A stretch of 64,000 nt of DNA from NCBI GenBank assembly GCA_030697165.1, contig JAUYQQ010000015.1, positions 186,001 through 250,000 on the forward strand, read 5' to 3'. Shown piece after piece: positions 1 through 64,000 of the stretch. Origin of the DNA: Acidobacteriota bacterium (GTDB taxonomy: Bacteria > Acidobacteriota > Vicinamibacteria > Vicinamibacterales > UBA2999). The position numbers and the translations under genes were made by a program. Within the stretch, counting starts at the first letter, position 1, and each line of letters opens with the position of its first letter. The notes under the pieces are model-generated. The model had not been told where the DNA came from. It did not search any database and worked only from the letters and a program-made list of their open reading frames with translations.

Positions 1-2
1 CG

Positions 3-500
3 CTCCACCTCGGCGACCGCGAGGTCCAGGTGCGTCATCACGACCGCGCGGTCACGCCGGGTGATGCCTTCTTGTATTTGCCGAAAGAGCGAATCGTGAT
101 CACCGGCGACTTGCTGGTGAACCCGATCTCGTTCGCGCTCAGCTCCTATCCCACCGGCTGGCTGCGCACGCTCCAGCACATCGACGGCCTCGACGCGACG
201 CTGATTGTGCCCGGGCACGGCGAGCCCCTGACGGACAAGGCGCTGCTGCGCGCGACCATGGGCGTGTTCCGGGAGTTGATCGCGCAGGGCGCCGCCGCCC
301 GCGCGCGTGGCCTCGACCCCGATGCGGCCCGTGCCGAGATCCTGCCCAGCCTGCGGCCACTGATGCTGCAGATTACGGGCGATGTCCCCGCCGCGAACCG
401 CGCGTTCGAGATCCAGCTGGTGGACTGGTTCCTGCACCGCGTCTACGACGAACTGGCCGGGCCACTGACCGACGCCATCGCGCCTATCCCACCGAAATAA
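3..500 (+). CDS. Metallo-beta-lactamase-fold hydrolase, C-terminal part (5' end outside window)
   Basis: The reading frame is already open at the window edge (codons from nt 3) and stops with TAA at 498-500, so only the C-terminal ~165 residues are present. Visible are an HHDRAVTPGDAF stretch, a beta-strand ending TGDLL (the metal-binding Asp position of this fold) and PGHGEP, the typical late His of MBL-fold hydrolases. The N-terminal HxHxDH metal motif would lie upstream, so the substrate cannot be judged. A helical tail follows, as in many exported acidobacterial MBL-fold proteins. The frame has a possible GTG at 30, but upstream codons continue the domain, so that is not the real start. 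Fold assignment is fairly sure; function is unknown. Confidence 0.8.
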   Translation, partial: LHLGDREVQVRHHDRAVTPGDAFLYLPKERIVITGDLLVNPISFALSSYPTGWLRTLQHIDGLDATLIVPGHGEPLTDKALLRATMGVFRELIAQGAAARARGLDPDAARAEILPSLRPLMLQITGDVPAANRAFEIQLVDWFLHRVYDELAGPLTDAIAPIPPK

Positions 501-725
501 CAGCCACAGATTAGGCCCAGATTAGTCACCGATTGAAGGCCAGCCGCCGGCCGCGTTCGCGGCCGGCTCGAGGCCAGCCCGAACGTCCCACTCACGAGCC
601 CGCTGAATCTGGAAGGCTCGCGAGTGGAACGTTCGGGCCGGCCTTGCGCGGCTTCGCCGCGCCGGCTGGTCTCTCCGTCGCGCTAACCTGAATCTGCGTC
701 TAATCGGTGTTCAATCTGTGGCGGT
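501..725. repeat. Cloverleaf-like extragenic repeat, 11-mer-arm family, copy A
   Basis: The outer arms are each three 11-nt units of the form AATCNGTGNCT, inverted with respect to each other (left 501-535, right about 690-725, both outer ends near GTGGCTG or GTGGCGG). Inside lie a short stem (540-546 with 663-669), a perfect 10-bp hairpin with a 2-nt loop (546-567), a 29-nt imperfect stem with three mismatches and a 14-nt loop (572-600 with 615-643), and a 7-bp triloop hairpin (646-662). It fills the gap between the MBL gene and the amidohydrolase promoter. The copy at 45586 has the same plan with different stem sequences. No ORF is supported inside. Confidence 0.85.
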
Positions 726-753
726 CTTTTCTGCGCCATCGGTGGCACTGGAC

Positions 754-759
754 TAATAT
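754..759 (+). promoter_or_regulatory. Putative -10 box TAATAT, leaderless start
   Basis: TAATAT ends 6 nt before the ATG at 766, the distance at which a transcript would begin at or next to the start codon. No Shine-Dalgarno sequence is seen. The -35 region is weak. Inference from spacing only. Confidence 0.5.
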
Positions 760-765
760 CTGCGT

Positions 766-2337
766 ATGCGCCACGTCGCGATTGCTCTCATCTTCCTGTT
801 CTCGGCGGCCTCTGATCTGGGTTCGCAGACCGCTCCGCTCGATCTGGTCATCCGTAACGGCCGCGTGATTGACGGCACCGGCGCGCCGGCGCGCGCAGCC
901 GACATCGGTATCCGCGGCGGCCGCATCGTCTCGGTCGGCCGCATCACCGAGGCGGCGACGGCGACCATCGAGGCGAAGGGCCTGGTCGTGGCGCCCGGCT
1001 TCATCGATGTCCACACCCACGTGGACGAGATCGCGACGCAGCCGGCCATTCCCCACTTCGTCCGCATGGGCGTGACCACGGTCGTGGCCGGCAACTGCGG
1101 CTCGTCCGCGGCGGACGTGGCCACGGCGTTCACGACGATTGAGGCCGCGAAGCCGGCCATCAACTACGCGACGCTGATTGGCCACAACACCGTGCGGCGC
1201 GAGGCCATGGGCACGGTCAACCGGCAGGCGACCCCCGGCGAACTGAAGCGCATGGAGGCGCTCGTGGCCAAGGCCATGAAGGACGGCGCCGTGGGCTTTT
1301 CCACCGGCCTGCAGTACGTGCCGGGCACGTATGCCAACACCGAAGAGATCGTCGCGCTGGCCAAGGTCGCGGCCGCAGGCCGTGGCTTGTATGCCACCCA
1401 CATGCGCAACGAGGGTACTGAACTCGAGCAGGCGGTGGCCGAATCGATCCACATCGCCGAGTCGGCGAAGTTGCCGCTGGAGATTTCGCACCTGAAGGTG
1501 GATGCGCCGAGCCGCTGGGGCGCGAGCGCGAAGGCGCTGGAGCTGATGGACGCGGCGCGGGCGCGCGGCGTGCGCGTAAACGCCGACCAGTACGTCTACG
1601 ACGCCGCCAGTTCGAACCTGGGCATTCGCTTTCCCTCGTGGGTGCTCGAGGGCGGGCAGGAGAAGATCAACGAACGGCTGACGGACGAGCCGACGTGGCA
1701 GAAGATCCGCGCCGAGATGCGCGAGCTGATTCGCGAGCGCGGGCTCGAGGACTACAGCTTTGCCCGCATCGCCGAGTACCGCACCGACCGATCCCTCAAC
1801 GGCCTGACTGTTCCGCAGGCCACGCAGAAGGTGCTCGGCCAGGCGGACCTGGCGACGCAGCAGGAAATGATGCGGCGGATGTTGATGGCCGGCGGCGCCT
1901 CCATGGTCTATCACTTCATGGGCGACGAGGACCTGGCGCGCATCCTGCGGCATCCCATGGTGTCGATTGCCTCCGACAGCGGCCTCAACACCTTCGGCGA
2001 GGGCGTGCCGCATCCGCGCGGCTACGGCAACGCGGTGCGGGCGCTCGGGCTCTACGTGCGCGAGAAGAAGGTGATCAGCCTGGAGGAAGCGATTCGCAAG
2101 ATGACGTCCCTGCCGGCCGATCAGTTCAGCTTCACCGACCGCGGGCGCATTGCCGTGGGCAAGGCCGCCGATCTGGTGATCTTCGACGCGGCGACGGTTG
2201 GCGACGTCGCCACCTACGCTGCCCCGCACGCCTATCCATCAGGCATCGCGCACGTGATCGTCAACGGCGTCGCGGTGGTGAGTGACGGTCAGCAGACCGA
2301 GGCGCGACCTGGGCAGGTGTTGCGGCACCGGCCGTAA
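766..2337 (+). CDS. Exported D-aminoacylase-like amidohydrolase
   Basis: A 523-residue member of the amidohydrolase superfamily, closest in motifs to N-acyl-D-amino-acid deacylases, which remove the acyl group from N-acyl-D-amino acids. Residues 1-20 form a signal peptide without a lipobox Cys. The N-terminal beta-sandwich carries VIRNGRVIDGTG; the metal motif HTH is at 83-85; GNCGSS follows (the Cys is a zinc ligand in D-aminoacylases); then come ATHMRNEG, EISHLK and, near the C-terminus, IASDSG with PHPRGYGNAVR, a signature of this subfamily. The catalytic Asp is followed by Ser where Gly is usual. Length fits the family (about 480-540). It stands alone between a repeat element and the toxin-antitoxin pair. 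The start is fixed by the signal peptide and the -10 box upstream. The exact substrate is not provable. Confidence 0.88.
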   Translation: MRHVAIALIFLFSAASDLGSQTAPLDLVIRNGRVIDGTGAPARAADIGIRGGRIVSVGRITEAATATIEAKGLVVAPGFIDVHTHVDEIATQPAIPHFVRMGVTTVVAGNCGSSAADVATAFTTIEAAKPAINYATLIGHNTVRREAMGTVNRQATPGELKRMEALVAKAMKDGAVGFSTGLQYVPGTYANTEEIVALAKVAAAGRGLYATHMRNEGTELEQAVAESIHIAESAKLPLEISHLKVDAPSRWGASAKALELMDAARARGVRVNADQYVYDAASSNLGIRFPSWVLEGGQEKINERLTDEPTWQKIRAEMRELIRERGLEDYSFARIAEYRTDRSLNGLTVPQATQKVLGQADLATQQEMMRRMLMAGGASMVYHFMGDEDLARILRHPMVSIASDSGLNTFGEGVPHPRGYGNAVRALGLYVREKKVISLEEAIRKMTSLPADQFSFTDRGRIAVGKAADLVIFDAATVGDVATYAAPHAYPSGIAHVIVNGVAVVSDGQQTEARPGQVLRHRP

Positions 2338-2366
2338 GGGTCGCGACTGCGCGGCTCGTGGGGCAC
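2338..2366. repeat. Short connector-hairpin repeat fragment
   Basis: A GCCCCACGAG connector (reverse strand) next to a GC-rich mini-palindrome with ACTG in its centre, directly after the amidohydrolase stop codon. It resembles a single unit of the mosaic repeats at 15.4-18.9 kb. It may act as a weak hairpin terminator. Confidence 0.4.
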
Positions 2367-2449
2367 CTGCCAACGGGCCCGAAAGGTAATTCTCCACCGC
2401 CGCGGGACTTGCCTGACGGGCAGCCTTCCGCCATAATATGGGCACCCAT

Positions 2450-2695
2450 ATGAAGACCACGATCGAGATCGCCGCACCGATCCTCCAGGACGCCAAGGAG
2501 CTGGCGCGGCGCGAGGGTGTCACCTTGCGACTGCTGGTGGAGGAAGGCCTGCGCACGGTGCTCGCGGCCCGTCACTCGCGCAAGCGGTTCCGGCTGAAGG
2601 ACGCCAGCTTCAAGGGGCGGGGCGTGCAGGACGGCGTCGAAGAAGGCCGGTGGGAAGAGCTCCGCGATGCGATCTACGTGGGCCGCGGTGCATGA
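2450..2695 (+). CDS. VapB-like antitoxin
   Basis: An 81-residue protein beginning MKTTIEIAAPIL, the ribbon-helix-helix-like opening of small VapB-type antitoxins, followed by helix residues KELARREGVTLRLLVEEGL and a basic, flexible C-terminal part that would wrap the toxin. It should bind its own promoter and neutralise the following PIN-domain protein. An upstream in-frame ATG (2438) would add MGTH. The ATG at 2450 is preferred because family members start with the beta-strand MKTT. Its TGA overlaps the toxin ATG in an ATGA arrangement, indicating translational coupling. Family assignment rests on motif and context. Confidence 0.78.
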   Translation: MKTTIEIAAPILQDAKELARREGVTLRLLVEEGLRTVLAARHSRKRFRLKDASFKGRGVQDGVEEGRWEELRDAIYVGRGA

Positions 2696-3123
2696 TTGCC
2701 GTCGACACCAACCTGCTGGTTTACGCGCACCGCACCGATTCGCAGTGGCATGACGCGGCCGCGCCGCTGATCCGCTCGCTGGCCGAAGGCACCGCGCCGT
2801 GGGCCATCCCCTGGCCCTGCCTGCACAAGTTTCTCGCGATCGTGACCCACCCGCGAATCTATGCGCCCCCCACGCCGCAAGCGGCGGCAATCGCCCAGGT
2901 CCAGGCGTGGCTGGCCTCGCCGACCCATGTGTTGCTGGCGGAGGGACCTGGTTATTGGGACACGCTAACGACCACGCTCAAGTCGTCGAAGGTGACCGGC
3001 CCCCAGGTGCACGATGCGCGCGTCGCCGCGCTCTGCATCCACCATCGGGTGTCGGAGTTGTGGTCGGCCGATCGCGACTTCTCGCGCTTCCCCGCTCTCA
3101 CCACGCGCAATCCGCTTGTCTGA
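2692..3123 (+). CDS. VapC-like PIN-domain toxin with Glu-to-Lys change at an active-site position
   Basis: A 143-residue PIN-domain ribonuclease-fold protein. It begins MIAVDTNLLVYAHR with the first catalytic Asp at D5, and carries VHDARVAALC with D108 and WSADRDFSRFP with D127 and D129 near the C-terminus. VapC toxins cleave RNA, often tRNA or rRNA, using a quartet of acidic residues. At the second acidic position, where relatives have a Glu after WPCLH, this protein has Lys46 (codon AAG at 2827-2829). That would remove a metal ligand and probably impair cleavage. The start is the ATG of the ATGA overlap with the antitoxin; a longer upstream GTG frame is rejected because it would bury the PIN N-terminal strand. 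Confidence 0.85.
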   Translation: MIAVDTNLLVYAHRTDSQWHDAAAPLIRSLAEGTAPWAIPWPCLHKFLAIVTHPRIYAPPTPQAAAIAQVQAWLASPTHVLLAEGPGYWDTLTTTLKSSKVTGPQVHDARVAALCIHHRVSELWSADRDFSRFPALTTRNPLV

Positions 3124-3252
3124 TGATGACCGCGGGCGAGCTCGTCCGCCAACAAGCTTGTCGATTTCCGACGGCGGCTGCGAGACGTTGGTGAAGACGA
3201 AATAGAAGCATTCAGCCTTTCAAGAGCAATACCTGCTACTGTTGCGCTTCAA

Positions 3253-5421
3253 TTGGCAGACGTCAACGTCGCGCGGAGGCTGCAGGTAGGGTTCGGGCTC
3301 CCAATCCTCATGTTGATCGCGCTCAGCTTCCTGGCCTACAGGAGCGTGGAAATGTCCGCCATCGGTCGTGAGTCAGTGCGGCACACTCACGACGTCATCC
3401 AGAAGCTTTCGGACCTGTTGTCGGCCACGCAAGACATCGAGGCGGGTTATCGCGGCTTCGGGCTGGTCGGCGACCCCCTGCTGCTGGGGCCGTACCAAGC
3501 CGGCCTCTTGGCCGCGCGCGAAAACCTGTCAGCGGTCACGGCGAGCACCACCGTCCACCCGGAGCAACAGGCGTCGGTCGAGGCGTTGCGAACCCTCATT
3601 GCCCAGAAAGTCCAGTTCGGCGCCGAGGTCGTGGCACTGCGCCAGAAGGCCGGCGCCGAGGCCGCGTCGGCTCATCTGGCCAGTCGCGACACCATCCGGT
3701 CGAACGAGACCATTCGCAATCTGATCCACGACATTCGGGACTTCGAACGCCGCCTCCTCGCCGACCGCCAGACCGTTACCGATCGCGATTTCACGCAGCT
3801 CACGACGCTGCTCACGCTGGGCATCGTCGCCGCGCTGCTAACCCTGGTGATCGCCGGCTGGCTGGTCGGCCGCGATACCCTGGCACGCTGGACGAGTGAA
3901 CAGGCCTTGCGGACGGCCGAGGCGCGCACGACGTTTGCGCTCAAAGCCGCCGGAGTGGGCATCTGGGACTTGAACTACACCACGGGGTCGTTGCTGTGGT
4001 CGGAGACCCTTGAGGCGCAATATGGCTTGCTGCCTGGCACGTTCGCGGGCACCTTCGAGGCGTTCATGGAGCGGGTGCATCCCGAAGATCGCGCCGACCT
4101 CGTCGGCACGGTAAATCAGGCGAGCAAGTCTGGCGCCCCGTTCACCCTGCTGTATCGAGCCATCTGGCTGGATGGCACCGTGCGCTGGCACAGCAGCGTA
4201 GGTCGCTTTGACATCGGCAAGGGCGACCCAATCCGAGCCGTCGGCATTGTGCTCGACATCACCGAACGCCGCGCGCTCGAGGTCCAGTTTCAACAGGCGC
4301 AGAAGATGGATGCGGTCGGCCAGCTGGCTGGCGGCATCGCGCACGACTTCAACAACCTGCTCACCGTCATCCTGGGCTTCAGCGAACTCGTGCTCGACGC
4401 GGGCGGGCCAGACGATCCCAACCGCCCCGACGTGCTCGAAATCCAGACGGCAGGCCGGCGCGCCCAGGGCCTGACGCGCCAGTTGCTGGCGTTCAGCCGA
4501 AAGCAAGTCATTCAACCGGCACGCCTCGACCTGAATCTCGTCGTCGGCGGCATGAGGGCCATGCTCGGACGCCTGATCAAGGGGGACGTCACCATCGTCG
4601 TCGACATCGCGCCGGGGTTGGCCTCGGTGAACGCCGACCACGGACAGGTGGAGCAGGTTCTCATGAATCTGGTCGTCAACGCCGGCGATGCCATGCCGAA
4701 GGGCGGTCGCCTGACGATCGCCACGGCCAACGTCAACCTGGACCAGCACCATTCGACTAGTCATTTTTCAGTCGTGCCGGGCCCCTATGTCTCACTGACG
4801 GTCACGGACACCGGCACGGGCATGTCGGCAGAGACGCAGTCGCGTTTGTTTGAAGCGTTCTACACGACCAAGGCCGCGGGCACCGGTACGGGACTGGGTC
4901 TGGCCACGATTCACTCCATTGTCAAGCAATGTGGTGGAAGCGTCATGGTGAAGTCGAGCGTCGGCCAGGGCACATCGGTCAGCGTGTACTTCCCGAGAAT
5001 GGAGGACGTGACTGCCGGCGCCACCGAGCCGCCGGCGCCGACTCGCCAACATTGGGGGACCGAGACGGTGCTGGTGGTCGACGACTCGAGCGGCCTGCGC
5101 GACCTGACGCGCCGACTGCTGGAGCGCCAGGGATATCGGGTGCTGGTCGCTGCCGACGCCGAGGCGGCCGTCGCCCTGTTCAGCAGCGAGAAGACGATTG
5201 ACGTGTTGCTGACCGACGTCGTCATGCCTGGCGGCAGCGGGCCGAAACTCGCGCAACAACTGACCACCTCGGCACCGGGCCTGAGGGTGATCTACATGTC
5301 AGGCTACACCGACGATGCGATCGTGCATCACGGCGTGCTGAAATCAGGCGTCGCGTTTCTGCACAAGCCGTTTACGTCAGATGCGCTCGGGCAGAAGCTC
5401 CGAGAGGCCATGAACCGCTAG
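3253..5421 (+). CDS. Hybrid sensor histidine kinase: CHASE3, PAS, kinase, receiver
   Basis: A 722-residue membrane sensor. Order: TM1 about 13-30; a CHASE3 extracytoplasmic domain about 35-180 with the typical TQDIEAGYRGF; TM2 about 186-206; a PAS fold about 225-345; HisKA with phospho-acceptor H364 in GGIAHDFNNLL; an ATPase domain with N-box LVVNAGDAMP and G-boxes near TGTGLGLA; and a C-terminal receiver domain with phospho-acceptor D655 in LLTDVVMPG. It would autophosphorylate on His and pass the phosphate to its own receiver or a downstream partner. No output domain or cognate regulator gene adjoins it. The start is TTG with no ribosome site but a TACTGT box about 10 nt upstream; an in-frame ATG at codon 20 would cut into TM1. 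Confidence 0.92.
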   Translation: MADVNVARRLQVGFGLPILMLIALSFLAYRSVEMSAIGRESVRHTHDVIQKLSDLLSATQDIEAGYRGFGLVGDPLLLGPYQAGLLAARENLSAVTASTTVHPEQQASVEALRTLIAQKVQFGAEVVALRQKAGAEAASAHLASRDTIRSNETIRNLIHDIRDFERRLLADRQTVTDRDFTQLTTLLTLGIVAALLTLVIAGWLVGRDTLARWTSEQALRTAEARTTFALKAAGVGIWDLNYTTGSLLWSETLEAQYGLLPGTFAGTFEAFMERVHPEDRADLVGTVNQASKSGAPFTLLYRAIWLDGTVRWHSSVGRFDIGKGDPIRAVGIVLDITERRALEVQFQQAQKMDAVGQLAGGIAHDFNNLLTVILGFSELVLDAGGPDDPNRPDVLEIQTAGRRAQGLTRQLLAFSRKQVIQPARLDLNLVVGGMRAMLGRLIKGDVTIVVDIAPGLASVNADHGQVEQVLMNLVVNAGDAMPKGGRLTIATANVNLDQHHSTSHFSVVPGPYVSLTVTDTGTGMSAETQSRLFEAFYTTKAAGTGTGLGLATIHSIVKQCGGSVMVKSSVGQGTSVSVYFPRMEDVTAGATEPPAPTRQHWGTETVLVVDDSSGLRDLTRRLLERQGYRVLVAADAEAAVALFSSEKTIDVLLTDVVMPGGSGPKLAQQLTTSAPGLRVIYMSGYTDDAIVHHGVLKSGVAFLHKPFTSDALGQKLREAMNR

Positions 5422-5443
5422 GTTCGGGGAAGCCGCAACGGGT

Positions 5444-5764
5444 TCACTGCTTCGCGGTCGTCGCCGGAACCGTGTACTGAACTTCCTTCGCCTTCAGCGG
5501 CTCGGCGCCGTCACCGGCGTTCACCACGATGCGCAGGCCGACCTTCAGATCCGACTGCGCGCCCTTGCCCTTGCCGCGCTTGAACGCGGTGAGCGGGGTC
5601 ACCGTGAAGACGGCGTCCTTGCCCTCGGTGGTCTTCATGGTCACCTTGTTGCCGTCGATGGCGGTGATGGTGCCCATGATCTTGTGCTCGTGACCCGGGT
5701 GCGCGAAGGTCGCTGCGGGAGCCAGCACGGCGAGAACGAGGGCGGCCACAAGGAGGTTCTTCAT
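5444..5764 (-). CDS. Small exported protein, possibly DUF5666-like
   Basis: A 106-residue protein with a clear signal peptide (residues 1-21, ending TFA-HPG), then a His-rich HPGHEHK at the mature N-terminus and a small beta-rich domain with KIMGTITAIDGNKVTMKT, a pattern of single OB-like domains such as DUF5666. The HPGHEH segment could bind a metal such as copper; this is inference. Its ATG overlaps the gluQ stop in an ATGA arrangement, so it is translationally coupled to gluQ, an unexpected pairing of an exported protein with a tRNA-modifying enzyme. Function unknown. Confidence 0.75.
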   Translation of the reverse strand: MKNLLVAALVLAVLAPAATFAHPGHEHKIMGTITAIDGNKVTMKTTEGKDAVFTVTPLTAFKRGKGKGAQSDLKVGLRIVVNAGDGAEPLKAKEVQYTVPATTAKQ

Positions 5765-6567
5765 AGCGGTAGGGTAACAGATTTGCGGGCCAGGTCGAGC
5801 ACCGCCTCGGCCGTCCAGCCGGCCGCCCGCAGGTCGCCAACGCCGGTGTCTCCGTCCGACTTGCTGAGCTTCTCAGTGGCCGATTTCATCACTAATCCGT
5901 GGTGGGCAAATCGCGGCATGGTGACGCGGCCCAGCAGGCGCGCCAATCGGATCTGCCGGCCAGTGGACGCCAGCAGGTCGATGCCGCGGATGACGTCGGT
6001 GACCTGTTGCACGTGGTCGTCCACGGTCACCGCGAACTGGTACGTCCAGTTGCCCAGCCGATCGCGCAGCAGGAGGTCGCCACACTGGGCCGACGGCTCC
6101 TGCACCTGCGGCCCGTTGATCTCGTCGAAGAACGATTCGGTTCCCGGGTCGATGCGCAGCCGCCACCCCACGTCGTCCGTAAGCGGGATGTCGCGATCGC
6201 GGCAGGTGTTCCGGTAGGGAACTTCGACTCCCGACTCCCGACTCCCGACTCCCGCCGCGAGTTCAGCCCGTGTGCACGAGCACCCGTAGACCAGCTCCCG
6301 ATCGATCAGCGGCTGGATGGCCTTGCCGTAGATCGCCTCGCGCTCGCTTTGCCGCACGATCGGACCGTCGTGCCGAAAGCCCAGCCACGCCAGGTCCTCG
6401 AGGATCGCGGCCTCGTACTCCGGGCGCGAGCGCTGGCGGTCGTGATCCTCGATGCGCAGCAGGACGCGGCCGTCGCGGTCGTGCGCCGCCTGCCACACGT
6501 GCAGGGCGTTGACGACGTGGCCCAGGTGCAGGAAGCCAGTGGGGGCTGGAGCAAACCGTGTAATCAC
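5761..6567 (-). CDS. gluQ: Glutamyl-Q tRNA(Asp) synthetase
   Basis: A 268-residue class I synthetase fragment that attaches glutamate to the queuosine base of tRNA(Asp). RFAPAPTGFLHLGH near residue 5 is the HIGH motif, RIEDHD follows, CSCTRAE is half of the zinc site, and KLSKSDGDTG is the KMSKS motif. As expected for GluQRS, the anticodon-binding domain is absent. The GTG at 6567 is chosen because the family begins just before RFAPSPTG; the frame stays open upstream to 6675, but that part overlaps the divergent kinase gene and has no family support. Four 7-nt repeats (6225-6252) lie in frame in the coding sequence and add a GVGSRESG-type loop. Confidence 0.9.
   Translation of the reverse strand: MITRFAPAPTGFLHLGHVVNALHVWQAAHDRDGRVLLRIEDHDRQRSRPEYEAAILEDLAWLGFRHDGPIVRQSEREAIYGKAIQPLIDRELVYGCSCTRAELAAGVGSRESGVEVPYRNTCRDRDIPLTDDVGWRLRIDPGTESFFDEINGPQVQEPSAQCGDLLLRDRLGNWTYQFAVTVDDHVQQVTDVIRGIDLLASTGRQIRLARLLGRVTMPRFAHHGLVMKSATEKLSKSDGDTGVGDLRAAGWTAEAVLDLARKSVTLPL
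6225..6252. repeat. Four tandem 7-nt repeats CGACTCC inside gluQ
   Basis: Four perfect copies of CGACTCC (28 nt), which on the gluQ strand reads as GGGAGTC units. The same heptamer family occurs at 19972-19999. The gene stays open across it, so the neighbouring sequence must have adjusted the frame. Confidence 0.85.
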
Positions 6568-6649
6568 AAGCCATTGGAGGATAACCCGGCGCCGCTCGAC
6601 GTCGCATTCAGGCCGTTCGGTCCGCTGGCAACGACCGGCGGGCGCGGGA

Positions 6650-8605
6650 ATGGCGTATAACCAGACAACGGTCATGGTCTACGTCAGCCTGGTCTCGCTG
6701 TTCGTCTACTTGTTCGGCGCCTACGCCTATGGCGCTGCGACCGTGCTGGGGTTGCGCGAGGCGCTGCCGTTCTGGTCGCGCCGGGATCGGGTCGGCCAAT
6801 CGCACCTGGACAACGCCCCGATGGCGATCATCGTCATCAGTACGATCTGGTTCATCCTGCACACGCTGATCGAGTTCCGCAACCTCACGGGAAATGTCGG
6901 CCGCGACTGGCTCGACGTGGGCACGTTCATGGTCTACGCGTTTCCGCCGGTGATCATGCAGGCGGTCTACCAGGAGACCAGCCACAGCGACGACCCGCCA
7001 CCCCGAATCTACCGGCAGATGCTGCTGGGCATGTTTGTGCTGTCGCCGCTCGTCGGCGCCGTCACGATCGCCGCGATCTTCCGCGTGATCACCCTCCCCT
7101 TTGACATCGGCCCGCTGATCGGCACGTCGATTGGCTCGCTGTTCGTCATGGCCAGCGCCTACTCCACCGCGATCATGATGCGGCGCAAGCGCACCACGCC
7201 GACCTCCGGCCAGCGGCAGCTGCGCACCGTCATGGTGGCGCTCTATGCCGTGCTGGGCATCGTGTTCATCGCGATGATGTTCCTGCAGGAACAGCGGGTC
7301 GCGATGGGCATTCTCGAGCGCGTCGCGCGCTCGTCGCCACTCTACTTCCTGATCGCGTCGGTCTACTTCGAGAACCGGTTCGCGTTCTACGACCTGGTGG
7401 TGAAACGCGCCTTGTTACTGCTGATGAGCATCGGCACCCTGGGCGTGGTGCTGGCGCTGGCCATGCCTTGGCTCGATCGACTGCCCATCAGCGCCGCGCG
7501 GCCGTGGCTGTTCGCCGTGGCGCTGACGCCGGTGGCGATGATCATGCCGTGGCTGCACGCCCGTATGGAACGCTGGCTCGACCGCATCTGGCTCGGCCGC
7601 GAATTTACGCCCGTGGACGCCGTCAAGTACGTGCTGGCCGCGATGCAGCCGGCCACCGACGAACAGATGCTGCTGACCACGGCCGAGGCCAAGCTGAGCG
7701 AGATCTTCGGCGCCCGCATCGCCGTCTTGATCGGCGCGCAGTCGCCGCCGCCCGGCCTGACGATCGAATCCGAGGTCCAGATGCCCACGCCGATCTCGGA
7801 CCAGCCGGTGCGCATCGCCGTGCTGCGGATGCCCGAGATGCGCCGGATCCTGAGCGAGGACCTGGCGCTGCTGCGCTCGCTGGCCGGCGTGCTCGGCTTC
7901 ATGCTCGAGAACCTCCGGCTGCAGCGCAAGCGCCAGGAACAGGACCTGATCGCCCAGGACCTGCGGCTGCAGTCGAGCAAGTCGGAACTGAAGGCGCTGC
8001 GCGCGCAGATCAACCCGCACTTCCTGTTCAATGCCCTGAACGCCATTGCCTCGCTGATCCACACCGACCCGGCGCGCGCCGACGAGGCCGTCGAGCAGCT
8101 GGCCGAAGTGTTCCGCTACACGCTGCGGCGATCCGATTCGGAGTGGGCGCCGCTCGACCAGGAGCTGACCTTCGCGCGCGCCTACCTCGACGTGGAACAG
8201 GCCCGCTTCGGCCAGCGGCTCTCGTGCACGATCGATTCCGATCACGTGGCGCCGGCACCGAGCGTGCCGTCGATGTTGCTGCAAACGCTGCTCGAGAACG
8301 CCGTGAAGCACGGCGTGTCGCAGTCGCGCGAGCCCGGCCGCATTGAGGTGATCGTCCGCACCACCAGCAGCGAGGTCAAGCTCGAGGTCCGCAATACCGG
8401 TCCTTCGACTCGGGGCGACGACCTGCTCGTCGCCGCCCCTCGCTCAGGACAGGCCCGCGAGGGTGAAGGGTTTGGCCTGCGCAGCGTGCGCGAGCGCTTG
8501 AAAGGGCACTTTGGCGACGCCGCCACCTTCGCGCTGACCCGCGACGAAGCCGCCGGCCTCACCATCGCCCGCATCACCATGCCGCACGTGAAGGTGGCGG
8601 CATGA
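6650..8605 (+). CDS. LytS-type sensor histidine kinase with multi-spanning membrane domain
   Basis: A 651-residue kinase. The N-terminal third to half holds about seven to nine hydrophobic segments (for example MVYVSLVSLFVYLFGAYAYG, then APMAIIVISTIWF and MLLGMFVLSPLVGAV). A GAF-like linker follows, then the His_kinase (PF06580) motif QINPHFLFNALN with H457, and an ATPase domain with LLENAVKHG and GFGLRSVRERL. It should phosphorylate the two receiver proteins encoded directly downstream. Its TGA overlaps the next ATG (ATGA). Start choice: ATG 6650 or ATG 6674; both precede TM1 and neither has a good ribosome site. The much longer upstream frame is antisense to gluQ and is rejected. Confidence 0.9.
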   Translation: MAYNQTTVMVYVSLVSLFVYLFGAYAYGAATVLGLREALPFWSRRDRVGQSHLDNAPMAIIVISTIWFILHTLIEFRNLTGNVGRDWLDVGTFMVYAFPPVIMQAVYQETSHSDDPPPRIYRQMLLGMFVLSPLVGAVTIAAIFRVITLPFDIGPLIGTSIGSLFVMASAYSTAIMMRRKRTTPTSGQRQLRTVMVALYAVLGIVFIAMMFLQEQRVAMGILERVARSSPLYFLIASVYFENRFAFYDLVVKRALLLLMSIGTLGVVLALAMPWLDRLPISAARPWLFAVALTPVAMIMPWLHARMERWLDRIWLGREFTPVDAVKYVLAAMQPATDEQMLLTTAEAKLSEIFGARIAVLIGAQSPPPGLTIESEVQMPTPISDQPVRIAVLRMPEMRRILSEDLALLRSLAGVLGFMLENLRLQRKRQEQDLIAQDLRLQSSKSELKALRAQINPHFLFNALNAIASLIHTDPARADEAVEQLAEVFRYTLRRSDSEWAPLDQELTFARAYLDVEQARFGQRLSCTIDSDHVAPAPSVPSMLLQTLLENAVKHGVSQSREPGRIEVIVRTTSSEVKLEVRNTGPSTRGDDLLVAAPRSGQAREGEGFGLRSVRERLKGHFGDAATFALTRDEAAGLTIARITMPHVKVAA

Positions 8606-9801
8606 TCCGCGCCGTGCTCGTGGACGATGAGCCGCCGGCGCGCGTGCGCATGCGGCAATTGCTCGAGGCGGCGGGGGGAGTCGTGGTGGTCGGCGAGGCC
8701 GGCAGCGCCGTCGAGGCCCGCGAGGTGATTCGCGACACCCGGCCCGACGTGCTGTTTCTCGACGTCGAGATGCCGGAAGTGCGCGGCACCGCCCTGGCCG
8801 CGTCGCTCCCCGAACCGCGGCCGTATATCGTCTTTGCCACCGCCTTCGACAGCTACGGCCTCGACGCCATCGCCGTCGATGCGACCGACTACCTGCTGAA
8901 GCCGGTGTCGCGCGCCAAGCTGGCCACGACGCTCGAGCGCGTGCGCGCGCGGCTGTCGAAGCAGTCGGACCTCGAACGCGACGTCCGCGCGGGATCGGCG
9001 GTGCAGTCGCACATGTGGCCGGGCGCGCTGCCGGTCGTACCCGGATTCGACTGCGCCGCGGCATCGCTGCCGGCCCGTGGTGTGGGTGGCGACTTCTACG
9101 ACATGTTTGCGCTGAGCGACAACAACACCTTAGGCACCCTAGGCACCCTAGGCACCTTAGGCACCCTAGGCACCTTAGGCACCTTAGGCACCCTAGACAC
9201 CCTAGCAAGATGGGCCCTCTTGCTGGGCGACGCATCTGGCAAGGGCGTGGCCGCAGGCCTGGTCGCCTCGGCCGTGCAGGCGCGCGTCCACACCGCGGCG
9301 CGACTGGCGAACCTGGCCCCGGCCGCGTTAATGGCCGCCGTTGACCGCGATGTCTACGCGACCACGGACGGCGCGCGTTACGCCACCGCGATCTACGCCA
9401 CCCTGGACGCGGCTACGCGGCGGTTGACGCTGGTCAACGCGGGGCATCCGTCGGTGCTCGTCGCCCATGGCTCGGCGCTGACCCGCCTCGGCGCTTCGGG
9501 CCCGGCACTGGGATTGACCGAGGCCGGGCACTTCACGGCCCACGACCTCACGCTCGCGCCCGGCACGCTGCTCGTCGCCTACACCGACGGCGTCAACGAA
9601 GCGCACGACGAAGCCGGCGAAGAGTTCGGCGAGGACCGCCTCGCCGCGTTGCTCTCGGCCAACGGCCATTTGCCGGCCGCCGAGCTCTGTTCCTGTATCC
9701 TCGACACCGTGCGACAGCATCGCGGCCGCCGACAAGACCAGGACGACGTCACCGCGCTGGTGGTGAGGGCCCTTCGCCATGGCTCAGGGCCAGTTCAATG
9801 A
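8602..9801 (+). CDS. Response regulator with SpoIIE/RsbU-type PP2C phosphatase output
   Basis: A 399-residue regulator. The receiver domain (about 1-120) has the acidic pair D8-D9, phospho-acceptor D54 in LFLDVEMPE, the T in FATAF and the K in LLKPV. A linker follows, then a SpoIIE-type Ser/Thr phosphatase domain with GGDFYDMF, LLGDASGKGVAAGL and VAYTDGVNEA, which in homologues dephosphorylates anti-sigma-factor antagonists. Inside the phosphatase domain, after residue ~175, a (TLG)n stretch is encoded by nine 9-nt repeats (9126-9206), between GGDFYD and LLGDASG. Both flanking genes overlap it by ATGA, so kinase, phosphatase and LytTR regulator are co-translated. The antagonist partner is not in the window. 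Confidence 0.92.
   Translation: MIRAVLVDDEPPARVRMRQLLEAAGGVVVVGEAGSAVEAREVIRDTRPDVLFLDVEMPEVRGTALAASLPEPRPYIVFATAFDSYGLDAIAVDATDYLLKPVSRAKLATTLERVRARLSKQSDLERDVRAGSAVQSHMWPGALPVVPGFDCAAASLPARGVGGDFYDMFALSDNNTLGTLGTLGTLGTLGTLGTLGTLDTLARWALLLGDASGKGVAAGLVASAVQARVHTAARLANLAPAALMAAVDRDVYATTDGARYATAIYATLDAATRRLTLVNAGHPSVLVAHGSALTRLGASGPALGLTEAGHFTAHDLTLAPGTLLVAYTDGVNEAHDEAGEEFGEDRLAALLSANGHLPAAELCSCILDTVRQHRGRRQDQDDVTALVVRALRHGSGPVQ
9126..9206 (+). repeat. Nine in-frame 9-nt repeats (CACCYTAGG) inside the phosphatase gene
   Basis: Nine consecutive 9-mers varying only between CACCTTAGG and CACCCTAGG (the last two end AGA and AGC), encoding TLG repeats. They fall in a loop between the GGDFYD and GDASG motifs of the phosphatase domain. 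The unit is nearly identical to the reverse complement of the 35001 repeat. Confidence 0.92.
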
Positions 9802-10535
9802 TCCGCACGCTGCTGGTAGACGACGAGCAGCCCGCGCGCGAGCGGTTGCGGCAGTTGCTCGCCGCGCACCCCGACGTCGAGGTGGTGGGCGAGGCCGAAG
9901 ACGGCATCGACGCCGCCGAGAAGATTGCCGCGCTGACGCCGGACCTGGTGCTGCTCGATATCCAGATGCCGGGCGCGAGCGGTCTCGACGTGGCCGCCTC
10001 GCTCGGCCAGCCGCGGCCGGCGGTCATTTTCTGTACCGCGTTCGATCAATACGCGGTTGACGCCTTCGAGCTGTCGGCCATCGACTACCTGCTGAAGCCG
10101 GTGAACCGCGCGCGCCTGGCGGCGTCGCTGGATCGCGCGCGGGCGGCGACCCAGCCCCGCGGCCGAGATCGCGCCCTCGAGGGACTGTCGCACGCCGCAG
10201 GCCTGTCGCCGACCCGCTTCCTGGCCCGCCGCGGCGCCCGCTTCCGCGTCGTCCCGGTCCACGACGTGGTCGCGTTTACGTTCGTCGAGGGCGTCACCCA
10301 CGTCATCACCCTGACCGAGCAGCTGACGATGCAGCCGACGCTGGCGGCGCTGGCGCGGCGGCTGGACGCCGGTTCGTTCTTCCAGGTGTCGCGCACGGCC
10401 ATCATCCGGCTCGACGCGGTGCGTGAAGCCAAGCCGTTTGCCGATGGCACCGGCGAGATCACGCTGGCGAGCGGGACCACCATGCTGGTGTCGCGGCGGC
10501 GCTGGCGGGCGCTGATAGAGCGGCTTGAGGCTTGA
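9798..10535 (+). CDS. LytTR-family response regulator
   Basis: A 245-residue DNA-binding regulator. Receiver domain about 1-115 with D54 in VLLDIQMPG, T in FCTAFDQYAVDAFE and K in YLLKPVNRARL; C-terminal LytTR domain about 145-245 with FLARRGARFRVVPVHDVVAF and SFFQVSRTAIIRLDAV. LytTR regulators bind direct-repeat promoters of surface or stress genes. It is coupled by ATGA to the phosphatase gene and completes the kinase-regulator-regulator cassette. The last codons (RLEA) and the stop codon lie inside a 7-nt tandem repeat (10522-10570), so the repeat sets the C-terminus. Confidence 0.93.
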   Translation: MIRTLLVDDEQPARERLRQLLAAHPDVEVVGEAEDGIDAAEKIAALTPDLVLLDIQMPGASGLDVAASLGQPRPAVIFCTAFDQYAVDAFELSAIDYLLKPVNRARLAASLDRARAATQPRGRDRALEGLSHAAGLSPTRFLARRGARFRVVPVHDVVAFTFVEGVTHVITLTEQLTMQPTLAALARRLDAGSFFQVSRTAIIRLDAVREAKPFADGTGEITLASGTTMLVSRRRWRALIERLEA

Positions 10536-10570
10536 GGCTTGAGGCTTGGGGCTTGGGGCTTGGGGCTTGG
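10522..10570. repeat. Seven tandem 7-nt repeats (GGCTTGR)
   Basis: Three copies of GGCTTGA followed by four of GGCTTGG. The first two overlap the end of the LytTR gene and provide its TGA (10533-10535). A related GGCTTGGGGCTT remnant sits at 13027-13040. Confidence 0.9.
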
Positions 10571-10575
10571 GAGCG

Positions 10576-10611
10576 ACCCGCCCTACCCGCCCTACCCGCC
10601 CTACCCGCCCC
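10576..10611. repeat. Four tandem 9-nt repeats (ACCCGCCCT)
   Basis: Four 9-mers ACCCGCCCT, the last ending CCC, immediately after the 7-mer array and upstream of the molybdoenzyme promoter. The reverse-complement unit (GGGTCGGGC-like) recurs in frame in the ABC permease at 25501-25536. Confidence 0.88.
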
Positions 10612-10626
10612 ACCTGCCATATCCCA

Positions 10627-10632
10627 TATAAT
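10627..10632 (+). promoter_or_regulatory. -10 box TATAAT, leaderless start
   Basis: A perfect TATAAT ends 6 nt before the ATG at 10639, identical in spacing to the box before 766. No ribosome site. The transcript would begin at or beside the start codon. Confidence 0.6.
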
Positions 10633-10638
10633 CCACGC

Positions 10639-11795
<1,157 letters not shown>

Positions 11796-11799
<4 letters not shown>

Positions 11800-12257
11800 T
11801 CCGCGCCACCCTCGCCCTGCTCCTCCTCGCGGCGGCTTCGGTCACCGCGCAATCACCAGGCGCCGACGTGATGAAGCAGCGCTGCGTGAGTTGCCACGAA
11901 AGCGACATCATCACGTCGCAGAAGCTGTCGCTGACCGGCTGGACGCGGTCGGTGGACAAGATGGTGCGGTGGGGCGCGGTCATCACGCCGGCCGAACGGG
12001 ACGTGCTGCAGCCCTACCTGGCGGCGAATTTCGGCCCGAAGCCGGCGGTGGCGCATGCAACCAGCGAGGCGGGGGCTGCGTCCTACAGGCGAGCATGCCT
12101 GACCTGCCACGACGCCGACATCATCGAGCAGCAGAAGCTGTCGCGCATCGGCTGGACCCGCTCGGTCGAGAAGATGATGCGCTGGGGCGCGACCGTGAGC
12201 GCCGACGAGAAGGAACCGCTGGTCGACTACCTCGCGTCGCGCTTCGGCCCACGGTAG
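11796..12257 (+). CDS. Dihaem cytochrome c, tandemly duplicated module
   Basis: A 153-residue exported cytochrome. A signal peptide (1-19) is followed by two haem-binding motifs, CVSCH (C30, C33, H34) and CLTCH (C101, C104, H105). The roughly 50 residues after each motif are nearly the same (DII..QKLS..GWTRSV.KM.RWGA), so the protein is an internal duplication with a 71-residue period. The Met in the KMVRWG and KMMRWG segments is a candidate axial ligand. Coupled by ATGA to the molybdoenzyme, it is most simply that enzyme's electron acceptor. The usual SorB subunit has one haem; the two-haem duplication is unusual. Confidence 0.88.
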
Positions 12258-12264
12258 GTCCCCC

Positions 12265-13026
12265 GTGCTGACCGGTCTGCTGGTCGTCATCGCACTCGGC
12301 ATCTTCCTATGGCTGATCTCGCTCGCCGTTCGCGATTCGAGCATCGTCGACATCGCGTGGGGACCGCTGCTTTTCATCGTTGGCCTGACCTACTACCTGG
12401 GCATCGCCGAACCGGGCCCACGGGCGCATCTGGTCGTCGCGCTGACCGGGCTCTGGGCGATCCGCCTGGCCCTGCACATCGGCATGCGCAACCTGGGCCA
12501 CGGCGAAGACTTCCGCTACGCGGCGTGGCGCGCGGAGCATCCCGACACGTGGTGGATTCGCAGCTACTTCAAGGTGTTCCTGTTGCAGGGCGTGATCGCC
12601 TGGGTCGTCGCGCTGCCGCTGTTCTACGCCGCTACGTCCGAGACCCCGGCGGCGCTGACCCTGCTCGACTGGGCAGGCCTCCTGCTGTTCGCGTTCGGCT
12701 TCCTGTTCGAAGCGATCGGTGACGAGCAGTTGCGGCGCTTCAAGGCCGACCCGGCCAACCAGGATCGCGTCATGAACACCGGCCTGTGGCGCTACACGCG
12801 GCATCCCAACTACTTCGGCGAAGCGGTGCTGTGGTGGGGGCTGGGCCTGATTGGCGCGGCCACGCCGCTCGGATGGATCGGCCTCGTCGGGCCGGCGATC
12901 ATCACCTTCCTGCTGCTCAGGGTGTCTGGTGTGGCGATGCTCGAAAAGACACTGAAGACGACAAAGCCAGGCTATGCGGACTACATCGCCCGCACGCCGG
13001 CGTTCTTCCCACGAATGCCGAAGTAG
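12265..13026 (+). CDS. DUF1295 membrane protein (steroid 5-alpha-reductase-like)
   Basis: A 253-residue integral membrane protein with about six hydrophobic segments. The first, MLTGLLVVIALGIFLWLISL, is followed by SIVDIAWGPLLF, a DUF1295 hallmark. Near the C-terminus, GLWRYTRHPNYFGEAVLWWG is the conserved block shared with isoprenylcysteine methyltransferase and steroid reductase folds, where it forms the cofactor-binding region. Family members are likely NAD(P)H-dependent reductases or methyltransferases of lipids; substrate unknown. Start GTG at 12265 lies 7 nt after the cytochrome stop, so it could be part of that operon. Confidence 0.85.
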   Translation: MLTGLLVVIALGIFLWLISLAVRDSSIVDIAWGPLLFIVGLTYYLGIAEPGPRAHLVVALTGLWAIRLALHIGMRNLGHGEDFRYAAWRAEHPDTWWIRSYFKVFLLQGVIAWVVALPLFYAATSETPAALTLLDWAGLLLFAFGFLFEAIGDEQLRRFKADPANQDRVMNTGLWRYTRHPNYFGEAVLWWGLGLIGAATPLGWIGLVGPAIITFLLLRVSGVAMLEKTLKTTKPGYADYIARTPAFFPRMPK

Positions 13027-13060
13027 GGCTTGGGGCTTCGCCCCTCCTCAGGGCCTTTGA

Positions 13061-13066
13061 TACACT
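13061..13066 (+). promoter_or_regulatory. Putative -10 box TACACT
   Basis: TACACT (preceded by GA) ends 8 nt before the TTG at 13075 and supports that start as leaderless. Confidence 0.4.
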
Positions 13067-13074
13067 GGCAGGCG

Positions 13075-15399
13075 TTGACAGACCCGGCCGCGCCGCGATC
13101 CCCAAGCTGGCTCCTCCCCCTTCTCCTGCTCCTGTTCTTTGGCTCGGGCGTCTGTGCCCTCGTCTACCAAGTCATGTGGCTGCGGCTGCTGGCGCTGGTG
13201 TTTGGCGTGACGGTCTATGCCGCGAGCACGGTGCTGGCTGGCTTCATGGCCGGTCTGGGCCTGGGCAGCTTCGTCGCCGGCCGGCTGGCGAGCCGCATCA
13301 CTCGCCCGCTGGCGGCGTTTGGCATTGCCGAAGTGTTGGTCGGCATCACCGCCTTCATCTCGCCGGTCGTGCTCGATGGCTTGACCCGCGTCTGGGTCAC
13401 GATTCACCCGTCGTTGCCAGACTCGGTGGCCGCGATCACGGTCATCCGCTTCATCGTCGCCTTCATGGTCCTGATCGTGCCCACCTCGCTGATGGGCGCC
13501 ACGTTGCCGCTGGTGATCAAGTCGGCGGTGGCCCGCGAAGCACGCATCGGTGGCCGCATCGGCCTGCTCTACGCCATCAACACCACCGGCGCCATCCTGG
13601 GGGCGCTGGTCGCGGGGTTCTACCTGATCTCGGAAGTGGGCGTCGAATTGTCGTTCCGCTGGGCGGCGATCGGCAACATCGTCATTGGCATCGTCTCGCT
13701 GGTGGCGGCGTACGCGATGCCGCCCCAAGAAACCAGACGACCCGCCCAGCCCCACCAGCCCCTCCAGCCCCTCCAGCCCAACACCATCACCTCCGGCCAG
13801 CGGCGGATCGTCCTGTGGACCTTCTTCGTCTCGGGGATGATGTCGCTGGCGCTGGAGATTATCTGGTTCCGGATGCTGGTGATATTCCTGCGGCCCACGG
13901 CCTACGCCTTCACCATCATGCTGGCGTGCGTGCTGGCCGGGATCGCGCTCGGCAGCGCGCTCGCGGCACCGATTCTGCGGATCCGCGGCCACTGGCTGCC
14001 CGCGCTGGCGGTGCTCCAGTCCGTGATCGGCGTCACGGCGGTGCTGTCGCTGAACGCGCTCACCCGCAGCCAGGACGCCATTGACGTCGCGACGCCGTGG
14101 TTCGACTCGCTCGGGTTGCACACCTACCTGGCGCCGCTGGTCGCGTCGAGCCTCGTGGCCATGCTGCCCACCATGCTGCTGCTCGGCCTGGCGTTCCCGA
14201 TCGGACTCTCGCTGTGGGCCGGCGATGACACCAGTGACGACACCAGCCGGCGCGTCGGCGCGTTCTATTCGCTGAACGTGTTTGGCGCCATCCTGGGGTC
14301 CCTGCTCGCCGGGTTCGTGCTGCTGCCGACCCTTGGCACCCACACCAGCCTGATCCTGGTTTCGGCTTTGGCCACGACCTCCGCGGTCGTCCTGGCGTGG
14401 TCGCAGCGACGCACCCGACCGGCATTCGCGTACGCCGTCGCCGGGCTGGCGCCCCTGGCCTTCGGTCTCGGCGCGGCCTATTCGCTGGATCCCTTCGACG
14501 TCGCCCTTGAGCGGCTGCATCGAGGCGAAACGTTGGTGTGGCGCGAGGAAGGGGCGCAAACGACAGTCTCGGTCCACGATCGCACGGGCAGCCGGCCCAT
14601 GCGCATCATGTATCTCGACGGCAACCACCAGGCCAACAACTCCCAGGCCACCGCCTTCGTGCATCATCGCATTGGCGCGCTGCCGGTGATGTTGCACCAG
14701 GCCCCCACCACCGCCCTGGTGGTCGGCCTCGGCGGCGGCGCCACGCCGGGCGCCGTCGCCCGTCACAACGTGGCGGTCGACGTCGTCGAGCTGTCGGCCG
14801 CGGTCGTGGCCGGCTCCGACTTCTTCAAGGACATCAACTTCGACCTGCGTTCGCGGCCCAACGTCAAGCTGCACGTGGACGATGGCCGCAACTTCCTGAT
14901 GATGGCGCGCAAGAAGTACGACGTGATCACCGCCGACATCATCCTGCCCCGCCATGCCGGCGCCGGCGCGCTCTACTCGAAGGAGTACTACGAACTGGTG
15001 CGCGACTCGCTGGCCGAGGGCGGCCTGGTCATGCAGTGGAACGGCGGCGACTCGGCGACGGAATACAAGCTGCTGATGCGGACCTTCATCTCGGTGTTCC
15101 CCTACACCACGCTGTGGGGCGACGGCAGCCTGATGCTGGGCAGCATGAAGCCGTTCACGCTCAGCCAAAGCGCCTACGAGGCGCGCCGCGCAGGGTTCGA
15201 GCTGTTCGACTGGGATTTGCCGACGCTGAAGCGCATTTATATCGCGGGCACGGAGGACATCCGGGCGTTTGTCGGCGACGGTCCGATCCTGACCGACGAC
15301 CGGCCGGTGATTGAGTATTTCCTGTCGCTGCCGAAGGACGACGCCCCGGGCGGGTACACCGGCCCGCGAGGGGTGTTTGAAAAGATACTGACGCCCTAG
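13075..15399 (+). CDS. Fused MFS-like transporter / spermidine-synthase-fold protein
   Basis: A 774-residue fusion. The N-terminal ~450 residues hold about 10-12 membrane segments (first: LLPLLLLLFFGSGVCALVYQ, with the family motif VYQVMWLRLL). The C-terminal soluble domain is a spermine/spermidine-synthase fold with TTALVVGLGGGATPG (AdoMet-type loop), VDVVELS, DDGRNFL and DVITADI. Such fusions are widespread but their reaction is largely unknown; it may transfer an aminopropyl or related group at the membrane. TTG 13075 is chosen because upstream in-frame codons are low-complexity repeat sequence and a -10-like box precedes it. A cytoplasmic loop is built by 9-nt repeats (13746-13781). Confidence 0.88.
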   Translation: MTDPAAPRSPSWLLPLLLLLFFGSGVCALVYQVMWLRLLALVFGVTVYAASTVLAGFMAGLGLGSFVAGRLASRITRPLAAFGIAEVLVGITAFISPVVLDGLTRVWVTIHPSLPDSVAAITVIRFIVAFMVLIVPTSLMGATLPLVIKSAVAREARIGGRIGLLYAINTTGAILGALVAGFYLISEVGVELSFRWAAIGNIVIGIVSLVAAYAMPPQETRRPAQPHQPLQPLQPNTITSGQRRIVLWTFFVSGMMSLALEIIWFRMLVIFLRPTAYAFTIMLACVLAGIALGSALAAPILRIRGHWLPALAVLQSVIGVTAVLSLNALTRSQDAIDVATPWFDSLGLHTYLAPLVASSLVAMLPTMLLLGLAFPIGLSLWAGDDTSDDTSRRVGAFYSLNVFGAILGSLLAGFVLLPTLGTHTSLILVSALATTSAVVLAWSQRRTRPAFAYAVAGLAPLAFGLGAAYSLDPFDVALERLHRGETLVWREEGAQTTVSVHDRTGSRPMRIMYLDGNHQANNSQATAFVHHRIGALPVMLHQAPTTALVVGLGGGATPGAVARHNVAVDVVELSAAVVAGSDFFKDINFDLRSRPNVKLHVDDGRNFLMMARKKYDVITADIILPRHAGAGALYSKEYYELVRDSLAEGGLVMQWNGGDSATEYKLLMRTFISVFPYTTLWGDGSLMLGSMKPFTLSQSAYEARRAGFELFDWDLPTLKRIYIAGTEDIRAFVGDGPILTDDRPVIEYFLSLPKDDAPGGYTGPRGVFEKILTP
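13746..13781 (+). repeat. Four in-frame 9-nt repeats (CCAGCCCCT)
   Basis: Four 9-mers (CCAGCCCCA, two of CCAGCCCCT, then CCAGCCCAA) inside the MFS/spermidine-synthase gene, encoding a Pro/Gln-rich QPHQPLQPLQPN loop between two halves of the membrane domain. Confidence 0.85.
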
Positions 15400-15404
15400 G
15401 GCCG

Positions 15405-15520
15405 CTGAGGGCTCGGCATCGATGTGGCGTCCGCCTTTAGGCGGACCAGTCGCGCCTCGTGGGGCTCGGCGCTCACGCGCCTTCGTAGGGGTCGCGGCTT
15501 CGCCCCTCCTAGGGATCACT
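15405..15520. repeat. Mosaic connector-hairpin repeat, locus 1
   Basis: Reading 3' of the fusion gene: a GTCCGCC/GGCGGAC hairpin (15429-15446), a CTCGTGGGGCTC connector, a GGCG...CGCC mini-hairpin, a TTCGTAGGGGTC connector, a CGGCTTCGCC-type hairpin and CTCCTAGGG. On the reverse strand the connectors read GAGCCCCACGAG and ACCCCTACGAA. Connectors are conserved between loci while hairpins differ. No gene is supported here; part may serve as terminator for the upstream gene. Confidence 0.7.
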
Positions 15521-15773
15521 TACTCGAAACACCTTCCACGGGGTCGCCACTCCTATACCTGTCCAACAGGCCGTTCAGGGGCGCGGCCCCTTGTCTCACT
15601 TGCAGTTCAAGCGCGTCGTACTGCGCGGGTGCGAGATACCCGAGTCGCCTTGCTGCGTGTAGGCCATACCCGACCTCGGCCAGCGACGCCGACGCGATGC
15701 TGAGGAAGTGTTTCCAGGCGATCAGGGTGTGGTGTTTGAGCATGAGGGGCGTGGGCAGCAATGCTGATGCCAC
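15516..15773 (-). pseudogene. Four-helix-bundle protein (23S rRNA intervening-sequence type), N-terminally truncated remnant
   Basis: An 85-codon frame whose central part, FLSIASASLAEVGYGLHAA followed by RRLGYLAPAQYDALE, matches the last two helices of the small four-helix-bundle family (TIGR02436-like) often found singly in Acidobacteriota. Intact members are about 115-130 residues and begin with two more helices (containing a NIAEG-type motif), which are missing: an in-frame TGA lies just upstream and no frame there restores them. It sits between two copies of the mosaic repeat, suggesting decay or rearrangement. It could be a shortened working gene, but no ribosome site is seen. Confidence 0.55.
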
Positions 15774-15777
15774 GCTG

Positions 15778-15815
15778 GGGGTCAGCGCTCACGCGCCTCG
15801 TGGGGCAAGTGCCAC
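15778..15815. repeat. Mosaic connector-hairpin repeat, locus 2
   Basis: On the reverse strand GCCCCACGAG is followed by GCGCGTGAGCGC and TGACCCC, the same connector plus hairpin found in loci 1 and 3. The rest of the gap to 15911 holds no gene that I can support. Confidence 0.6.
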
Positions 15816-15911
15816 CCCAGGCAGGCAACGGTTCAGCCTCGGCAAGCGGGTGAGGTGGCTCACCTACCAGTGCCTCTCCTTGCGCCGCGGCGGCGTCGCT
15901 TTCTCGGCCCG

Positions 15912-17306
15912 TTACCCGCGCGCCAGGATCTCACGCGCTGCACGGACGCCGGATTCCACGGCGCCGTTTAGCATCCCAAACCACGCTGACGTATGCTCAC
16001 CGGCAAAATGCACCCGACCTTCTGGCCGCTGGATGAGCGGGAACGCCCGCAGGAATTGCCCCGGCGCGAAATAGCTGTGCCCTCCGCGCGACCATTCGTC
16101 TGTGCCCCAGCAGTACGATGACCCACGTGCGAAGTACGCGTTGGCTGCGGGGTACGCCGAGGCGACCAAAGTCAGTGCCCGATTAACCCGCTCGTCTTCG
16201 CTCAGGGCCGCAATCGCTGTAGCTTCGTCTTGATACAGGTGCGCCTCGAGAACGGCGCCGGGGCCAGGCTGATTCCACGTGTGATCTTCGATCGTCGCCC
16301 GTTCTGTCTGGGCCTGGGCGACGGTGGGAGGCTGCCAGAACCGCTCGCGCATCTCGAGGTACACGCGGGAGTGGGAGTTGTATGGCAGCGTCTCGATCAG
16401 ATCCTGCCTGCGAGCCGACCAGCGCGGCCCGGTCTTGATGTGGCGTAGCACGGAGAACGGAAGAGAGCAGACTGCGTAGTCGCCTTCAAACGACCGCCCG
16501 TCGGCAGTGTGCGCATGGACCGTGCCCCGATCATGCTCGATCGCAGTCAGGGCACAGCCGTAGTGGATGTCGCTTCCCAGCCGGCGCGCGAACGCGTCGG
16601 GCAGCTGGTCGTTGCCTCCGACAATCTGGTATGCGTCGTTGCTGGCTCGCCGGGCCTCCCCCCACAAGCTCTGCAGAGCCGACGTCTGCGACATGTCAAT
16701 GCCGTTGCGGCCTCGGTGGGAAAAGCTTAGCAGCTCCACGGCCGCCGTGGAGGCACCCTGCCGCCGCAGGAACTCGGCCATAGTCACCTGATCCAGCCAG
16801 CGGAGCGCCGGAGGGGTCAATTGAGGATCCTCCACGCTTGCCAGCGCGTCGAGCTGTTGTCCCGAATAACGGCGGCGGATGGCGGCCACGTCCAGTCCGC
16901 GTTCTCCGTCTGCCAACTCCACACCGGAGGTGTCGAGGCCGGATACCCAACGCCCCCGAAGGAAGTTTCGCGATTGGCGGCGTGCGGTGGACACGGTGGG
17001 CAGGCCGAACTCCTGCACGTAGCGAAGGAGATGGCGCTGCGAGCCGTGGATGATCATCCCTCCCGCCTCGGCGTACAGGCCGTTCGGAAACTGGCGAAGC
17101 GTAAGGACGCGGCCGCCAGGGCGGTCTCGCGCTTCAAGGACCGTCACCGTGTGGCGGGCCTTCGTCAGTTCGTAGGCAGCAGTGAGCCCCGCCAAGCCAG
17201 CGCCGAAGACCAGCACCGTGCGGCGTGGTCCACGCGATTGCCAGATGCTTGGTGCAACGGCCCCAAGAAGAGCGTTGCTCATGAAGGTGCGGCGAGTGAA
17301 CTTCAT
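15912..17306 (-). CDS. Flavin monoamine oxidase family protein
   Basis: A 464-residue FAD enzyme. MKFTRRTFMSNALLG is a twin-arginine signal, so it is probably exported folded with its flavin. The Rossmann motif VLVFGAGLAGLTAAYEL is followed by VLEARDRPGGRV, the classic amine-oxidase N-terminus; near the C-terminus, GRVHFAGEHTSAWFGMLNGA closes the FAD site. It would oxidise an amine to an imine (aldehyde after hydrolysis) with hydrogen peroxide formation. The ATG at 17306 is chosen because the Tat motif starts there; upstream codons to 17393 look non-coding. It is flanked by mosaic repeats on both sides and stands alone. Confidence 0.9.
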   Translation of the reverse strand: MKFTRRTFMSNALLGAVAPSIWQSRGPRRTVLVFGAGLAGLTAAYELTKARHTVTVLEARDRPGGRVLTLRQFPNGLYAEAGGMIIHGSQRHLLRYVQEFGLPTVSTARRQSRNFLRGRWVSGLDTSGVELADGERGLDVAAIRRRYSGQQLDALASVEDPQLTPPALRWLDQVTMAEFLRRQGASTAAVELLSFSHRGRNGIDMSQTSALQSLWGEARRASNDAYQIVGGNDQLPDAFARRLGSDIHYGCALTAIEHDRGTVHAHTADGRSFEGDYAVCSLPFSVLRHIKTGPRWSARRQDLIETLPYNSHSRVYLEMRERFWQPPTVAQAQTERATIEDHTWNQPGPGAVLEAHLYQDEATAIAALSEDERVNRALTLVASAYPAANAYFARGSSYCWGTDEWSRGGHSYFAPGQFLRAFPLIQRPEGRVHFAGEHTSAWFGMLNGAVESGVRAAREILARG

Positions 17307-17437
17307 CGGCGTCTCAATCAGACTCAGGTGTTGCCGAGACACATCATGAGTGCCGTCTGACGGCATCGCGACTGCGAGCCATCGGTCCAGCACGGAGCGG
17401 ATGATAGCACCAACGTTTGGCAGAGGCTCTGCGCGGT

Positions 17438-17524
17438 GAACCCCTACGAGGCGCGTGAGCGCCGAGCCCTACGAGCGCCGGCGGCGCGAGCCCCAGCGCC
17501 GCCGCCGGCGGCGCCCCTACCCGC
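17438..17524. repeat. Mosaic connector-hairpin repeat, locus 3
   Basis: Order on the + strand: CCCCTACGAG, hairpin GCGCGTGAGCGC, connector GAGCCCTACGAG, hairpin CGCCGGCGGCG, connector GAGCCCCAG, a long CGCCGCCGCCGGCGGCG palindrome, then CCCCTAC. It ends at the stop codon of the XRE-cupin gene and probably gives both convergent-side transcripts a hairpin end. Confidence 0.75.
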
Positions 17525-18101
17525 CCGTCGTGACCACAATCGCCTCGCACGGGCGCGCCCCCAGGCGCGAGTACGAATGCGGCTGCGCGGAGTCGAAGTA
17601 CATCGAGTCGCCCTCGTCCAGTTCGTGCGCCTCCGTGCCCAGCGTCAACGCCAGCCGCCCCTTCAGCACATGGATGAACTCGGCACCCGCGTGCTCGTGG
17701 GCCCGCGGGCGCGCCGGCGCGGCGAACTTCACCCAGTAGCTATTCAGCTTGCGCTCGGTCGCAGTGAAGTCCAGGCACTCGAACTCCCACGCCACCTCGC
17801 GCCCGCCCAGCCGCTCGCTGAACCGCGTTCGTTCGCCGCTCCGGACAGTGCCGGACGCCTTGCGGGGGGTTGAGGCGGTGAAGAAATGATCCAGCCCGAC
17901 GCCGAACACCAGCGCAATCCGCAACAGCGTCGGCAGCGTGGGAAACAGGACGCCGCGCTCGACCTTCGAGATCATGGCCGCCGACAGGCCGGTGTGGCGG
18001 CCCAGCTCGACCAGGCCCATCTTCTTCTTCAGCCGCAGCGCGCGCAGCTTGGAACCGACGGCGTACTCGCGCAGGCCACTACTGAGAGTCGCGGACAACA
18101 T
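17517..18101 (-). CDS. XRE-family regulator with C-terminal cupin domain
   Basis: A 194-residue regulator. The helix-turn-helix spans about 12-65 (LRALRLKKKMGLVELGRHTG, then SAAMISKVERG), followed by a cupin_2 beta-barrel (about 110-190) with HEHAGAEFIHVLKG and DSMYFDSAQPHSY, which binds a small ligand in homologues. Such regulators often control amine or amino-acid metabolism, which would fit the adjacent amine oxidase, though that link is inference. Start ATG 18101 is preferred over the 17-codon longer frame because an AGGA ribosome site stands 6 nt before it. The gene is divergent from the fasciclin gene and may share its promoter region. Confidence 0.88.
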   Translation of the reverse strand: MLSATLSSGLREYAVGSKLRALRLKKKMGLVELGRHTGLSAAMISKVERGVLFPTLPTLLRIALVFGVGLDHFFTASTPRKASGTVRSGERTRFSERLGGREVAWEFECLDFTATERKLNSYWVKFAAPARPRAHEHAGAEFIHVLKGRLALTLGTEAHELDEGDSMYFDSAQPHSYSRLGARPCEAIVVTTGG

Positions 18102-18258
18102 TTTCCTGCTAGTTAAACATATGGTCTCCACAGGCACAACCAGGAAAACCACCTTTGACCGGGCTGCACCGGCCGCAGGCCACCGGGCGTCCTACCGGGC
18201 ATAACGCGGTGGTGTGGTTGCCGCGGCGACAGTTTAGAAACGGAACTCAAGGAGAGTA

Positions 18259-18756
18259 ATGATGAACGCGTTTGCAAAGAAGCTGATGGTTGGCGCCGCC
18301 GTGGCGGCCCTGGTGCTCTCGATGGGCAGCACGGTTCGGGCGCAGGGCAAGGACATTGTTGACACCGCGGTCGGCGCGGGCCAGTTCAAGACGCTGGCGG
18401 CGGCGCTCGGTGCGGCCGGTCTGGTGGAGACCCTCAAGGGCAAGGGTCCGTTCACGGTGTTCGCGCCGACCGATGCGGCGTTCGCCAAGCTGCCGGCCGG
18501 CACGGTCGAGATGCTGCTGAAGCCCGAGAACAAGGCCAAGCTGACGGCCATCCTGACCTACCACGTCGTCGCCGGCAAGGTGATGGCGGCCGACGTCGTC
18601 AAGGTGACGAGCGCCAAGACTGTCCAGGGCGGTGCCGTGGCGGTGAAGGTGACCGGCGGCAAGGTGACGATTGACGCCGCCAACGTGGTGACGACCGACA
18701 TCGCGGCGTCGAACGGCGTCATTCACGTCATCGACACCGTGTTGATGCCCAAGTAA
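18259..18756 (+). CDS. Exported fasciclin (FAS1) domain protein
   Basis: A 165-residue single FAS1-domain protein. The signal peptide is 1-28 (ending TVRAQG). The FAS1 blocks are clear: [20 protein letters not shown], then [30 protein letters not shown] and the C-terminal [17 protein letters not shown]1 domains mediate cell-surface or matrix adhesion. A strong AAGGAGAG site precedes the ATG at 18259 (a second ATG follows directly). It is transcribed away from the XRE-cupin gene and ends at a GC-rich hairpin, so it is likely a single-gene unit. Confidence 0.93.
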
Positions 18757-18767
18757 GCAAGTCTGCA

Positions 18768-18794
18768 GCGGGGCGTTCCTGTGGAGCGCCCCGC
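18768..18794 (+). terminator. GC-rich hairpin after the fasciclin gene
   Basis: An 8-bp perfect stem GCGGGGCG/CGCCCCGC with an 11-nt loop, 12 nt after the stop codon. No T-tract follows, so intrinsic termination is uncertain. Confidence 0.55.
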
Positions 18795-18862
18795 CCCCTA
18801 CGAGGGCCGCAGGCCGAGCCCTACGAGCGCGAAGCCGCGAGCCCCACGAGGGCCGGAGGCCT
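18791..18862. repeat. Mosaic connector-hairpin repeat, locus 4
   Basis: GCCCCCTACGAG, hairpin GGCCGCAGGCC, connector GAGCCCTACGAG, hairpin CGCGAAGCCGCG, connector AGCCCCACGAG, hairpin GGCCGGAGGCC. The constant 12-nt connector alternates with three different small palindromes. It lies between the fasciclin gene and the LuxE-like gene promoter. Confidence 0.8.
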
Positions 18863-18873
18863 CCGCCCTGAAC

Positions 18874-18879
18874 TACAAT
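18874..18879 (+). promoter_or_regulatory. Putative -10 box TACAAT, near-leaderless start
   Basis: TACAAT ends 8 nt before the ATG at 18888. No ribosome site is visible. Confidence 0.5.
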
Positions 18880-18887
18880 TCCCTGAT

Positions 18888-19964
18888 ATGCCCGTCGCCG
18901 CTCCCGCTCTCGACCAGGCCCGCACCACGCTCGATGCGTGGGTGCGCGAGCTGATGCAATGGCACTTCTCCCCCGAAACCGGCTGCACCTTCTGGCTCGA
19001 CTGGGCCGCCAAGGCCGGCTGGGACCCCCGCAAGGAAGTCACCGCCTATAACGACCTCGACAAGTTCGGGGAGTTCCAGGACGAGTGGCTGCGCGGCGGC
19101 CCGGTTCGCCGATGGGTGCCCAAGGCCTACCAGGACAAGCCGATCTACACCTTTGAAACCGGCGGCAGCACCGGCGTGCCGAAGTCACGCATCAACATCA
19201 ACGACTTCCGGATCGACTACGAGTGGTTCAGTAAGACGCTGCCGGACGACAAGTTCCCCAAAGGCGCCGACTGGCTGCACGTCGGCCCGAGCGGCCCGCG
19301 CCGGCTGCGCCTGGCCATCGAGCACCTCGCCCAGCACCGCGGCGGCATCTGCTTCATGGTCGACCTCGACCCGCGCTGGGTGATCAAGCTGATCAAGATG
19401 GGCGAGATGGAGATGATGGAGCTCTACAAGCGCCACGTCATCGACCAGGCGCTCACCCTGCTCAAGGCCCACGACGGCATCAAGTGCCTGTTCACGACGC
19501 CGAAGCTGCTCGAGGCGCTGTGCGAACGCATTTCACTCAAGAAGGCCGGCATCACCGGCGTGTTCTGTGGCGGCACCGAGATGACCCCGCAGTTCCATCG
19601 CTTCGCCGTTGAAGAACTGATGGAAGGCGCGCACTTCGCGCCGACCTACGGCAACACGCTGATGGGCCTCGGCCCCAGCAAGCCGCCGACCACGGACGAC
19701 AACTGGGCGATCATCTACTACCCGCCCGCCCCGCGCGCGATGATCGAGGTCGTGGACTTCGACAACCCGACCAAGCTGGTGGACTACGGCAAGACCGGCC
19801 GTGTCAGGTTGACGACGCTGACCAAGGAATTCTTCATGCCGCGCTTCCTCGAGCGCGACGAGTGCGAGCGCGAAGCACCGTGCGAGGCGTACCCGTGGGA
19901 CGGCGTCAGGAATGTCAGGCCCTTCTCCCGGTTCCAAAAGAGCGTGGTCGAAGGGGTGTACTGA
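18888..19964 (+). CDS. LuxE/PaaK-like acyl-adenylating enzyme
   Basis: A 358-residue protein with the adenylate-forming core motif FETGGSTGVPKSR (the TSGSTGxPK phosphate loop) and downstream CGGTEMT and APTYGNTLMG, corresponding to the A4-A5 region of the ANL superfamily. The large C-terminal lid domain of ordinary acyl-CoA synthetases is missing; the length and the missing lid match LuxE-type acyl-protein synthetases. It would activate a carboxylic acid as acyl-AMP and pass it to a protein thiol. The next gene encodes a LuxC-like reductase, so together they could turn an acid into an aldehyde. No luciferase genes are present. The substrate is unknown. Confidence 0.75.
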   Translation: MPVAAPALDQARTTLDAWVRELMQWHFSPETGCTFWLDWAAKAGWDPRKEVTAYNDLDKFGEFQDEWLRGGPVRRWVPKAYQDKPIYTFETGGSTGVPKSRININDFRIDYEWFSKTLPDDKFPKGADWLHVGPSGPRRLRLAIEHLAQHRGGICFMVDLDPRWVIKLIKMGEMEMMELYKRHVIDQALTLLKAHDGIKCLFTTPKLLEALCERISLKKAGITGVFCGGTEMTPQFHRFAVEELMEGAHFAPTYGNTLMGLGPSKPPTTDDNWAIIYYPPAPRAMIEVVDFDNPTKLVDYGKTGRVRLTTLTKEFFMPRFLERDECEREAPCEAYPWDGVRNVRPFSRFQKSVVEGVY

Positions 19965-19971
19965 CACCCCC

Positions 19972-19999
19972 GGGAGTCGGGAGTCGGGAACCGGGAGTC
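19972..19999. repeat. Four tandem 7-nt repeats (GGGAGTC)
   Basis: GGGAGTC, GGGAGTC, GGGAACC, GGGAGTC in the 42-nt gap between the LuxE-like and LuxC-like genes. It is the same heptamer as inside gluQ. Confidence 0.85.
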
Positions 20000-20006
20000 G
20001 AGACAC

Positions 20007-21440
20007 ATGTTGCATTTACCAATCTTGAGATGGGGCGTTCCCTACCGCAGCGTGAACCAGGTGGTCACGCCGCACTTCCGCACCCGCGCGCCGTTCGTGT
20101 CGATGAGCCAGGCCAACGTCGGGATGATTCGGCGCGACCTGCTGCGCCAGGGCGAGGCGCGCGCGACGCTGCAGGCCTTTCCGTACGCCGGCCTCGTCGC
20201 CATGGCGGGACGGGCCGCCGACCATTTCCTGAACGACACGCTGCCGCTCGATCCCGAGAGCGGCACCATGCAGTCGCCGCAGGACTACATCGAGCAGGTC
20301 TCGGCCACCACGGGTGCCCCGTACAGCAACGTGAAGCGCAACATGCTGAAGGTGCACGGCGTGTTGAGCAAGGTCACCGAAGTTCTGGCCGGCCTCACCC
20401 GCGGGCTCGACCTGAGCGTGCTCGACCAGGGCTACGGGCGCGTCAACGGCCAGATGCTGAGCTTCTTCGCCCGCGGTGATGCGATGGGCGTGGTGCTGCC
20501 CAGCAACTCCCCCGGCGTGCACTCGTTGTGGGCGCCGGCCACGGTTTTGAAGATGCCGCTGGTGCTGAAGCCCGGCAGCGCCGAACCGTGGACGCCGCTG
20601 CGCATGATCTACGCGTGGGTCAAGGCCGGCGCCCCGTCGGCGGTGTTCGCCTACTACCCCACCGATCACGCCGGCGGCAACGAGATCCTGCGCTCGACCG
20701 GGCGCGGCATGGTGTTTGGCGATGTCGGCTCCACCAAGCGGTGGAAGGCGGAGGGCCGCGTCGAAGTGCACGGTCCCGGCTTCAGCAAAGTCGTGATTGG
20801 CCCCGACGTCGCGGATCAGTGGGCGCAGTACATCGACATCATCGCCGAATCGATCGCGAACAACGGCGGCCGCTCGTGCGTGAACGCGTCGGGCGTGTGG
20901 GTGACGAAGCACGGCGATGCGATTGCCGAAGCGCTGGCCAGGCGGCTGTCGCAGGTGATCCCGCGCGCCTCGGATGATGCCGAGGCGGTGCTGGCGCCGT
21001 TTGCCGATCCCGATACCGCCCGGCGCATCTCGAACCTGATCGACGCGGACATGACCGGAGAAGGCGGCGCCGCGCGCGATGCCTCGGCGGGCGTGCGCGA
21101 CGCGGATCGGGTGGCGTCGGCGCACGGCGGCAACTACCTGCTGCCCACGGTGATTCGCTGCAACGCCGACCATCCGCTGGCCAACCGTGAGTTCCTGTTT
21201 CCGTATGCCAGCGTCGTCGAAGTGCCTGCAGCCGACCTGCCGGACTGCCTGGGACCGTCGCTGGTGGTCACCTGCATCTCGAACGATCCGGCGTTCCGCG
21301 CGCGGTTTGTCGCCTCGCCGCAGGTCGATCGCCTCAACTTCGGGCCGATCTCGACGACCCAGATCGGCTGGGACCAGCCGCACGAGGGCAACCTGTTCGA
21401 GCACCTCTACGCGCGCCGGGCCATCCAGCGGCTCGCCTGA
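20007..21440 (+). CDS. LuxC-like aldehyde dehydrogenase / acyl reductase
   Basis: A 477-residue aldehyde-dehydrogenase-fold protein. VVLPSNSPGVHSLW with LVLKPGSAEPWTP forms the nucleotide-binding half. NNGGRSCVNASGVW holds the catalytic Cys, and EFLFPYASVVEV with FGPISTTQIGWDQPHEGN forms the C-terminal part. Ordinary aldehyde dehydrogenases have GQxC at the Cys; the GGRSC context and the upstream LuxE-like gene favour a fatty-acyl-reductase (LuxC) role, reducing an enzyme-bound acyl group to an aldehyde. Start ATG 20007. It is followed after 40 nt by a glycosyltransferase, suggesting the aldehyde is part of a glycosylated product. That pathway is inference. Confidence 0.78.
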   Translation: MLHLPILRWGVPYRSVNQVVTPHFRTRAPFVSMSQANVGMIRRDLLRQGEARATLQAFPYAGLVAMAGRAADHFLNDTLPLDPESGTMQSPQDYIEQVSATTGAPYSNVKRNMLKVHGVLSKVTEVLAGLTRGLDLSVLDQGYGRVNGQMLSFFARGDAMGVVLPSNSPGVHSLWAPATVLKMPLVLKPGSAEPWTPLRMIYAWVKAGAPSAVFAYYPTDHAGGNEILRSTGRGMVFGDVGSTKRWKAEGRVEVHGPGFSKVVIGPDVADQWAQYIDIIAESIANNGGRSCVNASGVWVTKHGDAIAEALARRLSQVIPRASDDAEAVLAPFADPDTARRISNLIDADMTGEGGAARDASAGVRDADRVASAHGGNYLLPTVIRCNADHPLANREFLFPYASVVEVPAADLPDCLGPSLVVTCISNDPAFRARFVASPQVDRLNFGPISTTQIGWDQPHEGNLFEHLYARRAIQRLA

Positions 21441-21480
21441 GGGGCCCCGCACGACCGACGGCGAATCGCAAACTGGTCCC

Positions 21481-22788
21481 ATGCGAATCCTTTCCCTCAC
21501 CGCTGGCGCCGCGTCGATGTATTGCGGCAGCTGCCTGCGCGACAACGCGCTGGCGGCGCGGCTGATCAAGCTCGGGCATGACGTCACGCTGTTGCCGTTC
21601 TACACGCCGACGCTCACCGACGAGGAAAACGTCAGCCGGCCGCAGCAGGTATTCTTCGGCGGCATCAGCGTGTTTCTCGAGCAGCACTCGTCGCTGTTCC
21701 GCCGGGCGCCGCGCTTCCTCGGCCGGCTGCTCGACGCCCCTGGCGTAATCAAGGCGTTCACCAGCGGATCGATTTCCGTGGACCCCAGGGAACTGGGCGC
21801 GCTCACGGTCTCGACGTTGCGAGGGCTCGACGGTCACCAGAAGCAGGAGATCGACAAGCTGCTGGAATTTCTGCGCGACGAGCCCAGGCCCGAGATTGCC
21901 AACATCCCGTACACGTTGTTGATCAGCCTGGCCGCGCCGCTGAAGCGCGCGCTCGGCTGCCCGATCGTGATCACGCTGCAGGGCGAGGACCTGTTCCTGG
22001 ACGCGCTGCCGGAGCCGTATCGCGCCGAAGCCCTGGCGCTGGTGCGGGCACAAGTCGCCGACGTGGACCTCTTTATTGCGGTGAGCGAGTACTACGCGCG
22101 CTACATGCAGGACTACCTGGCCATTCCGGCGCACAAGATAACGGTAGCCCCGCTCGGGGTGAATCCGGACGACCTCACGGTGACGACCCGGACCCGGACC
22201 GATCCGTTCACCATCGGCTTCTTCGCGCGCATCGCGCCCGAGAAGGGACTGCACAACCTGGCCGAGGCGTACCGCATCCTGCGAACCGAGAAAGGGCTGC
22301 CGCCGTCGCGCCTGGTTGCGGCCGGTTACCTGCCGCCCGAGCATCGCCCCTACCTGGAAGGCATCGGCGCGCGGCTCGCCGCCGCCGGACTGGGTGACGA
22401 GTTCGTCTATCGCGGCACGGTGGATCGCGCCCACAAGGTGGGGTTCTTCCACGACATCGACGTGTTGTCGGTGCCAGGCGGCTATCACGAGCCCAAGGGC
22501 CTGTACCTGCTCGAAGCCATGGCCTGCGGTGTCCCGGTGGTGCAGCCCAACCACGGCGCCTTTCCGGAGATGATCAACCGCACCGGCGGTGGCGTGCTCG
22601 CCGCCTCTGAATCGGGCGCACACGTCGCCGAGGCGCTGTACGATCTGTGGCGCGACCCGGCCCGCGCGGCTGAGCTTGGCAAGAACGGCGCCGCCGGGGT
22701 GCGCGCGCACTACACGACGGATCACATGGCACGAGGGGTGCTGTCTGCCTACGAAGCGGCCATTCTTAACAAGAGAACAGGAGAATAG
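21481..22788 (+). CDS. Family 4 glycosyltransferase
   Basis: A 435-residue GT-B fold enzyme. MRILSLTAGAASMYCGSCLR at the N-terminus has the glycine-rich acceptor loop; VITLQGEDLF and LFIAVSEYYARYM are mid-domain markers; KITVAPLGVNPDDL starts the second Rossmann half with GFFARIAPEKGLHNLAEAY; and EPKGLYLLEAMACGVPVVQP is the conserved GT4 EX7E nucleotide-sugar site. It would transfer a sugar with retention. The ATG at 21481 is used rather than a 98-codon longer frame that overlaps the aldehyde dehydrogenase. Its stop codon lies in the left arm of the octamer repeat at 22766. Confidence 0.9.
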   Translation: MRILSLTAGAASMYCGSCLRDNALAARLIKLGHDVTLLPFYTPTLTDEENVSRPQQVFFGGISVFLEQHSSLFRRAPRFLGRLLDAPGVIKAFTSGSISVDPRELGALTVSTLRGLDGHQKQEIDKLLEFLRDEPRPEIANIPYTLLISLAAPLKRALGCPIVITLQGEDLFLDALPEPYRAEALALVRAQVADVDLFIAVSEYYARYMQDYLAIPAHKITVAPLGVNPDDLTVTTRTRTDPFTIGFFARIAPEKGLHNLAEAYRILRTEKGLPPSRLVAAGYLPPEHRPYLEGIGARLAAAGLGDEFVYRGTVDRAHKVGFFHDIDVLSVPGGYHEPKGLYLLEAMACGVPVVQPNHGAFPEMINRTGGGVLAASESGAHVAEALYDLWRDPARAAELGKNGAAGVRAHYTTDHMARGVLSAYEAAILNKRTGE

Positions 22789-22822
22789 GAGGTCTTCTCT
22801 TGATCTCGTCGCCTCCTGTTAA
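22766..22822. repeat. Inverted octamer-arm repeat, ACAGGAG family, copy 1
   Basis: Left arm 22766-22791 is three 8-mers (AACAAGAG, AACAGGAG, AATAGGAG); the right arm 22797-22822 read backwards is AACAGGAG, GCGACGAG, ATCAAGAG. The left arm encodes the last residues of the glycosyltransferase and its TAG. The second copy is at 30311. Confidence 0.75.
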
Positions 22823-22826
22823 TTCA

Positions 22827-23489
22827 ATGCTCGAAGCCACCAACCTCTCGAAGTCGTACCCGTCGCCCGCCGGCGACCTCGTCGTCTTGCGGGACGTCTC
22901 GCTGACACTGGCGCCCGGCGACGCCGCGTGCGTGATGGGACCGTCAGGATCCGGCAAGAGCACGCTGCTCTACATCCTCGGCGGCCTCGAGCCCCCTACC
23001 AGCGGCACGGTGAAGTTCGACGCCACCAACCCGTACACGTTGAATGCCGAGGGACTCGCGGCCTTTCGCAACCGCGAGGTCGGCTTCGTGCTGCAGGACC
23101 ACTGCCTCTTGCCGCAGTGCACCGTGCTCGAGAACGTGCTGGTGCCAACGTTGGTGGGCGCGCCGGACCAGGATGCCCCCGCACGCGCCCGGACGCTGCT
23201 GTCGCAAGTCGGTCTCGGCGATCGCCTCGATCACCTGCCCTCGGCGCTGTCAGGCGGCGAGAAGCAACGGGCCGCCATCGCCCGCGCCCTGGTGCGCGAA
23301 CCACGGCTCGTGCTGTGCGACGAGCCAACCGGTAACCTCGATGCCGAAACCGCCCACGTGGTGTCCGACCTGATCCTGCGGCTGCATACCCAGCAGCACA
23401 CCATGCTGCTGGTCGTGACCCACAGCGAGGCGCTCGGCGCCAGGTTCGACAAACGCTGGTCGATGAACCGCGGCGTTCTGACGGTGTAG
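22827..23489 (+). CDS. ABC transporter ATP-binding protein (MacB/LolD type)
   Basis: A 220-residue ATPase: Walker A GPSGSGKST at 38-46, Q-loop Q90, signature LSGGEKQ at 141-147, Walker B LVLCDE at 161-166, D-loop and H-loop (VTHSE). Its size and the ILGGLEPPTSG stretch fit the MacB/LolD class that works with FtsX permeases by mechanotransmission. It powers the permease encoded 2 nt downstream. The ATG at 22827 fits the family N-terminus (MLEATNLSKSY); a TTG start nine codons upstream would lie in the repeat and is less likely. The cargo is unknown; the cluster context hints at the LuxE/LuxC/GT product. Confidence 0.93.
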   Translation: MLEATNLSKSYPSPAGDLVVLRDVSLTLAPGDAACVMGPSGSGKSTLLYILGGLEPPTSGTVKFDATNPYTLNAEGLAAFRNREVGFVLQDHCLLPQCTVLENVLVPTLVGAPDQDAPARARTLLSQVGLGDRLDHLPSALSGGEKQRAAIARALVREPRLVLCDEPTGNLDAETAHVVSDLILRLHTQQHTMLLVVTHSEALGARFDKRWSMNRGVLTV

Positions 23490-23491
23490 CC

Positions 23492-26400
23492 ATGCTGACG
23501 CGTGCCAGTCTGCGCTTTTACGCCGCCACCCACGTGATGGTGGTGCTCGGCGTGGCCGTCGCCGTGGCGGTGCTCGCCGGCGCCTTGCTGGTCGGCGCAT
23601 CGGTCCGCGAAAGCCTCAAGCAGATCGCGCTCGGCCGCCTCGGCGCCACCGACGTCATCGTCTCCTCGCCGACGTTCTTTCGGACCGCGCTGGCCGACAC
23701 CCTGCTGACGCGCGCCGCCCAGCCGCAGCAAACGCCCATGGGGACGCGCGTCGATGCCTACCGCGTGTTGCGCGCCGCGGCACCGGTGGTCGTCGTCGGA
23801 GGCGCCGTCGTTCATGACGAGTCGAAGCGCACCGCCGGCCAGGTGATGGTCTACGGCATCGACGAGCGCTTCGGCCGGTTTCACGGCCAGGACGGCTTCG
23901 AGGTGGCGGGCCGTGACGCGCTCATCAGCGCCGCCCTGGCACAGGAAGTCGGCGCGAAAGCCGGCGACACCATTACGCTGCGGGTCGCCAAGCCCAGCGA
24001 CATCCCGCTCTCGAGCCTGCAGGGCCGACGCGAAACGACGGGCGAACGCATCCGCGTGACGGTGACGCGGGTGCTCGACGACGCGGCGCTTGGCGAGTTC
24101 TCGCTGGCGCCTACCCAGGGCGCGGTTTTTGCGATCTACGTCCCGATGGGACGCCTGCAACGCGACCTGGGGCTCGGCGATCGCGCCAACACCATCCTGT
24201 TGTCGTTGACCGACGACGCCGAAGTGGATCCCCCGCAACTGGTGCGGGAGCTGATCGCGCCGGCAGCGGCGCTCGACGATCTTGGCCTTCGCGTGCGCAC
24301 GACCACCGCAGGAACGACCCTGGTGGAGACCCGCGCGGGACTACTCACCGACGACGTAGTCGAGACCATCGCCGACCTCGCCGCTCGCGACCGGCGCCTG
24401 GTCGTCCCGGCGCTGACCTACGTCGCCAACACGATCCGGATCGGCGACCGCGAGATCCCGTATTCGACGGTGTCTGCGATTGATCTCGATGGCTATAACC
24501 GCCTGATCGGCGCAGTCGGCCCTACCTCCGCGCCACAGCCTTCTCCCGCCGTTACGGTGGGCAGGCCTTCCGCCTCGGCCGCGTTCTCTGGCCACGCGCC
24601 GATCTGGCTGAATCAATGGGCGGCCGACGACCTGCAGGCCCGCATCGGCGACGAGGTCACGCTCGAGTACTTCCTGTGGTCCGACGCGGATGGCCTGGGC
24701 TCGTCGAGCGCGAAGTTCACGCTGGTGGGGATCACGCCCATGACCGGGATCGGCGGCGACCGCACGCTGACACCCGACTATCCCGGCATCAGCGATGCCG
24801 CCGACATGACGTCGTGGGATCCGCCTTTTCCGGTCGAGCTGAAGCGCGTCCGCCAGCAGGACGAAGACTATTGGGATCGTTACCGGGCGGCGCCCAAGGC
24901 GATCATCTCGCTCGCCGAGGGGCAACGCCTGTGGGGCTCGCGCTACGGACGCGTGTCGTCGATGCGCCTGTCAGGCACGACGCCGGTGGCCGCACACGAC
25001 ATTCCGCCCGCCTCGGCCGGGTTCACCGCCCGCGCGGTGCGCGGCGAGGCGCTGGCCGCCGCGCAGGGCACCACCGATTTCGGCGAGTACTTCCTCTACT
25101 TCAGCTTCTTCCTGGTCGTCTCGGCGCTGCTGCTGGCGTACCTGTTCTTCGCGGTGGGATTGGACCAACGGACACGCGAGGTGGGACTGCTGGCGACGGT
25201 GGGCTTCACGCCGGCGGCGATTCGCCACGCCTTCGTCCGTGAAGGCGCGGTGCTGGCCGGCATTGGGGCGGTGATCGGGATCGCCGCGGCGCTCGGCTAT
25301 GCCGCCCTCATCATGTACGGCCTGCGCACCTGGTGGGTGGGCGCGGTCGGCACGACGAAGCTGGCGCTGCACGTCGCGCCGGTGTGGCTCGCCGCCGGCG
25401 CCGCCGGCGCACTCGCGGCCGGCGTGCTGGCCATCTGGATCGGCGTCCGCCAGATGAGCCGCCGGTCGGCGCGATCGTTGCTTAAAGGGGAGACTGGGGC
25501 GGGTCGGGCGGGTCGGGCGGGTCGGGCGGGTTGGGTGGCGATCGCGTTCGCGCTGCTCGGTCTCGTACTCATCATCGCTTCCGCGTCCGATGCACTCAAC
25601 CCCACGGCCGGCTTCTTTGGCGCCGGCGGCGCCTGGCTCGTGGCCGGCCTGTGCGGCGCGTCGGTGTGGTTGCGCCGGCGACGGACGTCGCGCCCGCTGA
25701 CGCGCGGCCTCACCGGCATGGCGCAGCTCGGCTTCCGCCACACCGCGGTCAATCCCGGCCGATCGGTCCTCAGCCTGGCGTTGATTGCGTTCGCCTGCTT
25801 CGTGCTGGTCAGCGTCGGCGCCTTCCGCAAGGCGCCCGTGAGCGGCGGCGACAAGGCCTCCGGCACCGGCGGATTCACGCTGATGGCCGAGTCGGTCGCG
25901 CCGCTGATGCATGACCCCAACCTGCCGGACGGCCGCGACGGCCTGGGCCTCGAAACCAACGACCCAATCTTCGCCAGCGCGCGAATCACCCGGTTCCGGC
26001 TCAGGCCGGGGGACGAAACCAGCTGCCTCACGCTTTACAAACCCACCAACCCGCGCATCATGGCGCCCGGCCCTGGCTTCGTTGACGAGGCCCGCTTTTC
26101 ATTTGCGGCGTCGATGGCCGCCACCGCCGACGAGCAGGCTAATCCGTGGACGCTGCTCGAGCGGACGTTCGACGATGGCGCGATCGCGGCGGTGGCCGAT
26201 CAAACCACGTTGATGTACGTGCTGCACCTCGGCATTGGCGACGACTTCGAGTTCACACCCGAAGGCCAGCCACCCGTGCGCTTGCGCATGGTCGGCGCCC
26301 TCGCCGACAGCGTGCTGCAATCGGAGATCATCATCGGCGAGGGCAACTTCGTCCGCCTGTTCCCTAAGCACGAAGGCTACCGGGTGTGGATGATCGAGGC

Positions 26401-26896
26401 AGCGCCGGCCAACCAGGCCGAGGTGACGTCTCACCTCGAAGACCGGCTGTCGGACTACGGGCTCGACGTGACCAACACGCTGGATCGCTGGGCGTCGTAC
26501 CACCAGGTGGAGAACACCTACCTGGCAACGTTCCAGGCCCTGGGCTCGCTCGGCCTGTTGCTGGGCACCATCGGCCTGGGCGCGGTCCTGGCCAGAAACG
26601 TGCTCGAGCGCCGGCGCGATCTCGGATTGCTGAGCGCCGTCGGGTTCACGCCAGGCAACGTGCGCAGCATGGTGTTGTCGGAAGGGCTCGCGCTGGTCGT
26701 GGGCGGCACGCTGCTCGGCGCGGCCTGCGCGATCGTGGCGGTGTGGCCGGCGATCCAGGACCGCGCCCAGGCCGTGCCGGTCGGCAACCTGCTCTCGCTG
26801 CTGTCCGCCGTCGTGCTGACCGGTGTGGTCTCGTCGTTGTTTGCCGTGCGGCTCGCCACGGCAACGCCGATCGTTAGAGCGATTAAGTCGGAGTAG
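23492..26896 (+). CDS. Large FtsX-domain ABC permease
   Basis: A 1134-residue inner-membrane permease with two FtsX modules. The first transmembrane helix, MVVLGVAVAVAVLAGALLVG (about 13-32), is followed by a large periplasmic part with repeated GDTITLRV and GIDERFGRF type strands, then a bundle of helices around 530-690, a second periplasmic domain, and a last FtsX bundle around 1010-1130 (GLLLGTIGLGAVLARNVLER, SAVGFTPGNVRSMVLSEG). Such permeases extract or export lipids, lipoproteins or peptides with their ATPase partner. A RAGRAGRAG loop at about residue 670 is encoded by 9-nt repeats at 25501-25536. Start ATG 23492, 2 nt after the ATPase stop. Confidence 0.92.
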   Translation: MLTRASLRFYAATHVMVVLGVAVAVAVLAGALLVGASVRESLKQIALGRLGATDVIVSSPTFFRTALADTLLTRAAQPQQTPMGTRVDAYRVLRAAAPVVVVGGAVVHDESKRTAGQVMVYGIDERFGRFHGQDGFEVAGRDALISAALAQEVGAKAGDTITLRVAKPSDIPLSSLQGRRETTGERIRVTVTRVLDDAALGEFSLAPTQGAVFAIYVPMGRLQRDLGLGDRANTILLSLTDDAEVDPPQLVRELIAPAAALDDLGLRVRTTTAGTTLVETRAGLLTDDVVETIADLAARDRRLVVPALTYVANTIRIGDREIPYSTVSAIDLDGYNRLIGAVGPTSAPQPSPAVTVGRPSASAAFSGHAPIWLNQWAADDLQARIGDEVTLEYFLWSDADGLGSSSAKFTLVGITPMTGIGGDRTLTPDYPGISDAADMTSWDPPFPVELKRVRQQDEDYWDRYRAAPKAIISLAEGQRLWGSRYGRVSSMRLSGTTPVAAHDIPPASAGFTARAVRGEALAAAQGTTDFGEYFLYFSFFLVVSALLLAYLFFAVGLDQRTREVGLLATVGFTPAAIRHAFVREGAVLAGIGAVIGIAAALGYAALIMYGLRTWWVGAVGTTKLALHVAPVWLAAGAAGALAAGVLAIWIGVRQMSRRSARSLLKGETGAGRAGRAGRAGWVAIAFALLGLVLIIASASDALNPTAGFFGAGGAWLVAGLCGASVWLRRRRTSRPLTRGLTGMAQLGFRHTAVNPGRSVLSLALIAFACFVLVSVGAFRKAPVSGGDKASGTGGFTLMAESVAPLMHDPNLPDGRDGLGLETNDPIFASARITRFRLRPGDETSCLTLYKPTNPRIMAPGPGFVDEARFSFAASMAATADEQANPWTLLERTFDDGAIAAVADQTTLMYVLHLGIGDDFEFTPEGQPPVRLRMVGALADSVLQSEIIIGEGNFVRLFPKHEGYRVWMIEAAPANQAEVTSHLEDRLSDYGLDVTNTLDRWASYHQVENTYLATFQALGSLGLLLGTIGLGAVLARNVLERRRDLGLLSAVGFTPGNVRSMVLSEGLALVVGGTLLGAACAIVAVWPAIQDRAQAVPVGNLLSLLSAVVLTGVVSSLFAVRLATATPIVRAIKSE
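25501..25536 (+). repeat. Four in-frame 9-nt repeats (GGGTCGGGC)
   Basis: Three GGGTCGGGC units and a GGGTTGGGT unit inside the ABC permease gene, encoding RAG repeats in a cytoplasmic loop just before a membrane segment. The reverse complement matches the ACCCGCCC repeats at 10576. Confidence 0.88.
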
Positions 26897-26900
26897 ATGC

Positions 26901-27001
26901 ATGTCACGGAAACACGGAAACACGGCAACACCGAGCCTGGTCTTTAAGGGCATTTCGAAACGATGGTCCGTGTTTCTGTGTTTCGGTGTTTCCGTGGCCA
27001 T
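26901..27001. repeat. Inverted octamer-arm repeat, CACGGAAA family, copy 1
   Basis: Left arm 26901-26936: CACGGAAA, CACGGAAA, CACGGCAA, CACC. Right arm 26965-27001 read backwards: CACGGAAA, CACCGAAA, CACAGAAA, CACGGACC. The ~28-nt centre is TTTAAGGG-like. The element is also the 5' end of the following gene. A second copy is at 52668. Confidence 0.85.
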
Positions 27002-28181
27002 CATTTGGTCCGGCTCCGCGCAGGCGCCAGGATGGTCGCAGTGGCGCGGGCCTTCGCGCGACGGCGTCGCCTCGTCTTTCACCGTGCCCGCAACGTGGCC
27101 CGCACAGCTGACCAGGCGCTGGCAGGCCACGGTGGGGCTTGGGCATGCCTCGCCGGTTGTCTCCGGCAACCACGTCGTCGTCCATTCGCGACTCGCGAAC
27201 CGAGAGGTGATTGCGGCGTACGACCTGCAATCGGGCAAGCAGCTCTGGCAGGACGGCGTCGAGGCTCCGTACACGATGAACGCCGCCGCCCTCGGGCATG
27301 GGCCGGGACCGAAATCAACACCGGCGATTGCCGATGGCCGCGTGTTCACGCTGGGCATCAGCGGCATCTTCTCTGCGCACGACCTGGCCACCGGCAAGCT
27401 GCTGTGGCGCAAGAACGCGCCACCCACGCCGCCGGAGTTCGGTACCGCCTCGTCGCCGGTTATTGACGGTCCCACGGTCATCGCTTACCTGGGGGGGCCT
27501 GGAGCGGGCGCCCTCACCGCCATGGAGGTGGCCACCGGCACGGTGAAGTGGCGCTGGACCGGCGACGGCCCAGCCTATGCCTCGCCCATCCTGGCGACGC
27601 TCGGCGGCACGCGCCAGGTCATCACGCAGTCGCAGAACAAGCTCGTGGCGGTCGATGCGGCCAACGGCCAGTGGTTGTGGGAAGTCGCCATCAAGACACC
27701 GTACGAACAGAACTCGGTCACGCCCATGGTCCTGGGCGATCTCGTGCTTTACGCAGGCCTCGAAAACCCCACCACTGCGCTCCGCGTCACGAGGACCGGC
27801 ACCAGGTGGACGACGGCGCCGGCGTGGCGCAACGAGGACGTGCCGATGTACATGAGTACTCCGGCGGTGTCGGGAACGGCGGTCTACGGACTGTCGACGA
27901 GGAACCGCGGTCACTTCTTCGCGATCGATGCCGCCACCGGCAAGACGCTGTGGACCACGCCCGGCCGCCAGGCCGAGAACGCATCGATCGTGCGCGCCGG
28001 CGAGTACTTGCTGATGGGCACGACCAACAGCGAGCTGGTGGTGGTCCGCGCGAACCCGGCGCGGTTTGAAGAGGTGAGGCGCTACACGGTCGCCGACTCG
28101 GCGATGTGGGCCCATCCCGCCTTCGCGGGACGGACCATCATCGTCAAGGACGTGGACAAGCTGATCGCCTGGACGTTCTGA
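26901..28181 (+). CDS. Exported PQQ-like beta-propeller protein 1
   Basis: A 426-residue protein made of WD/PQQ-type propeller blades (repeated G(K/T)LLWR, LVAVDAANGQWLWE and KTLWTTPGR motifs). The mature protein would begin near QAPGWSQWRGPSRDGV, the same opening as the two paralogues in this window. The signal-like segment before it, SVFLCFGVSVAIIWSGSAQA, is encoded by the right arm of the octamer repeat, and the only in-frame upstream ATG (26901) is in the left arm. No PQQ ligand set is certain, so it may be a BamB-like scaffold rather than a dehydrogenase. Confidence 0.82.
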   Translation: MSRKHGNTATPSLVFKGISKRWSVFLCFGVSVAIIWSGSAQAPGWSQWRGPSRDGVASSFTVPATWPAQLTRRWQATVGLGHASPVVSGNHVVVHSRLANREVIAAYDLQSGKQLWQDGVEAPYTMNAAALGHGPGPKSTPAIADGRVFTLGISGIFSAHDLATGKLLWRKNAPPTPPEFGTASSPVIDGPTVIAYLGGPGAGALTAMEVATGTVKWRWTGDGPAYASPILATLGGTRQVITQSQNKLVAVDAANGQWLWEVAIKTPYEQNSVTPMVLGDLVLYAGLENPTTALRVTRTGTRWTTAPAWRNEDVPMYMSTPAVSGTAVYGLSTRNRGHFFAIDAATGKTLWTTPGRQAENASIVRAGEYLLMGTTNSELVVVRANPARFEEVRRYTVADSAMWAHPAFAGRTIIVKDVDKLIAWTF

Positions 28182-28211
28182 CGCGCGGCTTGCCGTGAGC
28201 GAGCCGACGGC

Positions 28212-29660
28212 CTACGGCCGTGGGCGAGTCGAACGGTCGCCGATCGCCCAGAGATAGGACGATGTGCGCATGAACAGCTGCCCTTCCGACACGGCCACCG
28301 TGCTCAGGCAGTAGGGCGCGCAGTCGTTCAGCAGGCGGTTCGACGACAGGATCTCGAACTTCGGACCGGCGGTGTAGACCGTCGTCAGCCCGTCTTCTTC
28401 GGTCGTGACGTAGATCTTGCCATCGGCCAGAATCGGCGACGCGCTGTAGGTGCCAGACGGCAACCTGACGGGGCCATAGACGGTTGCACCCGTCTTGACA
28501 TCCAGCGCGAAGGCCACGCCCGTGTCGCGCACGATGTAGAGCAACTTGCCATCGCTCACGGGTGTTGGCACGTCGGGCCCCTGCGCGAACTGCCACGCCA
28601 CGTGGGTCTTCGCCACGTCCCCGCTGCCGCCGGGCCGCATGGCGGTCAACGGATTCACGCGCGTCGGCGCGATGATCAAGTCGTTGACGATGGTCGGCGA
28701 CGCGACAATGCGGTACGCGCCGTTGCGCTCGGGATTCAGCACGTCGGCGCGCCAGTACTCTTTGCCGGTGGCCGGGTCGTGACCCGACACCACGTCGCCG
28801 CCAGTGATAATGAGCTCCGCGCGGCCGTTCGCTTCAATCCAGGCCGGCGTGATGTACGAGTCAGGCGACTCGTGCACGGCCGGGTTCGGACGCTCGACCC
28901 GCCACACGGTCTTGCCGGTCAGCTTGTCGATCTTGAGGATGTACGACGGGTCGTCCGTCTTCATGCCGTGCAGCACGGGCACGTAGAGGGCGTCTCCCTT
29001 CAGCAGCGGCGAAGACGCGTAGCCCCAGTTCAAGCCGAACTTGCCGTAGTCGGCCTGGATGTTGCGCGCCCAGACTTCCTTGCCGCCGAAGTCGAACGCC
29101 TTGAGCACGCCGAGGCCGGTCATCACCCACACGTACTTGCCGTCGGTCACCGGCGAGGGCGACGACATGTTCTGCTTGCGCTCCATGTGATTGGAGTTGG
29201 TGAGCGGGCGCTTCCAGTTGACGGCCTGCTTGTTGCGATCGATCGACCACAGCTCGAGCACGCCGGAATTGCTGGCCGTCGCGACGTTCAGGAAGATGGT
29301 GTCGCCCCAGATGATCGGCGTCGAGCCGCTGTAGGCCGGCAGCGGCAGCCGCCACGCGATGTTCTTGGTCTCGATGTTGTTGCAGACCGTAGGGACGATG
29401 GGTCGGCCCTGCTTGCCGCCACCGCCGGGAAACTGCGCGGGCTCGGCCTCGTCGGCCGAGAACGGGCCGCCGCTGCCGCTGCCGCCGTCGCCGCCGGAGA
29501 CCGGCGCGTCGGCGCAGGTGGCGCTCCAGGAGACGGGCAGCCCGGTTTCCTTGCTGACCCCGTCGTGCGAGGGGCCACGCCAGTGGGGCCAGTTTTGAGC
29601 CAGCCCGGCAGTACTAGCCACAACCAGCAAGACCGTCGTCAGACCAAGCACGTTTCGCAT
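28212..29660 (-). CDS. Exported PQQ-like beta-propeller protein 2
   Basis: A 482-residue propeller protein. Signal peptide 1-22 ([19 protein letters not shown], then LAQ), mature start [21 protein letters not shown] low-complexity [10 protein letters not shown] loop with nearby C residues follows early in the mature chain, then successive blades with [38 protein letters not shown] and [12 protein letters not shown]. It is convergent with propeller 1, with 30 nt between the stops. ATG 29660 is chosen over 29711 because the signal peptide begins there. The family is found in periplasmic or secreted roles; the ligand is unknown. Confidence 0.88.
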
Positions 29661-29706
29661 AGAACCTCGGATAACAATACCCACCGACCCGCCGTCTCGT
29701 TTACGG

Positions 29707-29805
29707 GCCACCGATCACAGCCGCAGATTCACACAGATTAAACACAGATCAATGGGCCAAACACATAGATAAATCTGTGACTAATCTGCGCCTAATCGGT
29801 GGCTG
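29707..29805. repeat. 11-mer-arm inverted repeat, copy B (no inner hairpins)
   Basis: Left arm 29707-29750 and right arm 29770-29805 are made of the same AATCNGTGNCT-type 11-mers as copies A and C, in opposite orientation, ending outside at GGCCACCGAT and CGGTGGCTG. Only about 20 nt separate the arms, so the cloverleaf centre is missing. Confidence 0.85.
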
Positions 29806-29822
29806 CCCTTGAATCGGCGGCC

Positions 29823-30269
29823 CTACGGCGCGGGGCGGTAGTAGAGCACCATGCCGGCGCCGGCGGCAGCCATCACCACCCCGACAAAGAACATCGGGCT
29901 CGGGGCTGTCTTGGGCGGGTGCATGATCATGGTCGCGATCACGTTGATGAGCGGCGCGCCGCCGAAGACCAGCGGCATGACGATGGTGGGGGTACCGCCG
30001 TTGCGGAAGGCATAGGTGATGCACACCGCGCCCAGGGCGCCGAGCATCCCGGCGATGGTCGCCGTGGCGGTGCCGGTGACCGTGAAGTTGCGCCACTCGC
30101 CCTGCTGCGTGAGGGCCGCGGCCGGCACCAGCACGGCAATGAGGAAGTAGGCCACGCCTACGCACAACATCGCGCGCATCGGGTTGCCCAACTCGGTCTG
30201 CCCCCTATGGAGCGACGCTCCGTACAACCCCCACGACAACGCCGCGCTCGCGGCCAACGCTATCCACAT
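29823..30269 (-). CDS. Half-size EamA/DMT-like membrane protein
   Basis: A 148-residue membrane protein with about five hydrophobic helices (MWIALAASAALSWGLYGASL, AMLCVGVAYFLIAVLV, ATIAGMLGALGAVCITYAF, TIVMPLVFGGAPLINVI, FFVGVVMAAAGAGMVLYY). It corresponds to a single EamA-type repeat; full drug/metabolite transporters contain two, so it would act as a dimer. The start is set by an AAGGAGAG site 5 nt before the ATG at 30269. It lies between two structured repeats. The substrate is unknown. Confidence 0.78.
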   Translation of the reverse strand: MWIALAASAALSWGLYGASLHRGQTELGNPMRAMLCVGVAYFLIAVLVPAAALTQQGEWRNFTVTGTATATIAGMLGALGAVCITYAFRNGGTPTIVMPLVFGGAPLINVIATMIMHPPKTAPSPMFFVGVVMAAAGAGMVLYYRPAP

Positions 30270-30310
30270 ACTGGCTCTCCTTTTGAAACTCGCGCCCGAT
30301 TCTGCCACGT

Positions 30311-30363
30311 AAACAGGAGATCAGGAGAATAGGAGTTACTCCTGATCTCGTGAACTCCTGTTT
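30311..30363. repeat. Inverted octamer-arm repeat, ACAGGAG family, copy 2
   Basis: Left arm 30311-30335: AACAGGAG, ATCAGGAG, AATAGGAG. Right arm 30339-30363 read backwards: AACAGGAG, TTCACGAG, ATCAGGAG. The loop is 3 nt. It lies between the TonB receptor and EamA-like genes and could act as a hairpin terminator for the receptor. Confidence 0.8.
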
Positions 30364-30375
30364 CGCGGGCGGCAA

Positions 30376-33300
30376 TCAGAAGCGCAGGCGCACGCCCAGT
30401 TGCACCTGGCGGGCCGAGGTCACGGTGTTGCGGATGCGACCGAAGCTGCCAAGCGCGGCCTCGCCGTCGGCAGCGCCGGCGAAAGCGGTCAGGTTGGGCA
30501 CGCCGAAGTTGGCGCGATTGAAGAGGTTGAACACCTCGACCCGCAACTCGAGGCGGCGCGAGCCGCCGAGTGTCGAGTCCTTGCTCATGGCCAGATCCAC
30601 CACGCGCAGGTCCGGCCCGCGCAAATCGCCGCGTCCGGTGTTGCCGAACGTGCCCGCCGGCTGCAGCGCAAACGCGAGCGGGTTGAACCACTGTGCGGGA
30701 TTGCCGGTCACGGCATTCCCGGCACTGAAACCCGGCGCGTAGTTGGGGCGGTCGCGGCCAATGCCGGGGCCGAGCGACGGCTGCCACAGCGATCGCGAGC
30801 GGTTGTTCTGCACGAACACCGTGAGCGGATAGCCGCTGCGATAGGTGCCGATGGCCGAGAGGCGCCACCCGCCCAGGACGGCGCCGGCGGCGCCGGTCAG
30901 GTCGCGGCCCCACGGGATGTCCCAGGTCGCGTTCGCGACGAAGTTGTGCCGAACGTCGAAGTCGGACGGCCCGCGGTTGTAGCCGTCGAGGTACTCGGGA
31001 AACGCCGAGGTCGTGCCGTTGGTGGCGTCGGAGAAGAACGTCGACGCCTGCGTGGTGTCTTCGGAGTCGGACCACGTGTACGACGCCTGGAACGACCAGC
31101 CGTCGGCAAAGCGCCGCCGCAGGTCGACGATCAAAGCCTTGTACCAGGAGTCGCCGTCGGAGGTTTTGGCTTCGATGGTGGTCCAGGCGGTGTTCTGCCG
31201 CGGCCCGCCCGCGGGGAAGAACGGACGGCCATCGGCGCCGGTCGTCGGCACGGCGGTATTGAGGTCGCTACTGCGCAGCAGGTCGTAACCGCGCGAGCCG
31301 GCGTAGCCGAGCGTCAGCGCCATTTGCCCGGGCAGCTCGCGCTGGACGTTGGCGTTCCAGACGTGAATCGACGGCGTCACCCCGTCCCACTGCACCGGGC
31401 GGATCGACAGGCCAAAGGCACGCTCGAACGGCGGGTTCGGGAACGTCGGCGCCTGGTAGACCACACGCGGGGTGTCGGGAGGGTTCGTGACGGTGACGAT
31501 CAGGTTTTGCGAGCTGTTGGTCGCGTAGTACAGGCCATAGCCGCCGCGCACCGCCGTGCGGCCATCGCCGGCGACATCCCACGACACACCAAATCGAGGC
31601 GAGAAGTTGTTGTAGTCGGCGCTCTCGTAGAGCCGCCCGACAGTCGCCGTGCGATCGGTGAAGTTGACCAGCGCCGAATCGTGACCACCGGTGTCGATGG
31701 GCATGGTCATGAATTCGTAACGCAGGCCGGCGGTGACCGTGAGCCGCTCGTGCGCGTGAAACTCGTCCTGCACGTAGCCGCCCGCCAGCCAGAACGGCCA
31801 CTGCCGGCCGAACTGCGCCACGGGTGTGAGACCGATGAAACTGGTCGCGCGGTTCTCCATGAACGCGCGCAGGTTGGCAAACGAGTAGGTGCCCAGGCTG
31901 AAGGTCGGGTTGACCATGTCCTGCTGATAGTGCTCGGCCAGCGCGCCGGTGCGGATCAGGTGGCGGCCGCGGGTCCACACGAAGTCGGCCGACAGGCTGG
32001 TGACCTGCTGCAGAAAGCGCACGTCCACCGAGGCCTGTGTGCCGAAGCGTTGCAGGCCGCCGACGTCGATGTTGCCCATGAACTCGCGGCCTGGCACGAA
32101 GGGCGGCAGCGTGGTGTTGGCCTCGACGTCCTGCCCCACGCGGGTGCGGCTGTAGCCGCCGCGGTAGCTGGCGAGCAGGTTCGACGAGAACGCCTGCTTC
32201 AGTTCGGCCGTGAAGAACTGGTTGCGCGACACGAACGCACGCGGAAACTGCGGGTAGTCGAGCGGCAACCGCTGGTCCACGTCATCGAGCGTATAACGCG
32301 CAAAAAACTGGCTGCCCGGCGACAGGTTGTAGTCCACCCGGCCCTGCAGGAAGTTCTGGTCAATGGTCTGATCGAACTGGAAGCTGTGGAGCGCGGTGCC
32401 GTCGCCAAGGCTCGCGCCGTTCGGGACCGGGTACTCGTTGAGATACGGCGCAACCGCGGCGTTGACGCCGACGTTGATGAACTGCCCCGGGTTCGCGGGG
32501 TCGGGCAGCAGGCCGCGACGCGCGTTGGCGTCGGGCACCGCCGAAGTGATGGTGCGGCCCAGGTTTTCCCGCAGGCCTTCGTAGCCCAGGAAGTAGAACA
32601 GCTTGTTCTCGCGCACCGGGCCGCCGGCCGTGACGCCGAACTGGTTGCGCGTGAAGGCCGGCTTGGTGCCGACGTCGAAGTAGTTGCGCGCATCGAGCGC
32701 GTCGTTGCGGTGGTACTCGTAGGCCGTGCCGCCCAGGGTGTTGGAACCGGCCTTGGTGATCACGTTCACCTGGCCGCCGCTCATGCGGCCGAACTCGGCG
32801 CCGTAGGCGTTGGTCTCGACGCGAAACTCCTGCACGGTCTCGGTGCCAAGCGACGTCCCGGCGGCGCTGCCGGCGGGACCGTTGGTCATGTCGTTGAGGA
32901 GGGTGCCATCGAGCAGGTAGACGTTCGCGCGCGGGTCCTGGCCATTCACCGACATGCCGAGACCGTGCGCCACGACCGAGCCGCCGTCGCGATACGGGTA
33001 CGGCGTGACCCCCGGCTGCAGGAACGCCAGGTCGGTGTAGTTACGCCCATTCAGGGGGAGCTGCTCGATCGTGCGCGCCTCGACCAGGTAACTGAGCTCG
33101 CCGGTGCGGGTATTCACGGCCGGCGCGGCGCCCACCACATTGACCGCCTCGGCCAGGCCGCCAACCTCGAGCGTGAACTCGATCGCGACCGCCTCGCCGA
33201 CGGTCAGGGCCACGCCCTGGCGGACGACCGGCTTGAACCCGGACAGTTCGGCCCGCACATCGTAGGCGCCGACGGGTAGGGCGGCCAGGACGAACCGGCC

Positions 33301-33483
33301 GTCGCTGCCGGTCACGGTGTCGCGCTCGACGCCCCGTTCCAGGTGGCGCACCGAAATGGACACGCCGGGCACGACCGCCCCGGTCGGGTCCTCGACGCGG
33401 CCCGACAGGGTACCCGAGGTCTGGGCCGCGGCGGTCAACGCCGGGACCACGAGAAGCGTAAGTAGGGTCATCACGAAACGCAC
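30376..33483 (-). CDS. Oar-like TonB-dependent outer-membrane receptor with carboxypeptidase-regulatory domain
   Basis: A 1035-residue outer-membrane protein. Signal peptide 1-20; residues about 24-105 are a carboxypeptidase-regulatory-like beta-sandwich (GTLSGRVEDPTGAVVPGVSI, FVLAALPVGAYDVRAEL). A plug domain follows (RTIEQLPLNGRNYTDLAFLQ, VNGQDPRANVYLLDG, GAEFGRMSGGQVNVITKAG), then a ~22-strand barrel rich in aromatic strands, ending in VQLGVRLRF with a C-terminal Phe as required for barrel assembly. No obvious TonB box is seen. Such Oar-type proteins are very numerous in Acidobacteriota and probably import oligosaccharides or peptides, or help secretion. GTG start 33483, with GGGAG upstream. 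Confidence 0.93.
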   Translation of the reverse strand: MRFVMTLLTLLVVPALTAAAQTSGTLSGRVEDPTGAVVPGVSISVRHLERGVERDTVTGSDGRFVLAALPVGAYDVRAELSGFKPVVRQGVALTVGEAVAIEFTLEVGGLAEAVNVVGAAPAVNTRTGELSYLVEARTIEQLPLNGRNYTDLAFLQPGVTPYPYRDGGSVVAHGLGMSVNGQDPRANVYLLDGTLLNDMTNGPAGSAAGTSLGTETVQEFRVETNAYGAEFGRMSGGQVNVITKAGSNTLGGTAYEYHRNDALDARNYFDVGTKPAFTRNQFGVTAGGPVRENKLFYFLGYEGLRENLGRTITSAVPDANARRGLLPDPANPGQFINVGVNAAVAPYLNEYPVPNGASLGDGTALHSFQFDQTIDQNFLQGRVDYNLSPGSQFFARYTLDDVDQRLPLDYPQFPRAFVSRNQFFTAELKQAFSSNLLASYRGGYSRTRVGQDVEANTTLPPFVPGREFMGNIDVGGLQRFGTQASVDVRFLQQVTSLSADFVWTRGRHLIRTGALAEHYQQDMVNPTFSLGTYSFANLRAFMENRATSFIGLTPVAQFGRQWPFWLAGGYVQDEFHAHERLTVTAGLRYEFMTMPIDTGGHDSALVNFTDRTATVGRLYESADYNNFSPRFGVSWDVAGDGRTAVRGGYGLYYATNSSQNLIVTVTNPPDTPRVVYQAPTFPNPPFERAFGLSIRPVQWDGVTPSIHVWNANVQRELPGQMALTLGYAGSRGYDLLRSSDLNTAVPTTGADGRPFFPAGGPRQNTAWTTIEAKTSDGDSWYKALIVDLRRRFADGWSFQASYTWSDSEDTTQASTFFSDATNGTTSAFPEYLDGYNRGPSDFDVRHNFVANATWDIPWGRDLTGAAGAVLGGWRLSAIGTYRSGYPLTVFVQNNRSRSLWQPSLGPGIGRDRPNYAPGFSAGNAVTGNPAQWFNPLAFALQPAGTFGNTGRGDLRGPDLRVVDLAMSKDSTLGGSRRLELRVEVFNLFNRANFGVPNLTAFAGAADGEAALGSFGRIRNTVTSARQVQLGVRLRF

Positions 33484-33580
33484 GATAATCAGCTCCCGTC
33501 TCGTATACTACGCGCGGCCGACGCAAGACGTGTCGCGACTTGTCCCCACTTCTGTGGAGAGAATGTTCGACATCTCGAGC

Positions 33581-33603
33581 GGGCCGTTCCTACGGAACGG
33601 CCC
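33581..33603. other. Perfect 10-bp hairpin in divergent intergenic region
   Basis: GGGCCGTTCC, loop TAC, GGAACGGCCC, between the divergent TonB receptor and MFS genes. It is a perfect palindrome and could be an operator or a mini-hairpin of the mosaic type; it is not placed as a terminator. Confidence 0.5.
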
Positions 33604-33667
33604 CTATGGCTTCGGAGAGCGAGCATGGTGAAGGCCGTCATTTTCGTTGATACGCCCCCTTAGACGC

Positions 33668-34999
33668 ATGCCCAACATTCCCCGTCCCACACTGACTCCC
33701 CTGCAATGGCTCATTTGCGGCGTTGCCGCCCTGGGCTTTGCGTTCGACATTTACGAAATCCTGATGGCGCCGCTGGTGGTGGGGCCGGCGATTGCCGAGC
33801 TGACCGGCGCCCGTCCGGGCACCCCAGACTTCAACTTCTGGGTCGGGATGTTCTTCTGGGTCCCGGCGCTCGTGGGCGGCGCCTTCGGCCTGCTGGGCGG
33901 CTACCTGACCGACCGGTTCGGCCGGCGCAGCGTGCTGGTGTACAGCATCCTGCTCTACGCCTTCTCGGCCTTTGCGGCCGGGTTCGCGACCAGCATCGAG
34001 TGGCTGCTGTTCTTCCGCTCGACCACATACATTGGCGTCTTCGTCGAGTTCGTCGCCGCGGTCGCCTGGATCGCCGAGATCTTCCCCGACGCCAAGCAGC
34101 GCGAGGCGGCGCTCGGCTACACGCAGGCGTTCTCGTCGGTCGGCGGCCTCATGGTCACCGGCGCGTACGCCATCGCCGTCACCTATGCGAACTCGTTCCC
34201 GGAGATCGCCGGCGGTCATTCGCCCTGGCGCTACACGCTGATCTCGGGCGTCATTCCCGCGCTGCCGCTGATCATCATCCGGCCGTTCCTGCCCGAGTCG
34301 CCGGCCTGGCAGGCCAAGAAGGCCGCGGGCACGCTGCGGCGGCCATCGCTCGCACAACTGTTCACGCCTGAGTTGCGGCGCACCACCATCGTCACCACGC
34401 TGATGTTTGCGTTCGCGTACGGCGCGGCGTTCGGCGCCATCCAACAGATGCCCCGGATCGTGCCGGGCCTGGACGAGGTGCGCGTGCTGGCGGTGCCGCA
34501 GCAGCAACAGACGGCCAGCCTGGTGCAGGCCTACCAGGAGTTCGGCGGGCTCGCCGGCCGCTTCCTGCTCGCGTTCCTGGCGTTGCGGATCCTGTCGCGG
34601 CGCAAGCTGATCCGCACGTTCCAGATCCCGGGCTTGATCATCATCCCGTTCGTCTTTTGGTACGCCGCCACCAACAGCCTCGAGATGACCAAGTGGGGCA
34701 TGTTCCTGGCCGGCGTCTTTACCGTGGGCCAATTGAGTTTCTGGGGTAACTACTTACCTCGCGTCTATCCCACTCACCTGCGGGGCACCGGTGAAGGGTT
34801 CGCCGCGAACATCGGCGGCCGCATGATCGGGACGAGCTTTGCGTTCATCACGACGCAGCTCGTGAACTACATGCCGGGCGACCTGCCCTCAACACGACTG
34901 GCGTACGCCGCGACCATCACCGTGACGTTCGTCTACGCGGCGGGGCTCGTCACCAGCTTCTTCTTGCCTGAACCAAAGGGCGAAGATCTGCCGGAGTAG
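33668..34999 (+). CDS. Major facilitator superfamily transporter
   Basis: A 443-residue permease with about 12 membrane helices. LGFAFDIYEILMAPLVVGPA in TM1, GGYLTDRFGRRSVLVYSI (the A-like loop motif between TM2 and TM3), and VFTVGQLSFWGNYLPRVYPT with LRGTGEGFAANIGGRMIG in the C-terminal half are typical of the sugar/organic-acid porter branch. Substrate not determinable. The ATG at 33668 gives the correct N-terminus; a start at 33647 adds seven basic residues. Divergent from the TonB receptor, so the two may serve uptake of the same nutrient (inference). Confidence 0.9.
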   Translation: MPNIPRPTLTPLQWLICGVAALGFAFDIYEILMAPLVVGPAIAELTGARPGTPDFNFWVGMFFWVPALVGGAFGLLGGYLTDRFGRRSVLVYSILLYAFSAFAAGFATSIEWLLFFRSTTYIGVFVEFVAAVAWIAEIFPDAKQREAALGYTQAFSSVGGLMVTGAYAIAVTYANSFPEIAGGHSPWRYTLISGVIPALPLIIIRPFLPESPAWQAKKAAGTLRRPSLAQLFTPELRRTTIVTTLMFAFAYGAAFGAIQQMPRIVPGLDEVRVLAVPQQQQTASLVQAYQEFGGLAGRFLLAFLALRILSRRKLIRTFQIPGLIIIPFVFWYAATNSLEMTKWGMFLAGVFTVGQLSFWGNYLPRVYPTHLRGTGEGFAANIGGRMIGTSFAFITTQLVNYMPGDLPSTRLAYAATITVTFVYAAGLVTSFFLPEPKGEDLPE

Positions 35000-35000
35000 G

Positions 35001-35027
35001 GTGCCTAACGTGCCTAACGTGCCTCGG
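35001..35027 (+). repeat. Three 9-nt repeats (GTGCCTAAC) carrying alternative start codons
   Basis: Each unit starts with GTG in the frame of propeller 3. The reverse complement GTTAGGCAC differs by one base from the unit of the 9126 repeat. Confidence 0.75.
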
Positions 35028-36335
35028 GTGCTGCTCGCGACAGTCGTGCTGGCGCTTGGGACTGTCGCCTACGGCGAGCAGTGGCCGCAGTTGCGTGGAC
35101 CCGGGGCGACGGGGGTGGCAGCCGACTCGGCGAGCTTGCCCGAGAGCTGGAGCGCCACCAGCAACGTACGGTGGAAGACCGCCATTCCCGGCCACGGGTG
35201 GTCGTCGCCGGTGGTGTGGGGCGATCGCATTTTCCTGACGTCGGTGGTGCCGGCCGGAGACACTGAAGCACCGCGGCGGGGCCTCTACTTCGGCGGCGAA
35301 CGCCCGGCACCGACGGTGGAACATCGCTGGATGGTCTACGCGCTCGACCGCGGCACCGGCAAGATCGTCTGGGAACGCGAGGCCCGCCGCGGCTTGCCGA
35401 TGTCGCGCCACGTCAAGAACTCCTACGCTTCTGAAACGCCGGTGACCGACGGCCAGCGGGTCTACGTCTTGTTCGGCAACGTGGGCCTCTACGCCTACAC
35501 CCTCGGCGGCGAGCTCGCGTGGTCGGCGCCGATCGAGCCCCGCCCCACCCGCAACGGCTGGGGCACTGCCGCGTCGCCGGTGCTGCACAACGGCCGGCTG
35601 TATCTGGTCAACGACAACGACCAGCAGTCCTACCTGACGGCGCTCGACGCCAGGACCGGCAAGACAGTGTGGCGTGTTGACCGCAAGGAAGGCAGCAACT
35701 GGGCGACGCCGTACATTTGGGAACACGCCGGGCGCACAGAGATCGTAACGGCGGCCACGGGCAAGATCCGCTCGTACGACCTCGAGGGCAAGCTGCTGTG
35801 GCAGCTCGGCCCCATGTCGAGCATCGCCATTCCCACGCCGTTCTCGAAGTTCGGACTGCTCTATGTGACCTCCGGCTATGTCGGCGATGCCACGCGCCCG
35901 GTCTACGCCGTCAAGCCCGGAGCGTCGGGTGACATCTCGCTGGCCAAAGGCGAGACCAGTAGCGGCTCGATCGCCTGGTCGCTGCCACAAGGCGGACCGT
36001 ACAACCCCTCGCCGATCATCTACGGCGACTTTTACTACACGCTGTTCGATCGCGGATTCTTCACCGCTCACGACGCGAAAACCGGCCAGGAGATCTACAC
36101 CAAGGTCCGGCTCGATCCGACGGCCAGCGGCTTCACCGCATCGCCCTGGGCCTACAACGGCAAACTGTTTGCGATGAGCGAGGACGGCACCACCTACGTG
36201 ATCCAGGCGGGGCCCGAATTCAAGGTGATCGGCCGGAACGTGCTCGACGAGTTCACGATGGCCTCGCCGGCGATCGACCGCGACAGCCTCTTCATCCGCA
36301 CGGCGACCTCGCTCTATCGCATCGGCAAGCCGTAA
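35001..36335 (+). CDS. Exported PQQ-like beta-propeller protein 3
   Basis: A propeller protein of up to 444 residues. Signal peptide about RVLLATVVLALGTVAYG, mature start EQWPQLRGPGATGVAAD, matching the other two propellers. Blades with [37 protein letters not shown] and DLEGKLLWQLGPM follow. The start is ambiguous: three successive 9-nt repeats (GTGCCTAAC, GTGCCTAAC, GTGCCTCGG) each begin with an in-frame GTG, giving MPNVPNVPR at the N-terminus; the last (35019) leaves the cleanest signal peptide. It begins 1 nt after the MFS stop codon, suggesting co-transcription. Confidence 0.85.
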   Translation: MPNVPNVPRVLLATVVLALGTVAYGEQWPQLRGPGATGVAADSASLPESWSATSNVRWKTAIPGHGWSSPVVWGDRIFLTSVVPAGDTEAPRRGLYFGGERPAPTVEHRWMVYALDRGTGKIVWEREARRGLPMSRHVKNSYASETPVTDGQRVYVLFGNVGLYAYTLGGELAWSAPIEPRPTRNGWGTAASPVLHNGRLYLVNDNDQQSYLTALDARTGKTVWRVDRKEGSNWATPYIWEHAGRTEIVTAATGKIRSYDLEGKLLWQLGPMSSIAIPTPFSKFGLLYVTSGYVGDATRPVYAVKPGASGDISLAKGETSSGSIAWSLPQGGPYNPSPIIYGDFYYTLFDRGFFTAHDAKTGQEIYTKVRLDPTASGFTASPWAYNGKLFAMSEDGTTYVIQAGPEFKVIGRNVLDEFTMASPAIDRDSLFIRTATSLYRIGKP

Positions 36336-36348
36336 CCAGCTCCTGCCG

Positions 36349-36366
36349 GTCCGCCCAAAGGCGGAC
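36349..36366. terminator. Hairpin GTCCGCC/GGCGGAC after propeller 3
   Basis: A 7-bp stem with a CAAA loop, 13 nt after the stop codon. The same stem sequence with a TTTA loop is at 15429-15446, also just after a gene. No T-tract. Confidence 0.5.
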
Positions 36367-36397
36367 ACCACACTGATCCGGCCCGTGACATTGGCGC

Positions 36398-36403
36398 TAG
36401 AAT
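36398..36403 (+). promoter_or_regulatory. Putative -10 box TAGAAT, near-leaderless start
   Basis: TAGAAT ends 7 nt before the ATG at 36411; no ribosome site. Confidence 0.5.
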
Positions 36404-36410
36404 CTGCCCC

Positions 36411-38102
36411 ATGCTGGATCGCCGCGCCCTGCTCGCCTTCTTCGCCACCACCGGATTCGGCCACACCCTGCTGCCCGGCGTGCTGTGGGCGCAGATGCAG
36501 CCGGGCACCAAGAAGGTCACGCTCGAGATGGTCCGCGAGTCGGCGCGGCTGGCCGGGCTCGACTGGACCGATGAGGAGTGCCAGGACCTGGTGGATTCCT
36601 TGTCGAGCCTCGCGCGGGGCGCTGAAGGCATCGACAAGCCGGCGCTGACCAACGCCTCGCCGCTGCCGATTCACTTCGACCCCAACCCACCAGGGGTGGC
36701 GCCACGGCCGATGCCGACGGCCACGTTTCGCCCCGCACCCACGCCTCGCGTGCGTCGTCCGCTGAATCTCGAAGCCGTCGCCTTCTGGCCGGTGACGCAC
36801 TTGGCCCACCTGCTGCAGTCCCGACAAGTCACCTCCGTCGAATTGACGACGATGTACGTGGCGCGAGTGAAGCGCTACAACGGCCAGTTGAACTGCGTCG
36901 CGCAGTTGACCGAAGAGCGCGCGCTGGCAGAGGCCGCAGCGGCCGACAAGCAGCTCGCCGCCGGCAAATATCGCGGTGTGCTGCACGGAGTGCCGTACGG
37001 CGTCAAAGACATCATGTCCGCCAAGGGATACCCCACCCGCTGGGGGGCGCCGCCACTCGAACGGCAGGCCTTCGACGAAGACGCCGCCGTCGTCGAGCGG
37101 CTGCACCAGGCCGGTGCGGTGCTCGTCGCCAAGCTGACCACCGGTGAGATGGCGTTTGGCGATCAGTGGGCCGGCGGGCGCACCAACAACCCGTGGAATC
37201 TGTCGGAGGGCTCCAGCGGCTCATCAGCCGGATCGGGTGCGGCGACCGCCGCCGGGCTGGTCGGGTTCGCCATCGGCACCGACACCGGTGGCTCGATTCT
37301 CTCCCCCGCCGTCCGCTGCGGCATTGTCGGCCTGCGGCCGACGTTCGGTCGCGTCAGCCGTTACGGCGTGATGGCCGCCGGCACCACGCTCGACAAGATT
37401 GGCCCGATGTGCCGGCATGCCGAGGACTGTGCGATCGTGCTGCGCGCCATCGCGGGAGCGGACCACCGAGACCTCGCGGTGCGAGAGGCGCCGGTCGCGT
37501 GGGACGCGACGCCGGGTCGCTATCCGAAGCGCATCGGCTACGTGCCGGCGATGCTCGAGGCGGACACCGACGCCGACCAGCGTGCCAACAACAGCCGCGC
37601 GCTCGCCGGGCTGAAGCGACTGGGCTGCACGATGCACGCGCTGACGTTTCCGAGCGGCGACCTCAGCTACTTCATCGAGTACGTGGAGCGGGCGGCGGCG
37701 TTCGACAGCTTCACGGTGTCGGGCCAGCACCAGGGCCTGCGGCCGCGCACCAGCCGCTACCTGCGCGCGTGCCAACTGGTGACGGCGGTCGATTACCTGC
37801 AGGCCAACCGTCGGCGCGCGGTGATCATGCAGGAGGTGGCGCGGGCCATGAGCGCGGTCGACGCGGTGATGTTCACCACCCTGACGCTCGACTCGCGCAC
37901 CAGCCTCAACCCGGTAATGAGCCTGACGGGACATCCCTCGATCGCGGTGCCCAACGGTCTCAAGTCGAATGGATCGCCGGCTGGCGTGATGTTCTCAGGC
38001 CACCTGTATCGCGAGGGCGACCTGGTCGCGCTGGCCAAGGCGTGGCAGGACCAGTCAGCAAACCGAGTGCAGCACCCGCCGCTGTTCGCCGTCACCGGCT
38101 GA
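36411..38102 (+). CDS. Exported amidase-signature hydrolase
   Basis: A 563-residue amidase-signature enzyme with a Ser-cisSer-Lys triad. K199 lies in PYGVKDIMSAKG, the cis-Ser S271 in SEGSSGSSAGSG, and the nucleophile S295 in GTDTGGSILSP; the 24-residue gap between the two Ser matches fatty acid amide hydrolase and relatives. The N-terminus LDRRALLAFFATTGFGHTLL looks like a Tat or Sec signal. An N-terminal extension of about 110 residues before the amidase core is unusual (rich in Pro at 85-110). The substrate could be an amide or a peptide-like molecule. Confidence 0.9.
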   Translation: MLDRRALLAFFATTGFGHTLLPGVLWAQMQPGTKKVTLEMVRESARLAGLDWTDEECQDLVDSLSSLARGAEGIDKPALTNASPLPIHFDPNPPGVAPRPMPTATFRPAPTPRVRRPLNLEAVAFWPVTHLAHLLQSRQVTSVELTTMYVARVKRYNGQLNCVAQLTEERALAEAAAADKQLAAGKYRGVLHGVPYGVKDIMSAKGYPTRWGAPPLERQAFDEDAAVVERLHQAGAVLVAKLTTGEMAFGDQWAGGRTNNPWNLSEGSSGSSAGSGAATAAGLVGFAIGTDTGGSILSPAVRCGIVGLRPTFGRVSRYGVMAAGTTLDKIGPMCRHAEDCAIVLRAIAGADHRDLAVREAPVAWDATPGRYPKRIGYVPAMLEADTDADQRANNSRALAGLKRLGCTMHALTFPSGDLSYFIEYVERAAAFDSFTVSGQHQGLRPRTSRYLRACQLVTAVDYLQANRRRAVIMQEVARAMSAVDAVMFTTLTLDSRTSLNPVMSLTGHPSIAVPNGLKSNGSPAGVMFSGHLYREGDLVALAKAWQDQSANRVQHPPLFAVTG

Positions 38103-38188
38103 GCCCGGCCCGGCACCGCAGCTTCTTTCCATCTCATCGCCGGGGTAGACTGCCGCTCACGAAACCCGTCTGCTGCTGGAGGTTAGCG

Positions 38189-39661
38189 ATGTCGCTCTCA
38201 ACTCTTGGCCGGTTGGTGATGACCGCCGGCGTGTTGTGCGTGCTGCTGGTTGGCGCGCCTCATTCGCATTTGCGGGCGCAGGCGCCGGCGGCCGCCGCGA
38301 CCATCGCTCGCGACGCCGACGTGTTGGGCGCGCAGCGGTTGTTCAGCGCCTGGCTCGAAGGCCAGATCGTGTCGCGACACCTGCCGGGCATCGCGGTCGG
38401 CGTGGTCGCCGATCAGGAGTTGGTCTGGGCAGCCGGCTTCGGCTTTGCCGACACCGGCCAGAAGGTGGCGATGACGCCGCAGACCCGGTTCCGCATGGCG
38501 TCGCACAGCAAGCTGTTCACGGCCACTGCCATCATGCAGCTGCGCGAGCAGGGCAAGCTGCGGTTGGACGACCCGGTGTCGAAGTACCTGCCATGGTTCC
38601 AGGTCAAGCCCGCCGAGTCCGATGATCCGCCGATCACGATCGAAGAGTTACTGACCCACAGCTCGGGCTTGCCGCGCGAAGCGGGCTCGCACTGGACGAC
38701 CTTTGACTTCCCCTCCACCGAACAACTGCGCGAACTGATGGCTGAGCGGCAGGCGCCGTTCTCTCCAGACGTGCGCTGGAAGTATTCCAACCTCGCGTTT
38801 GCGATCGCCGGAATGGTGATCGAAACCGTGAGCGGCCAGCAATGGGCCGACTACGTGCAGCAGCACATCTACGCGCCGCTCGGGATGTCCTCGTCCAGCG
38901 TCGACCAGAACGTCAGTGGTCTCGCGGTCGGTTACGGCCGGCTGATGCCGGACGGCACGCGCGCCGTCAATCCGTTCATCGACGCCCGCGGCATGGCGGC
39001 GGCGACCGGGATCACCTCAACCGTGGACGACATGGCCAAGTTCGTGTCGGCGCAGTTCCGGAAAGGACGCATGGGCGGCCGCCAGATCCTGAGCACCGGC
39101 TCACTGCGCGAGATGCACCGTGTCCGTATGCTCGAGAACAACTGGACGCAGGGTAACGCCATTGGCTTCGCGGTACGCCGCGACCGCGACAAGGTGTACG
39201 TGTCGCACGGCGGCAGCTATCCCGGCTATCAGACCAACACGGTGATGCAGCTCGAAGGCAAGGTCGGCGTGATCGTGCTGACCAATGCGGACGATGCCAA
39301 CCCGGGCGCGATCGCGACACAGTTGATGAACACGGTGGGCGAGGCGGTGGCGAAGGCGGCCACTCCCGCGCCAGCCATGACCATGACGTGGGACCCATCG
39401 TGGTCGCGGTTCGCCGGGCTCTATCGCGGCCGCGGCGGCGAGTCGCAGGTGATCGAACTCAACCAGCGGCTGGTGATCATCAACCCGAATGCGGCGAACC
39501 TCGATAGTCCGATCCGGCTGGAGCCGATTGGCAACGGCCAGTTCCGCTACGTGGCGCCCGTGGGCGGCGGACCAGTCGGCGAGATTGTCCGGTTCGTGGA
39601 AGAGGGCGGCAAGGTGATCCGAATGTTCACCGGCGACGGCTACGTCGAGCGCGTTCGGTAG
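38189..39661 (+). CDS. Exported serine hydrolase, beta-lactamase/DD-peptidase family
   Basis: A 490-residue class C beta-lactamase-like protein. Signal peptide 1-31 (ending LRAQA). The catalytic SxxK is S105-HS-K108 in RMASHSKLFTA, and the second motif is YSN at 199-201 (WKYSNLAFAIAG). The HGG-type third motif is in VSHGGSYPGYQTN. A C-terminal beta-barrel of about 100 residues follows, typical of the D-aminopeptidase/esterase branch. Possible roles are D-peptide or ester hydrolysis, not necessarily beta-lactam resistance. Start ATG 38189 is set by GGAGG 7 nt upstream; the huge upstream frame overlaps the amidase gene and is rejected. Confidence 0.9.
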   Translation: MSLSTLGRLVMTAGVLCVLLVGAPHSHLRAQAPAAAATIARDADVLGAQRLFSAWLEGQIVSRHLPGIAVGVVADQELVWAAGFGFADTGQKVAMTPQTRFRMASHSKLFTATAIMQLREQGKLRLDDPVSKYLPWFQVKPAESDDPPITIEELLTHSSGLPREAGSHWTTFDFPSTEQLRELMAERQAPFSPDVRWKYSNLAFAIAGMVIETVSGQQWADYVQQHIYAPLGMSSSSVDQNVSGLAVGYGRLMPDGTRAVNPFIDARGMAAATGITSTVDDMAKFVSAQFRKGRMGGRQILSTGSLREMHRVRMLENNWTQGNAIGFAVRRDRDKVYVSHGGSYPGYQTNTVMQLEGKVGVIVLTNADDANPGAIATQLMNTVGEAVAKAATPAPAMTMTWDPSWSRFAGLYRGRGGESQVIELNQRLVIINPNAANLDSPIRLEPIGNGQFRYVAPVGGGPVGEIVRFVEEGGKVIRMFTGDGYVERVR

Positions 39662-39696
39662 TCCCGCGCTGTAAGCGGAACGGGGGCGCGGATAAA

Positions 39697-41979
39697 ATGG
39701 GCGTGTCCATGACGCCCCAGTTTGTCTCGTGTTGTCTTCTCGCCATCGCCTTGGCGAGCCTGCCATCAGTGTCCGCTGCCCAGGAGCACGTTCATCCTCC
39801 CGCGGCGCCGGCCGACCTATCGGCCAAGCAACCGGCCGCGGCACCGCTCAGTGGCGAACGGCCATCGGTCAGGGCGGTGTTGGCCACCGCGGTCCCCACG
39901 ATCGACGGTGTGCTGGACGAGGCGGTGTGGGCATCCGCGAATGTCGTTGACCAGTTCGTCCAACAGGAGCCGCGCGAGGGCCTGCCGGCGTCCGATCGCA
40001 CCGAGGTGCGGGTGCTCTACGACAAGGGCCGCCTGTTCATCGGCGTGCGCGCCTACGCGTCGTTGCCGGTCAGCGCCACCGAGATGCGCCGCGATGCCGA
40101 CCGCCTGTTCGACGAGGACAACTTCCAAATCATCGTTGATACCTTCCACGACTCTCGCAACGGCTACATGTTCCTGACCACCCCGCTCGGCGCCAAGCTC
40201 GAGCAGCAGATCTTCGACGAGGGCGAAGGCGGCGGGCGCGGCACCACCGCCAACATCAATCGCAACTGGGACGGCATCTGGGATGCGGCGGCCAGGATCC
40301 TGCCTGACGGCTGGACGGCGGAGATCGCGATCCCGTTCAGCACGGTGCGCTTCGTGCCGAAGGATGCCCAGGTGTGGGGCATCAACTTCCAGCGCCACAT
40401 CCGCCGCAAGAACGAGACCGTGATGTGGGCGGCGATTCCCAAGGCCTACACGCTGACCAAGGTCAGCCTGGCCGGCGAGTTGCAGGGCCTGTCGGGCATC
40501 AGCCGCGGGCTCGACCTGCGGCTGAAGCCGTTCTTCGTGGGCGGCGGCCGCAACCTGAGAACGTCGCCCACGGTGTCGTCCTTCGATGCCATCCACGACG
40601 TGGGCCTTGATGCGCGCTACGGCGTCACGGCCGGCCTGAACATGGACATCACGCTCAACACCGACTTCGCGCAGGTTGAGGTGGACGAGCAGCAGGTCAA
40701 CCTGACCCGCTTCGGCCTGTTCTATCCGGAGAAGCGCGACTTCTTCCTGGAGAACTCCAACTTCTTCACCATGGGCACGGGGTCGGCCTTCACCTCGGCG
40801 CCGGTGCAGACCGACCTTTTCTTCAGCCGGCGCATCGGCCTCTCGGACGCGGGCACGCCTATCCCCATCCTCGGCGGCGTGCGCCTGGCCGGCAAGTCGG
40901 GCAAGAACAACATCGGCGTGCTCGACATCCAGACCGACTCGCAGTTCGGCCGGCCCGGCGACAACTTCTTCGTAAGCCGCTACAGCCGCGATGTGTTCCG
41001 GCGCTCGCGGGTCGGGGCGCTGTTCATCAACAAGGACACGCTCGAGGGCAGCACCCATTTCAACCGCACCTTCGGCGTCGACGCCGTCCTGGCGCCGAGC
41101 GCCAACCTGCAGATCAATTCGTACCTCGCCAAGACCCAGACCCCGGGCAAGGACGGCAACGACCTGGCCTACTACGGGCGCGTCGCCTACCGCGACCCGA
41201 AGTGGAACCTGTGGCTGAACTACCTCGACGTGCAGGAGAACTTCAACGCCGAGGCCGGCTTCGTGCAGCGCACCGGCATCCGCACCACCAAGGCCTACTT
41301 CGGGCCGACCCCGCGGCCGACGAGAGGCAGCGTCAAGCTGTTCGAGCCGATGTATGTGCTGACCTACACCACCGACCAGGCCAACCGAATGATCGGCCGG
41401 CAGCACCACTACATGCTGGGCACGACGCTGCGCGACGATTCCTTCATCAACGTGGTCTTCCAGCAGACGCTGGACGTGCTCGACCAGCCGTTCCGAATCC
41501 GGCCCGCGGTGGTGATCCCATCCGGGAGCTACCAGATGAACGAGTGGATGTTCACCTTCAACACCAGCCCCGGCAAGCGGGTCTACGAGCGCGTCACGGT
41601 GTCGCCCAGCCAGTTCTACGACGGCACCCGCCTGACCATCACCGCGGCGGCCGGCATTCGCGCGTCGAGCCGGTTTTCAACCGAGCTGCAGTACAACCGC
41701 AACGACGTGCAGATGCCGTGGGGCAACTTCCTGGTCAACCTGTCAACGCTGCGGGTTGACTACACGTTCTCGCCGCGGATGACCATCCGCAGCCTGACCC
41801 AGTACAACACCTCGACCCACGAGATTACCAACAACGTCCGCTTCAACTTCATCTATCGTCCCGGCAGCGACCTCTACGTCGTCTACAACGACCTATCCCA
41901 GACCGGCCTGCCGGCCGACATTTTCGGCAAGCAGGATCGCCAGCTCGTGGTGAAGATGACCTATCTGCTGCAGAGGTAG
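39697..41979 (+). CDS. Exported CBM9-like / DUF5916 protein
   Basis: A 760-residue protein. Signal peptide (TPQFVSCCLLAIALASLPSV), then a carbohydrate-binding-module-9-like domain about 55-250 with IDGVLDEAVWASANVVDQFV and VRVLYDKGRLFIGVRAY. The rest is a DUF5916 region rich in beta strands (FGLFYPEKRDFFLENSNFF, RRIGLSDAGTPIPILGG), probably an outer-membrane barrel. It may bind polysaccharide at the surface. Start: ATG 39697 directly follows a GATAAA sequence; GTG 39703 would sit 6 nt behind that box, and ATG 39709 is also in frame, so the N-terminus is uncertain by up to four residues. Confidence 0.85.
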   Translation: MGVSMTPQFVSCCLLAIALASLPSVSAAQEHVHPPAAPADLSAKQPAAAPLSGERPSVRAVLATAVPTIDGVLDEAVWASANVVDQFVQQEPREGLPASDRTEVRVLYDKGRLFIGVRAYASLPVSATEMRRDADRLFDEDNFQIIVDTFHDSRNGYMFLTTPLGAKLEQQIFDEGEGGGRGTTANINRNWDGIWDAAARILPDGWTAEIAIPFSTVRFVPKDAQVWGINFQRHIRRKNETVMWAAIPKAYTLTKVSLAGELQGLSGISRGLDLRLKPFFVGGGRNLRTSPTVSSFDAIHDVGLDARYGVTAGLNMDITLNTDFAQVEVDEQQVNLTRFGLFYPEKRDFFLENSNFFTMGTGSAFTSAPVQTDLFFSRRIGLSDAGTPIPILGGVRLAGKSGKNNIGVLDIQTDSQFGRPGDNFFVSRYSRDVFRRSRVGALFINKDTLEGSTHFNRTFGVDAVLAPSANLQINSYLAKTQTPGKDGNDLAYYGRVAYRDPKWNLWLNYLDVQENFNAEAGFVQRTGIRTTKAYFGPTPRPTRGSVKLFEPMYVLTYTTDQANRMIGRQHHYMLGTTLRDDSFINVVFQQTLDVLDQPFRIRPAVVIPSGSYQMNEWMFTFNTSPGKRVYERVTVSPSQFYDGTRLTITAAAGIRASSRFSTELQYNRNDVQMPWGNFLVNLSTLRVDYTFSPRMTIRSLTQYNTSTHEITNNVRFNFIYRPGSDLYVVYNDLSQTGLPADIFGKQDRQLVVKMTYLLQR

Positions 41980-42017
41980 CGCAGTTGACGCCCGTACGCG
42001 GTCGAGACGCTGCCGCG

Positions 42018-43148
42018 CTATCGACGGGGCGTGCGTGCGGTTGCCGCACCGGGAACGAGCTGGTAGCCGATGTCGGCCATGATGCCCAGGGTAAGGATGT
42101 CGATCTTGTTGGTGCCAGAGCCGAAGTCTCGCGGCGTCATCAGCCCGGTCTTGAAGTCAGCGTAGGTGTCCTGGTCCAGGTGCGCGATGCTGGAGCCCGG
42201 CTCATACGGATCGGGCGCGTACAACTTCACCATCGGCAGCGGCCGGATCGACCTGGCGCTGGCCTCGACCGCCTTGGGGCCACTAAAAAAGAGGTCGTTG
42301 CTCGTCAGGTCCGCCAGCACCTGCTCGGGGCCGTGGTTGGCGACGACATCGGCTCCCGCGGACCCGCGATTCACGAACACGTCGTAAGGAAACGGAATCG
42401 AATTCATCAGCTGGCCGGTTGACACATCAAAGCTGTCGAGAAAGCCGAGTCCGTGGCCGACCTCGTGAATCATCGTGTAGACGAAGCTGGCCTTGCCTGG
42501 AGCCGCGGCGCCGTTGATGGCGTAATCCCAGTCGACCGTCTCGTTGACCAGGACCTGGATGTCTGCCCCGCCGTTGTTGAGACTGCGGTTACGGACCTGC
42601 GCGGCCAGGGCACTCGGCACGGCCACGCCATCGAGGTCGAAGAAGTCAATCGGGCCGGCCGAGGCCAGCAAGGTGCTCTCCGGGTCTTCCGGGGTCTCCA
42701 TCTTCGCGTCGACGACGATTGGCACCGTGCCCTGCAGCACCGCCGACCACGCCGCCACAGACGCCTGCATCGCGGCCTTCCGTGCGGCGCCCCGGGCCGG
42801 GTCGTTGAAGCCGGTGCCCTCGGCGTCGGTGTAGATGATGGTGAAGGTCGCGCCCGAGGCGGCCTGGATCGTGGCGTGCGGGTAGCTGACCATCAGGGCC
42901 CGGCTGACTGCGGGCCTGAACCGGGCGGCCTCGAGCTGCGGCGCCGTCAGCCGCGCGCACTCGGTGCCCAGGGTGCCCTCAGCATTACGCGTGAACGACA
43001 TGCCGTAGACCGGCACGCGGTAGCCGTTGGGCGTGCGCTGAATCCCAAGGCGCTCGGCACCCGCCAGCCCGTCGGACGAAGCCGTCCCGGTGAGCAACGC
43101 GAGGGCGGCGACGAGGAACGACGTGCGCAGTTGGCGGATGGTGGTCAT
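42018..43148 (-). CDS. Exported metzincin-like metalloprotease
   Basis: A 376-residue exported protein. Signal peptide 1-24 (SFLVAALALLTGTASS). The zinc motif is HEVGHGLGFLD at 228-238, that is HExxHxxGxxD with Asp as third ligand, and a Met-turn GLMTP lies about 100 residues later. These define the metzincin fold, though no named family is recognised. N-terminal of it, residues 85-200 contain a beta-rich segment with ATIQAASGATFTIIYTD. It is convergent with the DUF5916 gene and divergent from the amidohydrolase. Probably a secreted peptidase. Confidence 0.82.
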   Translation of the reverse strand: MTTIRQLRTSFLVAALALLTGTASSDGLAGAERLGIQRTPNGYRVPVYGMSFTRNAEGTLGTECARLTAPQLEAARFRPAVSRALMVSYPHATIQAASGATFTIIYTDAEGTGFNDPARGAARKAAMQASVAAWSAVLQGTVPIVVDAKMETPEDPESTLLASAGPIDFFDLDGVAVPSALAAQVRNRSLNNGGADIQVLVNETVDWDYAINGAAAPGKASFVYTMIHEVGHGLGFLDSFDVSTGQLMNSIPFPYDVFVNRGSAGADVVANHGPEQVLADLTSNDLFFSGPKAVEASARSIRPLPMVKLYAPDPYEPGSSIAHLDQDTYADFKTGLMTPRDFGSGTNKIDILTLGIMADIGYQLVPGAATARTPRR

Positions 43149-43255
43149 GTCCCTGGTCCGTTGCCGAAATTTGCGCAGATTGGCTATCTAAGCGACAGGA
43201 ACGGACATTATACACACACGTCCACCTCTGGCCTGACTCCGCGAAGCGTCGAGGG

Positions 43256-43261
43256 TAACAT
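43256..43261 (+). promoter_or_regulatory. Putative -10 box TAACAT, near-leaderless start
   Basis: TAACAT ends 8 nt before the ATG at 43270; no ribosome site. It lies in the divergent region shared with the metzincin gene. Confidence 0.4.
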
Positions 43262-43269
43262 CTGGAACC

Positions 43270-44694
43270 ATGAGATTCGCACCCGTGGCGCTGGCGCTGA
43301 TGGCGACGGCGGCCACGACCTACGACATCACCGCGCAGCGGCCGGAACTCGCGCCGGCCGTCAGGGCGTACATCACGACCGACGCCCCGGTCATTGTGCT
43401 GACGCACGCCCGCGTGATCGACGGCACCGGCGCGGCGCCGCGCGAGGACCAGACCGTGGTCCTTCGCGATGGCAACATCGCCGCGATGGGCGACTTCGGT
43501 CGCGTGGCGATACCTGACGGCGCGACCACCATCGACCTCACCGGTAAGAGCGTGATTCCGGGGCTGGTGATGGTGCACGAGCACCTCTACTACCCGAACG
43601 GTCCTGGCGTGTACGGCCAGTTGGGCGAGAGCTTCTCGCGGCTCTATTTGTCTGGCGGCGTGACCACCATGCGCACCGGCGGCAACGTCAACGGCTTCAT
43701 GGACCTGAACATGGCGAAGCTGATCGAGAGCGGCCAGAAGCCAGGGCCGGCCATCGACGCAACCGCGCCGTACCTGAACGGGCCCAACTCGTTTATCCAG
43801 ATGCGCACGCTCAAGGGACCGGAAGACGCGCGCCGGCAGGTCCAGTACTGGTCAGACGAGGGCGCCACGTCGCTCAAGCTCTACATGCAGATCACGCGCG
43901 GCGAGCTGGCCGCCGCGGTTAACGAGGCCCACCGCCGCGGCATCAAGGTCACCGGCCACCTGTGCTCGGTGACCTATGCCGAAGCCGCGGCACTCGGCAT
44001 CGACAACCTCGAGCACGGGTTCTTCGCGGCCACAGATTTCGTCACGGACAAGAAACCGGACACCTGCCCCGGTCAGGGCGTCGGGCAGAAGTCCATCGCT
44101 GCCCTTGATGAGAACGGCGCGCCGTTCAAGGCGCTGGTCAAGACCCTGATCGACCACAACGTCGCGGTGACCTCGACGCTGACGGTCTTCGAGACGTTTA
44201 CGCCGGGCCGGCCCAAGCCGCCCGGCCTCGAGGTGCTGACGCCGCAACTGCGCGAGCAGTTCGAACAGAACTACGCGCGCACCGCCCAGAACAGGGAATC
44301 GATCTACACGACGCTGTTTCCCAAGGGCATGGCGCTCGAACGCGCCTTCGCCAGGGCGGGCGGCCTGCTGATTGCCGGCACCGATCCCACCGGTGGCGGC
44401 GGCGTGATCCCCGGCTTTGCCAATCAGCGCCAGGTCGAGTTGTTCGTGGACGCCGGCTTCACGCCACTCGAGGCGATCTCGATCTCGACCCTGAACGGCG
44501 CACGCTACCTGGGGCGCGACGCCCGCGTGGGCAGCCTGGCAGTCGGCAAGCAGGCCGACCTCGTCGTGATTGACGGCAACCCTGCCGCAACGATCGCCGA
44601 CATCCGCAAGGTCGAGACGGTCTTCAAGCAAGGCATTGGCTACGACCCGGCGAAGCTGATCGCCTCGGTGACTGGCAAGGCGGGCCTGTGGTGA
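43270..44694 (+). CDS. Exported amidohydrolase (prolidase/imidazolonepropionase-like)
   Basis: A 474-residue amidohydrolase-superfamily protein. A weak signal peptide (FAPVALALMATAATTYDITA), then the beta-sandwich with VIVLTHARVIDGTGA, the metal motif HEH in GLVMVHEHLYY (HxH with Glu between), a metal-binding GHLCS with NLEHGFF, and GTDPTGGGG for the last Asp. The carboxylated Lys position falls in SLKLYMQITRGE. It probably hydrolyses a cyclic amide or dipeptide in the periplasm. Its stop overlaps the next gene's GTG start. Confidence 0.85.
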   Translation: MRFAPVALALMATAATTYDITAQRPELAPAVRAYITTDAPVIVLTHARVIDGTGAAPREDQTVVLRDGNIAAMGDFGRVAIPDGATTIDLTGKSVIPGLVMVHEHLYYPNGPGVYGQLGESFSRLYLSGGVTTMRTGGNVNGFMDLNMAKLIESGQKPGPAIDATAPYLNGPNSFIQMRTLKGPEDARRQVQYWSDEGATSLKLYMQITRGELAAAVNEAHRRGIKVTGHLCSVTYAEAAALGIDNLEHGFFAATDFVTDKKPDTCPGQGVGQKSIAALDENGAPFKALVKTLIDHNVAVTSTLTVFETFTPGRPKPPGLEVLTPQLREQFEQNYARTAQNRESIYTTLFPKGMALERAFARAGGLLIAGTDPTGGGGVIPGFANQRQVELFVDAGFTPLEAISISTLNGARYLGRDARVGSLAVGKQADLVVIDGNPAATIADIRKVETVFKQGIGYDPAKLIASVTGKAGLW

Positions 44695-45587
44695 GGCGGC
44701 AACCCGCCGTCTCGTCTCCCGTCATTGCCAAGGGGGTCGTTTTCCTGCGTGCGTCTCTGTCGAACTGGCGAAGTGGCGATGCCATCCGTGCGCTGCTCGA
44801 AGCCGGCGCGCGTGGCTACGACGTGGGCGATTCGTTGGACGAGACGCTCAACTTCCTGAAGAAGCCGGCGACGTGGGATCAGGACAAGACGCCAAGCGGC
44901 TTCGCCGACCAGCGCCTCGCGCGGGTGCAGTTGGCCAGCGCCCTGGCGGTCGCCGAGCGGCACGGCAAGGCCGCCAGCACCGACCTGGAAGCCGCCGCGA
45001 AGCTGCTGGTCGCCGAGCAGGCCGCCAACGGATCCTGGGAGCTCGACCAATCCCAGGGCCTCGGCTCCCCCGCGACCTACGGCACGATTCTCGCGACCTG
45101 GTCGGCGCGCACGTCGCTGATTGCGTCCGGCATGCTGCCTGACCACTTCACGATCGTCCAGGCCGACCGCTGGCTGCGGGGGATGACGGTCGAGACCGTA
45201 TTCGAAGCATCGTCCTTGCTGCTCGCGCTCGATCTCACCGGCGACGTCATGGCCGATGGCCTGCGCCGCTCGGCGCTCAGCCTCGTGCGCACCGGCCAGG
45301 CGGCGAACGGCGGCTGGGGGCCCGACGCCACCGCGCCGCCTCAGGTGTTCGACACCGCCCTGGCAGTGCTGGCCCTCAGTGCGCTCAACGTGGAGCCGCG
45401 AATCGCGCGGTCGACGTACCGGCCAGAGGAGTTGCTGGAGGCGATCGCCAAGGGCAAGGCGTTCATCGAGTCGCAACAGCAGGACGACGGCAGCTGGCCC
45501 GAGACCACCCGGCCCGCAGGCCAGATCAGCTACGCCCAGCGCATCTCAACTACCGGCTGGGCACTGCTCGCGCTGCTGGCCAAATAA
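44688..45587 (+). CDS. Squalene-cyclase-fold (prenyltransferase-repeat) protein
   Basis: A 299-residue alpha/alpha-barrel protein with QW-type repeats: QAANGSWELDQ, QAANGGWGPDA and QQDDGSWPETTRP followed by ISTTGWALLALLAK. This is the fold of terpene cyclases, but the DxDD catalytic motif of class II cyclases is not seen and the protein is about half the usual size, so a binding role is more likely than cyclisation. There is no signal peptide. The two possible GTG starts (44688, 44691) overlap the amidohydrolase stop, implying coupling. The gene ends inside the left border of a structured repeat. Confidence 0.7.
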   Translation: MVRRQPAVSSPVIAKGVVFLRASLSNWRSGDAIRALLEAGARGYDVGDSLDETLNFLKKPATWDQDKTPSGFADQRLARVQLASALAVAERHGKAASTDLEAAAKLLVAEQAANGSWELDQSQGLGSPATYGTILATWSARTSLIASGMLPDHFTIVQADRWLRGMTVETVFEASSLLLALDLTGDVMADGLRRSALSLVRTGQAANGGWGPDATAPPQVFDTALAVLALSALNVEPRIARSTYRPEELLEAIAKGKAFIESQQQDDGSWPETTRPAGQISYAQRISTTGWALLALLAK

Positions 45588-45811
45588 CACAGCCACCGAT
45601 TAGACACCGATTAATCACCGATTCTGATCAGTTAAGGACCCGCGACGCCGGGCACGCCCGGCGTCAAGCGAGGATCCAGCAACCCGAGATCGAAAGAGGA
45701 CGAACGACACAACTCTTTCGATCCTCGGGTTGCTGGATCCTCCCGCGGCCGGAGGCCGCTCGCGGGTCCGGCCGGTCGGTGTCTAATCTGTGATCAATCT
45801 GTGGCTGTGTT
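45586..45811. repeat. Cloverleaf-like extragenic repeat, 11-mer-arm family, copy C
   Basis: Outer inverted arms are three 11-mers each (left AATCGGTGNNT-type read backwards; right ATCNGTGNCT-type ending GTGGCTGTGTT). Inside: a closing stem GGACCCGCGA/TCGCGGGTCC (45636-45645 with 45760-45769), a perfect 10-bp hairpin with a 2-nt loop (45644-45665), a 29-bp stem with one bulge and a 14-nt loop (45670-45698 with 45713-45742), and a 6-bp triloop hairpin (45745-45759). The plan and loop lengths match copy A although the stem sequences differ. Confidence 0.9.
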
Positions 45812-45887
45812 CAGTCCGTGGCTCAGCGGGCGCGGATGCTGCGTTGCCGTCGAAGACGGGATAATATCTTTCGATACGGAGGCCCGA

Positions 45888-46313
45888 ATGCGACGGCTAC
45901 TTGTGCTCGCTACCTTCCTCGTGATCCCGTTAGTGACCACGGCTCGGCAAGCGGCGGCGCCGCCCGCCACCTCGTCAGCTCAACCCAAGGCCCAACGAAT
46001 GGCCGCGGACGATGTCATGACCCTCGTGGAGAAGGGACAGGTGTTTTTCCTCGATGTGCGTGAGCCGAAAGAGCTGGAGGAGTTCGGCACGTTCGAGGGT
46101 TACGTCAACATCCCGCTCGGCCAGCTCGAGAAGCGGCTCGCTGAGGTGCCCAAAGACAAGGCCATCATCACCGCTTGAAACGGCGGTGGCCGGGCGGCCC
46201 GTGCGGCCGCCTTACTCGAATCCAAGGGATACAACGTCATGGCGTTCTGCGGCCTTGGCGACTACAAGGGCAAGAAGCCGAAGGTCTTCCCGAAGGTGAA
46301 GCCAGGCGCCTAA
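45888..46313 (+). CDS. Exported rhodanese-like sulfurtransferase with in-frame TGA at the catalytic Cys position (candidate selenoprotein)
   Basis: Read through the TGA, the gene gives 141 residues: a signal peptide (LLVLATFLVIPLVTTARQA), then a single rhodanese domain with FFLDVREPKELEEFG and GYVNIPLGQLEKRL. The active-site loop reads IITA-(TGA)-NGGGRAARAAALL. Rhodaneses have CxxGxR here; the TGA (46176-46178) takes exactly the Cys position (residue 97), with G100 and R102 in place, and translation continues 44 more codons (YNVMAFCGLGDYKGKK) to TAA at 46311. Another Cys is at 121. A hairpin suitable as a bacterial SECIS element follows the TGA. Start ATG 45888 has GGAGG 6 nt upstream and an ATAATA box before that. 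The alternatives are a point mutation (pseudogene) or a sequencing error. Confidence 0.78.
46179..46213 (+). promoter_or_regulatory. Candidate bacterial SECIS hairpin
   Basis: Directly after the in-frame TGA: a lower stem GGC/GCC and an upper stem GGCCG/CGGCC (46188-46192 with 46204-46208) enclosing an 11-nt loop that starts with GG, about 17 nt from the T of TGA. Known bacterial SECIS elements are hairpins 16-37 nt after UGA with a G near the start of the loop, so size and place fit. GC-rich coding DNA folds easily, so this alone is weak. Confidence 0.45.
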
Positions 46314-46340
46314 CGTCCGGGCGCGGGTGACGCACCGTGG

Positions 46341-46649
46341 TCACGAGAAATAGACGGCCGCGACGGCGCCCGTCGTGCCCCCGATCACGTAGGCGAGCTG
46401 TTCGATACGGGTATGCGCCTGGGCGATCCCCCGCGTGATGTGCCAGCTGGTGAACGCGATGAGCACGTTCACGATGACCACGCCCGCGAAATTCCGATCG
46501 GTGACGTAACGGATCGCAAGGGCGATCAAGCCGTACTGCACGAACACAGTCGCGGCGAGCCGGATCGGCCCCTGCTCCAGGCGGCCGGCCGGAGCGGGGA
46601 CGGAGGAGACTGCCCCTTCTGTCGAAGGGCTGGTGTCGCTGGCGGACAT
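46341..46649 (-). CDS. Small membrane protein, unknown family
   Basis: A 102-residue protein with a Pro/Ser-rich cytoplasmic start and three hydrophobic segments: LAATVFVQYGLIALAIRYV, FAGVVIVNVLIAFTSWHI and AYVIGGTTGAVAAVYF. No family recognised. It starts 4 nt after the stop of the flavin-binding stress protein gene and would be co-transcribed with it. It is convergent with the rhodanese gene. Confidence 0.7.
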   Translation of the reverse strand: MSASDTSPSTEGAVSSVPAPAGRLEQGPIRLAATVFVQYGLIALAIRYVTDRNFAGVVIVNVLIAFTSWHITRGIAQAHTRIEQLAYVIGGTTGAVAAVYFS

Positions 46650-46653
46650 GACA

Positions 46654-47178
46654 CTAAGTCTCGGTGGGGCGCCGTGGCTCGGTCAGCTCGTGCATGGTTC
46701 CCAGCTCAGGCGGCGTGTTGGTGAGCCAGCCCTTGGCCAACTCGTACAGCACGAACGGCTTGGGCTTGTTCACTTCCAGAAATTCCACGGCATGAGCGGT
46801 GACGCCGATCAGGACCATTCGTGGGTCGTCCGGAGTGCCGTGACGCGAGTCGCCGTCATCACCGAACCACATTTTCCAATCTTCGGCATAGAGCTCTCGA
46901 ATCTTGGCGCGATCCCGGGAGATCACGGCAATTCCCGACACCGAGATCCACTCCATGCTGCCGTCGCGAAAGTACGCCAGGTTGACATGTGCATCGTCGT
47001 CAATCTCGCGCAACTTGTCGGCGCCCTCGGTGGTAACGAACCAGAGATCCGCACCAGCGGCACGCTTCTGGTTGGCCATGGCCCGTGAGCGCAGGTGGCC
47101 ATCTGCCCGACGCGTCGTCAGCATCGCGATCCCGATGTCATCGGCGAGTTCGTAGAAACGGTCGAGTTCGGTGGTCAT
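46654..47178 (-). CDS. Pyridoxamine-5'-phosphate-oxidase-like (general stress) flavin-binding protein
   Basis: A 174-residue split-barrel flavoprotein of the general stress protein 26 type. MTTELDRFYELADDIGIAML and TTRRADGHLRSRAM form the first strands; ADLWFVTTEGADKLREI, VNLAYF and EWISVSGIAVI follow as in FMN-binding relatives; the helix DWKMWFGDDG is characteristic. It likely binds FMN or a deazaflavin and acts in redox stress; the substrate is unknown. The ATG at 47178 is chosen for its GGAGCAG site rather than the longer frame to 47238. Confidence 0.88.
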   Translation of the reverse strand: MTTELDRFYELADDIGIAMLTTRRADGHLRSRAMANQKRAAGADLWFVTTEGADKLREIDDDAHVNLAYFRDGSMEWISVSGIAVISRDRAKIRELYAEDWKMWFGDDGDSRHGTPDDPRMVLIGVTAHAVEFLEVNKPKPFVLYELAKGWLTNTPPELGTMHELTEPRRPTET

Positions 47179-47340
47179 CACAGCTGCTCCTAGCGTCCGA
47201 AGCGGGTCTGCGCTCCCCTTTCTGGGCAGCGCAGCCACTCTCGATTGGACGCGAGGAACGAGGCTGCAAGATGCCCGCCATGCCGGGGGTGTGCTGGCTT
47301 CGGCTATTGGCTCACCCCAGGTGAGGGATGGCCGGCGACG

Positions 47341-48648
47341 CTAGTGTTTCCGCAGAGCCTTGATACCCCGCGCCACGAGCACATCGGCAACGGCATCGGG
47401 AGCAACGACGCGCTCGATCAGGGCGGTCGCCTCGGCGTGATCACCGGACGCCGTCACGATTGCCGCTGCGTGATACAGCAGCCGTGGATCACGGGTGCCG
47501 AGGCGCAGCGCTTCGTCTGAAGCTCGACGGGCTTCCGCTATTCGGCCGGCTCCGAAATACGCCCACGCCAGGGTATCGAGCGTCATCACGTCGCGCCGGG
47601 TCGCCGCCGCTTCTTCGGCCAGGGCCACCGCTTCGGGCAAGTTGCGGCCGCGCTCGGCCAGGAACCGCGCCAGGCGCTCCGGTTGGCGGGCCCCCTCGGT
47701 CCAGCCCGAACGCTCGAGTTGCTCGGCCATCGCATAGTACTGAGCCGCCGTCGCCTGGTCCCCGAGTTCAGCCGACAGGTCACCGATAATCGCGGCGGTG
47801 TCGGCGGTAGGCCCCTGCGCGAGCTGCGCCTGGAACACCAGCCGCGCGCCCTTTAAGTCACCCTCGACGATCTTGATCTTGGCGAGACCAGCGTGCGCGA
47901 GGGGGTGCTTCGGAAAGGTCGCCGCGGCGCGTTCGAATTCGCGCTTCGCGTCGCCCAGGCGACCTTTGAGCAGCCACAGCTCGCCCACCTGCGCGTAGTG
48001 CCAGGTCTGGGCCTCGCTGTCGTTCGGGGAGGTGCCGTCGGCGGCGCGCTGCATGTATTCCAGCGCGCCATCCAAGTCCCCCTGCAGTTCGAGCGCATAG
48101 GCCACGCGCGCGTAGGCCGGCGGACCGGGCTGCAACCGGCCCATGGTGTCAAAGGCCGCAAACGCCCGCGGGTAGTCGCCAAGTTCGAGATAGCCGTCAC
48201 CTTGGGCACCGTAGTTCCACGCGTCGCGGGGATCCATCGCCTGCACCTTGTTCGCCTGCGCGATTGCGGCGCCATAGCGATGCTGCGAGAGCAGCACCGC
48301 CGCCAGCATCCGCTGCCCCTCGTAGTGGTCGGGCTGCGCGGCAAGGAACGTTCGTAAGCGGGTCTCAGCTTCGTCGACCGCGCGGGCGTCGTTATTCACG
48401 CGCTGAAGCCGGAGCAGCGCGTCCGCGAGCCGAATCACCGCTGCGCCATCGTCCGGATGAGCCTGCAGCCGCGCGGTCATGGCGGAGACCGTCTCGGCCA
48501 ACTGGGCGCGCGACGTCCCGACGCTGGGCAGCGTGGCCGCCGCCACGGCGACGGGAGCGGCCGAGGTCTGACGCGCGTCACGCACCGTGGCCACCACCAC
48601 GAAGGTGATGGCCACGATGGCGGCGGAGGGAACCAGCCAGCGATTCAC
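47341..48648 (-). CDS. Membrane-anchored TPR protein
   Basis: A 435-residue protein with one N-terminal membrane anchor (WLVPSAAIVAITFVVVATV) and about eight to ten tetratricopeptide repeats facing the periplasm (for example ALLRLQRVNNDARAVDEAE, AAVLLSQHRYGAAIAQANK, DGYLELGDYPRAFAAFDTM, AGLAKIKIVEGDLKGARLVF). The repeats serve protein-protein binding. It lies 8 nt after the DUF4331 gene in the same direction and is almost certainly its partner. Together they are divergent from the ECF sigma gene. Confidence 0.88.
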   Translation of the reverse strand: MNRWLVPSAAIVAITFVVVATVRDARQTSAAPVAVAAATLPSVGTSRAQLAETVSAMTARLQAHPDDGAAVIRLADALLRLQRVNNDARAVDEAETRLRTFLAAQPDHYEGQRMLAAVLLSQHRYGAAIAQANKVQAMDPRDAWNYGAQGDGYLELGDYPRAFAAFDTMGRLQPGPPAYARVAYALELQGDLDGALEYMQRAADGTSPNDSEAQTWHYAQVGELWLLKGRLGDAKREFERAAATFPKHPLAHAGLAKIKIVEGDLKGARLVFQAQLAQGPTADTAAIIGDLSAELGDQATAAQYYAMAEQLERSGWTEGARQPERLARFLAERGRNLPEAVALAEEAAATRRDVMTLDTLAWAYFGAGRIAEARRASDEALRLGTRDPRLLYHAAAIVTASGDHAEATALIERVVAPDAVADVLVARGIKALRKH

Positions 48649-48656
48649 GATTCTAC

Positions 48657-50009
48657 TTACCGGTTGCCGGCGTGAGGAATGCCGAGGTACGGGAACGACG
48701 ACAGGAACGGCACGTCGTTGCTGTTGACGCCGTCGCCAAGCGCGTTATTCGGCGAGCGGCTGAAAGCCGGCGTCAGCGGGGTCGCACCCGCGGCCGCCTG
48801 GAGCACGATGTCGAGCACGTCGTCGCCGGGACGACGGCCGTTCGGGAAGCCGGCCACGTCGCCACCGAGCACACCGAGCCGGCTGAAAGACGATGCGGTG
48901 GCGGGCGGAATCATCATGTTCAGGCGCAGCATCTCGGCGGGCCGCACGTTGGCGGGCTGGTTAAGGCCGGCGATGCCCGTCAGGAAGATCGTCACCAAAT
49001 CGTTGCGCGGAGCCGGTGGCGAATCGACATTGAAGATCAGCTTCAGCAGTTTCGGCACTTCCGGGTCGGTCACCCGATCAAGGGCGACCGCGTCGCTGGT
49101 CGGCTCGATGGCGTTGAAGGCGTCCTTGCGAGCGAGGTCGATCACGGCCTCGTTCACCAGCGGATTGCCCAGGCGCGAGACCTGGACCAGCGCGCCGCTG
49201 TGGGTCTGGCCGCCCGGGGTCAGGGTGCGGGTCGCGAAGCGGCTGGCCGTGGACCACACGCCGATGATGGCGTTGGGATCGGTGGCGCCGGACGGCATCT
49301 GGCCGCTGCGCGCCAGAGCGGACTTCGGCACCTGAAGCGCCAGCGAACTGACGTTAAGCCCGGCGGTGCTGTCCTGGACCACGCCCGAACCGACGCCGAG
49401 CAGGTCGAAGATTCCGAGGTCGACGTAGAAGCCCTCATCGCGCTGACCCGCAAACACGCGCGTGTTGTTGGCCAGTTGCTGAATGCCGCCGCCAATGCCG
49501 CCGTAGTTCGGCGTCGAGCGGGGTCCGATGTTGGGCGGGGGAACCGGGAGGCGCCCCGACAGTTCGGTCACGGTGCCGGTGCGGCGCGGTCCGTCGATGC
49601 GAACCAGCCGGTAGAACTGTCGAACGTTGAGATCGGGATCGTCTAGGCTGGTCACGGCGCCGGTGTTATACAAGAAGGTCGCCGGATTGCGGATTTCGGT
49701 CGTGAAGCGCCACTGGAAGGTGATGTCTTCGACCGCGTCGCCGTTGTTGTCGATGTGGATCTCGTAGACCACGTTCGGGTCGAACGAGTAGAAGTTGGGC
49801 CCACCGTCCGGGTTCTGGAACGGGATGAAGTTGGCGATGAGGGTGACCTTGTCCGGTTCGTCAGACGCCACCCAGGCGTAGACGTCGGTGTTGTCGGCCA
49901 TCGGGTCCTGCGCCGTGAGCGGCGCCTCGCGGTGGCTCGAGGCCCGGCCCGGCATGACAGCCAGGGCGACACCAAAAACTGCAGCAATTCCAAGAACGCG
50001 TGAACGCAT
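48657..50009 (-). CDS. Exported DUF4331 protein
   Basis: A 450-residue exported protein. Signal peptide 1-24, mature start SSHREAPLTAQDPMADNTDVYAW, the hallmark opening of DUF4331. Strand-rich sequence follows (KVTLIANFIPFQNPDGGPNF, YEIHIDNNGDAVEDITFQ), ending with a C-terminal domain containing DVLDIVLQAAAG. Function unknown in general; such proteins often occur near ECF sigma factors and TPR proteins. The ATG at 50009 has AGGAG 8 nt upstream. The intergenic region to the sigma gene (50010-50198) should hold both promoters. Confidence 0.9.
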   Translation of the reverse strand: MRSRVLGIAAVFGVALAVMPGRASSHREAPLTAQDPMADNTDVYAWVASDEPDKVTLIANFIPFQNPDGGPNFYSFDPNVVYEIHIDNNGDAVEDITFQWRFTTEIRNPATFLYNTGAVTSLDDPDLNVRQFYRLVRIDGPRRTGTVTELSGRLPVPPPNIGPRSTPNYGGIGGGIQQLANNTRVFAGQRDEGFYVDLGIFDLLGVGSGVVQDSTAGLNVSSLALQVPKSALARSGQMPSGATDPNAIIGVWSTASRFATRTLTPGGQTHSGALVQVSRLGNPLVNEAVIDLARKDAFNAIEPTSDAVALDRVTDPEVPKLLKLIFNVDSPPAPRNDLVTIFLTGIAGLNQPANVRPAEMLRLNMMIPPATASSFSRLGVLGGDVAGFPNGRRPGDDVLDIVLQAAAGATPLTPAFSRSPNNALGDGVNSNDVPFLSSFPYLGIPHAGNR

Positions 50010-50198
50010 GTAGGGCTCCTCCCAGGTCCGCAGTCGAGCGGATATGGGTATAACGGGCACCGAGCCAGGATGGATTGGAGCGGCCCGGCCAGCTGAGCCA
50101 ATCCAAACGAGCCGCTCAGCCGTTAGTCCTTGTAAGGCCAAAAGCTGGCAGCGCTGTTGGCGGACCGATCTCGCCGATCTGTTAGACTTTCGGTCACC

Positions 50199-50762
50199 GT
50201 GCACGTGACGGAACGGCAATCTTCTGAGGCAAAGGACAGGGAGCTTCTCGAACAGGTCGCCGCAGGCCAAGAGGATGCCGTGGCGGCCTTGTACGACCGG
50301 CATGGCCGCCTGCTGTTCGGCCTGGTGCTGAGAATCGTGAGAGACCGCGCCGAAGCGGAAGAAATCCTACAGGAGGTCTTCTATTCGGTCTGGTCCAAGG
50401 CTCATTCGTATAATCCGGCGCTCGGGGTTCCAGCGGCCTGGCTCGTGCGGCTGGCCCGCAATCGTGCGATCGATCGCGTCCGGACCAACCACGTTCGTGA
50501 GCGGACCCATGAGGCCGCCGCTACGCCCATGGCCCCCGACTCGCCGGAGCAGGCGGCCGTGCGAGGGCAGCAGCAAGCGGGCGTCGTGGGTGCCCTTGGA
50601 CGATTGCCAGACGAGCAGCGTGTGCTGATCGAACAGGCTTACTACTGGGGCTGGACACAATCGGAACTGGCAACCCGATTCGGCCTGCCGCTCGGGACGG
50701 TAAAGACGCGAATCCGATCCGGAATGATCGCACTACGGGAGCACCTGGCGAAGCATGAGTGA
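50199..50762 (+). CDS. ECF-type RNA polymerase sigma factor
   Basis: A 187-residue sigma-70-family protein with region 2 (LYDRHGRLLFGLVLRIVRDR, EAEEILQEVFYSVWSKAHSY) and region 4 (LPDEQRVLIEQAYYWGWTQS, TRFGLPLGTVKTRIRSGM). The region between is short, as in ECF factors. The following cupin gene overlaps it by 8 nt (ATGAGTGA), the usual order sigma then anti-sigma, as in RpoE-ChrR systems that respond to singlet oxygen or organic peroxide. Start GTG 50199 or GTG 50205; no ATG is near. The likely target is the divergent DUF4331-TPR operon (inference). Confidence 0.9.
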   Translation: MHVTERQSSEAKDRELLEQVAAGQEDAVAALYDRHGRLLFGLVLRIVRDRAEAEEILQEVFYSVWSKAHSYNPALGVPAAWLVRLARNRAIDRVRTNHVRERTHEAAATPMAPDSPEQAAVRGQQQAGVVGALGRLPDEQRVLIEQAYYWGWTQSELATRFGLPLGTVKTRIRSGMIALREHLAKHE

Positions 50763-51222
50763 ACATTCGGACGATGACGTCGATTTCGACGATCGGCTGA
50801 CCCTGGCGCTGGCGCGGGAGGCCGACGGCGGTGAACCGGCTCCGGAAGTCCGAGCGCGGCTGATGTCGCGTGTCCGCCAGCACGATGTGCCCCCGGGGTT
50901 CTCGTTTCGCCTGGCCTCTGAGGACGACTGGCTGCCACACCCGGTGCCTGGCATTCGCATGAAGGTGCTGGCCATGGATCGCCGGCGCGGGATCGCCACC
51001 TTGCTGCTGGACGTCGCGCCCGGCACGGTGTTCCCGGCCCATCACCACGGTACGGACGAGGAGTGTTACGTGATCTCCGGCACCCTGATTGCGTGCGGAC
51101 GCACCATCGGTTCCGGTGATTTTCACCATGCTGACGGCGGCAGCGATCATGGCGAATTGCGCACCGACACCGGCTGTTGCGTCCTGTTGGTGACCGAGCC
51201 CGAAGATTACATGCCCGGCTAG
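50755..51222 (+). CDS. ChrR-like cupin protein, probable anti-sigma or sensor
   Basis: A 155-residue protein: a helical N-terminus (about 10-45) that could hold the sigma factor, then a cupin domain with PGTVFPAHHHGTDEECYVIS (H96-H98, E102-E103) and GDFHHADGGSDH (H124, H125), suitable for a metal site. In classical ChrR the N-terminal domain binds zinc through HxxxCxxC; that motif is missing here, so if it is an anti-sigma factor it works without it. The overlap with the sigma gene supports a functional pair. Confidence 0.8.
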   Translation: MSEHSDDDVDFDDRLTLALAREADGGEPAPEVRARLMSRVRQHDVPPGFSFRLASEDDWLPHPVPGIRMKVLAMDRRRGIATLLLDVAPGTVFPAHHHGTDEECYVISGTLIACGRTIGSGDFHHADGGSDHGELRTDTGCCVLLVTEPEDYMPG

Positions 51223-51319
51223 GGAGTGGATACCGTTGCCGTTCGCCTACGACACGGTACAGGCGCTCGCCCCCGCCTCTGCTATGATGCCCCCGCTCAC
51301 ACCACTGCGAGGGCGGCCG

Positions 51320-51811
51320 ATGCCACGTCAAGAGATCCGAAGCTACGACTACGTCAATCATCCCTACGCGAAGGTGCGAGAGGCGCTGGCCGCCGACCCA
51401 GGCGAGATCTTTCGCGCCGCCACCAGAACCGCAGCGGTTCGCGCCCGCTCCGTGGCGGCCGAGTTGCGGGTGACCATCGCCGGCGTGGACGTGGCCGCCG
51501 AGGTCATCGTCAGCATCGGCACGATCACGGACGAAGCCGGGCCCCTGGGCGGACCGCTGACGCGCATTCCGGTGTCGTGGGAAGCCGCGAAGCATCCGCA
51601 ATTGTTTCCGCTCATGAGCGCGGAGCTCACGGTGTATCCGTTGACCGCCACCGAGACGCAGCTGGATTTTCTGGGGCGCTATGACCCGCCCCTTGGCGTC
51701 GTTGGCGGGGCGATGGACGCGCTCGCCGGCCACCGGGTCGCCGAGGCCTCGGTCCATCGCCTCATCAGCGACGTCGCCAGGCACCTGCGGGACCGCCTGG
51801 CGCAGGGCTGA
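51320..51811 (+). CDS. Uncharacterised protein, possibly SRPBCC-like
   Basis: A 163-residue protein without signal peptide or membrane segments. An EIRSYDYVNHPYAKVREALA start, a beta-strand stretch RSVAAELRVTIAGVDVAAEV with VIVSIGTI, then LTRIPVSWEAAKHPQLFPLM, ELTVYPLTATETQLDFLGRY and a C-terminal helix HRLISDVARHLRDRL. The strand pattern followed by a long C-terminal helix resembles polyketide-cyclase/SRPBCC folds, but I cannot name a family. It follows the sigma/cupin pair after about 100 nt and may belong to its regulon. Confidence 0.7.
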   Translation: MPRQEIRSYDYVNHPYAKVREALAADPGEIFRAATRTAAVRARSVAAELRVTIAGVDVAAEVIVSIGTITDEAGPLGGPLTRIPVSWEAAKHPQLFPLMSAELTVYPLTATETQLDFLGRYDPPLGVVGGAMDALAGHRVAEASVHRLISDVARHLRDRLAQG

Positions 51812-51868
51812 GGCTGCTGGCTCGCGGCGGCGCTTAGCCGGGGCTGGAGGCGTAGTACCATCGGTTAT

Positions 51869-52660
51869 ATGGTCGCCCTCCTGTTGTTGACCTTGCTCCA
51901 GGCGCCGTCGGCGCCCGCTCCAGCCACGCCGGCGCCGGCCACGCAAACCGCGAAGCCGAGACCGAGGCCCGCGGGCGGCGCAACCACCAACGCCTTGTTG
52001 TTCATCACCGATCCGGGCGGGACTTCGATCGAAGGGGTCACCGTCACGATCACCGGACCGGTCGACCGCGAGGCCAAGAGTCCAGGCGGCGGCTTCACGC
52101 GGGTGCAGGGCCTGCGCGCCGGCACCTATCGCGTGCGATTCACGCACGAGCGGTTCATCACGTTCGAGAAGGAGTTCAGCTGGCGCGCCGGCACTGCGAC
52201 GCCGGAGTTGTCGATCACGCTGAACCCGGCTCCGCCGCTACCGGCACCACCACCGCCACCGACCACTGCCGCGGCGACGGCGCCGCCGCCATCGGCCGCG
52301 CCCAAGCTGCCGCCGCCCGGCGCGCCCAAGACGGTCTCGTTGCCGGAGTTCATCGAGAAGAATTTCATCAGCGCGCGCGAACCACAAAAGGAGAATTTGG
52401 TCGGCTGCAGCGGCGTCGGCCAGGCACTGCTCTGGCAGGTGCGCGATCCCTGGAACAGCCGGCAACACGAATCCGCCGATGGCATGTTGTATGTGGTGGG
52501 CGGCGAAGGCCGGTTGAAACTCGGCGACCGTGAGTTCACGGTTTCGGCCGGTGCGGTGGCGGTCGTGCCGAGGGGCACGACCTACAGCCTGTCACGCAGC
52601 GGCCGCAACCCCCTGGTGGTCCTGGCCATGCTGGCCGGCGCGCCCTGCGCCGTGGACTAA
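51869..52660 (+). CDS. Exported carboxypeptidase-like plus cupin-domain protein
   Basis: A 263-residue protein: signal-like N-terminus MVALLLLTLLQAPSAPAP followed by a Pro/Ala-rich tether, a small beta-sandwich (about 48-118, GGTSIEGVTVTITGPVDREA and GLRAGTYRVRFTHERFITFE) of the carboxypeptidase-regulatory or PEGA type, a second Pro-rich linker, and a cupin at the C-terminus (LYVVGGEGRLKLGDREFTVS, GAVAVVPRGTTYSLS). The metal His residues of the cupin are mostly lost. Role unknown; possibly a periplasmic surface-binding protein. Confidence 0.75.
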   Translation: MVALLLLTLLQAPSAPAPATPAPATQTAKPRPRPAGGATTNALLFITDPGGTSIEGVTVTITGPVDREAKSPGGGFTRVQGLRAGTYRVRFTHERFITFEKEFSWRAGTATPELSITLNPAPPLPAPPPPPTTAAATAPPPSAAPKLPPPGAPKTVSLPEFIEKNFISAREPQKENLVGCSGVGQALLWQVRDPWNSRQHESADGMLYVVGGEGRLKLGDREFTVSAGAVAVVPRGTTYSLSRSGRNPLVVLAMLAGAPCAVD

Positions 52661-52667
52661 ATGCAAC

Positions 52668-52764
52668 GCACGTAAACGCGGAAACACAGAAACTCGGAAT
52701 TCTCTCTTCTGGAAATTAACAAAGAGGAACAATTTCCGTGTTTCAGTGTTTCCGTGCTTCCGAG
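52668..52764. repeat. Inverted octamer-arm repeat, CACGGAAA family, copy 2
   Basis: Left arm 52668-52700: CACGTAAA, CGCGGAAA, CACAGAAA, CTCGGAAT. Right arm 52731-52764 read backwards: CTCGGAAG, CACGGAAA, CACTGAAA, CACGGAAA. The centre is AT-richer (52701-52730) than its surroundings. It lies between the cupin protein and glnS. Confidence 0.85.
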
Positions 52765-52792
52765 TACGGCATTTCTTCCGGATTGCAGCCTG

Positions 52793-52822
52793 CCCACCGT
52801 AGCTCTGAAGAGCAAAGGTGGG
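52793..52822. other. Two-tier hairpin upstream of glnS
   Basis: Outer stem CCCACC (52793-52798) with GGTGGG (52817-52822) and inner stem GCTCT (52802-52806) with AGAGC (52809-52813). It ends where the GATAAT box (52822-52827) of glnS begins, so it could influence transcription of glnS or end the upstream unit. Confidence 0.5.
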
Positions 52823-52844
52823 ATAATCGGATCGTTTGAAAGCT

Positions 52845-54551
52845 ATGCCAGATGTGAATACCGGTGCGCCCGCCGAGGTGCGCGCCGCCTCCGAATCCAG
52901 GGACTTCATCCGCGAGATTGTCGCCGCCGACGTGGCGGCCGGCAAGAACGGCGGCAAGGTGGTCACCCGCTTTCCGCCCGAACCGAACGGCTACCTGCAC
53001 ATTGGCCACGCCAAGGCGATCTGCCTGGACTTCGGTGTCGCCAGCGAGTTCAGCGGCCACTGCAACCTGCGCTTCGACGACACCAACCCCGTCAAGGAAG
53101 ACGTCGAGTACGTGGACTCGATCAAGGACGATGTCGAGTGGCTGGGGTTTCATTGGCAGGGCCGCGAGTACTACGCGTCGGACTACTACGAGCAGTTGTA
53201 CGGGTTTGCCGTGCTCCTCATCCAGAAGGGCTTGGCCTACGTCGACTCGCTTAGCGCCGACGAGATGCGCGAGTACCGCGGCACGCTGACCGCACCTGGC
53301 AAGGACTCGCCGCATCGCACCCGCAGCATCGACGAGAACCTCGATCTCTTCAGGCGGATGCGGGCGGCCGAGTTTCCCGATGGCGCGCACGTGTTGCGCG
53401 CAAAGATCGACATGCGCGCGCCCAACATCACCATGCGCGACCCGGTGCTGTATCGCATTCGGCATGCCGACCATCACCGCACCGGCCGCACGTGGTGCAT
53501 CTACCCGATGTACGACTTCGCGCACCCGCTGTCGGACGCGCTCGAGGGCATCACCCACTCGTTCTGCACGCTCGAGTACGTCGATCACCGGCCGCTCTAC
53601 GACTGGGTCATCGAGCATTGCGACACGCCGGCCACGCCGCGCCAGTACGAGTTCGCCCGCCTGAACCTGAACTACACGATCATGAGCAAGCGCAAGCTGC
53701 TGCAACTGGTCGAGCAGAAGCACGTCAGCGGCTGGGACGATCCGCGCATGCCGACCATTTCCGGCCTGCGCCGGCGCGGTTTCACTGCCGAAGCGATCCG
53801 CGATTTCTGCGCGCGTGTCGGCATCGCGAAGAAAGAGAACGTGATCGACGTCGGCCTGCTGGAACACTGCGTGCGCGAAGACCTGAACCGCCGTGCGCCC
53901 CGGGCGATGGCGGTGCTGCGCCCGCTCAAGCTGGTGCTGACCAACTACCCCGAGGGCCAGTCCGAAGAGCTGGACATGGTGAATCACCCCGACCGCGCCG
54001 AGGCCGGGACCAGGCGCGTCCCGTTCTCGCGCGAGATCTACATCGAGCGCGACGACTTCATGGAGGATCCGCCGAAGAAATACTTCCGGCTGGCACCCGG
54101 CCGCGAGGTGCGGCTGCGTAACGCCTACCTGGTGACGTGCACCCACGCGGTCAAGGACGCCACCGGCGCAATCGTGGAACTGCGCGGCACCTACGACCCG
54201 GCCACGCGCGGCGGGGACGCCCCCGACGGCCGCAAGGTGAAAGCCACCCTGCACTGGGTCGCCGCCTCACACGCGATCGATGCCGAAGTGCGGCTCTACG
54301 ACCGGCTGTTCACGGCCGAGAATCCCGAAGACGCCGCCGAGAAGGCCAACGCCGAACTGACGACCGAGCTCAATCCGGCCTCGCTCGAAGTATTGAAGGG
54401 TTGCAAGGTCGAGCCCATGTTGGCCAGTCCCGCCGAGGGCGCCCGCTACCAGTTCGAGCGGCTCGGCTACTTCGCCACCGATCCCGACACTCGCGAGGGC
54501 GCGCCGGTGTTCAACCGCACGGTGTCGCTCAAGGACAGCTTCAGGCCCTAA
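52845..54551 (+). CDS. glnS: Glutaminyl-tRNA synthetase
   Basis: A 568-residue class I synthetase that charges tRNA(Gln) with glutamine. [16 protein letters not shown] holds the HIGH motif (residues 52-55); [19 protein letters not shown] and [19 protein letters not shown] are GlnRS-specific; [12 protein letters not shown] is the KMSKS-like loop; two C-terminal beta-barrel domains (anticodon binding) end near [18 protein letters not shown] box is at 52822-52827. TTG 52836 would be only 8 nt behind that box and is an alternative start adding three residues. Presence of glnS implies direct charging of tRNA(Gln). Confidence 0.95.
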
Positions 54552-55183
54552 TCCTGCGACGCGCCGACGAAACGATCGTCTTCGTCGGCGAACAGCACGT
54601 TGAAGCTGGTCAGCGAACCGTAGCAGCCGGTGATGTACCCCTGGATCTTGACCTTCTGATCGTCAGGCAGGTCCGACGCGTTCACTTGCTGCTCGAGCGT
54701 CCGCAGGCGGTTGCGCAGCATCACCACCTTGTGGAAGAAAGAATCGATCGGCCAGCTCTTCTCCTGCACGCCAGGCTTCCCCGGCTTCAGCACCAGCTCA
54801 CCGCCCCGCCACTTCTCGGCCGGCGTCACTGGCGTCAGGCCGGTTTCTTCGCGGATGATGCGGCGAATCAGCAGTTCCAAGTCTTGGGAGTCTGAGCTGT
54901 GTGTCATGGGAGGGGCGGTTCTGTCACGTTCGCTGACAAGGGGAAGGGGTGCGCTGGGGGTGCGGCTGGGGCTTGGGCCGGTCCGGACTAGGTGAGCTGG
55001 CGCGGCGGCGCCCATCCGGGGGCCACCTCGGTAATTGTGCTCACTGCGACAGAAATCACACGCCACGCGCAATGGCTGCGCGTTTTCGTCAACCACCACT
55101 ACCGTGTGGGTGCGGTCCTCATGGCACGACCGGCAGTGGTCTTCCACCGACTGGCCAGCGCGATATTGACGGGCGAAGGTCAT
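54548..55183 (-). CDS. Uncharacterised protein with CxxC pairs
   Basis: A 211-residue protein. The N-terminal part (1-60) has CRSC and CDFC pairs spaced 26 residues apart, like a small zinc ribbon; a low-complexity Pro/Ser linker follows (about 65-95); the C-terminal part (about 100-205) is helical and charged, with [32 protein letters not shown] and [20 protein letters not shown]. It overlaps the end of glnS by a few nt, in convergent orientation. A shorter form starting at the M of [13 protein letters not shown] (54906) may be the real protein, because the linker is of low quality. Function unknown. Confidence 0.6.
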
Positions 55184-55198
55184 GAGTACGCAGTGTAC

Positions 55199-55291
55199 CG
55201 GGGCCTGGCACGGTTACACACGAAAACGATTCAGTATGTGCCACATGCGCAAAAACTGCACCAGAATGGCGCGTAACCGTGCCAGGCCCCG
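55199..55291. repeat. Perfect 19-bp inverted repeat flanking a 55-nt centre
   Basis: Arms 55199-55217 and 55273-55291 are exact inverted copies of CGGGGCCTGGCACGGTTAC. The right arm abuts the TAA of ybaK (55292-55294) and could end its transcript; the left arm lies just upstream of the CxxC gene. A mobile-element-like unit or a terminator is possible. Confidence 0.85.
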
Positions 55292-55759
55292 TTACAACGC
55301 CGCGTCGATGAGTGTCGGCGACAGCACGCGGACGAGGTCGGCGGGCGCGAGCGCGATCAGGAAGCCGCGGCGGCCACCGTTGATGTAGATGCGTTCCAGG
55401 TCGGCAATCGTCCGTTCCATGACGACCGGCATGGCCTTGCGCGTCCCGAAGGGTGATGTCCCGCCCACCAGGTAGCCCGAATGCTTCTGCGCGACATCGG
55501 GCGCGCACGGCGTCACTGTCTTCTTGCCAATCTGCCGCGCCAGGTTCCTGGTCGAGACGTCGCGGTCGCCATGCATCAGCACGATCAACGGCTGCTTGCT
55601 CTCGTCTTCCATCACCAACGTCTTGATCACGCGGTGCTCGTCGACGCCCAGCTCGCGCGAGGAAACGGCGGTGCCGCCACGCTCCTCGTAGCGGTACGGA
55701 TGTTCCGTGAACGAGACCTGGTTGGCTCGCAGGAAGCGAATGGCAGGGGTCGCGGACAC
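55292..55759 (-). CDS. ybaK: YbaK-type aminoacyl-tRNA deacylase
   Basis: A 155-residue Cys-tRNA(Pro)/YbaK-type editing domain protein that hydrolyses mischarged aminoacyl-tRNA in trans. TPAIRFLRANQVSFTEHPY begins the fold; AVSSRELGVDEHRVIKTLVM with conserved K, LIVLMHGDRDVSTRNLARQI and YLVGGTSPFGTRK, with the characteristic GGTSPFG, complete it. The GTG start (55759) lies 6 nt after the stop of the large ABC permease gene, so both are probably on one transcript. The exact tRNA target cannot be read from the sequence. Confidence 0.9.
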   Translation of the reverse strand: MSATPAIRFLRANQVSFTEHPYRYEERGGTAVSSRELGVDEHRVIKTLVMEDESKQPLIVLMHGDRDVSTRNLARQIGKKTVTPCAPDVAQKHSGYLVGGTSPFGTRKAMPVVMERTIADLERIYINGGRRGFLIALAPADLVRVLSPTLIDAAL

Positions 55760-55764
55760 GACTC

Positions 55765-58206
55765 CTATTCTGTTCTGAGCAGTGACACCGGGTCGAGCCG
55801 CCTGACTCGCAATGCCGGCAGCACGCTCGCGGCCAGCGCCACAATCAGCAGTGTGATGACGACGGCGGCAAAGGTGAGCGGGTCGTTAGCCTGCACTCCC
55901 CACAGCAAGCTGCGCAGGAGGCCCGACACACCCAGCGCCACGCCGCATCCGACCACCAGGCCGGCTACGGCCATCAGCACGCCCGGCAAGGCGGCGTCGC
56001 GGACGGTCTGGCCGACGGTGGCGCCAAGCGCCATGCGGATGCCCAATTCGCGCGTGCGTTCCGCCACTCCGCTGGCAATCAGCCCGTGAATGCCAATGGC
56101 GGCCAGGAACAGCGCGGCAGCTCCAAGCAGGCCCACCAGCGTTCCCAGCAGCCGTTGCCGCGCCAGCGCTGCCCTGCGCACCTCGTCCACTGCGCGCACC
56201 GCCGCGAACGGCAGTTGCGGATCGACTTCCGCCATGACCCGGCGAACCGCCTGTTCGGTCACGGCGCCAGGCGACGAGGCCCGGATGATCCACGCCGGCA
56301 TGAACCAGCCGTGAAAGGTCCTCAGGCTGCTCACCTGAAACTGGGAGAACGGGACGTACAGGCTCGGCAGGACATCAATCGGCGCGAAGTCCCCAAAGCC
56401 GCCCCGTTGCTGCACGTTGGCCGCGACACCCACGACTTCACGCACGACGTTGGCCACCAGCACGCGCTCGCCAATAGGGTTGCGGTTGTCGAAGTGGCGC
56501 TGCGCAAAGGCTTCGTTGATCACGATGGCCGGCACCGATGTGGCGGTGTCTCGATCCGAGAAGGACCGTCCTGCGCGCAGCGGCAACTTCAGCGTCTCGA
56601 AGTACCCGGGCGTCACATACGTCAGGGAAGCGCCCCGGAACGCCCCGGGGCCATCGGCACCAACGATCTGCGCGCTCATGTTCAGAATGCGCTCGTACGG
56701 CAGGCCGAGGGACACCGCCGCGGATTCCACGCCGGGGACCGCGCGCAAGCGCGCCAGGCTGTCGTCGAACAACCGCTGAACTCTCTCGTGCTGCTCGTAG
56801 CGGGCATCTTCGAGCGACGCCGAAGCGGCCATGACGTTCCGGGAGTCGAACCCGGGCTGAAGCGTTTGCAAGTGGATGAAGGTTCGAATCAGCAAGCCTG
56901 CGCCGACGAGCAGTACGACGCCCAGCGCGACCTCGGCCATCACCAGCAGACGGCGGGGCCACCCGCGCGCGCCGCCCGCGACCGATCGCGTCCCGCCCTC
57001 GGCGAGCGCCGCTTGCACGTCGACGCGCGTGGCATGCATCGCTGGAACCAGCCCGAAGACGATCGTGGTCAGCAGCGTCAGCGCCATCGTCACGAACAGC
57101 ACGCGGCCATCCAGGCCGACGTCGCCCCACGGGGTGAGCAGCAGGTCACTGGCCGAGGCTTTCAACGCCGCTATCGCGGCGGCGCCGAGCGCCAAGCCCA
57201 CAACGCCCCCGCACACTGCGAGTACCAGGCTTTCGATCAGCAATTGACGGACCACCGTGCGTCGATCGCCGCCCACCGCCAGCCGCGTGGCAATTTCCCG
57301 CGTCCGTCGGCCGGCGCGGGCCAGCAGCAGGCCCGCCAGGTTGACGCAGGCCACGAGCAGCACCAGGCCGACAGCGGCGCCGAGTAACAACAGTGGCGTC
57401 CGCACGTCGGCCGTCAGGCTCTCTTGCAGGGACCGCAGACTATGCGACGCCGTCACACCGTCCGACGAGGTTCGGCTTTGCAGCGCAGGATCGGCGACGG
57501 CAGCGACCTCTCCAGCCGCCTGCGTCCAGCTCACGCCGTCGCGCACTCTCGCGATAATGCCGTAGTTCTGGCCGCTGCCTTCGCCCGAACGCGACGGGCG
57601 GATCGGCGTCCAGAGATCGGCTTCGGAATTGGTCCGGAACGAGGGCGGCATGACCCCGACCACGGTGTGCGGCTCGCCCTTCAGCAACACCGTTTGGCCG
57701 ACAATGCCGGCGTCGCCGCGAAAGGCGGAACGCCACAGCCGGTCGCTCAATATCGTGACCGCCGGTCCGCCGGCGCGGTCCTCATCGAGGGAGAACTCGC
57801 GGCCAATCAATGGCGGCACACCGAGTACGCCAAAATACCCGGCGCTCACGCGTTGCGGAAACACCGGCAGGGCCTGATTGGCAGCCACCAGGTTGATGCG
57901 GGCGGAGAGCCCAGAAAACACTGCGGCGTCAATGCTCTTCGCCTGATCGCGCACCGCCTCCCACACCGCGCCAGTGTGCGACGAGTTCTCACCCAGCCGC
58001 GCGCCATTGCGATGGATGACGAGTGTCAGCTCGGCGAGCCGGTCCGGCTGCGGATACGGCAGCGGCCGCAGCATTACTGCATCCACCAGAGAGAACACCG
58101 CGGTGTTGGCGCCAATCGCCAGGCCCAGCGTCAGAATGGCCGTGAGCGAGAACCCGGGCGACTTGATCAGTTGCCGCCACCCGAACTTCCAATCGTCAAT
58201 CAGCAT
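55765..58206 (-). CDS. Acidobacterial-type FtsX/MacB ABC permease
   Basis: An 813-residue permease. MLIDDWKFGWRQLIKSPGFS at the N-terminus and LTAILTLGLAIGANTAVFSLV (first membrane helix) are hallmarks of the duplicated-permease family expanded in Acidobacteriota. A MacB periplasmic core follows, then FtsX bundle one (VGLVLLVACVNLAGLLLARA, GGDRRTVVRQLLIESLVLAV), a second periplasmic core, and FtsX bundle two (LLGAAALFLAAIGIHGLIAS, GLLRSLLWGV, VITLLIVALAASVLPAL). No ATPase gene adjoins it, as usual for this orphan family. GGAGAAGG stands before the ATG at 58206. Cargo unknown. Confidence 0.92.
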   Translation of the reverse strand: MLIDDWKFGWRQLIKSPGFSLTAILTLGLAIGANTAVFSLVDAVMLRPLPYPQPDRLAELTLVIHRNGARLGENSSHTGAVWEAVRDQAKSIDAAVFSGLSARINLVAANQALPVFPQRVSAGYFGVLGVPPLIGREFSLDEDRAGGPAVTILSDRLWRSAFRGDAGIVGQTVLLKGEPHTVVGVMPPSFRTNSEADLWTPIRPSRSGEGSGQNYGIIARVRDGVSWTQAAGEVAAVADPALQSRTSSDGVTASHSLRSLQESLTADVRTPLLLLGAAVGLVLLVACVNLAGLLLARAGRRTREIATRLAVGGDRRTVVRQLLIESLVLAVCGGVVGLALGAAAIAALKASASDLLLTPWGDVGLDGRVLFVTMALTLLTTIVFGLVPAMHATRVDVQAALAEGGTRSVAGGARGWPRRLLVMAEVALGVVLLVGAGLLIRTFIHLQTLQPGFDSRNVMAASASLEDARYEQHERVQRLFDDSLARLRAVPGVESAAVSLGLPYERILNMSAQIVGADGPGAFRGASLTYVTPGYFETLKLPLRAGRSFSDRDTATSVPAIVINEAFAQRHFDNRNPIGERVLVANVVREVVGVAANVQQRGGFGDFAPIDVLPSLYVPFSQFQVSSLRTFHGWFMPAWIIRASSPGAVTEQAVRRVMAEVDPQLPFAAVRAVDEVRRAALARQRLLGTLVGLLGAAALFLAAIGIHGLIASGVAERTRELGIRMALGATVGQTVRDAALPGVLMAVAGLVVGCGVALGVSGLLRSLLWGVQANDPLTFAAVVITLLIVALAASVLPALRVRRLDPVSLLRTE

Positions 58207-58402
58207 GGGTGAGCCTTCTCCGTCCCTACATCCCGAGTTCTCCCGTCGCTTGGACGGAGCCGCGGGCTGAAGGGTTGGCGGTAGGAAACTACGTGCCTGA
58301 CAGGTTCTTCGCGGTCAGGAAACCACTGTGTCCGCAAGCGATTTCGAACTGAACGTCTACTTAGTCTTCCGCACGTTCCCGGAAGTGCCCTCACGAATGA
58401 TC

Positions 58403-59017
58403 CTATTGGCCGGGAACGCGCCGGGGCGCTGCGGAGGCTGGACGGGCGGTTTGGGCGGCGCCTGCGGCTTTGTTGAGCTGTTCGACATGTTGTGCCCTCA
58501 CTTGGTCTAGCGCGTAAGGAATCGCCGCGAGTGCCGTTGCTACGAATGCCCTGATGAGCGATTGCCTGGCTTTATGGAGCCATCCGGACCGCTCATCATT
58601 CTTCTGAGTGTTCGCGTCCGCGGCATCAATCATACCCGTCCGAAGCCGGGTGGCGAAGTCGGGCTCGTGGGCCACATCTGCTCCGTTGTCCTCGGCATAT
58701 CTTCGCCAGTCGTGATCTTCCTCCGCCCACCTGTCCAGGTCTTTCAAGAGCGGAAGGTAAGCGTAGTCCTGCCGGTGATACGTCCAGAAGAGCAATCCGA
58801 CGCAGTACACGAGCGCCCATCCAGCGGCGATAATCAGCAGGAAGAAGACGGTGGTGATCGGGTCTTCCTGAAAAGTGAAGGACCGGATCATTGCGAGACA
58901 CGCGCCGCCGATTGCGGTGAGCAATGCCACGGGCAGAGTGAGGGAGCCGTTCAAGTGCTCCTTCCGCTGCAACTCGTAGTTGTAGCGGTCGAGGACGAAC
59001 TTGTCGTCCATTCTCAT
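58403..59017 (-). CDS. Membrane protein of unknown function
   Basis: A 204-residue protein with two close hydrophobic segments near the N-terminus (SLTLPVALLTAIGGACLAMI and TVFFLLIIAAGWALVYCVG), a ~100-residue cytoplasmic charged part (DYAYLPLLKDLDRWAEEDHD) and another hydrophobic stretch (LIRAFVATALAAIPYALDQV) before an Ala/Pro-rich tail. No family recognised. Start ATG 59017 or 59011. The 196-nt gap to the ABC permease holds nothing I can name. Small two-plus-one helix proteins of this shape occur as membrane effectors or sensors, but no evidence ties it to a role. Confidence 0.65.
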   Translation of the reverse strand: MRMDDKFVLDRYNYELQRKEHLNGSLTLPVALLTAIGGACLAMIRSFTFQEDPITTVFFLLIIAAGWALVYCVGLLFWTYHRQDYAYLPLLKDLDRWAEEDHDWRRYAEDNGADVAHEPDFATRLRTGMIDAADANTQKNDERSGWLHKARQSLIRAFVATALAAIPYALDQVRAQHVEQLNKAAGAAQTARPASAAPRRVPGQ

Positions 59018-59220
59018 GATGCGGTCGCGATTGTATGCTCGCGGTGAGTCGTGATCGCCATGCTCGATCGACAGCAGGATCTGTGCCGCTGCAGCCCAGA
59101 GGGACGACGGCCACCGAAGCGATCAGATCGGACAACCCCGGTTGTCGTTTCGCAAAACGCCGTCAGCAACCGCAGTTCCGCTGACGCAACGGCAGTTGCC
59201 GTCGCACCGGCACCGGCCCC

Positions 59221-59274
59221 GACAAGGAGTGCCCTCCCGACCAGTGGTTCCCTTCCGACAAGCAGTGCCCTCCC
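59221..59274 (+). repeat. Three tandem 18-nt repeats upstream of the aminotransferase
   Basis: GACAAGGAGTGCCCTCCC, GACCAGTGGTTCCCTTCC and GACAAGCAGTGCCCTCCC. They lie 23 nt before the ATG at 59297, in a frame that stays open (hexapeptide TRSALP, TSGSLP, TSSALP), so an N-terminal extension cannot be fully excluded. Confidence 0.75.
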
Positions 59275-59281
59275 GTCAGGT

Positions 59282-59287
59282 TATGAT
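59282..59287 (+). promoter_or_regulatory. Putative -10 box TATGAT, near-leaderless start
   Basis: TATGAT ends 9 nt before the ATG at 59297; no ribosome site. Confidence 0.45.
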
Positions 59288-59296
59288 CGGGCGACC

Positions 59297-60568
59297 ATGA
59301 ACACTGCTACCGGCCCCGGTCTCTCGAGTCTCGTCAGGGAGCAACTCGCAACACCCTCCCCCATCCGCCAAATCATGAAGATGGCCGAGCGGCAGAACAT
59401 CCTCGCCATGGGCCTGGATCCCGCCAATGTCATCTCGTTCGGCGGAGGATGGGTCAATCACGAGGCGCCGGAGGAGTTCCGCCAGGCGTACCAGGCGGTC
59501 GTCTCGGATACGGATCTGTTTCACAAGAGTGGCGGCTACACGGCCACGCTCGGCGACCTGGAGTGCCGCGAGCAGATTGCGCGCTTCGAGGAGCACGTCT
59601 TCGGCGTGCCGCGCCTCGCCGCCCAGCACATCGCCATCGGCATGGGCAGCACGCAGCTCACGCACGACCTGTTCCGCACGCTGCTCGATCCGGGCGACAC
59701 GGTGATGCTGCTCGACCCAACCTACGCCAACTACGAGGGCCAGCTGGCCTTCGCCGCCACCGGCATCAAGATCGTGCGGTTGCGCGTGCTCGATCCCGAG
59801 ACGTGGTCGTACCTGCCCGAGACCGATCCCGCCGGCGTCGCACGCGAGTTCACCCGGCTCTTCGATCACCATCGTCCCAAACTGGTGCTGTTTGGAGCGC
59901 CCGACAACCCGACCAGCCAGGTCGTGCCGCAGGCGCTGGCCGACGTGATGCTGGCGAAAACGGCTGAAGCCGGTTCGTGGCTGGCCATCGACTTCGCCTA
60001 CAAGTGCCAGTACTTCCAGGCGCCACCGGCGTACTACGCGTGGTCACCGGCCGACCATCCCAACGTGATCGGCATTCACTCCAACTCGAAGTGGGCACGC
60101 GGCCTCGGGCGGCGGCTTGGCTGGATCGAGGCGCAGTCGGCGGTGGTCGAGGCCATTGAACGGGTGCAGCAGTGCAGCATCCTGTGCCCCGACACCCTCG
60201 CGCAGATGGCCATGGCGCGGTATCTCAAGCAGGCGATTCCGGATGGATCGCTGCGCAAGTACATCGACCACGCCAACGTCATGTACAAGCATGCCGCCGA
60301 CGTCACGCTCAAGGCGATTGACGCGCACCTGCAGCGACCGCGGCTTACGCCGTTTGGCGGCCTTTACACCTGCGTGGACATCGGCACCAATGCGGAAGCC
60401 TTTGTGCCCAAGGCGCTGCAGGCGACGGGCGTCCTGGTGGTTCCAGGCGGCGGGTTTGGCGCGTCGCTGACCAACGGCGTGCGGATCTCGTTTGGCCCGC
60501 TGGTGCGAGACACGGCGACGATCGAAGCGGGCCTGGAACGGCTCGGCCGCTGGATGCGTGCCCAATAG
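59297..60568 (+). CDS. PLP-dependent aminotransferase, fold type I
   Basis: A 423-residue class I/II aminotransferase. VISFGGGWVNHEAPEEF and KSGGYTATLGDLECREQIAR form the substrate and cofactor approach; GMGSTQLTHDLFRTLLDPGD is the cofactor phosphate region; LVLFGAPDNPTSQVVPQAL carries the conserved Asn-Pro and SNSKWARGLGRRLGW the PLP-binding Lys. GLYTCVDIGTN and RISFGPLV (substrate-carboxylate Arg) complete it. The amino donor and acceptor are unknown. Start ATG 59297 behind a TATGAT box; an 82-codon longer frame contains low-complexity repeats and is judged non-coding. Confidence 0.9.
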   Translation: MNTATGPGLSSLVREQLATPSPIRQIMKMAERQNILAMGLDPANVISFGGGWVNHEAPEEFRQAYQAVVSDTDLFHKSGGYTATLGDLECREQIARFEEHVFGVPRLAAQHIAIGMGSTQLTHDLFRTLLDPGDTVMLLDPTYANYEGQLAFAATGIKIVRLRVLDPETWSYLPETDPAGVAREFTRLFDHHRPKLVLFGAPDNPTSQVVPQALADVMLAKTAEAGSWLAIDFAYKCQYFQAPPAYYAWSPADHPNVIGIHSNSKWARGLGRRLGWIEAQSAVVEAIERVQQCSILCPDTLAQMAMARYLKQAIPDGSLRKYIDHANVMYKHAADVTLKAIDAHLQRPRLTPFGGLYTCVDIGTNAEAFVPKALQATGVLVVPGGGFGASLTNGVRISFGPLVRDTATIEAGLERLGRWMRAQ

Positions 60569-60581
60569 GCACGCGGCGTGC

Positions 60582-60947
60582 CTAGACGATCGGTCCCTCG
60601 ATCCACTGCGCGGGTGGCGTGATCTCAGCCATTGGCGCACCACCGGGGTCGGCCCGCCCTGATCCCTCCAACCGGCTGATCGCGCGCACCGTCATGTCGT
60701 GATCGCACAGGATCTGGCACGACAACCGGACGCCGCTCAACCCTTTCGCGGTCAGCTTCTCCTGCTCGGCAACGGTGTGCCTGGCCGGCTCTCCCTCGAT
60801 AAATTCGATTCTGCAGGTGGTGCACCGGGCGTTGCCGCCGCAGGCGTGCAGGATGTCTACCTTGGCATCCTGTTCGATCGCGAGGACCAGGCGCTTGCCG
60901 GCCGCCACGTCAACCGTTCCATATCCTTCTACCGTCAGCTTGGGCAT
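60582..60947 (-). CDS. [2Fe-2S] ferredoxin
   Basis: A 121-residue plant-type ferredoxin domain protein. The cluster ligands are in HACGGNARCTTCRIEF (C-x5-C-x2-C) with the fourth Cys in LSCQILCDHDMTVR. It would carry single electrons to an oxygenase or reductase. Its ATG shares a base with the stop of the SGNH hydrolase gene (TGATG), so it is translationally coupled. The C-terminal 30 residues beyond the fold are an unusual tail. Confidence 0.9.
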   Translation of the reverse strand: MPKLTVEGYGTVDVAAGKRLVLAIEQDAKVDILHACGGNARCTTCRIEFIEGEPARHTVAEQEKLTAKGLSGVRLSCQILCDHDMTVRAISRLEGSGRADPGGAPMAEITPPAQWIEGPIV

Positions 60948-61867
60948 CAGGAGATTGTACAGCGCTCCGCGGGCGCCGGCTTGGCCGTTACGAGCGGCGC
61001 GGCCGTGACCGCGCTACCCAGCTGATCAAATGCGACTTGCTGCAGGGCGCGCACTTCGGCGCGCGACATCCCCAACTCGAATCCTGAACACTCGGCGTCG
61101 CCGAGCGAGCGCGGATCTTTTCCGGTCAACGTGCCGAAAATCACGAGCGCCTCGAGGTAATAGCCGTGGGTGCTGGCGTGATACGCATCGTAGGTCCACA
61201 GGTTGAGCTTGCCGGCGTCGATGCCGTCGTAGGGATTCGGATCGGCGACGCCCGTCTGCATGGCGCGATTCCAGGCCTCGCCCACCGGGATCACCGCCTT
61301 GACGCCGGCGGGCCTGGCCGCCTGGTCGTACGCGGCGCGAATGTCCCGCGCCATCGCTTCAATGGATTGCCCGGTCCAGGCGCCCTTCGCCGGGTACACG
61401 TGATCGGCGCGCGCCCAGGTCGCCATGGTGTAAATGGCCACCTTGGGATTCTTGCCGCGCAGAAACTCGGCCATCGCCTTCGTCGTGGCAATCAGCTTGG
61501 CGGGATCGCGATGCTTCTCGCGATCAAGCAGGCTGAAACCGTGCATGACGACGGTGTCCCAGGCGCGCGAGCCGATTACGGAGAGCTTGTTCGCCAGATG
61601 GAAGTCGAGCCCGCTGCCGCCGCGGGTTTCGAGCGAGACGTCGTAGTCGAGCCCCGCCTGCTGCGTGAACGACTTGAACAGCGCCGGCACGCCGCCAATG
61701 CCTTCGTGGTTCAGGTCCGTCACTGTGTCGGCGCGATAGAAGCGCACCGGCGAGCCCGCGCCAAACAGGAAACTGTTGCCGATGAAGAGCACGCTGATGC
61801 TGGCCGCGGCGCCGGTGCTGCCGAAGGCGATGATCAGGCCGGCGATCAGGGTGACGATCGACTTCAT
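60947..61867 (-). CDS. Exported SGNH hydrolase (DUF4886-like)
   Basis: A 306-residue exported esterase-fold protein. Signal peptide 1-22. Block I is LFIGNSFLFG with nucleophile S32; VVMHGFSLLDREKH follows; block V DAYHAS holds D227 and H230, giving the usual Ser-Asp-His triad. NSF in place of GDS and the spacing fit the DUF4886-type SGNH hydrolases, which deacylate polysaccharides or lipids. It lies in an operon of three minus-strand genes with the Tat-exported protein before it and a ferredoxin after it. Confidence 0.85.
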   Translation of the reverse strand: MKSIVTLIAGLIIAFGSTGAAASISVLFIGNSFLFGAGSPVRFYRADTVTDLNHEGIGGVPALFKSFTQQAGLDYDVSLETRGGSGLDFHLANKLSVIGSRAWDTVVMHGFSLLDREKHRDPAKLIATTKAMAEFLRGKNPKVAIYTMATWARADHVYPAKGAWTGQSIEAMARDIRAAYDQAARPAGVKAVIPVGEAWNRAMQTGVADPNPYDGIDAGKLNLWTYDAYHASTHGYYLEALVIFGTLTGKDPRSLGDAECSGFELGMSRAEVRALQQVAFDQLGSAVTAAPLVTAKPAPAERCTIS

Positions 61868-61882
61868 GGCGCCTATTCTGCC

Positions 61883-62317
61883 CTATCTATCAAACGGCAT
61901 GCCGATGTAGTTGCTGTCATTCTCCCACCGCAAAATCAGCTGCGTGAACATGAACTGGATCATCAGCCGCTGATCCGCCATCCGGGTGACATTGATCTGC
62001 TGCTGGTGTTTCACATGCCACTCGTAGACGTCATAAAACACCGAGGTGCCGATGTCGCAGAACTCGGGGAACTTACCGCTCGACTTCAGGAAGGTCTCAA
62101 GGCGGCCCTTCACCTGGCCAACCCGGCCGTGGTCGAGCGAGCTACCAAGCAGGCCACGCTGCACATGGCCGCTCAGCTCCTCGATCTCCCGCCTGATCTC
62201 CGTCAACCCGGCCCGAATGACCGGGCCATCCTGCACGGCTTCCGCCGGCGACGGGGCGGCTCCAGTGGCCAAAGTTCCCAATACCCCGGCAGTAACGACT
62301 TCTCGACGGCTGATCAT
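61883..62317 (-). CDS. Tat-exported protein of unknown function
   Basis: A 144-residue protein starting MISRREVVTAGVLGTLATGA, a twin-arginine signal ending near PAEA. The rest is helical and charged (LTEIRREIEELSGHVQRGLL, YDVYEWHVKHQQQINVTRMA, LMIQFMFTQLILRWENDSNY). No family recognised. It is 15 nt upstream of the SGNH hydrolase gene on the same strand, so likely co-transcribed. A Tat signal suggests a cofactor or folded export partner. Confidence 0.7.
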   Translation of the reverse strand: MISRREVVTAGVLGTLATGAAPSPAEAVQDGPVIRAGLTEIRREIEELSGHVQRGLLGSSLDHGRVGQVKGRLETFLKSSGKFPEFCDIGTSVFYDVYEWHVKHQQQINVTRMADQRLMIQFMFTQLILRWENDSNYIGMPFDR

Positions 62318-62328
62318 GCTGCCTCCTC

Positions 62329-62399
62329 AGACTGGGCGCACTGAAGTGCGCCCCTACGAGTCCACCAGACTGGGCACGCTAAGGTGCGCCCCTACGACT
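62329..62399. repeat. Two tandem 39-nt connector-hairpin units
   Basis: Unit 1 (62329-62360) has AGACTG, a 9-bp perfect hairpin GGGCGCACT/AGTGCGCCC with a 2-nt loop and then CCTACGAG; unit 2 (62368-62399) is a diverged copy with GGGCACGCTAAGGTGCGCCC and CCTACGAC. The CCCTACGA(G/C) tail is the connector of the mosaic repeats at 15.4-18.9 kb. It lies between divergent genes. Confidence 0.8.
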
Positions 62400-62435
62400 G
62401 TCAGTCAGACGCGCGGCAAACGGCTCCGGCCGCCA

Positions 62436-62441
62436 TAGAAT
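62436..62441 (+). promoter_or_regulatory. Putative -10 box TAGAAT, near-leaderless start
   Basis: TAGAAT ends 9 nt before the ATG at 62451; no ribosome site. Confidence 0.45.
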
Positions 62442-62450
62442 AACGGCGTC

Positions 62451-64000
62451 ATGCGATTTTTCGGGTGCCTTGCACTGATCCTGTCCTTCCCGCTCCTGGC
62501 CGCTGCGCAAACCGCCAGCCCGGGGTCCGGCGTACCTCTCGAAATCGCCACCGCGCGCGCAGCGAACATCAGCGACCTGCGCTATGAGCTGGTGCTGTCC
62601 ATCCCCGAGGACCTTGCGGCGCCGCTGACCGGCACCAACACCCTCCGCTTCTCCCTGAAAGACGCCTCGACACCGCTGGTCATCGACTTCGAGACCAGCC
62701 GGGAGCACCTGAAGGCCGTCGAGGCCAACGGCCGGCCGTCGCCCTTCGCCTACGTCAACGGCCACCTGATCGTACCCGCGGCCTCGCTGGTCGCCGGCGC
62801 CAACACGGTGCGCGTCACCTTCAACGCCGGCGACGCCTCGCTCAATCGCAGCAAGGATTTCCTCTACACCCTGTTCGTGCCGGCCCGCGCGCGGCTGGCG
62901 CTCCCGGTCTTCGACCAACCCGACCTCAAGGGCAGGTGGACGATGACGCTGGAGCATCCGGCGGCGTGGCAGTCGGCAGCCAACGGCGCGGAGCTGACGC
63001 GCACGGTCAACGGCACGCGCGCAACCGCCACGTTCGCCGAGACGCAGCCACTGTCCACCTACCTGGTGGCCTTCATCGCCGGCGACTTCAAGATCGAAAC
63101 CGCCGAGCGCAACGGCCGCACGTTCCGGATGTTCCACCGAGAGACCGACGCCGGCAAGGTCGCGCGCAACCGCGAGGCCATCTTCGACCTGCACGCGCGG
63201 GCCCTGGCGTTTCTCGAGGACTACACCGCGATCCCCTACGCGTTCGGCAAGTTCGACTTCGTGGCGATCCCCGCGTTCCAGTTCGGCGGCATGGAGCACG
63301 CCGGCAAGATCCTCTACAACGCCTCGGGCCTGATGCTCGACGAGTCGGCGACGCAGAACCAGTTGCTGGGACGCGCGTCGGTAATCGCCCACGAAACAGC
63401 GCACATGTGGTTCGGGGATCTGGTGACCATGCGCTGGTTCAACGACGTCTGGATGAAGGAAGTGTTCGCCAACTTCATGGCGGCAAAGATCGTGAACCCG
63501 TCGTTCCCGACAGTGAATCACGACCTGCGCTTCCTGCTGTCGCACTACCCGGCCGCCTACGAGGTGGATCGCACGCCGGGCGCCAATCCCATTCGCCAGG
63601 TGCTCGACAACCTGAACGAGGCCGGCAGCATGTACGGCGCAATCATCTACCAGAAGGCGCCGGTGGTGATGCGGCACCTCGAGACGCTGCTCGGCGCCGA
63701 CAACTTCCGGGATGGGCTGCGCGACTACCTGAAGCGCCACGCCTTCGCCAACGCGACGTGGTCGGACTTGATCACGGTGCTCGACGCGCGCACCCCGGTG
63801 AACCTGCAGCAGTGGAGTCGTGCCTGGGTGGACCAGCCAGGCCGGCCGGCCATCCAGACCGAGCTGCAGCTCAAGGACGGCAAGATCGCGCGCCTGGCGT
63901 TCCGCCAGCGCGATCCACGCAACCGGAACTTGATCTGGCCGCAGCAACTACGGGTGGCCCTTGGCCTGCCTTCGGGGCGCGAGATGATGATCGTGGACCT
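62451..64000 (+). CDS. Exported M1-family aminopeptidase (3' end outside window)
   Basis: An open frame of 516 codons running off the end. Signal peptide 1-20 (FFGCLALILSFPLLAAAQ). An N-terminal beta-sandwich domain leads to the substrate motif GGMEH (the GAMEN equivalent, M281-E282) and the zinc site HETAHMWFGDLV (H314, E315, H318) with the third ligand E337, i.e. HExxH-x18-E. These define the M1 (gluzincin) aminopeptidase family. A conserved Tyr would lie in NEAGSMYGAIIYQKAPVVMR. The catalytic domain appears complete; the C-terminal helical domain is beyond the window. Probably a periplasmic peptide scavenger. Confidence 0.93.
   Translation, partial: MRFFGCLALILSFPLLAAAQTASPGSGVPLEIATARAANISDLRYELVLSIPEDLAAPLTGTNTLRFSLKDASTPLVIDFETSREHLKAVEANGRPSPFAYVNGHLIVPAASLVAGANTVRVTFNAGDASLNRSKDFLYTLFVPARARLALPVFDQPDLKGRWTMTLEHPAAWQSAANGAELTRTVNGTRATATFAETQPLSTYLVAFIAGDFKIETAERNGRTFRMFHRETDAGKVARNREAIFDLHARALAFLEDYTAIPYAFGKFDFVAIPAFQFGGMEHAGKILYNASGLMLDESATQNQLLGRASVIAHETAHMWFGDLVTMRWFNDVWMKEVFANFMAAKIVNPSFPTVNHDLRFLLSHYPAAYEVDRTPGANPIRQVLDNLNEAGSMYGAIIYQKAPVVMRHLETLLGADNFRDGLRDYLKRHAFANATWSDLITVLDARTPVNLQQWSRAWVDQPGRPAIQTELQLKDGKIARLAFRQRDPRNRNLIWPQQLRVALGLPSGREMMIVD

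Follow-up and report, generated by a model that had tools for sequence, protein, structure and literature searches.

A predicted selenocysteine rhodanese family in Acidobacteriota with an in-frame UGA at its catalytic codon

A small rhodanese gene in a 64,000-nucleotide stretch of an Acidobacteriota genome (hereafter the window), whose product is probably exported, contains an in-frame UGA codon that its source bacterium very probably decodes as selenocysteine (Sec), since dozens of relatives have UGA at this very catalytic position. We hold with good confidence to the explanation as a whole, namely that the gene encodes a genuine selenoprotein in which UGA is read as Sec, yielding an exported rhodanese that performs sulfur chemistry with residues U97 and C121. 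Because the stop codon conceals the active site, gene annotation that ends at this TGA would lose the catalytic half of the enzyme. That the family is conserved in Acidobacteriota suggests that common environmental bacteria carry out selenium-dependent sulfur chemistry outside their cytoplasm. Compared with a first-pass annotation of the same DNA, the analysis adds the Acidobacteriota-wide distribution of the family, a second near-invariant Cys at U+24, and the existence of Sec rhodaneses already catalogued in the accessible part of PMC13188914.

A UGA codon at a rhodanese active site

Reading through the frame at 45888-46313 requires only one non-standard step, U97 (TGA), after which 44 codons follow before TAA. 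The first-pass annotation had described just such a frame, in which TGA 46176-46178, at the catalytic residue, is the sole interruption, and its further claims of an otherwise intact active loop (U97-N-G-G-G-R102) and of rhodanese identity are borne out, the latter by a Pfam PF00581 match over residues 40-117 that reaches 47.3 bits against a cut-off of 22.2 with Cys standing for Sec. The N-terminal half of the protein contains DVRE and NIPLG motifs, and most relatives with a script-picked start have an N-terminus that looks signal-peptide-like or lipobox-like (by eye, uncounted). The features of the locus are as follows.

45888-46313, forward strand: predicted Sec rhodanese gene, product probably exported; 141 aa with UGA as Sec; stop TAA at 46311-46313
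45878-45882, forward strand: Shine-Dalgarno sequence GGAGG, 5 nt ahead of the ATG, identified by eye from the sequence
45888-45956, forward strand: probable signal peptide, residues 1-23, judged by eye
46005-46238, forward strand: rhodanese domain, residues 40-117 (Pfam PF00581)
46176-46178, forward strand: predicted Sec codon UGA (U97), at the catalytic residue of the loop; 63 distinct family rows share TGA here
46176-46193, forward strand: active-site loop U97-N-G-G-G-R102, six residues, the sulfurtransferase length; G at U+3 and R at U+5 in 63 of 63 rows
46192-46212, forward strand: putative bacterial SECIS upper stem-loop, 8 bp; apical loop CGUGC at 46200-46204, GU at 46201-46202
46248-46250, forward strand: C121, the Cys at U+24, candidate resolving cysteine from row conservation

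Neighbours identified by Pfam within the window comprise an amidohydrolase, a hopene-cyclase-like protein, a PNPOx-like protein, a TPR protein, a DUF4331 protein and a DUF5916/CBM9 protein; four of the ten neighbours scanned had no Pfam match, and none of those scanned accounts for the function of the rhodanese. Immediately upstream of the gene, an intergenic element of 226 bp (45586-45811) is bounded by 36-nt terminal inverted repeats (81%) and encloses a long palindrome. Segments of this element, chiefly its end motif, turn up elsewhere in the same genome (35 matches, its own two among them), which gives it the look of a dispersed MITE/REP-like repeat.

We then turned to the catalytic codon in relatives. 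Some rhodanese match was present in 57 of 60 genomes searched, and the strong matches among them (E <= 1.4e-24, own genome included) had TGA at the same codon in 6/6 cases, in keeping with the earlier argument that a chance nonsense mutation at this position is unlikely. A six-row profile run against 396 genomes of the phylum, with at most ten candidates scored per genome, returned 13 best-scoring places (at least 88 bits), all with TGA at this column; a scan of genome contigs contributed its best 80 of 196 loci. Codon by codon over 115 loci, with identical or near-identical rows merged (nine groups), TGA occupied the column in 63 distinct family rows and TGC or TGT (Cys) in six, counts that, like those for the hairpin below, come from related rows and are not independent. 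The in-frame UGA is thus conserved and has Cys homologues at the same column, the two kinds of homologue that the first-pass annotation had sought in an alignment. The family was delimited at 86 bits, a cut chosen post hoc once the table had been seen, and TGA was found at the catalytic column in none of the 49 rows below it. Two of these lower rows (L068 and L073) have Ser (TCC) at the catalytic position, and their genomes (G391 and G246) are without SelA over the cut-off.

Among the Sec loci of the contig scan (best 80 of 196), record titles mostly name Acidobacteria or a member group; the exceptions are two titled Verrucomicrobia (L110, L119), one titled 'bacterium CPR1' (L147) and one titled 'Acidimicrobiia' (L084), whose sequence matches a genome of the window's own genus (G004). 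Judged from these sequences, a predicted Sec rhodanese family is widespread in Acidobacteriota. Two Sec-rhodanese genes stand in tandem on one record (L087:2327-3124); the catalytic codon of each is TGA, and the first gene also terminates at an ordinary TGA stop.

Conservation extends past the UGA. All 63 Sec rows fit UxxG, with G at U+3 and Arg at U+5 in every one, and in 58/63 a single Cys occurs within 49 codons after U, exactly at U+24; the equivalent of C121 is absent from the remaining five, one of them broken by Ns. The 49 lower-scoring rhodanese rows have no Cys in the U+24 column, 23 of them being gapped there. In a single genome, one TGC/TGT to TGA change in a decaying Cys rhodanese, whether a nonsense mutation or a sequencing error, would give the same picture at the catalytic codon, but we regard this origin as very improbable: 63 distinct rows, drawn from many records, share the TGA, the Arg and Cys beyond it are conserved, and the hairpin downstream is kept beyond the needs of the protein. 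Scarcely more probable is that UGA is a true stop and that a truncated 96-residue protein is the conserved product. Some termination is expected at Sec UGA codons, and the DVRE and NIPLG motifs would be retained in such a product; against it, the 44 residues beyond UGA are conserved as protein among relatives and complete the rhodanese fold, and the six Cys-coded family rows read straight through.

Sec and Cys forms also share a genomic setting. BLAST clustering of the neighbourhoods of 59 contig loci and the window gave clusters of 45, 22 and 10 loci that correspond to the rhodanese gene itself or to mostly antisense frames over or beside it, together with an 11-locus cluster that is a divergent gene, located just upstream of the rhodanese in ten loci and far off in L133. 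Within one subclade, this gene adjoins both Sec forms (L107, L109, L116, L117, L128, L137) and Cys forms (L111, L112, L118, L139), and the same neighbour beside both supports a true Sec/Cys replacement in that subclade, as opposed to chance resemblance. In the three copies scanned (L109, L112 at 3462-4898, and L117) the divergent gene encodes a sigma-54 activator, hinting at regulated expression, and the occurrence of both variants next to one regulator gene offers natural comparisons for why selenium is kept. The divergent sigma-54-type neighbour is absent beside the window gene, and the clustering (59 loci and the window) found no neighbour common to several subclades. A midpoint-rooted tree of 111 rows, built on only 118 columns and with long branches, places Sec in two parts of 46 and 16 rows. 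Four Cys rows cluster (support 96/92) within a mixed Sec/Cys clade, beside a Sec row at 81/54, which suggests Sec-to-Cys switching in this clade; a single origin of Sec is compatible with the tree.

Selenocysteine machinery and the downstream hairpin

The first-pass annotation had noted that the window itself lacks sel genes. Outside the window, profile searches of this genome (5.39 Mb in 23 contigs, completeness 100%, contamination 1.55%) recovered selA (532.7 bits, cut-off 267.9), selB (309.3 bits, cut-off 242.25; its 666-aa frame also gives a C-terminal match of 27.4 bits) and selD (354.7 bits, with one in-frame TGA), together with a tRNA-Sec (61.9 bits, cut-off 47) that ARAGORN typed as SeC with anticodon TCA. 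The genome accordingly encodes SelA, SelB, SelD and tRNA-Sec, the set by which a bacterial selenoprotein producer is recognized. Among the findings named in advance as counting against selenocysteine were a lack of Sec machinery and homologues that never have Cys or TGA at the column, and neither was encountered. The TGA of selD (C8:380119-381045, L022) lies at the active site, CAG-U-ASK, which fits the UxxK motif given for selenophosphate synthetase in the accessible part of PMC13188914, and it provides the genome with a second, independent candidate Sec codon.

Genome-wide reassignment of UGA, for example to Trp, has a negligible probability in our estimation; we found no point in its favor. 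Among window ORFs selected by length (200 aa or more), 13 of 36 end in UGA, which suggests that it is an ordinary stop elsewhere in the genome. Among seven tRNAs typed in six loci with ARAGORN, tRNA-Trp has the anticodon CCA and the sole UCA tRNA is SeC, and relatives have Cys, not Trp, at the catalytic column.

Across the 60 genomes, selA exceeded its cut-off in 44 and selB in 43, and both were present in all six genomes with a TGA rhodanese; with selA in 44/60, six of six has a chance probability of 0.14 and is weak evidence by itself. A tRNA-Sec match of at least 59 bits, a line that we set at a gap in the score list, occurred in 41/60 genomes and in five of the six with a TGA rhodanese, while the family cut-off admits 53/60 but includes tRNA-Ser genes, one match in the window's own genome being typed as tRNA-Ser. 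The sixth TGA-rhodanese genome, G047, has SelA and SelB and no tRNA-Sec over the cut-off; its assembly is 87% complete, and the lack is perhaps due to that incompleteness. In a comparison of 49 hand-chosen genomes, with related genomes counted as independent and L119 left out, 39 of the 42 Sec-row genomes had SelA over the cut-off, versus 3 of the 7 with a Cys or Ser row (Fisher p 0.005); L094, which has both row types, was counted as Sec, and the other Cys/Ser genomes were classed by their row only. The three Sec-row genomes without SelA over the cut-off are G134, G189 and G305.

We next examined the RNA downstream of the UGA, where the first-pass annotation had proposed a SECIS hairpin with a loop starting in G. 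The preferred hairpin pairs columns 19-24 with 30-35 (numbered from the U of UGA) and lies 21 nt after UGA; in the window (46192-46212) its stem extends to 8 bp around the loop CGUGC. The earlier proposal holds in part, in the form of a family-supported hairpin with a GU loop, with the G at loop position 2 instead of at the start. The bacterial SECIS model in the accessible part of PMC13188914 calls for a loop of 3-9 nt with G in the first two positions, a stem of 4-16 bp, a distance of 16-37 nt after UGA and an MFE <= -7.5 kcal/mol, and the window hairpin falls within these limits at 8 bp, CGUGC, 21 nt and -16.1 kcal/mol. Taken alone, the window is not decisive: its fold has an MFE of -24.2 kcal/mol and a z of -1.61, with 17/200 shuffles as stable, which is not significant, and 238/1000 synonymous recodings are at least as stable. 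In the test for a stem of at least 5 bp with a GU loop, 159/20000 recodings of the window do as well.

The family carries the stronger signal. At the family site, a stem of at least 5 bp with a GU loop is present in 41 of the 62 Sec rows aligned as DNA (L142 was excluded for its Ns) and in 0/54 Cys/Ser rows; 200 rounds of synonymous recoding that kept protein and codon usage gave it in a mean of 0.87 and a maximum of 4 of the 62 rows. Any hairpin of at least 6 bp was found in 36/63 Sec rows and 9/54 Cys/Ser rows, and 35/63 Sec rows passed a strict perfect-stem bSECIS filter of our own. By this measure the downstream hairpin is maintained beyond the needs of the protein.

Covariation adds a narrower line of evidence. 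Columns 21-33 pair as CG in 43 rows, UA in 5, GU in 4 and GC in 3, and columns 24-30 as GC in 30, GU in 8, CG in 6 and UA in 1; both varying pairs lie at third codon positions, mostly of Ala codons. Over 57 distinct rows, columns 24-30 are unpaired in 12 and columns 19-35 in 36. On these rows the covariation score was 0.203 versus 0.076 shuffled and was higher than in each of the six slid controls. Cells with changes on both sides numbered 19 versus 4.2 shuffled, with the +3 slide higher at 22; this slide beats the preferred structure on three counting measures but not on the covariation score. Counts of pairs changed on both sides (402/500 shuffles as high) and of further pair types (102/500) fail to beat shuffles because the changes are confined to two pairs. 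The window's own MFE fold (7-12/31-36 plus an inner helix) gave a covariation of 0.069 versus 0.063 shuffled over 62 rows, and on this comparison we prefer the 19-24/30-35 stem. RNAalifold on 62 rows returned no consensus structure, and an Rfam scan of 44500-47500 returned nothing up to E 1. The hairpin is thus backed by the recoding control and one covariation score, not by every covariation measure.

Fold and proposed chemistry

An AlphaFold2 model built from a 47-row family alignment (window plus 46), with Cys for Sec, has a mean pLDDT of 85.6, with block means of 92-98 over residues 31-120. Its best solved match is the rhodanese domain of 3icr (Z 16.6, rmsd 1.4 over 98 residues), and the persulfide reductase 3ntd also ranks high among structure matches (Z 14.8). 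With Cys standing for Sec, the protein both exceeds the PF00581 cut-off and adopts a rhodanese fold in the model. U97 sits at the end of the strand formed by residues 92-97 and C121 in the last strand, 116-122. These two strands adjoin each other in the rhodanese fold, which makes a U97-C121 bond plausible in the modeled structure.

The active loop bears on the type of chemistry. A six-residue active loop closing on Arg or Lys characterizes the sulfurtransferase type of rhodanese, whereas the phosphatase and arsenate-reductase type has a Cx5R loop. All 63 Sec rows have the six-residue form, ending in Arg at U+5, from which periplasmic sulfane-sulfur chemistry follows as our best guess. A Cdc25/Acr2-type phosphatase or arsenate reductase would belong to the same fold superfamily, and the U-x4-R loop, six residues in 63/63 rows, makes such an activity highly improbable.

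Starting from what the sequences provide, namely the Sec machinery, the conserved UGA, the hairpin constraint, the predicted fold and the U, R and C residues, we infer the following course for Sec insertion, export, substrate and the U-C bond. SelB with Sec-tRNA(Sec) would read the in-frame UGA as Sec, guided by the GU-loop hairpin 21 nt downstream, and the product would be exported as a single-domain rhodanese with Sec replacing the catalytic Cys. The selenolate of U97 could then take a sulfane sulfur from a persulfide, polysulfide, thiosulfate or similar donor to form an Se-SH intermediate, from which C121 would displace the sulfur and leave a U97-C121 selenenylsulfide, to be re-reduced by a periplasmic thiol donor. 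Such an enzyme would rapidly reduce persulfides, or transfer sulfur, in the periplasm. On fold and loop length, which are what point to a sulfur or selenium transfer role, the protein is most likely a periplasmic selenocysteine sulfurtransferase or persulfide reductase in which C121 resolves the selenium intermediate. The Sec...Cys pair makes this a specific mechanism open to test.

Two other roles for a selenoprotein deserve weight. The near-invariant U...C pair would equally suit a selenenylsulfide redox enzyme working mainly in thiol-disulfide or peroxide chemistry instead of sulfur transfer, and the accessible part of PMC13188914 deems redox functions likely for most uncharacterised selenoproteins; the rhodanese fold with a six-residue loop closing on Arg, as in sulfane-sulfur enzymes, and the loss of the Cys in 5/63 rows count against this role, which we consider a serious possibility but clearly not the favored one. 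A periplasmic role in carrying selenium or handling selenite for the Sec pathway is less probable again, and we think it unlikely. Selenium-substituted rhodanese is a cited idea, appearing as a reference title within the accessible part of PMC5877670, but supplying cytosolic SelD from the periplasm is not straightforward, and BLAST found no neighbor common to subclades, few neighbors outside the window being annotated. A periplasmic sulfurtransferase or persulfide reductase accordingly remains our preferred assignment.

Relation to known rhodanese selenoproteins

Sec rhodaneses are a known, computationally predicted kind of protein. The accessible part of the PMC13188914 catalogue gives five forms of rhodanese selenoprotein, and rhodanese or sulfurtransferase selenoproteins are also given in the accessible parts of PMC9312934, PMC1088965, PMC2398784 and PMC5029168. 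As far as its text is accessible, PMC1794560 puts the number of selenoprotein families in Acidobacteria at three and mentions 'rhodanese' nowhere but in the title of a reference, and the word does not occur in the accessible main text of PMC12013277. Within literature that includes few subscription papers, we found no paper joining rhodanese, sulfurtransferase, selenocysteine and Acidobacteria, and none joining Solibacter usitatus and selenoprotein.

By its sequence the window protein fits the catalogued UxxG motif and not the CxU form. It resembles catalogue forms 2 and 4 (MBM9537886.1 and MCY3690685.1; PF00581, UxxG), with which it could be compared by description only; the accessible part of PMC13188914 says nothing of export, of a Cys at U+24 or of occurrence in Acidobacteriota for either form. 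Form 3, the CxU rhodanese-related (seleno)protein NF041203 (rhodanese_LYCAU), differs in that its Sec stands two residues after a retained Cys, while the motif of the window family is UxxG. The window protein scores 28.4 bits against NF041203 (cut-off 115) and is not a member, and 45 of 47 family members match it at E <= 1e-3 (best 9e-14), as expected of distant rhodaneses. A second rhodanese type with the CxU motif does occur in related genomes, at four loci (L164, L165, L166 and L168) found among five weaker TGA-bearing places examined; the best NCBIfam match of L166, a partial protein, is NF041203 at 85.9 bits, under the cut-off of 115. A further place, L169 (G007), has Cys at the site, and its TGA is the terminal stop. 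One genome, G031, carries the UxxG and CxU types as separate genes. Form 5, TsoB (NF045694), is, as far as its accessible description goes, a rhodanese/DsbD-fusion with two Sec (UxxxxU), whereas the window protein has 141 aa and one Sec; it gave no NF045694 match, and 9/47 family members match weakly.

Set against these forms, an exported Sec...Cys(+24) rhodanese family that spans Acidobacteriota, runs a periplasmic persulfide/polysulfide selenenylsulfide cycle, is distinct from every catalogued form and is likely missed by annotation, its genes appearing cut short at the catalytic codon, is a composite claim that we put forward only tentatively, as less likely than not to hold in full.

Among Cys enzymes, the single-domain thiosulfate sulfurtransferases PspE and GlpE share the small single rhodanese domain (GlpE, 1gmx, Z 14.0), and PspE is periplasmic; the window protein is not itself a PspE, scoring 28.2 against a cut-off of 102. 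Single-sequence and structure searches alike place at the top the rhodanese domains of two reductases that use Cys and are cytosolic, the CoA-disulfide and the NADH-dependent persulfide reductase (3icr, 3ntd). In those proteins the rhodanese is one domain of a long disulfide-reductase chain, whereas the window protein is a single domain.
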